From Tetrahymena thermophila SB210 (Eukaryota; Ciliophora; Oligohymenophorea; Hymenostomatida; Tetrahymenidae), in assembly GCF_000189635.1 (NCBI RefSeq), contig NW_002476322.1, forward strand, positions 248,001 to 312,000: a DNA stretch of 64,000 nt, written 5' to 3'. The translations under genes were made by a program, and so were the position numbers. This document shows, one piece after another, positions 1 to 64,000 of this stretch (positions are counted from its first letter, which is position 1; the number at the start of each line of letters is the position of its first letter). Under the pieces are notes generated by a model. That model was not told where the DNA came from, did not search any database, and worked only from the letters and a program-made list of their open reading frames with translations.

Positions 1-416
1 TAAGAATTATTCTAAATCAGTTATTGAGTGCTTTTTTAAATATAATCTACAAATTCAACTACAAGTTAATCTATTTCTTATAAGCTATATATAAGGTAAA
101 CCTTCAAGCTGTTGCTAGAAGTAAGGTTTGATTAATTAGAATTTAAGTAAGTTTGTTGATTCAATACTTGAGATTCCTTAGTTTAGAATGGGGAAATGCT
201 AAATATATTCTACTAATTATTTCCAGTTGAGCTGTTTAGAGCGTGCTTTTCTTGAGATGAAGTAGAAGAGGAAGAAGTAGTTTCTTCTTCTTCAAATAGC
301 TTTTAGATCAATTTTTTTCTGTTTGCACTAAAAGTCTTAGCCTATTTATTTTTTCTAATTTCAACTCTAAAGTCTTCTTTTCTGCGCTTGAGCTCTTTTT
401 GTTCAAAATCCTCCAT
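1..416 (-). CDS. Importin-alpha-like protein, N-terminal part (runs off window)
   Basis: Reads from ATG at 416 leftwards with no TGA to the window edge (138 codons seen). Residues about 6-36 form a basic stretch starting ELKRRKEDFRVEIRKNKQ, which fits the importin-beta-binding (IBB) domain of importin-alpha (family pattern: basic cluster, VELRK-type core, second basic cluster). A Ser/Thr/Asn/Gln-rich linker follows, then a helical stretch (about residues 105-138) where the first armadillo repeats would begin. Importin-alpha adapters carry NLS cargo with importin-beta through nuclear pores. In ciliates the family is expanded to serve two kinds of nuclei (established knowledge). The ARM repeats that would prove the call lie outside the window. 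A small intron inside the linker cannot be excluded. The alternative is another protein with an IBB-like basic region. Confidence 0.65.
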
Positions 417-1432
417 TCTTTCTTTATTTGTTTATTTTGCTGATAATTAATTGTATTATTTATTACTTGCTTTTTATTCTTTTTTCTTAATTAAAAGATT
501 AAAATTTTTGCGAATTTATAATTAATATCAGCAATTTTATTAACAAGATATCTCTCTTTCTATTTAAAGTAGCATTTATAGATTAATGTCTCTCTTCTTA
601 GATTTTTAAATACAGTTAATATCTTTTCTCTTATTACAATATTTTTATATTTAAGCCTTATTCTTTTTTTATTATTCCTACCTCCTTTTTTCGCGCTCTA
701 CACATAATTTTCATATATTTCATAGAGCATATATGTATGTACATATAGATTATTACTTTAAAAATCAACCAATAAGTAAATAAGTAGAATTAAAATTTAA
801 ATATTTTATTATTCTATTAAGTAAATTATTTCAAAAAAAAACAATTAAAAAAATGTAATAAATTCTAAAATATATTAGAATATACAAAAAGTAAATATTT
901 TTTATAGTTAAAAATAATATAAAGCTTATTTTATTTATATAAAAGAGCAAATTAAGATATTCTATTTAAAAAAAGTACTATTTTTTTTTGTAGCTTGAAA
1001 AAATGTATTTGTATCTCTGATGCTTGATACATTTTTTAAATAATTTTTTTTTTTAAATTATATAAATTTTATTTTTTAATTAATTACTTTACTTTTAATA
1101 ATTATTTTTTGTTATTTTGGTTGATAGGAAATTATAAATTTTTAAAGATAAAATGTAAGTAACTTATGTAAATTTACTCTATTTCAATTCTTTTTAAAAA
1201 TAATTCAATTTCTATTTAAATGTAGTTTATTAGCAAATATAATTAATTATAATAATTTGAAATGCAATTCTTCGAAATACGAAGTAAAATTAATTTTTTG
1301 CTTTGATTTTTTTAATAAAAAATACAACTTATTATTAAGAGAAATAGAAAAATATATGAATTATTATTTATTTTACTCTAATTATTATATTTAAATTACG
1401 GGAGAGAAAAATATTCTTAATAACTTTCAAAT
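417..1432. other. AT-rich intergenic region, no gene seen
   Basis: Poly-A/T runs and simple AT sequence without a sustained coding-like frame on either strand. A short perfect inverted repeat (CTTCG/CGAAG around a 5-nt loop) lies at about 1271-1285. It could form a small hairpin but no function is assigned. The left part should contain the promoter of the minus-strand importin-like gene that starts at 416. Confidence 0.5.
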
Positions 1433-2167
1433 ATGTCTCTATTTAGCTAACTCACCAATGATTATCTTCATAATTATTACACTTACAACATTTACAAAAA
1501 AATAATAATTAACTAAAATTATTCACTTTATTATCTTTATTTTCATTTTTAAGTAAAGCAAACTAAATACTTCAAATATAAAGAATTTATTGATTTAATT
1601 CATTCTTTAGTATTTGGAATTAATTTTATTAAGCAGCATATAAATAACCTGAAATTTGACAAATAAAATCTACCGAACACAATAAGCTTTGAAATAGATG
1701 AAAACATTTATTTCAAATTTGGTTCTAATAATAAAAGGATATTAAATTTAAGTTCAAATTGAGGCTCTAAAAATAGATTGATAGGATATTTTTAATTGGA
1801 ATTTATCAATTTGACATTAGTTATACTAAAATTATGCATCTTTTTTAAAAAATTTGATTTTTTTAAATAAAATATCTTTCTATTTCAAGAAGGATTCGAA
1901 ATTAATTAAATTTTTAATACTTTTTCAATAATGATGTTTTACTATGTAAATTGAATAATTATTAGCAGCTATTTTATTTAATTGACTTTAATGTAGATAA
2001 AATATCATAAATCTAAAGTTATTAATAAATTTACTCAATATTATGATAATTAGATCGGTTTATCTATTTCTTTCTTCAAAATTAAATTAATAGAATTAAA
2101 GAGAAAACTATAACTCTTAATATTAACCAGATCTTCACTAATTTTAATAAAGCTGATAGATAAGTGA
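1433..2167 (+). CDS. Possible small gene, unrecognised, structure unresolved
   Basis: A code-6 frame opens at ATG 1433 and stays open 109 codons to TGA at 1760-1762 (start MSLFSQLTNDYLHNYY). Its second half has mixed, protein-like composition. A second frame, open from about 1960 to TGA 2165-2167, is also protein-like (contains NKFTQYYDNQIGLS). An intron could join them, but no junction could be fixed. No domain is recognised. At this base composition random code-6 frames of about 100 codons are not rare, so both pieces may be chance. It lies upstream of, and on the same strand as, the gene starting at 2299. Confidence 0.28.
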
Positions 2168-2298
2168 GGTCATTTCAAGGATGAGTATTTAATAATAAAT
2201 AAAGAGAAAAATCAATTAAAACTTGTTAAAAACAAAGATAAAATACAAATAAACTATCAAAACATATTTCATACACCAACATTTTCAATTCAATAAAC

Positions 2299-3525
2299 AT
2301 GGATACTTACTGCGATATTGAAACAAAATTTATTGATACAGAAGAGGACGAGAGCGAATCAACTAAATAAAAAGATACTCAGAGTGTTACAGAGCTGAAA
2401 CCCTTAGAAAAAACTAAAACAATAGCTAAAAGATAATATAAAAAAAGAAGATTTCCAGAACCACCTAAATATGGAAGCTATATAATTACTCCCATTTATA
2501 AAAACTTCTACAGCGAGGCTAGCGAAATATACTATTCAGGAGAAATAGTTGTCGATTTTAGTAAGCTCCAAAAGCAGTACACCGATTTGTATTCTCCTTG
2601 GAATTACTTTAAAAATATAAATTGCTCTCTCATCGATACACAAAAAAGACTACTCGTCACTAAATTAGATGATAAAATAGCTCATTAATTTAATTAAGAA
2701 TATATTATTAAAAAATACTCTTAATACCCCAACAAGGATGTTCAGGAACTTGTGTAAATTGTGTTGAGTCTTTAAGAATTAGTTGAAAAGTACAAAAGAA
2801 ACTAACAACTTATGCCCTAGACTAATCCACATATTTAATTTAAAATTTATCACCATTTTATGATGCATGATAATTTCTAAAAGAGAATGTTCTACCATTA
2901 CTAAACCTTAGGATAAAATACCAAATTCTTTGCTAGACATTTTGGTCCTGATCTTAACAAAAATAAAATGTAGTTCTATCAACAAGTTATGAGTGAATCT
3001 CTATGCGAGCTCTTAGGTTAAACACTTGAAGAAAACTAATCTCAACAACACAGAGTTGGTCTTTTTGATTTCTTTGATTTCGAAACTATTATGTGCATGC
3101 AACGCACCTTTATGAAAAGTATAATTGAAAAATTTGCAGCACAAACAATCATTCCTGAAGAATTTTTTGAGTATTCTTCACCTCAAAACTTAAAATTCTA
3201 AACATTTGATGATATCACTTTCTACGCTGATGTCACTGTTTAGACTCTCATCCAAAAATAGAACAACCAAGATCTTGGAATTAAATCTCTCTACTTCTCA
3301 ATGATCTTTATATTAAATGTATCACCTTCTATGGAAGAATAGATTAAGATACAAAGACAATAACTTAGGGATTTAGGTCTCAGAAATGACAAAGCAGAAG
3401 ATATCACCTACACAATCTAAGCTGAAATATTTAAAGAAAAATTCTTGTGCAAGTAATCAGAAGTTAATGGCGGTATTTATAACGATTAGAACAAACACAA
3501 AATTTGTGGATATAGACCACTTTGA
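2299..3525 (+). CDS. Unrecognised ciliate protein, 408 aa (paralogue of 6737-8005)
   Basis: A single uninterrupted code-6 frame from ATG 2299 to TGA 3523-3525 contains more than 20 in-frame TAA/TAG codons. The first ~60 residues are acidic then basic and probably disordered (KKRRFPEPP at about 50). The rest is globular, rich in Phe, Tyr and His. No signal peptide, membrane segment or known domain was recognised. It shares blocks with the gene at 6737-8005: a GEIVVDF block near residue 83, then a WN...ID...R...LD pattern, then a TFYADV block near residue 315. These fix it as one of two diverged paralogues on the same strand with two unrelated minus-strand genes between them. Codon use here is richer in C-ending codons than in the second copy, which may mean higher expression. 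Function unknown. Confidence 0.85.
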
Positions 3526-4051
3526 TATATCTTAAATAAGAAATTTGACTAAATGGAGAAGCAACCATTATCCCTTTAATTAGTTTAATTAGATTAAATT
3601 AACACTTATATATTAAGCAAACAAAAAAACAATAAATTAATTTAAAAATTTTAATTATAATAAATTTCCTTTCCCTTTCCCACAAACAACTACTTATTTC
3701 TTCTTATTTGTATTCAATTCCTTTCGTATATATAATATTTATGATTCTTATAATTAATATTCAAAACTTTATTATATTTTAAATGATTAATGAACATCCC
3801 TCTCTCATGTAACTTATTCTACTACTTTTAATTAAAAATCTAACTAAATTTAACTTTTTGATTCCAAATCTAAATAAAGTTAATTATTAAATAAATAAAT
3901 AAATATTTTATATTTCAATAGATTGAAAGTTTTATTCTTTTTACAAACTTTAAAGCAAAACTCATAAATTAATTCTATATATTAATATTTTTTAATTTGA
4001 TTGTCTTTGGGTAGAAATACTCTAGTTGCCGAAGCCTTTGAGTTTTCTTGT
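3526..4051. other. Intergenic, converging 3' ends
   Basis: Very AT-rich 3' flank between the plus-strand gene ending at 3525 and the minus-strand gene ending at 4052. A more GC-rich stretch at about 4010-4051 reads open on the minus strand for some 25 codons beyond the assigned stop of the neighbouring gene. It may be an alternatively joined last exon or the 3' UTR. Confidence 0.4.
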
Positions 4052-4755
4052 TCAGACCCCAGTGTCAATCACCAAATTATTCTTAATTATAATATTATTT
4101 TACAGTAGACATATATATATATAATTAATTTTTTCTAAAATATTTTATTTTTATTTAATATTTTATTAATTTATATATATTTTTTAGTATCACTCACGAT
4201 AGTATTTAGCATTAGATCGTTGTCATTTGGAGGGCTATTTTTTTTGATAATCTCTCTCAATTGACTTGCTTCTGCTTGACCTAACATCTATTCGGCAACA
4301 TCATTAAGTGAGTACTTGATATTATCTACTATGAATAGTTTAACTTAAGAATGGCTTTGGTAAATATATTTTATTAAATTGATAGAGTGGTCGAAGTTTA
4401 GTTTTTTAGAGATATCTTTAAATGGTTGTAACTTAACTATAATGTTAAGTTTACTGTATATTTATTTTCTGGCTTTATTGTTAGCTTCTTCAATTGTTTT
4501 AACAAGAATTGCTTTACAATAGCCCATAAATATTTATATTTCCCATTTGTCATTTATGACGATATTCTCTATATTATCTTCTGCTTTACCACTTTTAGCA
4601 ATTTATATTTGTATATGCTTTGCATATTTTAGTAGCAAGTAATTTATGTAGATTTTTTCTATGAATTCATTACTTACTTACATAATTAAATAGTTTAAGG
4701 GTTTATATGAAGGAAATAATAATTCTTTTTTTAAGGTTTGCTGTTTCATTTTCAT
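4052..4755 (-). CDS. Unrecognised protein, 195 aa, one inferred intron
   Basis: Exon 1 runs from ATG 4755 to 4198 (186 codons), continuously coding-like with Gln from TAA/TAG. A GT...AG intron is inferred at 4197-4082 (GTGAGT donor), giving a 9-residue last exon ending NNLVIDTGV and TGA at 4054-4052. The protein is a mixed alpha/beta polypeptide with a Lys-rich middle. The segment around IFMGYCKAILVKTIEEANN (about residue 80) followed by alternating strands and helices faintly recalls Alba-type small RNA/DNA-binding domains, but key motifs are not evident and I do not claim it. No signal peptide or membrane segment. The second ATG, two codons downstream (4749), is an equally possible start. 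The position of the last splice junction is the least certain part. Confidence 0.65.
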
Positions 4756-5742
4756 TTAAAATGACAGTAAGCGGGGGTGATGGCATGTAAAAATTATGCT
4801 TGTAGGAAAGATTTCCATATTTTAACTCATTTACTAAATTTGAAGTATTTAAATAAATTTTCAATATCATACCCACTTTAATAATAAAAACAATTAAATT
4901 ATTTTACCTTTATTAAAATAAAGAATATTGAAGAAATTATTTGAGATATTTTATTAAAAGTTATAAAACAAACATTTTAGATTAGGTTACTTATATTCTT
5001 ATTTAATAGTTATTTTAATTAAATTTATTTATTTTAAAAGTCTTGAATAACAAATAAAGTTTAGTTTATAAGATTTAGAATTATTAAAAATGTTGAAGAA
5101 ACAATTTTGTAATTTTTCACACATCTGAATAAATAATAAATACAATAATTTAAAATGATAATTTTAAAGATAAATAAATAAATTAGATTTGTTAAATTGA
5201 ATTGTTTTTTATTAACTTATTTTATATAATAATATTAAATTAATTTATTTGGCATAGATATTAATTATCTCATTAGTTTATTACAATGGATATTCTTTTA
5301 TATTAAAAGTTGTAACAAATTTTGAATATTTGCTTACTTACTTACTTTTTATTGATTCAGTATTCAGATGAGCTGGAATATTTTGAATACACATAATCCT
5401 ATTATATTTTTTTTATTTCACTGTCTACTTTCTAAATTTTCTTTAATAGTTGGTGCATGAACAGAGCTCCAACCAAAAAAAATATGATGAAATTTATACA
5501 GCAGATCCAATATATTAAATTATTTTTAATAGTAACAACTTCCATATCAGTGCAAGAATATGCTTAGCAAACTTACTATATAAATTCCTTACTATTTATT
5601 CTTTAAATCAACTCCTAAGTTCCTATTTTTTAGCACACTTGACCGTTTTATAAAATTTAACACATGTCAACCACCTACTGAGAATCTATTTAAAATTAAA
5701 TTCCTATTATTTTTAAAACAAATAGATTTTTATAGCTCTTTT
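4756..5742. other. AT-rich intergenic region, no gene seen
   Basis: Contains the presumed promoter of the minus-strand gene starting at 4755 and the 3' flank of the gene ending at 5743. At about 5451-5475 a 5-nt GTTGG...CCAAC inverted repeat surrounds a loop. No coding-like frame of note was found on either strand. Confidence 0.45.
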
Positions 5743-6180
5743 TCATGCTTTATGTATTTTAGACAATTAATTACCGCAACAATCATCAATTAGTGATATT
5801 ATAAATACTACAAGAGAGTCTATAATTATAAAAGATCCTCCTAAGTAATTAGCTATACAAGCCATTCTCTGAAGTCTTGTTTTCAAGCTGAAAAATGGTG
5901 TTAAAAATGATACGAATGAAGTAAGAAAATAGAAAACTACTCCTGTAAACATAAAAATGCTTTCTACTTTATATTGAGCGAGTTGTTAAATGTAAATTCC
6001 TAAATATAATGATACAGAAGCATATAAAAAACTTATAACTAAAAATGATCTATAAATGATGTAGAATCTCCTCAGAAACTATCTAGATACTTTTTCCTAT
6101 TACTTAATCACTTCATGAGGTAAATTGTTTAGCAAAAGCTCTTTACTCCTACAATATCTTTCGTAATAAGGGTCAATCAT
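5743..6180 (-). CDS. Small membrane protein, 145 aa, three predicted TM segments
   Basis: Single exon from ATG 6180 to TGA 5745-5743. A basic, hydrophilic N-terminus (about 45 residues, including RFYIIYRSF) leads into three hydrophobic segments: about residues 46-65 (SFLVISFLYASVSLYLGIYI), 76-99 (ending SFVSFLTPFF) and 113-137. There is a short cytoplasmic or luminal tail with a Cys-Cys pair (DDCCGN) near the end. No signal-peptide cleavage motif is obvious, and the first hydrophobic stretch is likely a TM anchor. No family is recognised. It lies between the two paralogues at 2299 and 6737 in opposite orientation and shares no similarity with them. Confidence 0.75.
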
Positions 6181-6736
6181 TTTTCAGTCAATTCTATTTA
6201 TCATCAAATATTTTTAATTTAATTTATTTATTAATTTACTAAATATTCACAGTAAATAATCATTTGTTACCACTAAACATACATACTGTAAATATATGAT
6301 CATTTATTATTAAATGTTGCAAAGTATGCATAGACTTATATAAATTGACTCACTATATGTTTCTAAATCTTGTTTTCAAGCATTTATTAAAAATTTTAGA
6401 ATTCGCTAAAATAAATAAAATAGTTTGTGACTTAACTATTCAAAAACTAAAAAAATAAGTTGATACTTCCAAAAATAAAAATATGTTGGAAGGATACAAA
6501 AAGTTACTTCTACTTTTAATCAACTAAATCTATTAAACAATATATTAAAAATAAATGTTAATTGTAACCAATTTAATCTTATTTCCATTTTTATAATTTG
6601 TTATTTTATGATACTATGTGGTGATAAAATTTTTAATAAAAAAAAATAAGTTTAAAGTTAGTTAAGCATGTTTATAATAATTCTTATTTAATTTATATAA
6701 AAATAATTAATTTAAGCAATCATAGTTAGTTAAGTA
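6181..6736. other. Divergent promoter region
   Basis: About 560 bp between two genes read outwards (5743-6180 on minus, 6737-8005 on plus). AT-rich, no coding frame, and no recognisable operator. Presumed to hold both promoters. Confidence 0.5.
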
Positions 6737-8005
6737 ATGATATAATTCTATTAGTATCCTAATAATGCAATTAAAAAATGTTAAGAAGAATCAAATTTAG
6801 AGTAAAATAATAAGAATTTACAGTATCCTCTTATGAACGAGACTTCTAGAGGATAAGGCTTGATCATATAAAATGCACATTCTATTCCACATACTATTGG
6901 TTAGTTTTAAACAGAAGATGAAGAAGAATTAAAAGATAAAAGTTGTGAGATTTAATTATCTTCTGAAGAGACTCTTAAGAGTGTAGAATATTAAGTGACT
7001 AATATTTGTCGATTCAAGGCACAGTGCTTTGAAGCTTTCTATCTTTTAGGGGAAATCTTCGTAGATTTTACCTAAAAAGAGAAGAGCTTAGAAGATAAAA
7101 CATCATTTTGGAACTAATGCAAATAATGGACACAAGGAGTTATTGACTTTGATAATAGGATATTGACATTTTAACTGGATAGCAAGACATAACCTTTGCA
7201 AGATGTTAATAAATACAAAAAAAGATACCTTTCATATCCTGATTAAACAATACATAGCTTATTTCAAATCATTGAGTACTACTTAAGTGTTTAGAATCAA
7301 ATTTTGCAAATGTAGAAATTATATTGTTAGTAAATAAAATAAAACGAAAATCTGTAAGGCGAGATGTGTATAAGGAAGATCATGTTTGACAATTATGTTA
7401 AACAATATTTAACAACATTTTAGAAAGATGAAATGTACATAGGAGCCAATATAGGTCCAAACCTCGAAAAGGAGTGTTTTTTAAGCTATAATACATTTGT
7501 TAGTGAAGCATTTTGTATGCTGTTAGGTAGATCTTTAAGTTAAATGAATGAGCTATACTAAAGAAATGGAGGTTATAATTATTTAGACTATGAATCAAAC
7601 ATGGAAATTAACAAAAAAGTAATTAAAAAATTGCTGATTGATGTGTATAAATTGCCAAATCTTCCTGAATTTATTACATTTGAAGATACAAATAAACCCT
7701 TTAAATTGAAATTCATAACTTATGACGAAATGACCTTTTATGCAGATGTATAACTTAAAATTCTTTCATTACAAGATATAATTCCTCAGAGCTCGGTTGA
7801 ATTTGTGTCAGACTTTTCTATGGCTTTATTAAAAATAGATGTCTCAGCCACCACTCTATAGTAAATTATTAGCCTTAGACAAAATAGTATTTAGTATGAA
7901 AGTGATATAGAGTCAATTAACTACTTAGAATATACTTTATTATCTGAAATCTTTTAGAAAAAGATGGGAGAACTAAAAATTTAAAAGTATTAAAAAAAAT
8001 AATGA
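6737..8005 (+). CDS. Unrecognised ciliate protein, 422 aa (paralogue of 2299-3525)
   Basis: Single code-6 exon from ATG 6737 to TGA 8003-8005. A later in-frame ATG at 6833 would give 390 residues. The upstream one is preferred because the intervening codons look protein-like. The N-terminal ~80 residues are acidic and probably disordered. The body shares with the gene at 2299 a GEIFVDF block, a WN...ID...R.L...LD pattern, a LLGRSLSQM versus LLGQTLEEN block and a TFYADV block, in the same order and spacing. Overall identity looks low, so the duplication is old. No domain, signal peptide or TM segment recognised. Same strand as its paralogue, about 3.2 kb away. Confidence 0.82.
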
Positions 8006-8857
8006 TACATAATAAAAATTAGAAAGAAATAAATATATTTTATTTCAAAGTAATATAAAAAAAATAAATAATACAATCAAAGCTATTAAAACAACAAAAT
8101 AAATCGATAATTAATAAAAAATATTATTTTAGTAATATAAATAAACACAAATTTTAGATTAAAAAGTTAAATAAATTATTGGAAAAAAATAATAGTTTAT
8201 GTTGAAAACTACTTGCTTAAATAAGTATTTTTTACCTTTAAAAATATTTTTTTATAAAATAAACATGAAGAAAACATGACATAAAAATTTTTATTTATTT
8301 TTTATCTTAAAGTATTTTGTAAAAATAAATTTAGGAATTCATATTCTTCTTACTTTATCCATCAAAACATTTGTTTATTCTTCAAAAAACTTTTAAAAAA
8401 TAGTGTTAAATAAATTTTTATTAAATGCTTAAATTAATCTGAATTTAAAAGCTACAAAAGAGAAATTATAATTTATTATTAACCTGTTTTAAAATGATTG
8501 TTCATTTAAAAAAGTCGGAAAAATAAATGTAATCATTTAAATCTATTTTAAAAATTTAGTTGTTTTTGAATTAATATTAATTTTATAATACAGAAAGTAA
8601 ATATGATATAAATAAAGGTTTACATTACATTTTTAATTATAGTTAAGATATAAATAAAATTAGAGTTAATTTAATAGAAGCTAACAGTGTGCTTCATTCT
8701 ATAAATAAGTATTATTATTTGCTTCTTCTTTTGAAAAATTTTATTTTTACTTTATAATATTTTCAGATTTTTGATTACTTTAGAAATTATTTTATTGCTT
8801 TTTATGAATTTTAGAAATATGAAGAAGAGGAGAAAAATAGAATCTTTTGTTAAGATT
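8006..8857. other. Intergenic between converging genes
   Basis: AT-rich 3' flanks of the plus-strand gene ending at 8005 and the minus-strand gene ending at 8858. No coding-like frame is seen apart from shadows of the minus-strand gene near 8800-8857. Confidence 0.5.
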
Positions 8858-10488
8858 TCAGTTTGGTATACCAGTAAGCCATACGGTAGAGTTAGATAGG
8901 TAATGATGGAAATGATCAGAGCTCCAAGTTTTAATATCATAGCTCAAGAAACCACAATCAAGGATAATTCTACCATGCTAATCATTTTCTTCAGAAATTA
9001 GCACTATTGGCTGACAGTTTTAAATTACTATGAAATTGGAAAAATCATCATGCTTCTGCTAAACTATTGCTTAGTCGTTGGTCAATTTAAGGGTAGATAT
9101 ACCATGGGCTAAACTAAGAGAGCGATTAAATGAGTAAGGGAGTGTATTTTATGAATTTAAATCTGGGTTAACGATTTTTTGTTTGGGTTTAATTTTGCCT
9201 TAGAGAGACATGTTATCTTTATAAGAAAAATATTTTAAGTTAATTTTTAAAATACTTTTAAAAAAATAAAATTACTGAAAAAGTTCTATAAGATAATGTT
9301 AGTCCTAGAGTAGCACTAATTAGTTCCAGCATGAATATATAAACTCTTTTTGGATTTAAAGAAAGTACCAATTGATTCTATGTATTGTTGCTCATATTTT
9401 TTGTTTAATTCTGAATTATCTACAATCCAAGCTATATCAAAGCTATTAACTTTGCTTATAAATTCTTTATCATCATATACGATTTCTAAATTGAAACCTC
9501 TCATTTTTGCTTCTTAGATAAAGGTACTTCCATAAAAAATAGAGTGTTGCTTTTGGAATGATCCAACAATTATACTAAAATCTTTGAATTAATCTTCTTT
9601 TCCTAAAAATCCGCTATTAAAAGTTGTCATATTTTAAATATTATTAGTATCATTCCCATTAGAATTGAAGTTATTTGGCAAATTAATGAATTAGCTATAG
9701 TCTGATTGCTTTATTCCTTTAGCTATTGGGAGACTTCTTTGTCCATTAGTATTTGATTTAGAGACATCTTTATTGCAATTAAAATTCTATTTATCTTAAT
9801 CATAAAAAAGAGATGAATCATTTTTGCTATTTCCATTAGAATGTAATCGCTAAACACCAACTACTTCTGGATTCAAGATATTGCTCTAACACTGATTCTG
9901 CTAACCGCACTAATCGTGTTAATCTTCTATTTTTAAAAGATAACAAAGAATTAATAAATTTACTAGTCACTTTATTGCATACCATAATTTTAAGTTGCTA
10001 TCTTTTTGTTATTTCTTTTTGAATTGCCCCTTTTATCTGATGAAAAAATAAATATATTACAAAAATTAGAAGGCAATCAACCAATTTAAAAAGTAAAAGA
10101 AAATAATTCTACCTTCAACCTTATTCTTGGATAAAGCTGTATTTCCATTAGTGTGGTTATTAGATACGGTACTGTCACTTTGAAGTACTTCTTCGTCCAT
10201 CTATATGCCATTTTAGTTTATTTCTGATGAAGATGAGTTAGATCCATTATTATTTAAACATATAGTGTGAACCTCTTTCTTATCTAAAACTAAGCCAGCA
10301 CGAATCCTCATTTATCTGACCTCCGATTCCTAGCAATTTGCTCCATTTTTATTCTTTTATGATTTGCTTTTATTCTAGTTTGCTTTCTTCTTGTTAATTT
10401 TTTACTTAGACTTTGTATGAGATACCTCCTACTTTTCATTTTTGGTATCTTTATTCTTAATACTTGTAGTCCTTGTATCTCTACCCAT
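8858..10488 (-). CDS. Four-exon gene, 483 aa, GATase1-like-fold C-terminal domain (tentative)
   Basis: Exons inferred at 10488-10113, 10036-9971, 9926-9276 and 9216-8858, with introns of 76, 44 and 59 nt. All junctions are GT...AG and the total is an exact multiple of three. Residues 1-70 are strongly basic (nuclear-signal-like). About 70-250 are Asn/Gln/Ser-rich and low complexity. About 265-483 form a globular domain. It begins DFSIIVGSFQKQ, continues with FDIAWIVDNSE and SLYIHAGTN, and ends GRIILDCGF...VWLTGIPN. That order (strand, DIxWI, GLYIxAxN-like, GRIxxDxGF, WL) resembles eukaryotic domains related to class I glutamine amidotransferases. The nucleophile-elbow Cys of true amidotransferases is not evident, so a catalytic role is doubtful. 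Divergent with the RING-BRCT gene at 11178. Confidence 0.75.
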
Positions 10489-11177
10489 GTAAAAATCTAA
10501 AAAGTTGATTTATTTCCAAATAAATAAAATTATAAGAAATGCTCTAACCCCAATCAATATTAGATCTATACAAAGAGCTTTTTTTAATAATTAAATTATT
10601 TAGAGCAATGCATCTCAGCTAAAGCAAAGAATTCATTACAATTAATCATGTATTTCTCAAAAGCTAATTCATTTATTAAATCTTTTCTATTCTTCTCAAC
10701 ATTTTAAATTAATAATTTAATTTTAATTTAAATTAGTGGCATATGAGCAACAAATTAATTAATTTATAAAGTTATATTTTAATTCTTGAATTTTCAAATT
10801 TATTGAATTAAACTTTTAATTTTCAAATAATCTTTTTGATCAGAAATAAATTCATAAATTATTTGAATCTTTCTTTAAAATATTTATAAAAATAGAAATT
10901 TTACAAACTCTACTTTGCATAAAAATAGAATTGATATAATTTCAGGGAAAAAATATTCCTTTTCTACTATTCGAAATAATGTTTATCAATTGAGGCGGGA
11001 GATATCAAACCAAACCATAAATCATCAAATTAACTTTATTTAACAAAAAACAAGACAATATAAAATTGCGCAATTATTATAAAAAATCAAAATTCATATT
11101 TCAAAACAAAGAAATAAATTCAATTTGATTTATTATCAAATCTTGAAAAAAATATTTTATTTTCAAATAAAAAATTG
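10489..11177. promoter_or_regulatory. Shared divergent promoter region (inferred)
   Basis: About 690 bp between the start codons at 10488 (minus) and 11178 (plus). Poly-A/T tracts and no coding frame. Because the genes are read outwards, both promoters must lie here. No specific box can be named from sequence alone. Confidence 0.45.
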
Positions 11178-12680
11178 ATGGAACTATCTTAAAACTATTA
11201 GAATTATCATTATATACTAGAGCCTGATGATTTTTTAGCTTTAAAAAACGAAACTAGATGCGCAATATGGTAATGATAGCTTAATTCACTAATAATTCTT
11301 AAAATTACATTTTAATACTTAAGTTTAGATATTTTTGAGGATCCTGTAACAACTTTTTGTTAACATACTTATTGTAAAAAATGCTTAGAAAATCATATTA
11401 GAAGTAATGGAGCTAAATAAGCATTTTGTCCACTTTGCAAGATGCCCGTTGGTAAGAGAAACTACATTCCTGATAAAAAGGCTCAAGTTTTAGCATCAAT
11501 AATCTTAAATATAAAGCCGATTAAGAAAATACAAATAACTGAAACACCTAAAAAAGACTTACTTTCAACACGCAAAAGAAAAGCTAGCGAGTTACATCAA
11601 CCTTTAAAATGTGAACATGTTTGTTTAATTAATTGATTGATATTTATTTGTTTTAGATAAAATGAATTGAGTAAAGTTAAATTCTAAATAATTATATTGA
11701 AATAAATTAGCTTATGAAATATAATCCAATTAAATTCAAAGTATATAAAAAAATGAGAATAGTACTATTAGTAGCAGTAATAACAACTCAAAACCAAAAG
11801 TAAAATTATTAATCAGTTAAGAAAAATAAATAGATTAATAAATAAATATTCGTATTAGACAAGAAAGAGGAATGATAAAATAAATATTTTAGTTTCAAAC
11901 ATGCCAGAAGAATTTTAAGTAAATTTAAAATATTATTTTTGAGCTTATAGATAAATGTAAATTTTCATGAAAAAGCATGAAGTAGATAAATTTTGCAAGC
12001 TATATAAGGCTAAGCAATTCAAAGATTATCATGAATAACTCACTCATTTAGTTGTATTTCCAATAGATTAAAAAGATGATAAAATAATTGCCAAAAGAAC
12101 TTTAAAATACTTAAGCGCTTTAGTGGAGGGAATATGGATTGTAGGATTTAATTGTAATTTTTAATCTTTCTTATTCTTTTAAATTAAATTCTAAAAAAAA
12201 AAATAGGGATAATACACTCTAATGGGTACAACGAATTGAAAGATGAAGAAGAATTTGAAGTTTATGGTGATCCTTATGGGATTAATACTCCTAGAGAATC
12301 TCGTCTTAGAGTAAACATAAAAAAACTAATAAATAAGTTTTTTATTTTTGTATAATTATACAAAGAACGGATTGACAGATCTACTTGAAAACTTAAGATT
12401 TTATATAAGTGAAAAGCAAACAAAAAAAGATTAATAAATAACTAAGAAAGAAATGGTTTAGCTGATAAAATTAGCAGGAGGAGTCGTAATAGATAATAAT
12501 AGAGATGAACCAGAAGAATATTTCCATGTAGTAATAACATCAGGAGCGTAAAATATTGATAAAAATAGTTTAAAATCTCTCAAATCATCAAGTAACGATG
12601 GCTAAATAATAGTTTCTCATAAATGGCTGTTAGATTCAATTAGCAAAGGCTAGCTTTTGAATTACAAAAATTATACCTGA
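11178..12680 (+). CDS. RING + tandem BRCT protein (BRCA1/BARD1-like architecture), about 402 aa
   Basis: Six exons are inferred: 11178-11269, 11324-~11610, 11711-11918, 11951-12153, 12207-12310 and 12366-12680. The RING finger (about residues 27-72) has its first Cys pair CAIC split by intron 1, then DPVTTFCQHTYCKKC and FCPLC, giving a C3HC4 pattern. The linker is basic and Asn/Ser-rich. BRCT 1 (about 210-300) contains THLVVFPID and the diagnostic EGIWIVGFNWI with Trp. BRCT 2 (about 305-402) contains FYISE, LAGGVV and SHKWLLDSI. N-terminal RING plus C-terminal BRCT pair is the arrangement of BRCA1 and BARD1, a ubiquitin ligase dimer in DNA double-strand break repair. No ankyrin repeats were seen, so it is closer to the BRCA1 or plant BRCA1/BARD1-type layout. 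Exon 2-3 and 3-4 junctions are uncertain (the inferred 32-nt intron is unusually short). Confidence 0.82.
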
Positions 12681-13815
12681 AGTTTTTTTAAGTAATAACA
12701 GAAATTAATAAATCGATACAATATCAATAAAAAGTAAATATTTTGAACTTAAAATCTAAGTTTTTAACTAAGGTAATTCTACATATTTTATTTTAATAGT
12801 AAAAAATATTTACATTTATTAAATTATAAGTAAGTAATAAAGCTTTTTAATAATTTAAAGAAAAACAATCTAATATATTCAAGTATTCTATATTTTATAT
12901 GACAAAAAAAAATTCAGTCAATTCAATTATCTTCCAAGTTTTAAGAGTTATTGTTGAATAATACAAAAATAATTTATTATCAATATAAAATTAGGAATAA
13001 ATGAAATATTTTATCATATCTCAATAAAAAATACAATTTTTAAATTTATTAAATAGACAAAATGTATTTTATGAACTATTTAATAAATCGTATTCTATAT
13101 GGAAAGACATCATAATATCAAATTAATTAAATTTATTATTTTTTATCACTATTCTTCAAGATATATTTATTTATGCTTAAATTATTCAATTTTCTATAAA
13201 TATTTTCTCTAAAATTTATTACATTTTTTCTTAAGCTGTTTAATTTCTAAAATATTTGATTTTAAAAAATAATAAATTTAATTTAATAATACATTTATTT
13301 TGGGTGTCTTTTTGGAAATTTAAATAACTTAATTCTCTTTTAATATTTTCTCTAAATTTATTTTTTTTTCTGAAAAATATCTTTTAAAAAAGTTAAAGTG
13401 TTATTTATTAAAAGATATCATAATAAATTAATTTATTTTATTATTTATTCTCTATTAACTCAAAATATTGTTGTATAAACTTAAACTAATGAATTTACTA
13501 TTAATATTTTCTCTAAAATATATTTTATTATTTCCTAATCTGTTTTACTTCTCAAAACTTTATTTAAAATAATTTCTATTTGTGATTTAGATTAATATTA
13601 ACACTGAATATTTCTTAATAATAAAATAAATTGTTTGATATAAAATGGGCTTGTTTTACTAATTAATTTTAAAAATAACATAAAATGAAATTTGTAAATT
13701 TAATAATTAATTACTACTCTTATCTTATTATTGAAAAATATTTTATATAAAATGTGAAATATTTGACAATATATTGAGATATAAATTAATATTAAATTAT
13801 TTGCAAAATTAGAGC
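12681..13815. other. AT-rich intergenic region with diverged direct repeat
   Basis: No gene seen on either strand. It contains a diverged direct repeat listed separately and otherwise simple A/T sequence. It separates the 3' ends of the convergent RING-BRCT and UXT-like genes. Confidence 0.5.
13103..13590. repeat. Diverged direct repeat, about 310-bp period
   Basis: Two copies begin with a CATAAT block following ACATC/ATATC (about 13106 and 13419). They continue through an AATT-rich stretch and a TATTTTCTCTAAAAT block (about 13200 and 13507), then a CTGTTT...CTAAAATAT-like tail. A further TATTTTCTCTAAATTT block lies at about 13342. Base composition makes weak repeats expected, but the order and spacing of three blocks match. 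No open frame or terminal inverted repeat goes with it. Confidence 0.45.
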
Positions 13816-14410
13816 TCATTGCTACACTAAACCTGCTAGCTAATTCAAAGTATTCTCAAACTATTTTTTTAAAATTTATAAATTGAAAAAATTTACAAAT
13901 TCAAAATTTACTATTTTTATATTGGTCTTAATATCAACAATATCAATATCAGCCTTTCTTATCAATCTTTCAAGCTCAATCTTTTGTTGAAATATAATAT
14001 CTTTTGCTTCTTTATATGTTAACTCTACAAATACTCCAAGTCCTACATCCAAAACAATCTTATCTTTATTTTCACTAATTTATAAATAATCAAATAATTA
14101 TTTGTAAAAATATCTATTGTTTTAGTTGATTACATTTCCGCGTTTGCAAAAAATTAATGTCCTAAATCCAGTTTCATTTTAATTGAATCTCCTTAAATGC
14201 TTTCTGCCTTTTGTATAAACATTTCTGTCTCGATACTATTATTTGTTAAAAATATCAAATTGAATATATGATATACTATGTTTAAATATACTAATCTCTT
14301 AGTCTCATTTAGTATATTTCTTTTCTTCTATAAGCTTTATTCAAATCTATTTTAAGTCTACTATTTAAAAATGACTCATACTTTTGAGCTTCTGATTGAT
14401 TTTTATTCAT
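13816..14410 (-). CDS. UXT-type prefoldin-like subunit, 159 aa, three exons
   Basis: Exons are 14410-14292, 14235-14134 and 14074-13816. The 56- and 59-nt GT...AG introns restore one frame of exactly 160 codons. The protein begins with a helix (YESFLNSRLKIDL at about residue 11), continues with MKLDLGHQFFANAEIE (about 62) and KIVLDVGLGVFVELT (about 84), then a second long helix. The coil-LDLG-FF-AE...DVGLG-FVELT-coil order is the UXT (ART-27) signature, and human UXT has 157 residues. UXT is an alpha-type prefoldin-like subunit of the R2TP/URI complex, acting in assembly of RNA polymerases and other complexes (family knowledge). The short C-terminal tail is Gln-rich. It converges with the RING-BRCT gene. 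Confidence 0.85.
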
Positions 14411-16030
14411 TAATTTGTGTTCACTTTATTCAAAAAAATTAGATATGCTTGCTTGCTTTGCAAATTATAATAAAAATCTTTCTAAAATATAATCAAATAA
14501 TACTTCTATCAGCTAAATAATAGACACATCCAAATCCCAAAAACTTAGTAATAATTATATTTGAGCTAGCTATAAAAGTATTATGATTAAAATAATATTT
14601 ATTTATTTATTATTCTTTAGTTTATAAACTATATTAATAAAATAAATTTTATATTTCAAATAAAATTATTTTTTTTAGCTAAAACATACATATTAAATTT
14701 ATTCATAATTTAAAATTAGAAATTAAAAGCTAAGATTTTTTTGTTTGATAAAGAAATCAATTTTTTTGATTATAATAAAATTACTTTTTAAATAATTAAT
14801 ATAAAACTTATTTTATTTAATATCACAATTTTTATTTTCTGAAAAAATAAAATGGTTTGAATTTTGATTTAACATATATCCAAAACATCTAAAATAATTA
14901 TTGTAAAAGGAAATAATCAAAAATATTGACTAATGTCTTTTATATAATTAAAGTTAATATTTAAAAGTTTTAATTTTTATGAATATTTAGCAATTATTAT
15001 CTATATAATTAATAAAAGTTGCACAATAAAAAAACGTTTATTTAGAATATAAACATTAATTTTATCGTTAGAATATCATTGCTATTTTAAAAAAATGTTA
15101 TAAATCTAATAAAAATTAATTTATTATGTTAAAGGCGTTTGTAATATTATTGATTTAAGAAAGTTAATAAAAATCATTATGTTTAAGCTATTTTATGTCA
15201 TTTGGATTTATAAGTGATAGTTAAAACACGTTTAATATTTAATATAGCTTTCAGTTCAAAGTTGTTAATTTTTTATTTTTAAAATAACCATTTTCAAATT
15301 TAAAAATTTAAATAAATAAAAGCACAAGGAATACATTATCAAATGATAAATGCTTTTATAAAAGGGCTTTTTTTAGTAGCATGATAGGAAATAATAGCAG
15401 AAATTATTAATTTCGTAATTAATTTACCTGGTTAACTTCAAAAATTAAAAAAATATGAAATAATGAAATAAATTATCAGAATTCTACAAAATAAAATTAA
15501 TTTATTTTCTCAATTATTTTATTGAATTTATTTCTTTAGAATAATAAAAATTTTATGTTGATCAAATATTTTAAAAACACATAAAAATATCAAAAATATT
15601 GATTTTTTGTGGTGATTTTTATTAATATAAATGTTAGCTACAATGAGCTATCTGAATAACTTTTGAAATGAAAAAATATGCAAATTTGAGATCTAATTCT
15701 TCACAAATTCAAGACTTATTTTATTTTTTATAAATATGTCACTAAATAATTAAAGCAATTATTTGCAATTATGTGATAAAATGACACTTGAGTTAAGAAA
15801 TAGTTATGTATATTTTTTAAATTAAATTAATTTATATTGATGCATAGCTGTATTTATTTTAATCATTAATTGGTTTTTCTTTTATTGTGGCTGATAATGA
15901 TATTTATGCAATTAAATATCAAAAAAAATAAATAACTAACGTTATAGCTGCTTAAAAATCTGTGTAATCAGTGTGTGGTTTTTAAAAAATTATTTATTTT
16001 AAACACAACTAGTTTTAATAACTTATAGAA
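14411..16030. other. AT-rich intergenic region, no gene seen
   Basis: About 1.6 kb of A/T-rich sequence between two outward-facing genes. No sustained protein-like frame or RNA gene is recognised. It should include the promoters of the UXT-like gene (minus) and of the cryptic gene at 16031 (plus). Confidence 0.45.
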
Positions 16031-19000
16031 ATGAACAATCATTAACCAGCTGTAATTTCAAATGCAGCTTATTAATTCAAGTGCATTTTTTAATTATTTT
16101 CTAATATTACTTAAATGGATTTAGTATTTTTTAATTTTATGATAAAATAAATTTAGCAAATATCGATGATATACTTCATATATTGTACATGCTTGAATAA
16201 ATGAATATAAAAACTGATAGTAAATTTAAGGAAAAAATATTTGTAAAGATGTGTATTATTAAGAATAAAGTACTTACTGGAGCAAAATAAAACATTTGCT
16301 AATTTACCTAAGTTATAATTATTAATTTGAAGATTTAGGTGGTAATTAAATAAAAAGAGAGCTGAACCATTTTTAAAACCTCAATAATAATAATAATAAT
16401 AATTTAACGTTTGCATCATCAAAAAGCTAATAATTTTGTTTATTTATTTATACAAATAAATTGAATGTAAAATTTTAAATAAAAAATATTTTCAAACAAT
16501 TAAGATTGTTTTTTATTTGTTTTATTTTATTTTATAATCTTCGAATGGTAATTAAAGTTAATACTGTGGATAATATTTGTTATATTTACAAGGACTAATT
16601 TATAAATTTTAAGGTAATATATTAATTATATTCTTTAATTGTATTAATGTAAAAAACATCAGTATTCCACCTTAATGTACTTGTATTTTCACAAAACAAA
16701 TGATTAAGAAATTTAGGCTATAATTTATTGGGAAAATTTATTTATTTGCTTAAGCCTAACCTAAAGTATTTTTGGAATTGATAATTGTATTATTACTAAA
16801 GTGAGGTAGAAAGAATGGTTTATAAATGAATAATCAGTGCAAATGATTTAATTATTGAAGAAGAAAAAACAAAACTCTAATTTTGAAGTTATTCGCACAC
16901 CTAGAACAATAGTAATGCAGCGGTATATAAAAAAAATTATTAAGCAAATTTGATGTATTGAAATTTTTGTTTATTTTGAAAAAGTAATAATTAAAGTTAA
17001 TAGAGTAAATCGAATAAAACTAAACTAGTATTGCAAGTAAATATACTTTTCTGTTATGTAAATGAGTTAGCTATTTATTTGTTTATTTTTTATTAACTAT
17101 TCAATTATTTCTTTCATTCATTTTTGTAGGAAATGAACATAAATTCAAGGAAATTTATAATTTTTCTTTCACTTTTCATATCTATAAATTACTTTTTTAA
17201 TGCATGGAAAATGAATGAGTAGCTAACTTTATGCAAAAAAAAAGAAACAAAATTAAAAGTCAATTTAATTATTCAAAATTTTTTGTATTTGTGTTAGTTT
17301 TTTTTTTGTTTACTAGCGATAAATATTTAGGTAGAATAATGCAAAATTTAGATTGCTTTGCTAGTCATAAAGGTTATTTAAATTTTCCCCTTTGTAATGT
17401 TGCTTGTTTATTTGCTATTGTATGATTTATTTGTGAGCTGCTTAGTTAATTTTTGTGTTATTTGCAATCAATATATATGTTCATTATTATTAAATTTATT
17501 TTGTTTTGCTTTTTTCATTATTAATTATGTAATCTATCATTTTTTTTGCAGATCCAGCCAGATGCTAATTATCTAGAATCATCTTTATGGATGACATTTA
17601 TCTATATATCTATTTATATTTATCTTACTAAATTTCTAAGCTAAATTTGACCCGCCTGTTCTATTAGCAACGGCTGCTTATTTGATAATTAAATAAACGA
17701 AGACCTAGTATTTGATTTAAACAAAAATTAGTGAAAATTTATGTCCATTTTTTGTTTGTTTAATGACTTTAGGATCATAGAATACATTTTTCTAAACAAT
17801 TTTAGTAAATATCATTCAATCTCAAACTTTTTTGGAATTGATACAAGAAGGCAGTAACTTTATGAAAATAGATTTAAATTGAGCTATTTTTGTAAACTAA
17901 GATAAGAACATATTATATAATTTAAGCTATTAAATAAAATCTTATAAAAGAGGAATGTGAATTTGGTTTTTTTTTCATGAATTTTATTTGCTCCTCATAA
18001 TTTCTGTTCTTCGATTAAAATTTGAAAGATAAAATTAGTTAATCATGCTCGACTTTTGGCGTTCTAGAGAATCAAGTTATTAATTTCTAGTAAAAAATAC
18101 AAATTTTGGCATAAAAATTTCAGTGTTATTTAACATTATATCTGAATCTATTTGAGTTAAGTTATTTAAAAAATAATAGTTGAAATTCTCTCTCACTCAA
18201 TAAATCAAGTGCAATAAACAAAATACTATTCATCTTAAGTATAAATCTATTGTTCCATTCAACTTTGCCTCTATTTGAAGAGCATGAAGATAATTTTCAA
18301 TTTAAAAGTGATAGCAGTTTTAAATATTATTCATTATGTTTGATTGATTGAGTAAATTTATATTGTTTCAAATGAATAAAATAAATTAAAGATTTACAAG
18401 GCAAATTGCTTTTTAGTTTTTCTTTTTTATATTCAAATATAATAATAAGCTTAGCTAATTTACTCACTCAATAGCCTAGATAAATGATAATTTGAGTAAT
18501 TTTTGAAGGAAATGTTAAATTACAAATAATTAATACCATTTATTCTAGTAGTTGATGTGTTTTTAACAGCTTGCACTTAATAAAAAGCTTTTTTTTGATA
18601 GTTTTATCTTTGTTCATATTTTGAAAAGCAAAAAAAATATTGGATCACCTCATGTAATTTAAAATTCTGATTTGATTATAAAAAAACAAGAGGCAGAAAA
18701 TGTTGAAAAGTATCTTACATTCAGATTTGAATGGGTAAAAAAGTATAATAATTACGATACAGTAGTAATAGAAAGTCCCCTATATTTGAGTAATAATATT
18801 TTTTTGTTTGTTTGTTTATTTTATAGAGTGGGGAAGAAAGTGAGAAGTAATAAATCTAAATCAAATGAAAGTGATAAAAAGGCATAAATATATATATAAA
18901 AATAATAAAGTAATTAACTAAATAATTATTACAATGAGGCAAGTAATAAATTTAAGATATGCCTCCTTCATGAATAATTAATAATCTATATATCTATCTA

Positions 19001-20644
19001 TATTCATTATGTGACCTAGCCCCCACTTTTGCAATTAACTATTTCTAACTCACTCAAACAAATTTTATTTTTAAAACCCAAATATACTTTTATAAGCGTA
19101 GAAATCATTACCAAGGATTAAAATTTTGAATGACTGTATGCTTTATATATCTGAAAGGAAAAAGGAGAAAGAGAGAAACAATTCTACTTTGTTCTTTGTT
19201 TTTCCTGTTCAGGCGAAAAAATATTTTATAGATGCAGTGGAGTTGATAATTTATAGATATTTTTTGTATTAAATAGACTTTTATCAAATATTTGATTTCC
19301 AGTAAATTTCTTAATTGAAATAACGAAAGCAAATAATAATTATAAAAATATTAATACTTATTCATCTTTTATTATTTTTAGTTACTCAGCTCTATTTGAT
19401 GGCTTTATAATTTATATATTTAAGAGATGAAATTAATCAAAATTTAAAAATAATGCAGATTAATTGATTTCATTTTAAAAGACAGACATTATACTTGATA
19501 TATACAAAATTTCCTTTCTAACTTCAAATAAACTCTATAAGTCCTTTTGGATACTCTGTAAGTGCTTATAGTTTTTTTTAAAGACAGAAACAATTATAGA
19601 ATGTACTTTAAAGATACTTAGTACACTAAAATTCAACTATAATGACAAAATAAATACTTCTTTTAGAAATAAATGAGGAGCTTTCTGTTTCAACAGTCTA
19701 AGGAAATGGCATTATTTTTTTAATAATTCATCGATATTTGCTTATATCTTACTGAATGTGTTTTTAATTTTTTAATACCAGCTTGATTTATTCAATATAA
19801 CTCTTTTACGAATTTAAAAAATAATTTAAGAGTTTCTGGCAAATTTAGAAGATTCCAATGTATCAGCATAAATAAATCAAGCATTTATGAAAATCAAAAA
19901 AAATGTCAAATAGCAAAACCAAATTCAATATTATCAATCAGTTCCCAAAGTTAGTATTCCAGCAATCAATAGCACAAAATTCCGTAGTAAATTTTCGGAG
20001 AATCTGCAAGCAGTAGAAGGTGAAATGCATGCATAAATTTATTTTTTTCCCCCCATAAATAAAAAAATAATAATTATACATATATTATATAATACTCTCT
20101 ATTACTTTACTTTTTGTTTGTTTGTTAATTTGAAAAAAAGCATTGAAATAGAAGGATTTGCTTTTAATAAAGTAAAAGCTAAACAAACTAAATTTAATAC
20201 AAGCAAATTATCTTTGTTTGTTTCTTTTTAAAAAGAAATAGAAAGTATTGCAGAATAAAATAAAAAAGTGAAAAAAGTAATGAATTAGATATTGATATTT
20301 GCTTTTTTATTTAGTGGGTGATTAGTAAATACCTCAATATCTGAAATAAAAATAAATCAATCATTTAAGCTACCATTAAAGTCTAAATCGAAAATAAAAA
20401 ATTAAATATTCTTATCCTCTGTTAATCTAAAAGTTTTACTATTATTAAAATTAAAAATAACGGAGTAGATTTGTTGTGAGCTAATCTTAGAAAACTGACT
20501 CAAATTAGATTAAATATATTTTCAAACAGAATTAGAATTCCAAAGCACAAAGAGCTTAATAAAGAAAGCTAGTAATTTAATAAGGTCTAGCAATTAAGCA
20601 AACAAGAGTTTCGCAATTTTATAATAAAGTAGATATCAAATTGA
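16031..20644 (+). CDS. Cryptic many-exon gene with cyclin-box-like segments (structure unresolved)
   Basis: Many short protein-like segments lie on the plus strand in one direction. ATG 16031 starts MNNHQPAVISNAAYQ, joined by a phase-consistent intron (from 16079) to NIDDILHILYMLEQM. An Asn run lies at about 16380-16410 (NLNNNNNNNLTFASS). NFEVIRTPRTIVMQR is near 16880-16925 and FDPPVLLATAAYLIIK near 17645-17690. RFEWVKKYNNYDTVVIESP lies near 18725-18780 and TQLYLMALQFIYL near 19381-19420. LANLEDSNVSAQINQAF is near 19836-19885, and the C-terminus ending FRNFIIKQISN stops at TGA 20642-20644. FDPPVLLATAAYL and the later F/Y-rich DxVVIESP segment fit the first and second cyclin folds (FDP-LLA-AA-YLA; FD--V--P), suggesting a cyclin C/H/K-like regulator. 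Most splice junctions could not be fixed. More than one gene, or a decayed one, is possible. Confidence 0.42.
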
Positions 20645-22031
20645 CATATCAACTATTAATTATGCCAAAAAACAAACAAATTTCAAAAAATGAAATAAAT
20701 TACTCCATTTACTTAAAAATTAATATTGCTACTTATGAATTTTTACAGTATTTTGACTTGTGCTGCAACTCCATAAATGGAGAAATGTTTTAAGTGCTCC
20801 TTGATTAAATTAAAAAAAATTCAATTATCTGTGGATCTCTGTGCAATCAAAGTTTAATGATTATATATATATATCTTTCTTTCTATGCAATTGTAATTTT
20901 TACTTGATGAAAAATAAGCAAGGTATGTATGCTTTATTTATTATTAGGGTTAATCTAATAGGGTTATCATAAAGTCATCAATTTATTTCCTAGAGGAATA
21001 GTTGCGCTCTTTGTTCATTATTGCTGATTAGAATTAATTGTAAAAACTAAAGATTTTATATTAGGAGACCAAAAAATTTGTGGAGAATAATGTGAAATAC
21101 AGTATTAGAATCAATTTTTATATGTAAATATGCTCTTAAATAATGTTTGGCGAAAAATATTTTTCCATTCATCTTTTTCGCGTGTGCGTGCTATTTGCGC
21201 ATCCACCGATGCTTGTGTGCCACTAGAAAAATAATAATAGTAGGGAGAAACATAAATGAGAGAGGATGAGCAATGATAGAAGACTTTGAGAGAAGAGTGA
21301 AATTGTGATTGCTAAAAAACTATAAATATCATTCTTTAACACTAAAATGGATTGATTAAGTGAATAAATTAGACTTATTCATTTTGATTGGAATCAAACA
21401 AAAGCAAGCTGGGGAGAAAGGAAGATGGAAAATAATAATAGCTTGATTTATGGATTTTATATTTTAATTATTGATTTGATAATTTTTTGATTAGATAATA
21501 CATATTTTATGAACTTGAAAGGAGGGACGAAGGAACGAAACAGGGTGGGGATAGAATCTAAAAGATAGATAGAATGACATAAATAAAAAAAGAGCTGACA
21601 AATTAAATTTGCAAGCATTTCACATTCTATTTTTTGTTTGTTTGTTTATTTGTATATATATTTATTTATTTTAGTGAATAACATATATCAATATATAATT
21701 TTTAAAAGGTCATTTATTTTGTTAAGCTTTTAGTTAGTAAAATTTCTTCTTACTTTCACCTTGTTTATTAAAAAATGAATCTCTTTCATCTATCTAATCC
21801 TTTTATAATTAATTATATTAAAAAGACGATATCATGCATTAAGGCGAAGAGGGAAAAATTAATTAAATAGTAGGTCGATGAGAAAGATAAAAAATTTATT
21901 AATCAATTTTTACTTCATAAATTAATTAAAAAAAAAAAATAATAAAATACTTGATTTATTATTCCTCTCATTTTTTAAAAGGGAATTTAATCTAAACAAA
22001 CAAACAAAGACATAAAAAAAATAAATAATAA
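20645..22031. promoter_or_regulatory. Upstream region of the 22032 gene, with TTTG/CAAA runs and a GC-rich patch
   Basis: No coding frame is supported. A conspicuously GC-rich patch for this genome lies at about 21178-21224 (CGCGTGTGCGTG and TTGCGCATCCACCGATG). Short TTTG or CAAA tetranucleotide runs occur at about 21634-21650 and at 21994-22008, directly 5' of the start codon at 22032. These are candidates for promoter or 5' UTR elements of a strongly expressed gene, but that is inference. Confidence 0.35.
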
Positions 22032-22445
22032 ATGAACTGCGTAAACTTCTCTTCTTCTTCCTCATCCTCTTCTAAAAAGAGCTTAAACCATAAATTATAC
22101 TCACCCTAACCTGTCAAGATGAGCTGCAACTCTGATGTTAACTCCAGCTTCGGCAGCTTCTCACCCGCATTGTCAAATAACTCTCAATTGAGCTTTGATA
22201 ACAACATTAGTATCTTCTCTAACTTTTCAAGTCCTTGCAAGAAACTCTTCAGCTCCCCTGAATCTCAACCTTTCGATATGGAAGAAATCAATCGTCTAAG
22301 AGCTGATTCCATGAATCAACTTGAAAATGAAATTAACAGATTCGACGGAAGCAAGGTCGATGAAATGTTTATTGACAATAACCTCTTACTCTAACAACTC
22401 GAAGAAGACTTCGCTAACTTCCCTGGAAACTCTTTCTCAAATTGA
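22032..22445 (+). CDS. Small Ser/Asn-rich protein, 137 aa, unrecognised, biased codon use
   Basis: Single exon from ATG 22032 to TGA 22443-22445. The N-terminus holds eight consecutive Ser then Lys (SSSSSSSSKKS). The middle is Ser/Asn/Phe-rich with SPCKKLFSSPESQP, which could be proline-directed phosphosites. The C-terminal third is a helical acidic region (MEEINRLRADSMNQLENEIN). A second in-frame ATG lies at 22119. Codons end in C far more often than in other genes here (AAC, TTC, CTC, AGC, GAC), as in highly expressed Tetrahymena genes. It has only two in-frame TAA codons and no TAG. No signal peptide, TM segment or domain is recognised, so function is unknown. The 3' flank is rich in CAATCA-type simple sequence. 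Confidence 0.85.
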
Positions 22446-22720
22446 GAGAGATGATTCTTACTAACTTAATAACATAACCAACCTATCAATCATCAATCAA
22501 CCAAAACTCTAATACATTATTTAACTAAATGCATTAACAAATTTCTAACTCAATAAAAAAACTATCTCAATCAATAACAATCAATCAACTTCCATTAACT
22601 TATACTATATATATAAATTAATCTCTCAATTTCTTAATCATCTTTTCTTAATAAATGTACAAATTAATATACTGCGTATTCTCATTAACTAACTAACTAA
22701 GAAACTAATTCAATTAATAA

Positions 22721-22741
22721 ATCAATCAATCAATCAATCAA
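22721..22741. repeat. (AATC)n microsatellite
   Basis: Five uninterrupted ATCA/AATC units in the 3' flank of the small Ser/Asn-rich gene, preceded by an imperfect CTAA run at about 22686-22700. Confidence 0.9.
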
Positions 22742-22844
22742 ACAAATAAACTTTCCTGAATTTCATCAAATTTTGGCTGTCTGTCTATTAAACTGCATTA
22801 AGACAATAACAAACAAATTATAGTAAAAAAACTTCAAATTTTTA

Positions 22845-23236
22845 TCAATTTATAGTAATTAATCTAGCTTTATTTATTATCACAAAACTAAGAAAATTGC
22901 TTGCTTTTACTTTCTAATGCATACGAAATGAGCGGTTTTCATTCTATTTATACTTTTCCTAAAAGTCTTTACTTTTTGGGATCTACAACCTGTAATGATT
23001 TCTCACTTCTGATGCTGCTGCTTATAGCCTTAAAAAATCGCTATTCTTTTTATTATGAAGCATTTCTTTTAAGCAATTTATGGCAAGGATTTTTCTTCTA
23101 GTTAGCGCTCCATTTAAATTAAAAGCAAGCATAACTTGAAGAAAAATTTCCTTAATAGAAAACAAGAGAATTTTTAAACCTAGAAAGCAGCTCGCGATTG
23201 TTTATTAAAGTTACTATCAAATAATCTATTTTATGA
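22845..23236. other. Overlapping open frames on both strands, unresolved
   Basis: This is a local rise in GC. On the minus strand a code-6 frame runs from ATG 23132 to TGA 22847-22845 (95 codons, starting MLAFNLNGALTRRKI). On the plus strand a frame runs from ATG 22928 to TGA 23234-23236 (102 codons, starting MSGFHSIYTFPKSLYF). The minus frame has the more protein-like composition. At most one is real. Neither matches a family I know. Confidence 0.3.
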
Positions 23237-23318
23237 TAAGTTACTGTCTATTATCATCTTTATCTATCTTAAATAATAATTGATATGTAACTGCTTACTA
23301 CTTAATATACTAAAAGTT

Positions 23319-23345
23319 TCTGTCTGTCTGTCTGTCTGCCTGTCT
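23319..23345. repeat. (TCTG)n microsatellite
   Basis: Six TCTG-type units with one CC interruption, inside a gene-poor stretch. Confidence 0.9.
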
Positions 23346-23502
23346 CTTGCTTTGCTTCTAAAAAGAAAAAGGCACTAGATAGAAATTATAGGAAAGTATA
23401 GTAGTATTGCCTACTGCTAGCAATTCAAAAATATGAAGTCATTACTCATCAATTCAACTAGTATTTTAATCGAAGTTTATTACCATTCCTGTCTCTCTAA
23501 AC

Positions 23503-24003
23503 ATGAATGAAATCAGGCTTTAGCTTATTTGGCAAGAGCAACTTGTTTGTGAGTTATATTTGATGAGAATACCTTTTAAACCCAGCCACATCTCATTGCC
23601 AATTCAACCACTAAAAAGTTAGTGTTATAACAATAATTTTTATTATTCATCCTTAATTCAAAAGAAGGAAGGATTTATAACAAAACTTAATGAATTTATT
23701 CAAACAAAAATTGCACTTTTATAAAAAGAACCTAATTATTTTAAATAAAAAAGATAAGTAAATAAATTTATGTATTATAGCTACTCGTGTTTTAAAAGTC
23801 TCTTCCTTTATTTTAAAAGTAGAGATTTACTTAATTTCATACAATTTTATATGTGTAAATATATTATAATAATAGAATTATTGAATCGTAATTCTTAATC
23901 AAAAACTCAACTCAATCAATTTTACAAAAACCTTTTATCATTAATTTTTCATTCTTTCATTTACAATAATAAATCATAAGATCTAAAAAATTACATACAT
24001 TGA
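23503..24003 (+). CDS. Possible protein of 166 aa, unrecognised
   Basis: A single code-6 frame runs from ATG 23503 to TGA 24001-24003. The first ~50 residues (starting MNEIRLQLIWQEQLV) are of ordinary composition. The remainder is Lys/Asn/Tyr/Phe-rich as expected from AT-rich noncoding DNA. Length alone is only weakly significant because TGA is rare in this composition. No domain recognised. Confidence 0.28.
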
Positions 24004-24208
24004 TTTTATTAATAATGTACTGAAAGAAAAAATTTATTTTGTTTTGTTTATTTTGTGGAAACAAAGTTAAAATAAAAATAAAAAGAATAAAATTCCTTGA
24101 AATAATGAATTAATTAATTAATTAATTTGAATTTATAGAAGAGATAAATAAAGCATTTTTACAAATTAGTAATTTCATATTAATTTAATTATTATTTTTT
24201 GGATTAAC

Positions 24209-25540
24209 TCAAATTAGTAATTATTCTAACTCTTTTGCAATTATTTCAATATATTCTTCAGTATCTTTATCTTTCAATTCAATGGCTTAGTTTAGAAGTT
24301 CTTTAGATTATTCCTTATTATTACTGTCTTATTTTACAACTAAAAGGGCTTTTGTTGCTAATGCTAGTCCATTATTTTTATTCTTTTGTAATACACTTTC
24401 TATGAGTTCTCCAGCTTGCTTGAGACTTGCTTCTGTGTTTTGAATAATGTAAATTCTTGCTATTCCAAGCTTTGATTGTGCAGAATCGTTATTAAACTTT
24501 AAATCAAAATTATAGTTATCTAAAGCTAAATTCAATTTATTCTATTTTTAGCATATTTGGGCTTTTAAAAAGAAAACATCTGGATAGTTTTTATCCATAA
24601 GAATAACTTAGTTAAATATTTTAAGAGCTTCATCATCCTTACCCATTTTAAGATATGTGTATCCTTTGTGGAACAAAGCAGGGACAAATCTGGGTTCAAG
24701 TTTACAAGACTATTCAAAATACTACAAAGCTTTTTCATACTCCTTCTATTCTAAATAAACAATACCCAATCCATTTAAGCAAGTGAAATTCTTGGGATTT
24801 ATTTCAGAAGTCTTCAAGTAGTAATGTATTGATTTTTCATACATCTTTTTATTATAATATGTCATACCCAAAAAGAGACAAGCATTTTGATGTTTAGGAT
24901 CAAGTTAAACTGCTTTTTCAAAACACTCTACTGCATAGTCAACTTCTTAGATATCTATTGCCTTTTCTCCCAAAAGATATGTCTTTTAAGAGTCTCCACT
25001 ATTTATTTGGTAATATTATTGCAAATACTTCATGGCTTCTTCTCTTTTATTCAGTGAGACGAAACAGTCTACTAGCTTAAAATATGCTTTTTCATATTTT
25101 TAGTTAATTAAATCCATTAAAATTAAAATTGCTTCATCAAACTTCTTATTTTCAATCAATGCTACTGCTTTATTAAAGAATACTTCTAAATTATTTGGAT
25201 CCTTTTTTACAAGATCCTCAAAAATATTTAAAGCTTTTTAGAGATCTCCACTACTTGCATAAGCTAATCCTAGGTTGTTCTATGCGCCATAATCTAACTT
25301 ATTTAGCTTTACGGCTTCTTCTAAATGCTATATAGCTTCTTTGTATTGTTTAAGATGTAAGCAGGCGAGCCCTAAATTATTATACACAGCTTAGTATTAA
25401 GGTTCATGAAGAATAACTTAATTAAAAATATGGATTGCCTATACTGGTTGACCAGCCTTAAGAAGCTCACATCCAGCTTAAAACATTTTTTAAACTTCCT
25501 AATTAATTTGCTTGCTGTTTTTCTTGGATTTGCTACTCAT
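24209..25540 (-). CDS. Tetratricopeptide-repeat protein, 443 aa
   Basis: Single exon from ATG 25540 to TGA 24211-24209. After a Lys-rich start (MSSKSKKNSKQI) the whole chain is TPR-like helical hairpins of 34 residues. About 11 repeats can be counted, many with the consensus small and aromatic positions (YNNLGLACLHLKQYKEAI; FYNKAVA-type; LFLGMTYYNKKMYEKSI; NGLGIVYLEQKEYEKAL; FHKGYTYLKMGKDDEAL). The C-terminus ends in an acidic helix (ELEQLLI). TPR arrays are scaffolds for protein-protein contacts. No enzymatic domain, signal peptide or TM segment is present, so the partner is unknown. In ciliates many such proteins belong to ciliary (IFT/BBS) or cell-cycle complexes, but nothing here decides which. 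The minus-strand promoter should lie in 25541-25740. Confidence 0.88.
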
Positions 25541-25740
25541 TTTTTTCTTAAATCTAATCTGGAATAATCTAATTAAATATTTTTTTGGATTAAAATTTTA
25601 ATTACAGTTTAGAATGGATCAGATAAAATATAAGCAAAATTAATTTATTAATTAATTAAATAAATAAATAAATTAACTCACTTTTATCAAAAGATATAAA
25701 TTTATTTATGAATGCTTGATATCTTTAGTAAGCAAATTTA

Positions 25741-26400
25741 TGTATGAGAATGTATGTGTATTATTTATTGATTTATCAATCAGTAAATTTATTTTTACAT
25801 TAAGAAATAAAATATTTTCAACATTAAATTTTTTAATTTTAGCTAAAATCTTAAAAAAATTAAAAAATTATTTTCGAATTAATATCTAAATAATTTAACA
25901 ACAATTAAAAGCGAATTAAATTTGAATTTAATATTATTAGATCAAAAAATAATAAAATAAATCCATAAATAGATATATTTTTTTTACATATGTATGTTTT
26001 TGTTATGCATTTGCATATATATTCTTTTATCAATTATTCAAATTTTATCAAATAAAATATTTTCAATCTTTAATATTTGTTATTATAAATAAAAAATGTA
26101 TTGACAAAAAAATATCTAAATAATTTAACAATAAAATTTAATTTAATATTTTTTTAATTCTAAATATAATAAATAAATTTGTAAACATAAATATAATTTT
26201 TTTAATAATTTGCCAATCAGCCAATCAATTTTTTATGAAATAAAATATTTTGAAGTATAAAAATATGTTATTTTAACGAAAATCTTTGATAAAATTAAAA
26301 ATGCATTTACAGATAAATAACTAAATAATTTAACAATATATATATTAAATGTTATTTGAAATTTAATTTTTAATTCAGAAAATAGTTAAATAAGTAAATA
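25741..26400. repeat. Three diverged tandem repeats, about 190-245 bp period
   Basis: Two marker blocks recur in the same order three times. AAAATATTTTCAA (third copy TTTTGAA) occurs at about 25809, 26054 and 26242. AATATCTAAATAATTTAACAA (third copy AATAAC) starts at about 25881, 26111 and 26316. ATCAATCAG/CCAATCAG-like and ATTTGTTATT-like blocks accompany them. Copies have diverged by substitutions and indels. No open frame or inverted termini, so the element is unclassified. Confidence 0.7.
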
Positions 26401-26559
26401 AATATATTCTTTCAATCATCTTTCTATTAAATCTAATTTATATTTTAAATTTATATATAATTCAAGATAAAACTTGGTTAGAATTTTCGATTATTTTTGA
26501 TAACAAAAAGTTAACATAATCAACTAATTCTTATTTTTATTTTTTTATTTAATTATTCT

Positions 26560-29500
26560 TCAATCATCTTTTTGACTTTCGAATTTAGAGTTTGATGGGA
26601 TTATTCTTTTCAAATATTCTGAATTCTAATTTGTGAGATTTAAGTTTTTACTCAAAATACTTTTTCTAGGCGAAAATTCACTGGCATGAAATGACTTCAA
26701 TAGAATATCGTATTTCTTTAACATAGTCAATTTTTTTCTTTGTTTTTTATTGCTTGGACTTCCTTTTGAATTTTTTCTTTAATTCAAAACTTCCAATATT
26801 TTATTAATATTTTAAAGAGGGAAATATTTTTTAAAAATCTTAAAACGGTCAAATCTTTTTAATGTTTCACTTTCCCAATTGTTCAGACCTTTAATTTCTC
26901 TTATTGAGTGGATTTCAATAGAATTATCTAATATCATTTAATTTTGAGATTATTGCTGATTCAACATTTTTGTTTCTTACTAAATTAGATTTTAGTTAAC
27001 ACTTGAGACTATTTCTTTTCCATTTATGCTTTAAACTCCCTTTGCATCTGTCCCTAATTTTGTATTAAATGATAGTTAAACAAAGCTTTGGCTTCCCATT
27101 TTCATATTTTCAAATGAAGTTAGCTGAGATCCTAAATTTTAAGTAGGTTTTGAATCAAGCTTCCCTCCTAATGTGTTTATATTACTTGTAACTGTGTTTA
27201 GCTTCATCAAACTTGCATCTTGAATAATTTATTTTTATTTCTAAATTTCGCTAACGAGTTGAGGAGATAAAGGCTACTATTGTTGATGCATAGATTGGAA
27301 ACCCAAATTTTGTGAGTTTTAGCTATTAGTGTTAATTATATTTGACTATTAGCTTTACAACTACTGGGTATAATTCTATGCTAATGATGAAGATTTTGAG
27401 TTTTTGAAATCAGAGGCGTAGTTAGAGTTTTTAAAGTCTGAATTAAAGTTGTTAGTGCTTTATTTCTAAGGATATAAATTAGATAGCTAATTTTAAATAG
27501 TGAAATCAATAGAAGTTTATCTAGTTATTCTAGTCTCCTAAGGTGTATTTGAGAATAATGGAAATAGTTTGATCTCTCCAGGATACATTCTCTAAATAGA
27601 GGAGTGTCTCTCCCTTTCAGGGAATTACTAAGGAACTTATAGCTATGGGTTGGTAGAGAGCTAAAAAGTTTGTAACTGTGAACAAGAATTATCTTCCTGA
27701 TTGACATTTTAATTAAATGTTGGTGAATTGTTTTGAATAAAAGTTAATGAATTTGGTATTTATGAATTGATATTTGGAGAAGATAAAACCTCTTCACTCT
27801 GTTTGTTAGTGTTTGATGTTCTAGAATTTCCTTTTTTATTATCTTTTTCATCACCACTGTTATTGTTATTGTTGCTTAAAAACTATTCAGCATAAAGCAT
27901 ACTTACCTATTCTGGTTTTTAATTTAACTTTTAAGCTATATTTGTTTCATTATATTTTTGTTAAGCATCATCATATGATATTTCACTTTCTTCTTCTGTC
28001 TTCTAAGTATTTCTCAATTTTTGAGTATATTCAGTGATTATTTAGTTAAGTTCATTATCTTCCACAGCTGCATCATCAAATTACTCTTTTAATGAATATA
28101 AAAATATTACTAAATAAAAAAATAAAATTTTAAATAAATACCTGAAGCTCCAGAAATCATTCCATCTTGATTTTCAGTATCTTTAGTTTCATATTTCTTT
28201 AAATCTATAAACAATTTAATGCTCTTGACTAAAAAATTTTAGTATAGCAAGCTATTCTTTGATTTTATGTGCTTTCTTGGATAATAGTCACGTTGCTAAT
28301 CTTAAGAAATATTCAATTTCATAATAATTAAATTTTTTCTTTTAGAATATGTGACATTAGGGCATTCTGAAAAAGAATGAGTGAAATTCTTGCAAAAATG
28401 GCACTGTATACCAAGGCCTCTTGTTGTATTGGAGTATTTAACCATGTCACTCAGCATTTTAAAATGTTCCTTTAATAGAAAAACAATTTTTTTATTGTCA
28501 ATAAATTAAAATATTTATACATAGTCATCTTCGCTTGACTTTAGTACTTACTCAAGCTAATTCCTTTGAATTTATATGATTTAGGAAAGCTCTGTTGCTT
28601 TTGCAGCATTTTGCCTTGGCTTTTAATTAAAAAATTCCTCTGCTCCAAAGACACAACCCTTCTCAATATAAGCAATATTAGTTTCATTTTCAACTCCATT
28701 AATTTTTTAGCTTTGAATGTAAATTTCGATTCTTCCACTTAAAACAATATATAAGGAATCTGGGCTATCGTTAGGCTAATTTCAAGTTAAAATAAAGAAT
28801 CTATTGATATTAATTCATCTTTTTTTCGAAATGAATACCTTATAAATAACTTCTCCTGGTCCTGCGCTTATTTCATTAACAGCTAAAGCAAGCTTTTCAA
28901 TAGTTTCTTGTGAGAAATTCAAATAAAATAATTTCTACTTTTTAATAAGATTCCCATACATGTCTATTTAAACGTCCTGCTTTATCGAAGTTGGGAGAAC
29001 TTCTAAATCCTTGTAAGCATAATCCATATTTTCACTAGTTTCCTGTAAGTATTCAATATATTTTCTGACTTTCATTTACAAATGATTATCTATTTATCTG
29101 TTTTGCATCAATAAGTTAAGACTTCTCATTCTCTCTTTAAAGTTCTTTGACTTTTTCTTTGCATCAGTTATAACCTAACTGACTATAAACAATTAATTAG
29201 TTCTCATTAATAATAGATTTTCCTTATTTAAAAAATAGTTTTACTTGTATTTATAGAATAAGCAAATGAGGCACATGATACAACACAAACTAATTTTTAT
29301 TTTAAAAAGTATTAATTAATTTTTAAAGGACATAATTAACAAAAGAATATATTTATTTATTCATCTCTTGGTTAATATCTTGAAAGCACTCTTTTAAAAA
29401 TGATGCAAAATTTCATTCAGATGGACATGTTATTTATCTTTAAGATAAATAAATCAAATTGTGAATATAAATTTTATTTATTTAAAAATGTAATTAATTG

Positions 29501-32172
29501 AGAATATAAATTTTCTTTGTTACAATTTTCATTTTTAAACAAGAAATTTTCTAACTCATTTCTGATATTAATATTTAATATTTTAGAGTGAATTATAATA
29601 ATTAAATCTGTAATCTGAATTTTTTAATTACAAAAAATTGTATAGATCTTTTCATTGATGGATTTTGGAGTAATATCGCCATAGCCTATCGTCATCCTTT
29701 TGCAATTAATAAAATTAAATGATATTTGGGGATTATTAATAAAGTTTACATAGAAATCATAGAAAAGTAAAACCCATTTATGTATATTTTATACCAGTCA
29801 GCACCTATTAAATGGTTTGCTGAAAGCCATGTTTCAACATAAGGTAAATCGTCTTATTATTTCCCATCGTATTAAATTGAAGCTACCCAATTAAATATGC
29901 AAGAAGCAAAATGAGCTATTATAAAAACTAACTAAAATACATTAAAAACTCTTATCGCCAGCATAAACTTTTCTGTAGGTTAAAACACTTCTTAAAGACT
30001 GCTTTATATTTTTATTTCCTAATAAATTATTTACTAGTTAAAGCAATTTTAATATATAAAAAGAATTTTATAAAAATACTTTGATTGTTTTTAACAGTAT
30101 TGCTAACAATAAATATTTGTCACCAGTAAATACTCCTCTTACGTAGCAAAAAAAAGTAACTATATCAGGGATCATGCTTTCTTTAATTAATAATTGATTA
30201 ATAACAATGCATGTTTATATTTTCAAAATTACATTTAAAATATTTTGCTATTATTTGTTGTCTACTTGTTTGTATTATGCCTTAATGGAAAAATGCTGTA
30301 TTTATTTACACAATGATATCAGTTGCAAAAGCGAAGCAAGTAAAAACCATACTATAATTTATATTAAAAATTTTAATAAATATAGTAACTTAAAATCAAA
30401 ATTTTCTTACAAAAGTAACATTTTATCTTATATTTCGAATTCATCAAAACTAAATATCAGTGGACTTTTTTTAGTAAGTTAAAATTGAAAGCGTGAATAT
30501 ATTTATTTAATTATTTCATAATTTATTAAGTTAAAAAATTACCATATAATAAGATTTATCCAAATAAGAAGCAACATTAGTATATCCCAAAGGACTTTAA
30601 AGTTAGAGTCTGGCTTCAAGATAGATAAAGAAAGTTTTTCAAACACTGAAGAAAAAAAATCTATATTTTTGTTTATATTAAATTATTTTCTTTTGGTCAG
30701 ATGTGGTGTCTGAAAATTAGAGACAAAAAAAGGATAGAAAAAAAATAAAATTTTATTGCAAACAAAAAATTAAGAATTTGAAAGTAAAAAAGAAAAAATT
30801 ATACTTTTAATAATCTTTGTTGTTTGGTAAACACACTTCTAAATTTTGGTAGGTCTCTATTTAATTTTAGAAAATATTTAAAAATTACGAAGCAAAAAAA
30901 AAATGTTAATAAAATAAATTTTATTGAAATAAAGTTTTATTTTGAGTTAAAAGAAAGATTTAATCTTTTTGTTTGTAGAAAAATCAATTATTTTAAATCT
31001 GCTAAAATCTTTGATTAGAATCTTTTTTGTGATAAAAATAACTAAATTTCTTTTTCTTCTCAATTAATTTTTTTGTGGAATTAGTTGATTAATTTATTTA
31101 ACTTAAAAAAATCATAAATTATAAACTAATATCTCACTTATGATTCAAGGAACCCCTTATATACATAGTACTTGAAATCTGAAGCTTTGTCGCCAATAAT
31201 AGCGAAATCAGTAGCCTTTAATTTTTTAAATTTTTTACTATCGCTTTTAACCAACATAATTTTTCTAAATTAGGCAATCTTCTATAAAATACTAAATGCA
31301 CCTCTCTTCCAATTATGATTCAAGCTGACTCCCTCTTATTCCTTGCCTTTAGGTGAAATGTTAAGAGCAGCTTAAGAAAAATTAGAACTCTACCATTGCT
31401 TAAGATTTACTTAACTTCTCTAAGTGTTCTCTTTATTCTGATTAAAAAAAACAAATAAGAATATTAAAATTATTAATTTGATTATAAAAAGGAAAGATTT
31501 TTGTAATTGTGAAAATAATTGCATTTAATACTATAATAAACTATTCTATTACATTGTTAATTTTTAAAAAAATTTGCATATTGTTTGTAGTGTATGAGTC
31601 CTCTCTATTCGTTTGATTTACTTCAGTATCATTAAGTTACGATGTTTTTCTATAGGAAGGAAGAAGATTGATGCTTTTGCAATTTTAAAAATAGTATTTA
31701 GTCTTCATATATTATGAGATGATTTTACTTACTTATTAATATCTAATCTATCATTATTCATTTAATACGATTAGCTTTCGTCATTTTTACTAGGGTTACT
31801 GGTACTTGTTTACCTACTGTTCTTGTGAGGAGGCTTAATATCGAAGCTTAGCTTTGATGCTTTATTTAAAACAACTTTATTTTCTACATATATTGGGCTA
31901 AATATTTAATCATCATCTTCATCTCCTCTTAATTATTCAGTAGGTTAATTAATCAAATTATTTTTCTAAAAACTTGCTTATTTAGGAAGCATATCTAAGC
32001 TTTTAGATAGCGAGTGATTATCTAATCCAACAATACTATCCTTATTAATAGTAGTAGTATCAAAAATTGCATTTTTTTTAATTTAACTATTATTGCTGTA
32101 GTCTAAATTGAACCAAAGTTCTTACAGCTACCTTTCTATGTTATATTCTTAATTTTTTGCTTTTTTACTCAT
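26560..32172 (-). CDS. Potassium channel with cyclic-nucleotide-binding domain, about 1,400 aa, multi-exon (copy 1)
   Basis: ATG 32172 to TGA 26562-26560. An N-terminal region (about 280 residues, exons to about 31129) is Asn/Ser-rich and ends in DFAIIGDKASDFKYYVYK. A phase-0 intron of about 420 nt follows to 30711. The membrane core has KPDSNFKVLWDILMLLLIW (S1), further hydrophobic segments (about 30470-30080), an S5-like LVFIIAHFASCIFNWVAS, a pore helix and the selectivity filter MMTIGYGDITP (about 29674-29693, interrupted by an intron), which indicates K+ selectivity. The S4 voltage-sensor arginines are sparse. A C-linker and CNBD follow (about 28930-28560; GRIEIYIQ, GCVFGAEEFF). Then comes CHFCKNFTHSFSEC (about 28403-28362), a C-x2-C-x4-H-x4-C zinc-knuckle-like motif, and a long Gln/Asn/Ser-rich tail. 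The tail ends with a conserved NWESETLKRFDRFKIFKKYFP region. Tandem paralogue at 34200-39946. A GT...AG intron of 56 nt lies at 28141-28086. Confidence 0.85.
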
Positions 32173-34199
32173 TTGGTATATGAAAATTAATTAATCATGA
32201 GATAATTACCAATAAATAGTTTATAAAAAAGAAAAGATTGTTGCGATATTTGATATTATTAGCATTGGTTATATTCCACATAATTTATATGATTTATCAA
32301 ACTATACTAATTATTCAGCATTTATGATCATTCTTCATTATTATAGAGAAATAGATAAATAGATATATATATTCCAAATATTAAGTCTGTAAATTACTAG
32401 AAATACTAAATTATTACAATCAAATGCTAAATCTATAAGAAATTACATTTTATCATTTATGCTATCACAAAGAAAAAAAAGAGTTTAACTAAACTTTTTT
32501 AGAATCATTTTCAAAATAAAATAAACTACTTAACTTCTTCACATTTCATTTTTTATTCTAGTAATTTTATGATTCTTTTATGGAACAAAATTAAACAAAC
32601 AAAAAAAAGTTTTTTAGTTACAGTTAATCTTTTTTATATTTGATAAAAATAAATATAAAAATATTTAATTAAAACTTAATGCTACCAAGGTTTTTGCGAT
32701 AATATACTTTGAAATATTGTTACTTAGTTTGAATTAAAATATCATATGTAATATTGAAATAAAAAATACTAAAAAATTTAAGCAAACCTACTAGACTCTT
32801 AGATTAATAGATATGACAAAAAATAGTAATTTTAATTATTAAAGAAGAACTATTACTAATATCATAAAAAGTTTGATAAGCGTGTTTAATAAGTATAAAT
32901 TAAAAATAAATATATCTTAATAGCCATTTTTCTAAATAGAAAGAAAACCTAAAATTTTAAGAACATTTTCTTAAATTTATTTTATAAATTAGAAAAATTT
33001 GTTTTAATTATTCAACTTACTAATTTATTGAACTACTAAATATAGACTTTTATAAAATAATTTAAAACTAATATATACAAAAATATAAACAATAAATGAG
33101 CATTAAAGTACTAATGAGCATTAATTAAAATCATCTTATTAAGGTAAATAATAAACATTTTTATTGATTTTGCAATTTATGGTTGCTTTGAATAATTAAA
33201 AATATAAATATAGTCTGTTTTAAGTAAAACTTATTTTATTTTTTCATTTATAAATATTAATTAAAATTGCTTATTATTTATTTATGTATTTAAAATTGAA
33301 AGCTATTTATTATTTCTAGCACAAATAAAGATATTAATTATATTTTGAATTTTATAATTTTGAGAGAAAGTTCAAATTTATAATTAATTATTGATTAATT
33401 TAAATTTATAAATAAATTTTTGCATAAAAATTAATCATAAATCAAAATTTACCATTTAGCTATATTTAAATGTATTTATTGTTTTTTATTAAGCTAGGAA
33501 TTTATTTTAGGTTTTATATAAATCTTTATAAATTAACACCTTTCAATTTATCCTAAACATATTAGTGATTTATTTTTTAAAATATTCTAAACTTTAGTTA
33601 ATTAATCTTGTTGTTAATTCATTGAATTTATTGTATATATTTTTTATGGATTACTTTTAAAACCATTTTATGATTTTGTATTAGTTTGTTTCTAAATTGG
33701 TAAAACTGTCTCACTATCTAAAATATTAATTTATTAAACCAAAATTTTATCTTCTTCTAAGAATAGTTTAATATTTAAAATAATTTATATACTTAATAAT
33801 GATATAAATAAACTATATCAAGGAGTAAATTAAATTTAAATGCAATCTGAATTGATTGATTTAGATAAAACAAAAAATTTTGAAAATAATTAGAGTATTT
33901 AGGTTTAAACATAAAATTAATTGAGATATATCTATTAACAAAATTAATACTAAAAACATAGAGTATCTTATCAAAATTTCTATTAAAAGAATCATCTTTC
34001 TTTCTTTAAATTTAACTTGTAAGCAAATAAATGTAAATATCTTTTTAATTGATTAATAAATAAACTTTGGGTTATTTAATTGATATTTTATTATCTAAAA
34101 TCCAAACTTACCAAATCAAATTATACATATTAATAATGTAAGATAAATTTAAGATAACTTATTAAATAAAGCAATATATATTTTTCAATTACAGAAACA
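32173..34199. other. Intergenic region between the two channel genes
   Basis: About 2 kb of extremely AT-rich sequence with no supported coding frame. It contains the promoter of channel copy 1 (minus strand) and the 3' flank of channel copy 2. Confidence 0.5.
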
Positions 34200-37100
34200 T
34201 CAAATTGGATTATTAATCGTTGTTGAATCCTAATGACTAAATTTATGAGGCCTCATATTTTACCCACCACCTGATAAACTTTTGTCTTTTGTATACAAAT
34301 ATTTTTGACTATCTCTATCTTTTTCTTTAGATTTAGATGGTGTATTTGGCTATTTAATATTAATAGAATTTATATCCATATTGTTTAAACTAAATTTCTT
34401 AGATGTATTTTTTTTAGAAGAGTTTAATAATCCTCCATCAATCATAATACTATTTTTCTTCATTAATTTCTTCAATGACATCTTTTTCTTATTTCTTTCT
34501 CTCTTTTGTTAAATAAGGAAATAGGCTCCGTTCACTCTGACTAGAACTTTATCTATATTATTGTAGGGGAAGTATTATTTGTAGATTCTAAATTTATCAA
34601 ATAATTTCATGGATTCTATCTCCCAGTTGCTCGAGGCTTTTATATTTCTAATAGATTAAATTTCAATTTGGAGCTCATTGTTATTTAACTAATTTTTAAA
34701 GGCATTAAGCTCGCTGTTAGTTGGTTGATTACTGTTTTAGGTTTGAATAAACTGTTAAGAAAGGCTTTAATTAGGGTTACCATTTTAATCTCTTTATTGT
34801 TGATTTCCACCTTGACTCAGATTATTATTCGTATTGCTGTACACATTATTTTTTGGAGTAGCTAAAGAGTTTCTTCTTTCATTTAAAGAAATATAATTCG
34901 AAGAAGTCTTACCAGCAACAAGATCGTTCTAAATATTAGTTCCAAATGCACTGTTTACAGTAGGAATATAATTATTGTTCATTGCCGAGTTATTAGTTGT
35001 AGTGTTATTATTGTAGTTTACATTAATACTACTTGTAGGATTAGGAATAGAGTTTAGACTATTATTTGATAAAATGTTTTATGGTAAAAGTTGAGGAGAT
35101 AATTAATAGTGAAGGAGACTTGGGGATTTTTAGTTTTGGTCTTGATTATCATTTGTGCTATCAAATTTTGGATTTGAAAATTAATGCTAGTACAAATTCT
35201 ATTAAACACCATTCCAAGTTAAATTTCTGATTCCTGTAGAATTTCTAAGCAAAACTTGATTATTGCTACTCATAGCATTTAGATTGGATTAAAATTAAGA
35301 TGGATTCGAAGTTATATTTGTTTCATTCATGAATGACCTCTCTTCAACAATATTAGTTAGATTTCTCTTTTAGATTCTATTTACACTGTGTTCCCTACTT
35401 TTTTATCTTAAATTTTTATAATTTGGTCTAATATTAGAAATGGATGGTCTATCTTCAAGCATGTTTTCTGACTACTAAGACAATTGATATTGTTATTACT
35501 GTTAGAGCTAAAATTATTAGTCTAGTGCTTCGACAAGCATCAAAGAAGGTTATGGATTAGGTGCAGCTGCTAATTTTATAGATGTTTAATTATTAGAGTC
35601 ATTGCCACTTATGTAATTCTTGAATATGTTTCTTTGAGAGTTCATATGGTAGCTAAAGTTAGATATGTTTCTCGGTCTCACATTTTCAACTGTGTCCTCT
35701 AATAAAAATAAAATTAATTGAAATTAATTGCATTGATAAAAGATAATTTTTAACCTGTAAATCCATCAGTTTATTTATTATTATCTTAAAACTATCTATA
35801 ATGGAGATAATAGTCGACGCTGTTTGACAGGAAAGGTTTTAAAGCGACTGAATTAATCTTTTTACCACACCTTCTATATTCATTTCTAACCAAAATATTT
35901 TAGCTGTAGTTATATTTTGCTAAACACACAAGCTTATTATTTGATACATTAAAATTTGGACAGTCTTAATAGCTGTGAGTATATCTTAGACAATAGTAAC
36001 ACTAGACTCCTAGTCCTCTTGTCGAATTCGAGAATTTAACTTTGTCCTTCATCATTTGAAATTTTTCCTGTAGAATTTCAAAATAAAATTTATTATTTAT
36101 TTTCTTCAACAAATAAAAGAAGCAAATGAATGAATAATATTACAATATCATTTTATGATGTCGATGAAAGCGATTAAATAATATTTTTTTAAGAAATTTC
36201 TATAACTCTGCTGACATCTACTGCCTTAGCTGTGAAGTTTCTTGTGTGCTCACCAAAAAACTCTTCAACTCCAAATATTTGTCCCTTTTCAAGAACATAT
36301 ATTGTACTTTATAAATCTTCTTTATCTTTACTCTTCATTTCTATTTATAGCTCAACTTTTCCTTACATCAAAATATACATCTTTTCAGACTACTCTCCTT
36401 ACTGTTTTATTTTAATTTTAATGTCTGTCTAAAAACTTTATTTAAAAAAATTATTGCATACCCTAAACAGGAATTCACCAGCTGTGAAACTGGATTCAGT
36501 TACTTTAAGAGCCAAGTTGTTTATGGCCTCCTCAGAAAAGTTAAACTAAAATAGCTGAATTTTTTTCAAAATTTTTCCATAAATATCAATTTAAACTTCT
36601 TATTTAATTTGTTTGGGTATAATTTCTAAATCCTTCATAGCTGATCCTTCGAACTCTTCTGAAATATGAATGTGCTCTATAAATTTTCTTACTTTAATTT
36701 ACAAATGTTTGTCTAAGCCTCTAGTATCTAGGAATTAGTTTAAATTTTTTATTCTTGCTTTTAGCTTCTTCTATTTTTACTTCAAGTCTGAAATAATTTG
36801 GCTGACTTTAAAATAAAAATTTAGAATATTTTTTCATATAAATCAATAACTTAAAAATTACTTGTGTTAATGCAATAAGCAAAGACAGCACTTGATATCA
36901 TGCAAACTAAATAATTTTAATATAAAAAAATTTAAAAAAGGAAACATATTTTATTGTTTTACTTGAAATAGTATAAGCCTTTTCCTCAACTGTCTAAGGA
37001 GTAATGTCTCCATACCCAATAGTAATCCTATGTTTTAAAACAAATAAATATAGAATATGTTAAAAGCTTAAGAAATTACATTGATATGATGGCCCAGTAA

Positions 37101-39946
37101 AGTGCATTCAAATATACTTAACCCCAAGGTTTATAAAGTAGTCCGGCTTTAGAAATCCAAGTAACTACGCTGTCATAGTCATCTTGTGTTTGATATTACT
37201 GCATAGCAACCCAAATAAATCCAGTTGCTATCAAGTGAGCAATGAAAAATATAAGTAGAAATACATTTATAATTCTTATAACAATAAGAAATTTTTCGCC
37301 TGGCTAAATTGTTTCAACCAGATGTTTTCTAATCTAAGTAAGCTTTATTTTAGTTTACATAAAATCGATTTAATATTTGTAAATTACTACTAAAAATAAA
37401 AATTTAATTAGCTTAAAATAGATAATAAAAGGATAGGTAGATTAACCAATTAATAAAAAGCATGAATTTTATTTAAGCTACGAATGAATCTAGCAAATAA
37501 ATAAAATCAATAGTACTATACAGAATCAAAATTTAATTTATTCTTTTTAATGCCTATTGTAAGATAAAATAAGTAATAATACCTTGTATGCTTTTAATAT
37601 AATAAGTAGCAAAAGATATTTGCTTAAACCTGCAGCTCCGGAAATATAAGGTAATAGGGTTACAATATCAAGTAAGAGATCTTCTGTTAATAATTAAAAT
37701 TACAAAATTTAAAATTAATAATAAAATTAAATAATTGAATTACATTTGATATATCTTTTAATTATCTAACCTCTATTTTCTTGTATTACACCAGACTAAA
37801 AGAAAGCGGTGTTAAGAGTTATAAAAATATCAGCAATAAATGCTATGCTTGAGAGGTAAATGCTGCATTTTAAGTTAAAATATACAAATAAATATTTTTA
37901 TTTTTCAATAAACAAATAATTTATACAATTAAATCCACTAGCTGGTATCGTCAATGCTATCAACAAAGCAAATCAAAGGTCTAAATTAATTTTAAATTAG
38001 ATTCGAAATTTGAAATTAAATAAAAATAAATGGTTAGTTACACTAAAACTATATTTAAAGTAGTAATTCCTACCATCAGAATGTCCCATAACAACTTAAT
38101 CGTTTAATAAGGCTTAAGCACTTAAAGATTACAGAATTCTCTCATACTTTTAAAATTTTCTGTATATTTTTTAGATAAATAATTACTTAAAACTGATATT
38201 AATCATATGTTAATATAAAAATCTACTATTTAATCCTTCAAAAAGCGTGAAAGCAACTTTTTAGTACAGAGATGTTTTCTATTAATATTAAAAATATAAT
38301 AATTAGATGTTACTTTTAAACTTGTTACTCTTCCTCAACATTTCCAAAAATACAAAAATGCAGTTTATTAAAATTGCACAGCTTACACTTTTTCTTTAAT
38401 ATTTTTCTCAACTTTTTTGAATTGATCTTTATTAATTTGTACAAGAAATAAATAACTTAATTAATTCGCTTATTAGTATGATAATAATTGGTTGACGTAC
38501 TGTGTACTATCTAGCTATCTAACTAACTAAATAATTTGGTTAATTTGAATTATTTTTGATTAAATTAAGTACTAACTAATCAATAAATCCCATCATCTTA
38601 ATTTAAAAATTTTTGCAAGTATCCTTCCTTCCTTCCTTACTATTCTAAATTATCATTTACAACTATTTATAAACACTAAAGTATCTTATTTTATCTGGAA
38701 GAATTAATGGTTTGCATAAAAAGTTTGGATTACAATTAAAGTTAATGCTTGAATTATTTTCAATGTTTTTTATGATAATTTTTAGCAAAAAGCTGTGTTC
38801 TTATAATATTAATTGGAAATTTTTGTATTTAAAAGCTTGAAGAGATTATTACAAATAAAAAAATTATGTATGAATGAATTATAAGAATGTTATTACTTAA
38901 TTCTCAAACTAGTCCTTGTACAAATAATATTCATAGCTACTCGCATAGTCTCCTATTAATTCGAAATCAGACTTTTTAAGCTATTTAAATCTTTTTTTCA
39001 TACTAAACAAAAGAATTATGTTTATAAATCGAGCTACTTTTTATATGATAGATAGAGATCTTTTTTTCCAAAGCATATTTAGTCCCAATCGCGGACGATT
39101 AAATATAGTTTGTTGTAGCTCAGAGATATCATCTCTGTAGCTTTTTGTACCTTAATTTTAAGATTCTTATTAGTCAGATTTCTCTTTTTAAAAAGAGTTA
39201 TTTCCTCTTACAGATAAGTATCCGCTTTTTTGGAATTTAGATACGCTCAAGCTATCATTCGCATCATCTGGCTTATAAATTGATGGAGCATGAACAGATA
39301 AAAATTTTGAATCTTTTCTATTTTATTTTTCATCATCTTCATGATACGATTAGAAAATATCTCCATTCTTTTTACTTATCTTAGCTAATGCATATTTTGT
39401 TTAAGGATTTAAACTATTAGTTCTTACTTCAGATTGACCTTATTAAGAATCCCTGCGAATCCTACTAAATGAATTAGAATGAGATGAAGAACCACAATCT
39501 CTCTCCTTAATTGAATCAACTTGTCTAAAATTAGTATGAACAGATTAGCTATCTTCATCGCCCTTAAGCTATATAGCTGGAATCTATTACTTGAAGTGAG
39601 AATTTTACCTGTTTGTATGGTTTTTTAACCTTTCAAAACTCATATTTTAGTTCTATTCTTTAAAACTCTAAAGAGAAAGCATTTAAGGAGTTTAGTTGTA
39701 AGAAATATTGTTGCTTTCTTATATTTAGTTTATTTCGTTCCTATAATAATGATAAGTATTTGGCGAGGTTGAACTCATGCCTGGTTTGTAATAGTTATGC
39801 TAATTTTCAGCAAAATTTTAATTGTCTTCTTAAAAATTTTTTATAGACTTCATCTGCTTTTCATCATTTAAAAGTTAGATGTTTGTACCTAATTATTAAT
39901 CACTAATTATATGGATTTCTCTATCTATATTGATTTCCCTTTACAT
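34200..39946 (-). CDS. Potassium channel with cyclic-nucleotide-binding domain, about 1,400 aa, multi-exon (copy 2)
   Basis: ATG 39946 to TGA 34202-34200. The first exon (39946 to about 38894) gives about 350 residues, Gln/Ser/Asn-rich. It ends in a folded segment with KKSDFELIGDYASSYEYY, matching copy 1. An intron of about 700 nt leads to KYTENFKSMREF and KLLWDILM (S1). S3-S4 contains DIVTLLPYISGA. The filter TIGYGDITP is at about 37006-37027. The CNBD (about 36560-36190) contains MYILMQGKVELQIEM and GQIFGVEEFFGE. The zinc-knuckle-like CYYCLRYTHSYQDC is at about 36000-35960. A long Asn/Ser-rich tail follows, ending with NWEIESMKLFDKFRIYKQYFP and a basic Ser-rich end. Same domain order as copy 1 with scarce S4 arginines. 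In ciliates such channels set membrane potential and ciliary beating in response to cyclic nucleotides (family knowledge); the exact ligand is unknown. Confidence 0.85.
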
Positions 39947-41764
39947 ATAAAAAATCTTCTTGAAAATAATTAAAAAAAGTAATAATTTAATATAAAGTTG
40001 TAAAGTTAATATTAGTAATAATTATAAAATTAAATATACAAAATTTATATTGCTTATTTTCTAAATTTTAATTTCTTTAACAATCTAACTAGCTAGCTTA
40101 TCCAACTTGTATTTTATTATTATTCCTTATTACACTTCTCAATAATAAATATTCCATTTACACATTTTCCATTGCTGACTTATTTTTACATTTCAGTTAT
40201 TCTCAGATCTCTATTTATGAAATAACCTTCACTAGTAATTTTTTTCAAAGAATTATTTTTAATATTATTACAATAAGTCGTTTTACAAATTTCTATAATA
40301 ATTACCATACAGTTTTTATTTAAGATTCATTCTTTAATTAGTTCTCAACCTTTTAATATTTATTTTTCACCTATTTCAATTTTGTTGTTTGTTTGGCTTA
40401 ATTAATCATGATGATTTTATTTATTTGTGTTTTTAATTAATAATCTAGCATGAATTTTTAAAAAAATGTTTTTTTTGAATTAAATATTATTTTATAAATT
40501 ATAAAATAGTAATTTAAGCTTCAAATAGCATTTCATATTATAAATTAAATTAATAAAATAATTCTGAGCCATATTTTTATTAAATTATATGAAGAGTATT
40601 TGCAAAGATATGTTTATTAAAAACACCAAAAGTAAAATTTTGCTTATTTAATGGCCTAATTATTTTTTATCAATTTTCAACAGTAATTAAATCAAAATCA
40701 ATAAAAAATATAATCAAGTTAATTAAGCTATTCTTCATTTTATTTAATTTTTCTTTAATTCATTTTAAATTTGGTTACTTATATATCCATTTTTTATTTC
40801 AAAATCTATTTAATAAATTCAAAGTTTCTAATTTTATTTAAAATGTAAATTATTACCAATTTTTTTAATAAAATAAAAGTATTTTAGAAAATTTTTGAAA
40901 AATTCTTTATATACAAATATAAAATACATTTTAAATTTATAAGGATCTTGCTTTCATTTTTAAAATATGATAAAAAATAAATTAATAAAACTAATAATTT
41001 CATTAAAGATCAATTTAATACAAAATTTATTAATTTAATAATTTTACAAGCTTATTGCCAATTACAGATTTTATTTACTTGAATAAACTATGAAGGCTTG
41101 ATATTAAAAATATTTTACATCTTATTATTTCAAAAAATAGTATTAAAAAATTAATATAGGGTTTATAATTTAAATTTTTGCTATAATAAGTAAATAAATA
41201 CTTAATTAAAAATTGAATTTTTGAAACATAGTATTGATAGCTCAGATCAAAAATAATTTAGAGTAATTAGAGATTACATGGCATATAAATAAAGATACTG
41301 ATGTCTACTTTATATTTAATTAGTTATTTTTATTTTATTTTTATCTTTATAATTTAATTTCTTTTCCAATTTTTTAAAATTTAAATATCAAATAAAAGGT
41401 TTTTATAATATTATGAATAAAATAAAATAAATAAAAATTGTAATAATTGAAAATAAAAATTAATAATTCTGTTAAATAATTTAATTCATATAGCCATTTT
41501 TGATGACGGTTGTAATAATTAATATATCTTCATCAATTAAATAATATGTAAATAAAGTAATTAAATAACCTCAATAAACAATATTTAATCTTACTCTATA
41601 TACTTTTTTTATATAAGTATACAAAAGTGAAAAATAAATCTTTATTGTTTTTAAATTTGAGATATATTCATGCAGAAGATAAGTAAGGTTACTTAAAAAA
41701 GAAAAGCTTAAATCTAACTTTCTTTTTACAATTTAATAAAAGAATCAAAACAGTCAATTAAATA
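39947..41764. other. Divergent intergenic region
   Basis: About 1.8 kb of AT-rich DNA between channel copy 2 (minus) and the first two-TM family gene (plus). Presumed to hold both promoters. No gene or RNA recognised. Confidence 0.5.
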
Positions 41765-44700
41765 ATGAATTTAATTTACAAAAAAACAAAATTTACCTCA
41801 AAATATATATTGAAGTAATTGATAGATAAATCAGATAGATTTAAACTAAGAACAATGGTAGTTCAAAAATTATGCAACCTCATCAAAGGTATTGATTTAT
41901 TTGGTGTGCCTGTTGCTTTAGTGATGAACAAAGAGACTCACTATAAAAGCTTAGCAGGTTCTATTATGAGTATAATCGCAATTATCTTCATCTTCGCATT
42001 CTTTTGGCAAAGTGATTAAAATTAATTTTATTCGTTTATTTGAGGATGTTAATGTTAAAAAATAATGAAATAGATTTTTTAAGCTTTGTTAAAAAGGATA
42101 GGGCATAATTCACTATAGATAATCAGTACTAATAATCTCCTGACTTAATTTAACTAAATGAAAATAGTTTTATGTTTGCTTTAGGGTTCGAACAACCAAA
42201 TAATGACTTTACTATATATCCCTTTTTTAATATTACTGTGATTTAAACGTATTTATTGATTAATTAATTTGTTAATAATTATTAAATCAAAGTATTTTCT
42301 TGATATATTATTTTTAGCTATTATATTATGGAAGGAGGTACAAAAAAAACTTAAATTATTTACTTAGATATGGAGCCTTGTTCTGAAAAGCACTTTAGTT
42401 TAATGGGTCAAGATAAATATAGTAAAATAACTATTTTAAACAGTAGGAATTTTCTTTGTCCTAGGTAAAATAATATAAAGAGATATAACAACTTTTGTTT
42501 ATTTAAGATTTTTATTTGGATACATTATCTGAAATTTAATCAAACCTACATACACCCATCCCTTCGCACCAATCAAAATCTTTTTTTTGTAAATGTTTGC
42601 ATTTTATTTTAGTGGTGGGAAGTAAATTTTAATAATAATAAATAATCAATAAGAATTCTGGTCAAATTATTAATTAATAAGAAAAAATTCAATTAATAAA
42701 ATTAAAAAAAGCTATGCTTTTCAAACTATTTGTTAAAGATATATCAAAAAGTTTGTAAGTATTAAGACCCTTTTTAGTATAGTGGAAAAAAACTTGATAA
42801 GAAGTTTTTATAAAAAATTAAGAATTAAAAAAAATAAATAGTCTCTTAATTAGTAGCGAAATGTTATCATTTGAATACTTGAATCGATGCAATGATAACT
42901 AAATAAATTTAAAATATCTATCATACATCAATATTTGTGTAATATAAAAATTAAAGACTTTTTATTTTTCAATTAAAGACTTTTTTAATAATCTATAAAT
43001 TACCCGAAATAAACAATACAACTTACTTCTTCTTTTATTCTTAAATTTATGAGTATTTTAAAAATTTATTTATATTAGTTTAGGCTAAAAAATAGAGGCA
43101 TAGGGCCTATACACAAATGATTTGTTTTCTTTTATTAAGATAGTGGTTACAAGGTGTGATCCTAATTTCAAGAAATATGATAAACGAACTTGGAATCCAC
43201 TAGATTGTGGTACTCAGAGCAATTACGACGCATATATAAAATATGTTTAAAGACCAAGATTTATTTTTTATACTACTAATTTTAACATTATTCCTGCAAA
43301 TACAAACAAATATGCTTAGGGTTATATTTAGGATTAATAAAGTTTTACATTTTCACCTAATTTTATGGTTAAAAGTGCAGATATTTATATCAAAAAAAAT
43401 ATCATTCACACAGATGAAAATGTTATACTCACAAAAAACCCAAGAGAAGAAACCTATCTTACTCTAAATATCGATGAAATAAAAGAAACTTCTGACTATA
43501 TCACTGGTAGTAGTACTTTTGTAACGCTCTACTTAAGAAGAAGTCCTTATACTATCACTATAAACCGTTCCTTTACTAAAATAGCTGAGCTAATGATCCA
43601 AATAGGAGGTTTGATAAAGTGCGTATTTCTTGTGTTAGGATTTTTTTTAGCGAAATACAATAGATTTAATTTTCGATTAGAATTGGCTAATAAATTATAC
43701 GAATTTAACATCTTAAACTCCCAAAAGAACAAAGGCGAAAAGCAACAAAATAATAAAATAACTATTTCCTCTATAGAGCAAATCATGGAAAATCAACTCC
43801 TTTGCAATCCAAGCTAAAAAAATTTAAGTTAAAATAACTATTCACAAAAAGATTTTGATAGATAAAATGGTATTAATTTACATTTATAAATTTTTTACAA
43901 TTATTTATTTATTTATCGAATGAGAGAGTTTTTATTAATGCAAGAATTACTTAAGTGTTTTTCACTCACTTTTTTTTAAGGTTCTAATAAATTTTAACTT
44001 ACATTTTATCAAACATATTTAAAATAAATTTAATAATTAATTAATTTTTTAATATTAAATAAAGCAAATAAGTAACCTTAAAGTGGTGAATAAGAATCTA
44101 ACGTTATCATCTAAGATAAAATCAATTTAAATGAAGACAAGAATACGATAAATTTTAACCAAGTTGAGCCAATATCTGCTGGAGGTCCACAAAAAAGTAT
44201 AGAAATTCTTCGTTAAGCCTAAAAATAAAATTAGAAATCTATATTATTAGATTATGTTTAGCGAATTGCTGATAAAAGTGTTAAAATAAAAGGGTCTATC
44301 AGCTATTTCTTGAATTACTTAACATTTGGGAAATGCCTTAAAACAGAAGAGAATTTATTAATAAAAAAAGCGCAAGAATACTCAAAAATAGATTTAGATA
44401 TTTATGTAATACTTGATAAACTTTAAGAAATAGAAAAACTAAAAAAGATAATTTTTTCGCCAGAACAAATAACTTTATTTAACTTCATTAAAAAGCCTGT
44501 TATAAAAAATGAAAATTAAAGCAGTAAAAACAAAGTATAAATAGAAAATAAAACTTTGCCAGCAAAATCTAAATTTGTGCATTAACTTTATTTAAAACAA
44601 GATAAAGATTAATAACAATAAATATTAGCTGATAACAATCACTTTATGAAAGAAAGAGATACTTTTACCACATTTTAAGCTTACAAAGTATTTTATTAAT

Positions 44701-45512
44701 TAAAAAAATATATCAATTTAATAAATTAATTTATTGTTATATTATAAAAGAACCTCTTTGATGCTTATAAGGTAATCAAAAACTCAGATGAGTAGAAAGA
44801 TGAAATGTAAAATTCACTTTTCTCTTCTGGATTCAATTTTAAAAATATAAAAAATTAAAGATAAAATCAAAAGCTCATCAAAGAGTTAGGAGAAGAAATA
44901 TAAAATCTATTTGAGCTCTAAAGCGTAATAAGTTAAAAAAATATTGGAAATTCAGAGATATCGCAGACTAATTTAGAAACAAATAATTAATTTTAGATGT
45001 TTTTACAGCTCTCACCATTAAATAAAAACCATAGATATAAATGTAACAAAACAAAATAGGATTAAAATAAGATTAGCAAGTATAAACCTGAAAAATAAAA
45101 TTAGAATGGATAACAAATTTAAAGTAAGTAGTAAATTGATTTAGTACCAGATACAAAAAATAACTCTTTAAATTATGAGAAATAACTTGAAGATTAAGAA
45201 TAGGGAGGAGGATTAGTAATTTAATAAAAATATTAATAATCATTATTTAGTTAACATAAGTTAGAAAATGCTTTGAGTAGAAATAAAGAAAATTAAAATG
45301 AATTAGCATCATCTTAATTTAGTAACAGCTTGACTGTCCCAGAGTATAAAAATAAAAATTTACAAGCCAATTCTCTTAATGATTCAGATATTAATTTCAA
45401 AGAAATTTCATTTAATAAAAATCTTGTACTTTAATTAAAGCATAATCCAAATGACCTATAGCATAATTTTTAAATAAAAACTAATAATAATATAGAAGAT
45501 ACAAATAGCTGA
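41765..45512 (+). CDS. Two-transmembrane ciliate-family protein with Gln/Asn-rich tail (member 1), multi-exon
   Basis: Start ATG 41765, with ATG 41853 as an alternative giving an N-terminus like the other members. Stop TGA 45510-45512. The N-terminal signature KGIDLFGVPVALVMNKETH leads into TM1 (SIMSIIAIIFIFAFFW). The first intron is inferred at 42012-42073. Ectodomain exons contain SFMFALGFEQPNNDF, MEPCSEKHF and VTRCDPNF...CGTQSNYDAY with conserved Cys. The segment RSFTKIAELMIQIGGLIK then leads into TM2 and the motif RLELANKLYEF. The long cytoplasmic tail holds a conserved block (SYFLNYLTFGKCLKTEENLL; DLDIYVILDKLQEIEKLKK; LFNFIKKPVI), then Gln/Asn-rich sequence ending DTNS. Function unknown. 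The topology (short cytosolic N-term, TM, Cys-containing ectodomain, TM, long cytosolic tail) suggests a surface or organelle membrane protein. Confidence 0.8.
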
Positions 45513-46429
45513 TCATAAATAAATATAATTTACTGTTCTTATTTGAGAATAATTTAAAGCAATTTTTGATATATAGAAAATTATTTTATAAATTTAAAAA
45601 TAAAATTCAAAATATTTTTTAATTAATTAATTTTATTTTCACTTTTTGTTAATAAATATAAAATGTAATTTTTATATTTTTTATTGAAAAATATTTTTAA
45701 AAAAAATCTATTATAGCACTTTGCAATAAAAAATTCATTATTAATATAAAAATTATTTGAAATATCACAAATCAATATATCATGGTTAGTTATATTTCAA
45801 ATGCAGGAACAGCTAAATTAACTCACTATAATAATATTTTTAAAATAAATTGTATTTTTAATTTATAACAATATAATATTAAGTTATTGCTTCTTAAGTA
45901 CTAATATAAAATTGTAAAATCTATCAATATACTTACCTGTTTGGTTTGATAGTTAAAATTTACTAATGCTTTTAAACTAATTTATTATACATAAATATTT
46001 ATTTATGTAAAATTGTTTTTTGGATATTTCTAATAAAAAGATTTATTTTAATAATATCTCTTTTTGTTACTTACTACACAAATAAATAAAAGAAACTTTA
46101 CGACCAGTAGAACTATTTAGAAGTTTTTTAATTTTTAATAATGATACAGTTAAATTCGTTAAATAATTTATAAATATGCATTCTAATTTACAAAAGTGGT
46201 GTATGTATTTTTTTATAATATTTATTTATTTAATTAATTCATACCATCATTTGCATAATTTATTTTAGTAGTGGGGGTAATCACACGATAAATATAAAAA
46301 TAGAATAAATAAATGAATTGATTTACTAGAACTTACATACATAATTGCATATGAGGACTTAACTTTGCCTGTCAATCTGCTTATATTTATTAAAATTTAA
46401 AAACAAATATAATTAGTAAAATATCAAAT
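45513..46429. other. Intergenic region between family members 1 and 2
   Basis: AT-rich, no coding frame supported. It should contain the promoter of the gene starting at 46430. Confidence 0.5.
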
Positions 46430-49400
46430 ATGGATAACTTAGTAAATTTCATTAAGAAAATAGACTTATTTGGAGTTCCTGTAAGTCTTGTTATGAATAA
46501 AAAAACTCATTATAATACCTTGGTTGGATCTTTTGCAAGCTTAGTTGGAATCCTGTTTGTTGCCTTATTTTTCAGAGATTGTATTAATTCAAAAAAGCTG
46601 AATTAAATATTTGATTTTATTGATTTTTTTAATAATTAAAGGCTTTATGGGATATGTAACAAAGAGTAATGTTCAATTTTAAAAAGAAGAAATATACTCA
46701 TAAAATCCACAAAGATTACCTCTCTCTAAATAATCATTTATGTTTGCGCTAGGTATTGAATAGCCAAAAAACGATTTTACAACTAATCCATTATTTAACA
46801 TCACAGTTCTGCAGACGTACTTATCATATTAAATCATGAATTTTAATTATGCTTACGCTTAATATTTATTAGAACATATATAATGACGGGTCAAGTAAGG
46901 ACCAAAACAGCGACTTAAATCTAAATGGAACCATGCAGTGGAGAACATTTTTAATTATCTGGAGAAGAATAATACTCTAAAATGAATATCCTCTCATCTG
47001 GAAAAAATTTTATATGTCCAAAGTAAAAAAATATTTTTTTTATCTTTAGATTATTAATAAATAAATAAATGTTAGCACATATCTTATTAATTCTTTGATA
47101 GAACTAATTTTTTTCAAGACTCTTCAGAATTTTTTTCCAAAATTTATTGAAATCAAAAGTAGTGATTATTTAGCATTCAAATTGCAAGCTTAACTTGTTA
47201 AATATTGCATAGTATTTTACAAGTTACTATTTAATGGCTAAAAGCAATCACACATTATTTTTTAATTAATCTATTAATAAAAACATAAATGAATCATCTT
47301 TAAACATTGAATGAAATATTTTGCATTTAATTATCATATCCAATATAATTTATTGTAAGGCTTGTTTCATTTTTAAAAATAAATAAATAAATAAAAAAGG
47401 CTTAACTAGGAGCTTGAAGTCGAAGGAATATATACTAATGACAGATTTTCATTTATAAGAATTTATGTTACAAGATGCAACTAATCAGAGTTACATTTAA
47501 GTTAAAATAGCTGGAGACCTTAGAAATGTGGCTCTGACGATTACTTTAGCAGCTTTATTTAATCAGTTAAATACCCTAAGTTACTTATATACACAACTAG
47601 TTTTAATATAAATCCTTAAGATACAACGAATTACGCAGAACCTTATATATAAGATTAGTAAACTGTCTAATTCTCTCCTTATAACACTTTCAAGAATGTA
47701 GATTTATTCATCAAAGATGTAGAGATAAACACAGACAATGATATATTTTTTTAGACTAGTGGAACTGTCGAAAATTTTATTACTTTTAATCCTACTAATA
47801 CAATAATTGTTTAAGATAACTACTTTAACAATTCTGATTAACCCTTTCTATAACTGCAACTAAGAAGGAGCTTAGACTCTGTAAAGATATAAAGGTCATT
47901 TAAAAAGCTAACAGAGCTGATGTATTAAATTGGAGGCCTTGTTAAATGCGTATTTTTATTACTAGAAGTATTTGTATCTAGATATAACAAATTTTAATTT
48001 CGTTTAGAACTCGCTAATAAGCTGTATGATTTTGAGTTAAGCAGCAATAAGAATAAAAAAAATTAAGAAATAGCCAGAACAGAAGAATAAGTATCATAAA
48101 AAGATAGTACAAATACACAGAACCAAAGAGAATCAAAAAATTAAAATGCTAATGATGCATTACCTCATGTTATAGATCTTGGAGATTTAAGAAAAGACAG
48201 TAAAAAAGGTATCTTATAAATTAAAAGCGCTTCAAATCAATTGGTTTCAACTGCTTCTGGTATCAAAACATATCTAGACAATGAAGAAAGTCCTAAAGTT
48301 TAGAAGAAAAAATAAATTTACTAAAATAAGAGATAATTGTCTATTCTTTCAAATGAAGTATAACAAAACTAAGTAAGTCAGCTGTAACTAAATTAAGAAT
48401 AAATTAAACTGACTGATAAATCAACACTTAAAATAACTGTTTATGCATAACAATAAGTTAACTCCTTCAGAAATCAACTTTCTTAGTATTTTTAATAAAT
48501 AATTTCTAAATCTAAAAGAATGAAAGCATGCTTTAGTTACTTCTTAAATTACATTTCTTTTAGAAAGTTATTCAATTCTGAGAAAAACTATTTAATAAGA
48601 AAAGCTTAGCAGTTCACTAATAGAGATTTAGACATTTATGTTATTCTTGATAAATTACAAGAAATAGAAAAAATAAAAAAAATGATATTAAATTAGGAAT
48701 AACTAACTCTCTTCAACTTTTTTCCTAAACCAGTAATTAAATAATAGCAAAAATTATACTAAAATAAAAGTTTTAGAGACTTAAACATGTAGAAGAAAGT
48801 AGCAAAAGAGTTGAACAAATCAACAAAATTGGGATGTTCTGCTCTGAGCTCCTCTACAAATCTTTCTGGTGACAATTTACTGAAAGAGAGATAAGAATTT
48901 ACATCTGTAGAAGCCTATCAAGTAATAAAGTTAATTTGATATTTAAGATAAAAAATATTATTTTATTGACAAAATTAGAATTTATTTGATGCCTACTTAC
49001 TCTTGAAGAAAAACAACGATCCCAACTTAGAAAAGTAATTTTATAAGATTTTAAACTTAAAATTACAAAAATTATTTTAATTAGAATTAATTAAAAATTA
49101 TTCGAAGAGCTAGGCAGTGAATTATTAGAAATTTTCTCTTAACAAAGTTCTTAAATTTAACAAGTTAACTAATAGTAATCTAATTAACCTTTAAGTTCTG
49201 ATAAGTCTGATAAATAAGCTAAGAAAAAAATATTTTTTCAAAATGTTTAATAGAGTAATTTAAATGAAATTTCATAAATTTAATAAAGCTGCTTGTTATA
49301 AAATGAATCTGTAAATTATAATTAAACTTTAGAAGAAAAGTAGCTGTAAATTAATTATTTAAGTAACTTGATAAAAATTAATGATTATAAGTTGTCATAA

Positions 49401-49634
49401 ATTCATAAATCTAGTTAAAATTTTTAATTATGTTCAGAAAATTGTATTAAAGATGACAGTTTTATGAAAGTACAAGAAGACTTATAAGAAATAGCGTCTG
49501 AAAATAACAGAATTAAACCCTGTATTAATAAAAACTTTATAAAAAACTAAAATGCATTAAAAAAGTACCCAATTGATGATAATTAACTAAATTTCAATAA
49601 CTAATAAACAACTATATAAAATACTTCAGTTTGA
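46430..49634 (+). CDS. Two-transmembrane ciliate-family protein with Gln/Asn-rich tail (member 2), about 870 aa
   Basis: ATG 46430 gives the family start MDNLVNFIKKIDLFGVPVS with THYNTLVGS and TM1 to about residue 55. Following exons give FMFALGIEQPKNDFTTNP, MEPCSGEHFQLSGEE and, from about 47405, a long exon. This exon has the Cys-containing ectodomain (VTRCNQSELHLS...KCGSDDY), RSFKKLTELMYQIGGLVK, TM2 and RLELANKLYDFE. It continues with a hydrophilic stretch and the conserved cytoplasmic block (SYFLNYISFRKLFNSEKN; DLDIYVILDKLQEIEKIKK; LFNFFPKPVI). Two small introns near 48932 and 49038 restore NLFDAY and KLFEELGSELLEIF. The Gln/Asn-rich end stops at TGA 49632-49634. Adjacent to member 1 in the same direction, so likely a tandem duplicate. 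Confidence 0.82.
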
Positions 49635-49912
49635 GTTATTTTAATTTTACAAAAATATTTATTTTCTAAATTAACTTTATTGTAATTTATCTTCTATATT
49701 TTATATTAAATTATATACTGTATTTTAGTCAAACATGTGTTTTTAAAAATACCTATTTATTCAATGAAATTGTAATTTTATTTAATTTTAGTTAAACAAA
49801 TAAACAAAATATTTACAATAAAATATAAACATAGTAATTGCAATAAACAAAATATTTAAATGAGCATTAAAAACATATATTTGATAGTTGCTGATTGCTT
49901 TCGGTTTCATAT

Positions 49913-52900
49913 TCAAAAGTATTCAAATTATTAAAAAAAATTAAACTTTTAAATAATTAATCTTTAGTTAATTAAATAATTAGCAAGATTTTTTTTATTA
50001 GTAATGATTTCTTTGATAAAATCCTAATTCAGTCTTTGATACTAATTTATTTTAGGATTCTTTTTATTCTCTATATCTTATTGACTAAAATAATTATCTT
50101 AGCTATTTTATGTTAAGTCATACAATATAATATCGATATCTAAATCTTAGGAATACTGTTTTAATTTTTAGTTATCAGTTTGAGAAATATTTGGTATTTT
50201 CTGGTCAGTAATTATTACTAATATTCTCTTGATCTGTTTTTTAAAATCTATTTTTTAGTTTTATTTCAACAACTGTTTAACTTTAAACTCATGATATTAA
50301 TTTTAGAAAAAATTTAAGAGAGCTTTCTACATAAAATATTTAAAATAATTGCCTTATTTTTCTTCAAAACATTACTTACTATCTGGATACAAGCGCTTTT
50401 CCTTATCAAAATTGATAATAATATTTTAAAATAAATTTTTTAGCTCTAACATTATTGCATACTTATCTTTGAATGCAGATAAATCTTTAACCAAAGTTGT
50501 TTAAAATTTGTTATTTAAATGAATGTTAAATCTGTCATTTGGTTCTTAAAGTATTTTTAATACTGTCGAACTAATTATTTTAGAGGCTTAAAATTAAGAC
50601 ATTTGCTGATTGCAATCAATAAGGAAAGATAAATTCAAACTAAACTAACCATAGCTGCTCTAAATACTATAAATAGGTAGTAGTGAAAGTTTAGAGTTTT
50701 TAATAATTTACAAAAGTAGCTTAAGCACTTTACTATTTAGATAAGTCAAGGATGTTTAATTTTATTCAAAGATTTGTGTCAGGAGCTCAGCAGCTTAAGT
50801 AAAATTCTTTAAAACAAACATTACATTGGCTTGATAAAAAGTAATCATCGAATTAAATATACATTCAGGTATTTCTTAAATATTCTTTTTGCCAAATATG
50901 TTATTATTTTTCGATTTTTAATCAAAAGAATCATACGGATTAATATTTTAAGATTACCAAATTGTATTCCCTTTTAATTCTTAGGTTTCATCAGCTTTTT
51001 AACTTTTTATTTTATGTGCTTTTGTGTATTTTGGTTCACTTATTTTTATTGTTTTCTTTTGATTCAAAGTAAGATTTAATTTGGATTCTTTTTCATTTTA
51101 TTTATATTTTTTGCTCCCTTCTTATTTACTTAACACGATTTAATTGGATGATTTATTACCATTACTGGTTTCACCACTACCTATAATTTTCATAATTTTT
51201 CTTTTAAGCAAATTTGATAAGCTTTGCTTTTTCTTTTCTATTTTACTAAAAAAAATATCAGGCGAGTTCAAGGTTTATTCTTTATTAGAAGTCGTACAAT
51301 TTTAAAATTCAGGACTTTTATTAAAACTTTTAAATTTTTAGCTTAACAATTGACTATTATTTATATCTTAATTCTAATTTAATTCATAGTCGATGTCTTC
51401 ATTAAGAATTGTGAGAAGAGCCTACCTTTCTTACTTATTCTTATTTTGAAATATATGCTGAATCATTTTATTTCTAAACCAAGTTATGTAAATTTATTTT
51501 GAAGCTAAACCATATTCAAAAATTGACTTTACTGGCTATAAAGATTTCTATAAGGGTTTAGTAATTTCAAGGTCAATGTCTTATTTAGATTCATTTCCTA
51601 TCTGAGATTCTTCAAAATGTTAGTCTCCAACACAGCTTTATGGTTTAAATCTTTTTTAGACTAAAAGTTTTTTTTCATGAAAAGAAATAGACTTGAAATA
51701 ATTTAATTAAGTAAAACTATCCTCACTTTATATTTTTAAAGAGCTAGTTGAAGATTTACAAAAGGAATTGTAGCTTTGTTCCAAGTTTTCGTTTATCTAG
51801 TAAAGTTATTTGTTTTATCCTGAAGAATTTTTGCAAAATTAAAAAGAATTTTTAGAGTTGTCTAAAGAGTCACTTAATTTTTTTTATACTTTAAGCAAAC
51901 AATTTTTATGATTTTCATTTTAATAGGAAGTATCAAGCATAATTTTTTAGTTACTTATAAACAATGGAGATTATTCAAATAAATTAGTTTAATAACTTGT
52001 ATTTTAATTTTAAATTCTTTTAGAGCTTGAAATATTTTAATTTAGAATAGAAATGTTCTGATTTGGAAAAAAATGCTTTTAATTAGACAGAAAAGGACTT
52101 TGATTTGAAAATAAACTATTTTAATAAGTAATTCGTGAATTTTAGGGTTAAATTCTGCTTTAAATATTGCTGGGAGAATTTTAACTCTAAGCCCTTTTCC
52201 TTTGCAGTTAAACAGAGCTTTAGAAACTTTTAGAAAGAGATAGTCTTTTATTTTAATTTAGATTATCAAAATCACTATTCTAGAGTTCTTTTTAGTAATC
52301 TTTAAAGGAAATGAATGCAGAGTTGATATATTTTTGAGCTTTAAGAGCTTGTTTTGAGTCAATTAATGAATCTACTAAATTTAGTGCGATAACTAATTTG
52401 TTGAGATTCACCTATTAAGGAACATTTTCAGCTAAAATTCCTAGGTTAATCATGATCTATTTATACTCTTTCCATACTGATATATCTTAATTCCTTTTCA
52501 TCCATTTTTTAATAGAAAGTTAGTATGAGTAAATTCTTTTAAACTTGATTACTAAAATATTTTCATTAATATCAAAATTAAAAGGATAATTCATATCATC
52601 ATAAAATCCCAATTCATAGTCAGCTTATATGATTGCACTTTAAAATGCCTATGCAGCTTCTATGTATCTTTTTTGTTAGAAATGTATCATACCAATATTA
52701 TTCCAGCAAATACCTAATGCTCTATGTGAATGATTAGTAGCTTGAAAAAACTTAACAGCCATACTCCATGACAGTAAAGAGTTGTCTTTGTTTCCACTTG
52801 TTAATTATAATGATGCATATTTAAGAGTTTAAAGCAATATTTCGAAAGATTCAAACAATTCATAAAACTCTTTTGCGAAAAGAAAAATATTTTTTTAATC

Positions 52901-54671
52901 AATAATCTAATTTATAATTTCGTCTTCAAATACAAGAAGACATGAGTTCTCTTTAGTTTCGTGCAATGTATTTAAAATTTATATTAAATTATCCAGAGAA
53001 TTTAAAAATTTATTTGTTATTTAGATGGTAGAAATAATTGTAAAGATAAGAACAATAGAAGAAAGCAATAATCCAATTATAAATGTATTGACATTGTATC
53101 TATAAACTGTTTTTTGCATCGTTTCAGATAAGTTTTAAATATTATCGTAATCAATAATAGAAAAATTTACAAAAATATTGTCAGTATATTGCTATCCGTT
53201 TTGATAGTATGTGACATTTCCCTAATAAGCATTTATGTATTTTTTAACACCTTAACATTCAACTTATAAACCAAATATTCCTGTTTGAATATCGAGGCCA
53301 AAATAGCCTAGATCGTCACCCTGACTATAATTCTAATGTGTTTTAAAATAACTTTAAGGAAATTTAGACATAATATAATCAATAGTTTAATCATCGAATT
53401 CATATCTTTTTAGTAATTCTCTTAATGTGTAAGGTGAAGTCTAATAAGTTATATTATTATTTTTGTCATAAACAACTTGTTATGTATCTGGAAATCTGTA
53501 ATTAATTAATTAATAAAGTTGAATATTTTTATGATAATTAAATAGTTTAATATAAATGAAAGCCTAATGTATTTTTGATTATTAAATATAAAGAATTAAG
53601 TCATATCCTTAAATTAATTTTAAAAATGTTATCAATCACAAATAAAAAGGTCATTTTATAATTTTTTTGATAATAAATTTCATTACATTGTAAAAACATA
53701 TGAGTCTAAATTTTAAAGAGACCTACTCATTAAAATTTACAGTTAATTAAGGTTGTATATTTAGCAAATAACTGAATGCTTGGAGCTACTATCACTATAT
53801 TATAGATAAAATAAATAAATATATTAATTTTATTAAATTGTTAATTTATTACTTGAGCAAGTTTTAGCACATTCCTACTTTTATTTAACTTCCTAAAAGA
53901 TAAGGATTTGGGTATTATATAATGTTTTAACTAAATGTATTTTAAAACCAATTACTACATCTCACATCATAATAGAGCTCATTAGAATATTAACAATTTC
54001 TTGGATTTTTAATTGAAGCCAAGCTATAATTATATGCTGGAGTGAAATAAAAGATTCCACTATTAACTTTAGCGAGCTAGAAGGAAGTAAATTATGAGGA
54101 ATTATACTATAAATCTATGCTTTTAATTATAAATTACATAAAAGTACCACCTAAATCATATTATAGGAGGTCTTATTTTTAATCTTCACTTAGACTAATT
54201 ATGTTTGTGATATTTTTGAAGTACCTATTGTTTCAAAAAAATAAGAATAAATATTTATAGAATGTATTGATTCTAGATAATACTTTACCACTCATTTAAA
54301 TAATATGTATTCTATGATTTCATATTTTATATACTTATTGATGAGATGTTTAAAGAATAGTCATTTGAATTAATCAAATATCTTGAATATATTGGGTTTA
54401 TTTTAATCTTTCCTTAAATAATTTTATTTTAAAACTTTCCAACTATTATAAATAACGAAGTCAGTGTTTACATTGTAACACCTATTTATTGGTAGCTGAT
54501 TAGCATTCTTTAATCATAACTATCTTTTTTCTAAGTTTCCATATACTAAACAACATTTAATGTAGCATTAAGAGAATCTCTATAAGAAATGTAAATAGCT
54601 TAAACTAATATTAAAAAAACTAAAACAATAGGAAGCGTATAAATAATAAATATATTAATTTTTAAAGTCAT
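49913..54671 (-). CDS. Membrane sensor-like protein with TPR and C-terminal vWA-like domain, about 1,350 aa
   Basis: ATG 54671 to TGA 49915-49913. An N-terminal anchor (residues about 5-25, INIFIIYTLPIVLVFLILVQ) precedes an ectodomain of several hundred residues spread over small exons (to about 53100). TM2 follows (FIIGLLLSSIVLIFTIIST, about 53085-53025), then a helical linker with KFLNSLDNLIQILNTL, as after TM2 of Cache/HAMP receptors. A TPR-like unit is WNNIGMIHFQQKRYIEAAQ (about 52720-52650). A long Gln/Asn/Ser-rich stretch leads to a C-terminal region with LSFLIDCNQQMSQFQ and RILVIITDQKIPN. These are the first strand with MIDAS-like Asp and the fourth strand of a von Willebrand A fold (about 50670-50120). 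The MIDAS DxSxS motif is altered to DCNQQMS, so metal binding is doubtful. An N-terminal Cache identity is inferred only from architecture. Likely a surface signal-input scaffold. Confidence 0.72.
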
Positions 54672-55943
54672 CCTCAGTTAACTATGCTTCTTATTGCAGT
54701 ATTTTTATATTAAAAAGGAATCTCTTAAATATGTTTTTATTAAATGACAATCAATAATAAATTTCTACCTTAATTTAAGATGATATATTAAAAATAATTA
54801 AAGTAGAACTAATAAGAAATAAATAACTACTGTATGAATTATTTAAAAGTAATTATTTTTATTTAAATACACTAAATGATTCGTAATATAGCAAATGAGG
54901 CCCTTTTCTCTAAATTCTTATGATAATTTATTGATTATACACTCATAATAGTTTATATTAAAATCTCAATGACCAATTGATATAAATAAGTAAATCTGAA
55001 TGATAAACAGAGATATTTAAATATTTAAATTAATTTTAAAAATATACAATTTTTTACTGACAAAAATTAATTTAGAATTAATCAAAAATTTAATATTATA
55101 ATAAATCAATTTTACACTTTTAATTTAGAATTTTTAGAGCTGTTATAGATAACCTAAATCAATTTTAGATAATTAATCATAAATGAGGAAGTAACAAATA
55201 AATATATATATATATAAATAGATATAAGCAAACTGATAAATAAAATAATAGAATATTTCATTTCAAAAAACTATATTTTTAATAATTTTTTTTGTAAAAT
55301 TAATATTTAAAAACTCTGATTACTCTTGATAAACTTCAATTTTCTATAACTAAATAGCAATAATGTTTTTTGACATAGAAAAATAAAATAAACACAACTA
55401 AAAACTCATTAAAATAGGTTTTTTTGAGACTATTTAAAATATGAATAGAATTTGAATCATCAATAGATTTACTGTTAAAGCAGGGGAAATGTTAATAATA
55501 TAAATTAAAAATCATAATCAAATATAAAATTTAAGAATAGAATAACAACTTTATGCCAAATTTATAAGTTAATTTATTTTATTTAATATATTGATAATTA
55601 TCACTAAAAATCATATAGATTTCTTTATGGAAAGGTAAGCGTTAGAAGCAAACCAAATATTTCTTAGAAAACATAACAAAATATAATACCACAACTTTTT
55701 TGTAAATTAAAACATATGCCAACACTTCTTCTAAAAGTTTTTCTCAATCTTTAATTTTTCAATTATTGATGCAAATTTTCGACAAATTTTATGATAAATT
55801 AGGCAAATCTAAAAGATTTTGAAAAAATTGTGGACCAACTAACTTTTGATGATATTTTTGTTTTAAAGAAAACAATCAATTTTTAAAATAACTTAATTAG
55901 AATTACAATTTTTGTTGTAAAAAAATTTGAAAACAAAACGAAA
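54672..55943. other. Divergent intergenic region, no gene seen
   Basis: AT-rich, about 1.3 kb between outward-facing genes. A slightly more complex stretch at about 55730-55940 directly precedes the transporter start and may be its promoter and 5' UTR. Confidence 0.5.
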
Positions 55944-56903
55944 ATGACAAGCATTATCACAGACATATTTCACAAGACTTAGAAAATTGTTAACTATTAT
56001 GAAGAAGAAAGAAAAACTTATACTGCAATTATGTACATGCTAGTATCAGGAGTGTTTTTTATTCTTAGTGGGACATTTATAAAAAAAGTTACAAATGTTT
56101 CAGCAATGGAAATATTTTGTTTAAGGTCAGTATGCTCATTTTTAATTAATTCATCAGTTATTGCCATCAAAGGCGATTAAAATATCTACACTAAGGATAA
56201 AGAAGCCTATGGTTTGCTTTTGAAAAGAGTCCTCTTTGGTTTTATAGCAGATTACTTCTTTGTTGCTATGCTAAAGTATCTAACCATGGGAGATTGTACC
56301 TCTATTGTAATGACTTATCCTATATTTTCAACAATACTAGCTTCAATTCTACTAAAGGAACATGTTTCTAAATATTTAATTTACAGTATTTTTTTTTGTG
56401 TAATCGGAATCATATTTGTCTGTAAGCCTCCTTTCATCTTAAACTACTTCTTTGATTCTTACAGTCAATCCTAAAGCCCAAACATATTCCTTGGTTTTTT
56501 GAATGGACTTGGTTTTGTTACTTTTTTAAGTTTTTCTATAGTAACTACAAGAAAATTAGGCGGAAAAGTCACAATCTAAGTTTTGTTGTAATATTTATAC
56601 TTTTGTACTATCTTTGCCTCAACTATATTTATAATGAGTAGCGGAGATGAAATTAAGAGCTATGTTACTCTTAACAATATATTTATGCTTATAGGAACTG
56701 GCTTTAGTTAATATTGTGCTAACATATTCTATAATAAATCATTATTTTTAGAAAAAGCCACAGTTGTAATTCCTCTGTCATATACCTAAGTCATATTTAG
56801 CTTCTTGTCTGATGTCTTCATTTTCAAAGTTGCTCCAAATATCTTTAGCATAATAGGATGCCTTTTTATTGTATCAGGAAGTTATTTAACCTTAAAGTAA
56901 TGA
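55944..56903 (+). CDS. Drug/metabolite transporter (EamA/SLC35G-like), 319 aa
   Basis: Single exon from ATG 55944 to TGA 56901-56903. After about 30 hydrophilic residues come ten hydrophobic segments, the usual number for DMT-superfamily carriers of 280-350 residues. Family-type features are visible. Helix 1 (YMLVSGVFFILSGTFIKK) is followed by a helix with EIFCLRSVCSF, matching the E-x-x-x-x-R-S pattern of EamA proteins. Helix 4 begins YLTMGDCTSIVMTYPIFS, like the A/GD-A-xxI-xxxxP-x-xxxL pattern. Then KEHVSKY occurs before helix 5 and the second half repeats the fold (NKSLFLEKATVVIPLSYTQ). EamA proteins move small metabolites or nucleotide-sugar-like solutes across membranes; substrate and membrane cannot be told. 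Flanked by unrelated genes. Confidence 0.88.
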
Positions 56904-58273
56904 AAATAATAAAAATCTAAAATCTAGTTTCTTTCTTTATTTAAAACACTAAAAAACTGCCCTAGCTCTATATTATTTAGTATTTTTTTAAATTTATTAC
57001 ATATATCGATCGTATCTAAATTAATTTACAAAAATAATCTATTTCTTCAATCTTTTTAATCTTTAAAAAAAACAACTAAATTTAGAAAACTAAAATATTT
57101 TGATGATAAAAAGTTAAATTCTATAAAATAATTTATTTTTAAATGCTTTGGATTATTTGCTGAAATAAATATATTGATGGATGAATTAATTTTATAAAAT
57201 TAGTAATTTATTAAAATATGTATTTTAATTTAATAGAATAAATATTACTTTATTTAAATAGATCATTTGCAATAAAAAAACCAAATTTTAAATTATTAAA
57301 TAAAATATTTTCATTAAATTAAAAAAGTATTCATCCTTTTTTAATTGGACATTTTATGAAGCAAAATATGGATTAAATTTGAAGTTTTAAAATAATTAAT
57401 TGGCTTTATAAACTATTATTTCAAAAAGAAATATGAGTTGAATTTATTAAGTAAATACTTTTATTTAATAAAATAGATGATTTAAAGATAATCAATTTAA
57501 AAAAATAAATTTTTAATACTAAAATTTAGTAATTCCTTTAAATTAAGGAGAAGCAAATATATAATTAAATACATTTTTCTAGTGTAAGAAAGGGTTGATT
57601 GTAATAAGGATAATAAATTTAATGATTCTCACTTAAATAATTAGTCTATCGATTAGCATTATGACTTACCCTAAATCTCAAAAATTTAATATTAAATTTT
57701 AAATAATAAATCTTTAAAATAAAAATATTTAAAAAATAAGACTAGAAAAAAGAGTAGTTACTATTGAAAAGGATGTTATCAAATATATATTATTTTTGCT
57801 AGTAAGCAGTAATTAGAATTAGATTTAAAAAGAACTTAATTAATTTTATGAGGAAGTGAATTATTATTTAGTTTTTGAAATTATTAATAACTAATTTTCT
57901 TTTTATCAATAGTTAAATATTCATTAAGATGCTAAAATATCTTAATTAACAAATTGAAGGATGATTATTTTAATAAATTAATATGAATAAATGAATGTAA
58001 ATTTGATTTGTTGATCAAAAGCTATTTTTAATTAATTTCTACTTCTTTTTATTTTCAAAAAATCGAATCTATAATTTTACTTACTATCATAAAATAATTG
58101 ACTTTATGAACGATGTAGAGAGTTAAGTATCTTTTAGTTGAATTCATTGGTTATTTTGAAATAACTAAAGAAAGAACAACTATATTATTTTTAATTATAT
58201 AGCCAATAATTAAATTTAATAATTTTGTTTATTAGTTTGAGCAAAAAGTAGATAAATTAGCAAGCAAAGCATA
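56904..58273. other. Intergenic region, no supported gene
   Basis: About 1.4 kb, AT-rich. Short open frames around 57740-57910 are not convincing on either strand. Contains the promoter of the gene at 58274. Confidence 0.45.
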
Positions 58274-61200
58274 ATGACTTTCTTCTAAAAATCGGGCAAA
58301 CTAATTAAATAATTTGATTTATTTGGTACTCCTATAAGTCTGAATTTAGATAAAAAGACTCATTACCAATCTTACCTGGGAGCTATCATAAGTATTTTAA
58401 GTTTGCTATTGATTACAACTCTATGTTGGAATAGTAATATTATTATTTTTTATTACAAATTACATTTTAGTAGAAATGTCTATAATTCTTTTATATTATA
58501 CAATAATAGTCTTTATCGATTATTTGAACCAGGCTAACTTGCTGATTAATACACAAAATGAATATAATCCAAATCCTAGCATGCTAGAGCTCAATTAGGA
58601 TAACTTTTTTTTTGCTGTTAATATTTAATAGAATGATAATCTTTCATTTGCTAGTGTTCCTTATTTCGCAATCCAAGTTGAATAGGGGTAAATAGTATTT
58701 AAAATTAGTAATTATTCATATTCTTCTTTCAAAGTTGCAAAACAAATGAAAAAATGTTGGTATTTAAATAAAAATTAGTTTCGAAATTCTTTACTAAAAT
58801 TATAAATCTAAATATTTTTTTTATAAGTCATGTATAAAACACAAGTCAAAGTAAGAATTAATAATTTAGCGTTATTACTATGTAGAAATGCTAATAGTAA
58901 GATTTAAAAAACTTAGATTAAGATGTTATTAACACAATAAATAGTATTGGTATTCAGAATTTGATATGTCCGAGGTAAATATTTAAACATTTTATTATTT
59001 TGATTAGCTGTATTTATTAAGTTACAATAAGGTCTATAAAAAACCTATAAATTCAATCTTCTTAGTTAGTTATTGTCTATTGGTTCTTCCACTATAAATA
59101 TTAAGTTAAAAATATTTATCTTTTATTTACTTTGATTACTATTACCAAATGTAAATATTCAAAATCAATTATTTTTGTAGAAAAATCTAAAAACAGCATA
59201 ATTAACAAATTTTTAGTACTTATTCAAAATAGTTTGCGTATTTAAATGATTTAATTTAACTTTTGCATTCTAAATAAAAAATAAATAACCAATTTTTATA
59301 ATTAAAAAATTTATGGTAAAATAATCTTACTTTATTTTTCATCATGAGCTAACTAAAACGCCATAGATTTATTAATCTGAAAAGAGAGTTTTTGAATTTG
59401 GTTTGTCAAAATCTTAAGCATTTTATTTAATCAATTTTAGTGATGACCATGATATAATAATGACAATTATGATTATTGATTGATAGTTTTGATATATTTT
59501 AAATAAGATTTTATACTTAACTTTTAAAATGTTTATTTATTAATTTAATTTTTAACTAAAATAGCACTAATTTTAAAATTACATTGTAAGGATAATAGAC
59601 AAGCCAAATTTTTGAGTTCCTAAAAATTAGCGTAATATAATGCGATGAAAATAATAAAGCTTGGGATTTTGATAGATGCGCAACAAGCGCAGAATTGAGT
59701 TAATTTTAAGCTAATAATTAACAATTCAAAGTGACTATTTATCATACTAATTACTCTATTAATTTAAATAAGATGGGAACATTTTATTATAAATACTTGA
59801 GTGAAGAACTTTCATTCTCATTTGTTCCATAGAAAGTATTTAAATAAAATGATGTATTTTTTAAACCTGTACATATACAAAGTGATGATAATAGCTTGAT
59901 AAATTAGTCTTATGATAATATAGATTTGATTATTTAGGATTACTAAGATGTTAAAGAAAACTTTATTTTGGATAGTACAAATAAAGAATATTAAATTTCC
60001 TATATTAGGAGGAGTCCCGAAACTATTAGTATGAAGAGATAATATTAAAAATTTTCAAATGTAATGATTTAGTTTGGTGGTCTAATCAAATTTGTTATTA
60101 CAGTAGCAGGGTTTTTTGTAACTAAATATAATAGTTTTTAATTTACAATAGAAATTGCTAACAAATTATATAATTTTAACTTTAGCAGTAATTTAAAAAA
60201 TGTGAAATCTTAACAGGAATTAATGGATAATAAGAAGACTTAACAAAGTATTATTTAAAATCCAAAAGAACATTTTAAAATTAAGAAATAATCAATACAG
60301 ATGGTTGCCTTAAAATAAGATCTAATTTATGAAAAGGAAAGTAAATAAGCATCACAAATCATAGAAAACGAGAGATCAATATTTAAAGCAATATCTCAAA
60401 AATAACCAAACTAAAAAAGCGAATCCCCAAAAATCACACCTAGATCTCTCAAAAATATTCAGGATATTGAAGATAATGCACAATAATAAAGTAATGATTA
60501 AAAGCAATCCAAATTATAAGTAAATGGGAATGGCGATAAAATAGGAGATGAATAGGTTTAAAAACAGCAAATAAATATTAATTTAAATTTTGAAGCAAAG
60601 AGTAAAATAGTTAAAGAAGATCCATTAATTTAACGTATAGCTTAGAAATTTTAACACTAAAGAAAAGATTCAGTGAAATAACTCTAATTATTCTAAGAAA
60701 ATATACAAAATTAGTACTACACAAATATTAAGAAAAAAAAACAATCTGTTTTTAATAATTGCAATGCTGTAAATAATTAGCAGAATGAATTGTAAGAAAT
60801 AGGAGAGAGCCCTATTGTGAACAAAAACGGGAATGAAAACATATTCAAGCATTAAGATTCAATAATGAACAAACCCACTTTCATTTAATCATCAAACATC
60901 ATATAAAATTTAGTTTATTTTAAAGAGATTGGCTTCAAAAATAAAAAGGACTTCTTGGTTGAATAATTCAGAATTATCATAAACAGAAGCAAGAAAATAA
61001 CTGCTAAAATATGGTATTTTTTGAGGCTCATCACTTGCGGTAAATGCTTCAATACAGAAGAGAATTTTCTGATAGAGAAAGCGAGAGAGTATGCACAAAA
61101 AGATTTAGATATTTATATAATACTTGATAAATTATAAGAAATTGAGAAGATAAAGAAAATTTTACTTGATGAAAATCAGCTAATTCTTTTTAATTTTAGC

Positions 61201-62522
61201 CAGAAGCCTTTAATATAAAAAAATGACGATTTCCTTTAAACCCTAAGTCTACGAAATTTGTAAATTAAGCATCGAAAATCTGAAACACTATCAAATAGAA
61301 ATAAGATGAATTCAATAAATAATACAGCATCCTAATAAGAGTCTCTCTTTTGTAAAAAACTTTAGTATGACAACATTGAAGCATATGAAGTAATTAATTA
61401 ATTAATCATTTTTAGATTATTCTGAATTTTTTATTTAATAGAAATCTCTTTAATGCAAAAAATTATAGGCTAATATTTATTTATTATTTAAATTAGAAAT
61501 TACACAAAGCTTATGAAAATATTAGACCTTACCATTTGCAAGATAAGTAAAATTAATTTAAAAAAACTAAGTTTCTTAAGATTCCATACAATTTAAAAAG
61601 AGTTAGTAGGTAATTGGTCAAGGAATTAGGAACTGAACTGAGAGAAATATTTGAACTATCAAAAATTATAGAAGGACAATCAGACAATACACCTAAATCA
61701 ACTCCAATTAGAAATGCTTCGAAGACATAGTATGAAAATGTTGGATCTAAGCACTTAGAAGATTTAGATTTAAATTAAATTATGAAGCAAAAATAAAACT
61801 CTAAAAATAGCTTACATTTATGTGATGGCATTTACAGCAGTGCACCAAAACTACCGTCAAAAAATCAGTTTGTTAACGAGTGCTTATCTCCAGAAGAAAA
61901 GCCAATTGATGAAAATATAACATCTCATTAAAAGAATCCTTATATTTTTACAAGTTCATCTACAAATAAACCAGGAAGATTATCTATTTTCAATAATATG
62001 AAAGGAGCTTATACACAGGATTCCAATTAGCCAATCGAAGAGAAACAATCATACAGTGATTCTGAAAGTAGCGAAGATAGTGATAGCTCTAAAAGTAAAT
62101 CAAAATCCTCTGAAGATAAAAGCCATGCATCCAATTAATAAACAAAGTCTTCCTAAAAATAAAAACCTAAAATAGATAACATATAAGAAGAATTCCTTGA
62201 TTCAAATTTATCTAATTCACAGTACAACAACCAAAAGAAAGATCTTGACCTATAAATATGCATGGAAAAGTAAAGTTCCAGATAAGATAATCAATTAGAA
62301 TAGCCTAAACTAAAATCTTAAAACTAGTCAGGCTACGACTTGTCAAAAAGTTTTAAAAATAATTTAGCACAAATTTCATTAAATTAATCATTATTTGTCT
62401 ATGATGTTGATTTAGAAAATCTTAACAATTCCTAATACAAACAAACAACAGAAGCAAATTTAAAAGAATAAGACTCTAACTAAAAAGATTTCTATGCTTT
62501 GCCTGATTATCCGAATATTTGA
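58274..62522 (+). CDS. Two-transmembrane ciliate-family protein with Gln/Asn- and Ser/acid-rich tail (member 3), about 1,100 aa
   Basis: ATG 58274 to TGA 62520-62522. The start carries IKQFDLFGTPISLNLDKKTH and TM1 (AIISILSLLLITTLCW), with an intron donor at 58434. Ectodomain exons contain FFFAVNIQQNDN and VIQCDENNKAWDFDRCATS. RQYQKFSNVMIQFGGLIK is followed by TM2 and TIEIANKLYNFN. The tail is much longer than in members 1 and 2 before the conserved block (YFLRLITCGKCFNTEENFL; DLDIYIILDKLQEIEKIKK; LFNFSQKPLI). After a small intron near 61400 it reads VKELGTELREIFEL. A Ser/Asp/Lys-rich repeat-like patch with SDSESSEDSDSSKSKSK lies near 62058-62100. It ends ALPDYPNI. It is separated from member 2 by the sensor-like and transporter genes. 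Confidence 0.8.
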
Positions 62523-63247
62523 AATTTATTTTTAAAAATTTATAATTCATTTGTATCAATTAACTATTATAATAAAAATTTAATTATTTATTTCAATAAA
62601 TTAGAAATAGCTTTAATTTAGTTTCAAAAGTAATATTTTATTTAATGTAAATATTTATTTATATTTTATATCTCTAATTTCTTACTTACTTACTTACTTA
62701 TAATAAAAAAATCAATTAATTAAAATTGTAAAAATAAATATCTTTCAATAATTATACTTTACTATCAATTCATTAAATCAATTCTTAACTTTTTTAGGTT
62801 CAAAATTTAAAACTAAGTTCATAATCATTAATAGAGATTATTTGTTATAAAAGATTTAAAATATTGTTTTTTTAAACTTTTTAACAATTTTTTATTGATT
62901 TGTTTTAAAAATGATTTAGAAGTAAATTTAAATAAAAATATTTAACAATAAAGATTTTGTTGCTCTACTTCTTTCATGATTATTCTACTTTTTAAAATGT
63001 ATCTAATTTATTGATAGGAATAATGTATGGATGTAAATATGTTTATATAGCTAATAGCCATTCTAAAATTTAGTGATATTCTATCACTATTTTTGAACAA
63101 AATAAAAAATGGCTTAAATGAATAAATCTAATAATTTTTGATTTACTACATTAATCTAGTTTATATCTTATTCATGAATTAAATGATTATTTTTCTAATT
63201 TCATTTTTATTTTTTCTTTATTTTTATATAAGCAAATTTTTTTTTTG
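62523..63247. other. Intergenic region
   Basis: AT-rich, with a short (TTAC)n run at about 62680-62700. No gene seen. It lies between genes on the same strand. Confidence 0.5.
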
Positions 63248-63784
63248 ATGAAGAAGATATTAAATAACAAAGATTTATTGAATCAGTTTATATCTGATAA
63301 AAATAACATTTCATAGAAATAGTTAGTTGTGTGATAAATATTAAATTTCTTAGAGCTCAATAACTAGATCAATTAAACTATTAAAATCATGTGATAATAG
63401 TCAAATTTCTGAATTATCAAGCTCTCAATAATAGTCAGAATAATCACACAATACATAAAAGAATAAACACAAATTGAAGAATAAAATGAGTAATAATTTA
63501 TCAAAACTAGTCAAAAGAAGATTTCTAATCCTCAAAAGAAAAATAAAACTGCCCAGATTAGAAATCTATAAAATATATATGGAATATATTAAAATAAAAA
63601 TTCAAAATAATTTTATTTAAATGAAAATTTTAAACAAATAGCAAAATGCTTATTGACTTTTTGGAAGCAAACTACATAAGTCTAGATAAATTCTTGCTTT
63701 AACAAAGTTATTGACAACATGGAAAAGATTTATTATAATATATATTATGAATAAATTGTAAATTTTTAACTTTGTATTTTATGA
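63248..63784 (+). CDS. Probable multi-exon gene at right edge, unrecognised, possibly continuing past window
   Basis: ATG 63248 opens MKKILNNKDLLNQFISDK, closed by TGA near 63330. A second frame carries SQISELSSSQQQSEQSHN (about 63400-63455). A third, the best, runs from about 63420 to TGA 63782-63784 and contains NLQNIYGIYQNKNSKQFYLN and KCLLTFWKQTTQVQIN. The frame changes imply small introns, none of which could be fixed. Around 63880-63960 a further short protein-like piece (INSRAASMKIKAFLQ) is followed by a GTCACTTT...TTTTTAG intron-like stretch, suggesting the gene runs past 64000. Function unknown; decay of the gene is an alternative. Confidence 0.45.
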
Positions 63785-64000
63785 CTTTATATTTCTTTTA
63801 CTCAGCTTACATTATTCATAAACCTATATTCAAAAGTTTATTTATTATTAAATTTACCTAATCTATTCACTTATAATAACAGAATATTAACAGCCGTGCT
63901 GCATCTATGAAAATTAAAGCATTTCTCTAAGTGTAATAGGTCACTTTATTTTATTTTTAGCTGGTTATTATAAATCATTCTATAATTATTTCTAATTTTG

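Follow-up and report, generated by a model that had tools for sequence, protein, structure and literature searches.

Erv41 and Erv46 are cargo receptors that operate between the endoplasmic reticulum and the Golgi. The lumenal domain of Erv41 is a twisted beta-sandwich (PDB 3zlc), and the Erv proteins have short tails that carry COPI/COPII sorting signals (KKxx/GKxx). In the Erv41/Erv46 family, two membrane spans flank a large domain (PMC4729789). The three genes studied here lie in a window of 64,000 nucleotides (the whole stretch of DNA that was analysed) and, based on hydropathy, encode proteins with two spans around a large ectodomain, an arrangement that their family shares with Erv41/Erv46 (ERGIC1, ERGIC2 and ERGIC3). 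They belong to a large, tandemly expanded and apparently unnamed ciliate family, referred to here as family A, whose members carry a cytoplasmic LDIY(V/I)ILDKLQEIEK block (LDI block) and which may be found under an automatic name in ciliate databases. Our preferred reading, to which we assign a probability of about 0.45, is that family A represents an outlying, ciliate-expanded branch of the Erv/ERGIC receptors in which the cytoplasmic block is new, and that its members would function as sorting receptors.

All three genes and their features are on the forward strand. Gene 1 (g1, 41855..45512, 949 aa) was modelled with GT-AG splicing and translation table 6, ending in one terminal stop, and has exons at 41855-42011, 42074-42248, 42318-42464, 43079-44687 and 44751-45512. 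The splice model of gene 2 (g2, 46430..49634, 867 aa) has exons at 46430-46580, 46642-46816, 46873-47022, 47400-48921, 48979-49034 and 49085-49634, and that of gene 3 (g3, 58274..62522, 1111 aa) has exons at 58274-58433, 58510-58687, 58828-58974, 59565-61389 and 61497-62522. The preliminary description had placed the beginning of g1 at 41765, an in-frame ATG that lies upstream of the one consistent with the family, at 41855, and had placed the end of g3 at 62522, which is exactly its stop. Introns 1-3 are found at the same places and in phases 1, 2 and 2 in all three splice models, and more introns are present in the tails. A frameshift had been suspected in the tail of g2, where a 50-nt intron accounts for the break. 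A hydrophobic stretch of g1, 43870-44064, is open in frame and may be one extra intron.

Once the exons are joined, the order of elements that had been proposed is seen in all three proteins: a DLFG(V/T)P signature, TM1, a Cys-containing ectodomain, a TM2 module and the cytoplasmic block. Exon 1 encodes the DLFG signature and most of TM1 in g1 (41855..42011; hydropathy), g2 (46430..46580; alignment and hydropathy) and g3 (58274..58433), and this ERGIC_N-like module gave sub-threshold matches to Pfam ERGIC_N in g1 and g3, with E of 1.1e-4 and 2.2e-3, respectively. From the motif in translation and hydropathy, TM2 with its preceding motif was located at 43599..43661 in g1 (QIGGLIK), 47926..47988 in g2 (QIGGLVK) and 60070..60132 in g3 (QFGGLIK); QIGGL, previously attributed to all three, is present in g1 and g2 and reads QFGGL in g3, and the full module is Q(I/F)GGL(I/V)K-TM2-(E/I)(L/I)ANKLY. 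Four Cys are shared in the ectodomain, residues 132, 158, 186 and 203 of g1. The cytoplasmic tails are ∼470-710 residues long and, as had been noticed before, Gln/Asn-rich, Q+N amounting to 22-25% beyond residue 400. They contain the cytoplasmic block, LDIYVILDKLQEIEK in g1, which the whole-genome search placed at 44298..44507 in g1 (G000:C209:292298-292507), 48535..48741 in g2 (G000:C209:296535-296741) and 61012..61215 in g3 (G000:C209:309012-309215). The g2 and g3 blocks are 62-66% identical to the g1 block, with E of 3e-22 and 4e-22 in that search, and core identity is 46-49% between g1 and g2 and 32-34% between g1 and g3; judged by their sequences, the similarity among the three genes is beyond chance.

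The family is much larger than the three members originally recognised, as the LDI block was found at 165 places in the 101-Mb genome of the window genes, which has a GC content of about 22%, compared with about four canonical Erv41/46 genes in the same genome. Splice models covering the core were built for 35 members, gene finding taking the weaker of the two strands at each locus as the null; two of the family-A members have a modelled core free of introns. The alignment of the 35 agrees with two spans around a large domain and contains the TM2 'GG' in 35/35 and Cys1-Cys4 in 35, 35, 34 and 34 members; the ectodomain cysteines, expected to be invariant, proved near-invariant. Cys3 and Cys4 are missing from one member that retains Cys1 and Cys2, and this joint loss is no splicing artefact, since the ectodomain of this member is encoded without interruption in a single frame. 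Ectodomains of family A carry a mean of 5.0 N-glycosylation sequons, from which the side of the membrane was deduced, and show the lowest mean pairwise identity (0.295), with values of 0.354 for the TM1 region and 0.40 for TM2 and the juxtamembrane residues.

These properties could also be those of surface receptors or adhesion molecules of the same superfamily, in which many ectodomains would be coupled to one signalling or cortex-binding block and the ERGIC-like TM1 would reflect ancestry only. Such a role would be in line with the large tandem expansion (110 of the 165 places are within 10 kb of another block place), with divergent ectodomains that have near-fixed Cys and several sequons, and with tails of ∼470-710 residues as opposed to the short Erv tails. 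We regard it as somewhat unlikely, because the 14 closest pairs, including 10 from a single cluster of five genes, show no sign of diversifying selection, and because adhesion or receptor domains each match at most 1 of 17 members scanned. Indeed, dN/dS in these pairs is 0.03-0.35 wherever dS is finite, and 0.05-0.35 for the ectodomain, showing that purifying selection acts in the closest family-A pairs.

The 17 family-A members matched 13 Pfam families at E<=1, and all of these besides ERGIC_N (PF13850) were matched by 1/17. ERGIC_N was matched by 11/17, with a best E of 2e-5, and as the sole recurrent profile signal it points to the Erv41/Erv46 cargo-receptor superfamily. Among the window genes the profile scored 22.8 bits in g1 and 18.6 bits in g3, against a curated cut-off of 27, and gave no match in g2. 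Unlike Erv41/Erv46, family A has no match to COPIIcoated_ERV (PF07970) in any of the 17 members, the five places where this profile matches the genome being canonical genes only. The earlier view of a coherent two-TM family without a strong match to any named family agrees with these Pfam profiles for the 17 members. No relative was found in the prokaryote genome contigs (one scan) or the viral contigs (two scans) searched. Against PDB sequences, the family-A profile found no match with 17 rows and one chance-like match (E 0.22) with three rows, and the best E for the block was 0.48. A match of the block region to Hmw_CFAP97 (Pfam E 0.85, 1/3 genes) was taken as chance. AlphaFold, run with three alignment rows only, gave a pLDDT of 36.8 for the last ectodomain exon with TM2 and 46.9 for the cytoplasmic block, values too low for the models to be of use.

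ASC/ENaC, P2X and CD36 proteins resemble family A in having two spans that flank a large ectodomain, and the preliminary description had suggested a channel-like or adhesion assembly. A trimeric two-TM ion channel of ASC- or P2X-like topology, with QIGGL of TM2 lining the pore, would have in common with family A the two spans, the large Cys-bearing ectodomain and the location of both ends inside; TM2 of ENaC/ASIC carries 'DIGG', which the family-A 'IGG' resembles. However, the ASC (PF00858) and P2X (PF00864) profiles have no match in the whole genome at E<=10 and are absent from the 13 families matched by the 17 members, and the four conserved ectodomain Cys of family A are fewer than in ASC and P2X ectodomains, which have more than four, making a channel of this kind very improbable. 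No profile supported the adhesion assembly either, as CD36/SR-B (PF01130) is likewise absent from the 13 families and its sole genome match, at C332:192710, is outside the 165 family-A places. On these profile searches, ASC, P2X and CD36 identities were rejected for family A.

A second expanded and apparently unnamed family of the same genome, family B (for example G000:C116:354262-355371), is single-exon, reads 'DIFS...MDPKFR...NCAD...ALCNSTLA' and occupies at least 111 places, all 111 of which scored E below 1e-54; this count is a lower bound, with 385 first-look candidates. By eye, no LDI block was seen in six of its loci. The alignment of A with B covers 313 columns including TM1, four Cys and TM2 (P 2e-10), with a score of 72.3, the highest of 60 controls being 26.7, and a score of 37.0 against 25.0 when TM1 was removed; at the level of sequence, this shows families A and B to be homologous and to form one superfamily. 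ERGIC_N matched 5/5 family-B proteins scanned, one of them a 183-aa fragment, with E from 1.6e-6 to 2.2e-3; the curated cut-off was exceeded by one of the five, and by four C116 loci in a six-frame search.

Families A and B were compared by hhalign with a canonical Erv41/46-type profile made from four sequences of the same genome, two of them rough models. TM1 of family A aligned with a score of 37.7, which none of 120 shuffled controls reached (highest 29.5), and A and B together gave a TM1 P of 2.8e-5. Family A shares with Erv41/Erv46 an N-terminal D-x-F and a T-x-x-GG motif in TM1 that are profile-matched, and homology of its TM1 to ERGIC_N is well supported by these alignments. With TM1 removed, the best match of A and B together was TM2 to TM2, its score of 22.8 exceeding 100/100 controls (highest 21.7), and for each family alone controls equalled or beat A in 4/100 and B in 46/100; two-ended matches between A and the canonical profile were seen in 16/120 controls as well. 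Homology of TM2 to Erv41/46 is weakly supported by these scores, and the TM2 GG motif, which is clear in family A and at the matching place, is probably common to the A and B superfamily and Erv41/Erv46. The lumenal domains of A and B had no detectable similarity to canonical Erv41/46 in the comparison from which TM1 was removed. The weak similarity outside TM1 and the sub-cut-off Pfam scores of the window genes would be expected if the ERGIC_N likeness were convergence of a Gly-rich first span in a family that arose within ciliates and is unrelated to any other. This explanation appears quite unlikely, as the likeness includes the D-x-F and T-x-x-GG motifs, the score is above 120/120 composition-preserving controls and some family-B members pass Pfam's own ERGIC_N cut-off.

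Family A differs from Erv41/Erv46 in its tails, which, rather than being short, run to hundreds of residues and include the LDI block, and the window genes differ from Erv46 in ending with DTNS, NTSV and YPNI, without a C-terminal KKxx/GKxx. As an outlying branch of the Erv/ERGIC receptors, the family-A proteins would cross the membrane twice and keep their N and C termini in the cytosol. Their lumenal or extracellular domain would be glycosylated and held closed by two putative disulfides, Cys132-Cys158 and Cys186-Cys203. The divergent lumenal domain of each paralogue may bind its own partner or cargo, and glycines conserved in TM1 and TM2 would pack the spans, probably into oligomers like Erv41-Erv46. 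Through the conserved block and another motif in the tail, (K/E)ELGxE, the paralogues would all be tied to the same machinery in the cytosol, for which a coat or adaptor and the cortical cytoskeleton are candidates. A bolder and rather doubtful proposal is that one ciliate lineage built hundreds of private sorting receptors (165 A block places and at least 111 B places) on the Erv/ERGIC scaffold, each with a disulfide-locked lumenal reader and those of A wired through the new shared cytoplasmic block, resulting in receptor-per-cargo sorting in a single cell.

Among the best-ranked results of searches in the open-access literature, no paper was found that links ciliate multigene families to ERGIC/Erv proteins. 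Profile annotation is nearly blind to a family this big within one genome, since the window genes fall under the ERGIC_N cut-off and nothing else convincingly matched. If the Erv/ERGIC link is right, family A would show a kind of receptor family that is normally tiny expanded on a large scale, and the purpose of so many paralogues with one cytosolic block would become testable.

The genes of the window (G000:C209:248001-312000, in an assembly of 101 Mb and 445 contigs) fit the ciliate code, with TGA as the stop. Three neighbouring membrane protein genes, g1 (41855-45512, 949 aa), g2 (46430-49634, 867 aa) and g3 (58274-62522, 1111 aa), were spliced by hand from GT-AG junctions, and the frames were verified by script. 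Introns 1-3 lie at equivalent residues and in identical phases (1, 2, 2) in all three despite lengths of 56-614 nt, which supports their common descent. Hydropathy gives each protein two spans, TM1 and TM2; in g1, an extra stretch adjoining TM1 (residues 6-24) exceeds the same cut-off. The motif order in the preliminary description was right for all three spliced genes, and C-terminal to the conserved cytoplasmic segment (the block) they share another cytosolic motif, which consists of AY and then (K/E)ELGxE. An AT-rich in-frame stretch in the g1 tail (43870-44064) reads open, with GTATTA and ATAAAG at its flanks, and may be a stop-less intron of a length divisible by three. Between g2 and g3, the minus strand carries a 1152-aa ORF (49913-53371) with a single weak TPR match and a hydrophobic N-terminal part, and an EamA-like drug/metabolite transporter gene occupies 55791-56903 of the plus strand in an unbroken 370-aa frame (Pfam EamA E 9.6e-21).

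The family had been described as having three members. When the 70-residue g1 block was searched against this genome, 143 places reached E<=0.01 (4e-38 to 0.009; 150 scored of 163 candidates); a composed consensus block gave 148 (150 scored of 185 candidates), both counts being lower bounds with possible chance matches among the weakest. Their union comprises at least 165 places on 58 contigs, so that g1-g3 are a local group inside a very large family, here family A. Another block place lies within 5 kb for 79 of the 165 and within 10 kb for 110. Block identity to g1 is 63-66% in g2 and g3 and 30-64% elsewhere in the genome; the last core exon of g1 gave 29 matches, some genes giving two.

The full core was verified in 35 members, g1-g3 included, using a custom profile-to-DNA spliced aligner in which whichever strand of a locus scored lower served as the null; over four rounds no null exceeded 108 bits, and members were accepted at scores of 284-570. 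Thirty-two of these came from 74 loci, the other 42 being overlapping copies of the same genes, loci of a second family (family B), canonical Erv loci or low scorers; two of the added members (L048 and L049) have intronless cores. At a median pairwise identity of 29%, the Asp of D-(I/L)-F-G, the TM1 Gly and the TM2 GG are kept in 35/35 members and the Asn of LAN in 34. Four ectodomain cysteines are conserved in 35, 35, 34 and 34 members; 21 ectodomains contain exactly four, and 13 have one extra, at five different places. One ectodomain (locus L052) retains the first two only and is a single continuous frame, so the joint loss of Cys3 and Cys4 is real, and from this single case we infer disulfides between Cys 1-2 and Cys 3-4. 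An ectodomain carries 5.0 sequons on average (from 1 to 9). Divergence is greatest in the lumenal part, with a mean identity of 0.295 compared with 0.35-0.40 in the span regions. In the 14 closest pairs, dN/dS, where dS was finite, was 0.03-0.35 overall and 0.05-0.35 in the ectodomain; dS was saturated in all regions for two pairs, and five genes from a single cluster account for ten of the pairs. The copies in these pairs look functional and conserved, unlike fast-changing antigens.

Pfam yielded nothing above cut-off in g1-g3, in agreement with the earlier statement that no named family was known. The best match of these genes was ERGIC_N (PF13850), the TM1 region of Erv41/Erv46 cargo receptors (E 1.1e-4 in g1, 2.2e-3 in g3, none in g2). 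ERGIC_N matched 11 of 17 members scanned from the 35 at E<=1; each of the 12 other Pfam families listed matched at most one. In the genome it listed 45 places which, from the individual rows read, include the canonical genes (contigs C314, C399 and C81) and loci of two families; PF07970 (COPIIcoated_ERV), the second domain of these receptors, found canonical genes only. An additional ERGIC_N-like ORF (MNFRKLDLFQ...) lies on the plus strand of locus L002 (G000:C399:14626-17898), in a frame from about base 2608, near a canonical Erv41/46-type gene on the opposite strand. The suggested channel-like assembly found no backing, as ASC and P2X profiles had zero genome matches at E<=10; CD36 matched one place, outside family A, and these three identities were rejected on the profile searches. 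The family profile retrieved nothing meaningful among PDB sequences, whereas a canonical Erv46-type protein of this genome retrieved Erv41 (3zlc, E 1.1e-8), so the search can detect a nearer relative.

Family B shares the layout of family A (DIFS, TM1, four Cys, TM2, Q-rich tail). Its two-span, single-exon genes (six loci inspected) form a cluster at G000:C116:312000-366000 and occur on many other contigs; one B protein found at least 111 genome places, all below 1e-54 (111 scored of 385 first-look candidates). Profile-profile comparison of A and B (14 sequences) gave a 313-column alignment (P 2e-10) in which both spans and all four Cys line up, scoring 72.3 against a control maximum of 26.7 (n=60), and 37.0 against 25.0 without TM1. 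The two families are distantly homologous over this length. ERGIC_N matched all five B proteins scanned (best 1.6e-6; one above cut-off; one a 183-aa fragment), and in family B as a whole several members exceed the Pfam cut-off for this domain.

The 35-member profile was compared with four canonical proteins of the Erv41/46 type encoded in this genome (the two C81 models being rough), with controls in which alignment columns were shuffled locally and the spans left in place. TM1 aligned with TM1 (P 3e-4), a score reached by 0/120 controls, and TM2 colinearly with TM2 (P 0.16); chance produced matches at the two ends in 16/120 controls, so that colinearity by itself carries little weight. Combining A and B sharpened the match to these proteins (TM1 P 2.8e-5). 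After removal of TM1, the combined profile matched best from TM2 to TM2 (22.8, where the highest of 100 controls reached 21.7); controls equalled or beat the score in 4/100 for A alone and 46/100 for B alone. By these comparisons the TM1 link to Erv41/46 is well supported and the TM2 link modest, and profile comparison detected no sequence link in the lumenal domain.

Taken together, family A is real, very large and conserved in the tested pairs, and most probably represents an outlying branch within the Erv/ERGIC superfamily of two-span receptors. It is outside Erv41/46 proper, because it lacks PF07970, ERGIC_N matches above cut-off and short sorting tails. Apparently it has no existing name; we found neither family A nor an ERGIC-type expansion in ciliates in open-access literature searches on ciliates and Erv41/Erv46, or in passages of PMC6564038, PMC4729789 and PMC3341644, although a description may still exist in print.

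According to PMC4729789, Erv41/Erv46 have two spans, a large loop (a beta-sandwich in Erv41) and short tails with possible COPI/COPII signals; for Tetrahymena and Paramecium, no PDI-C hybrid appears in the table of that paper. This picture of Erv41/Erv46 suggests a two-span receptor model, in which the lumenal part would read a partner and the cytosolic part would be read by a coat. A divergent lumenal part with a more conserved block and a second cytosolic motif is the pattern expected of many readers and one machinery. Our best guess is that such readers act in sorting, but the sequence would equally allow a place at the cell surface or some other use.
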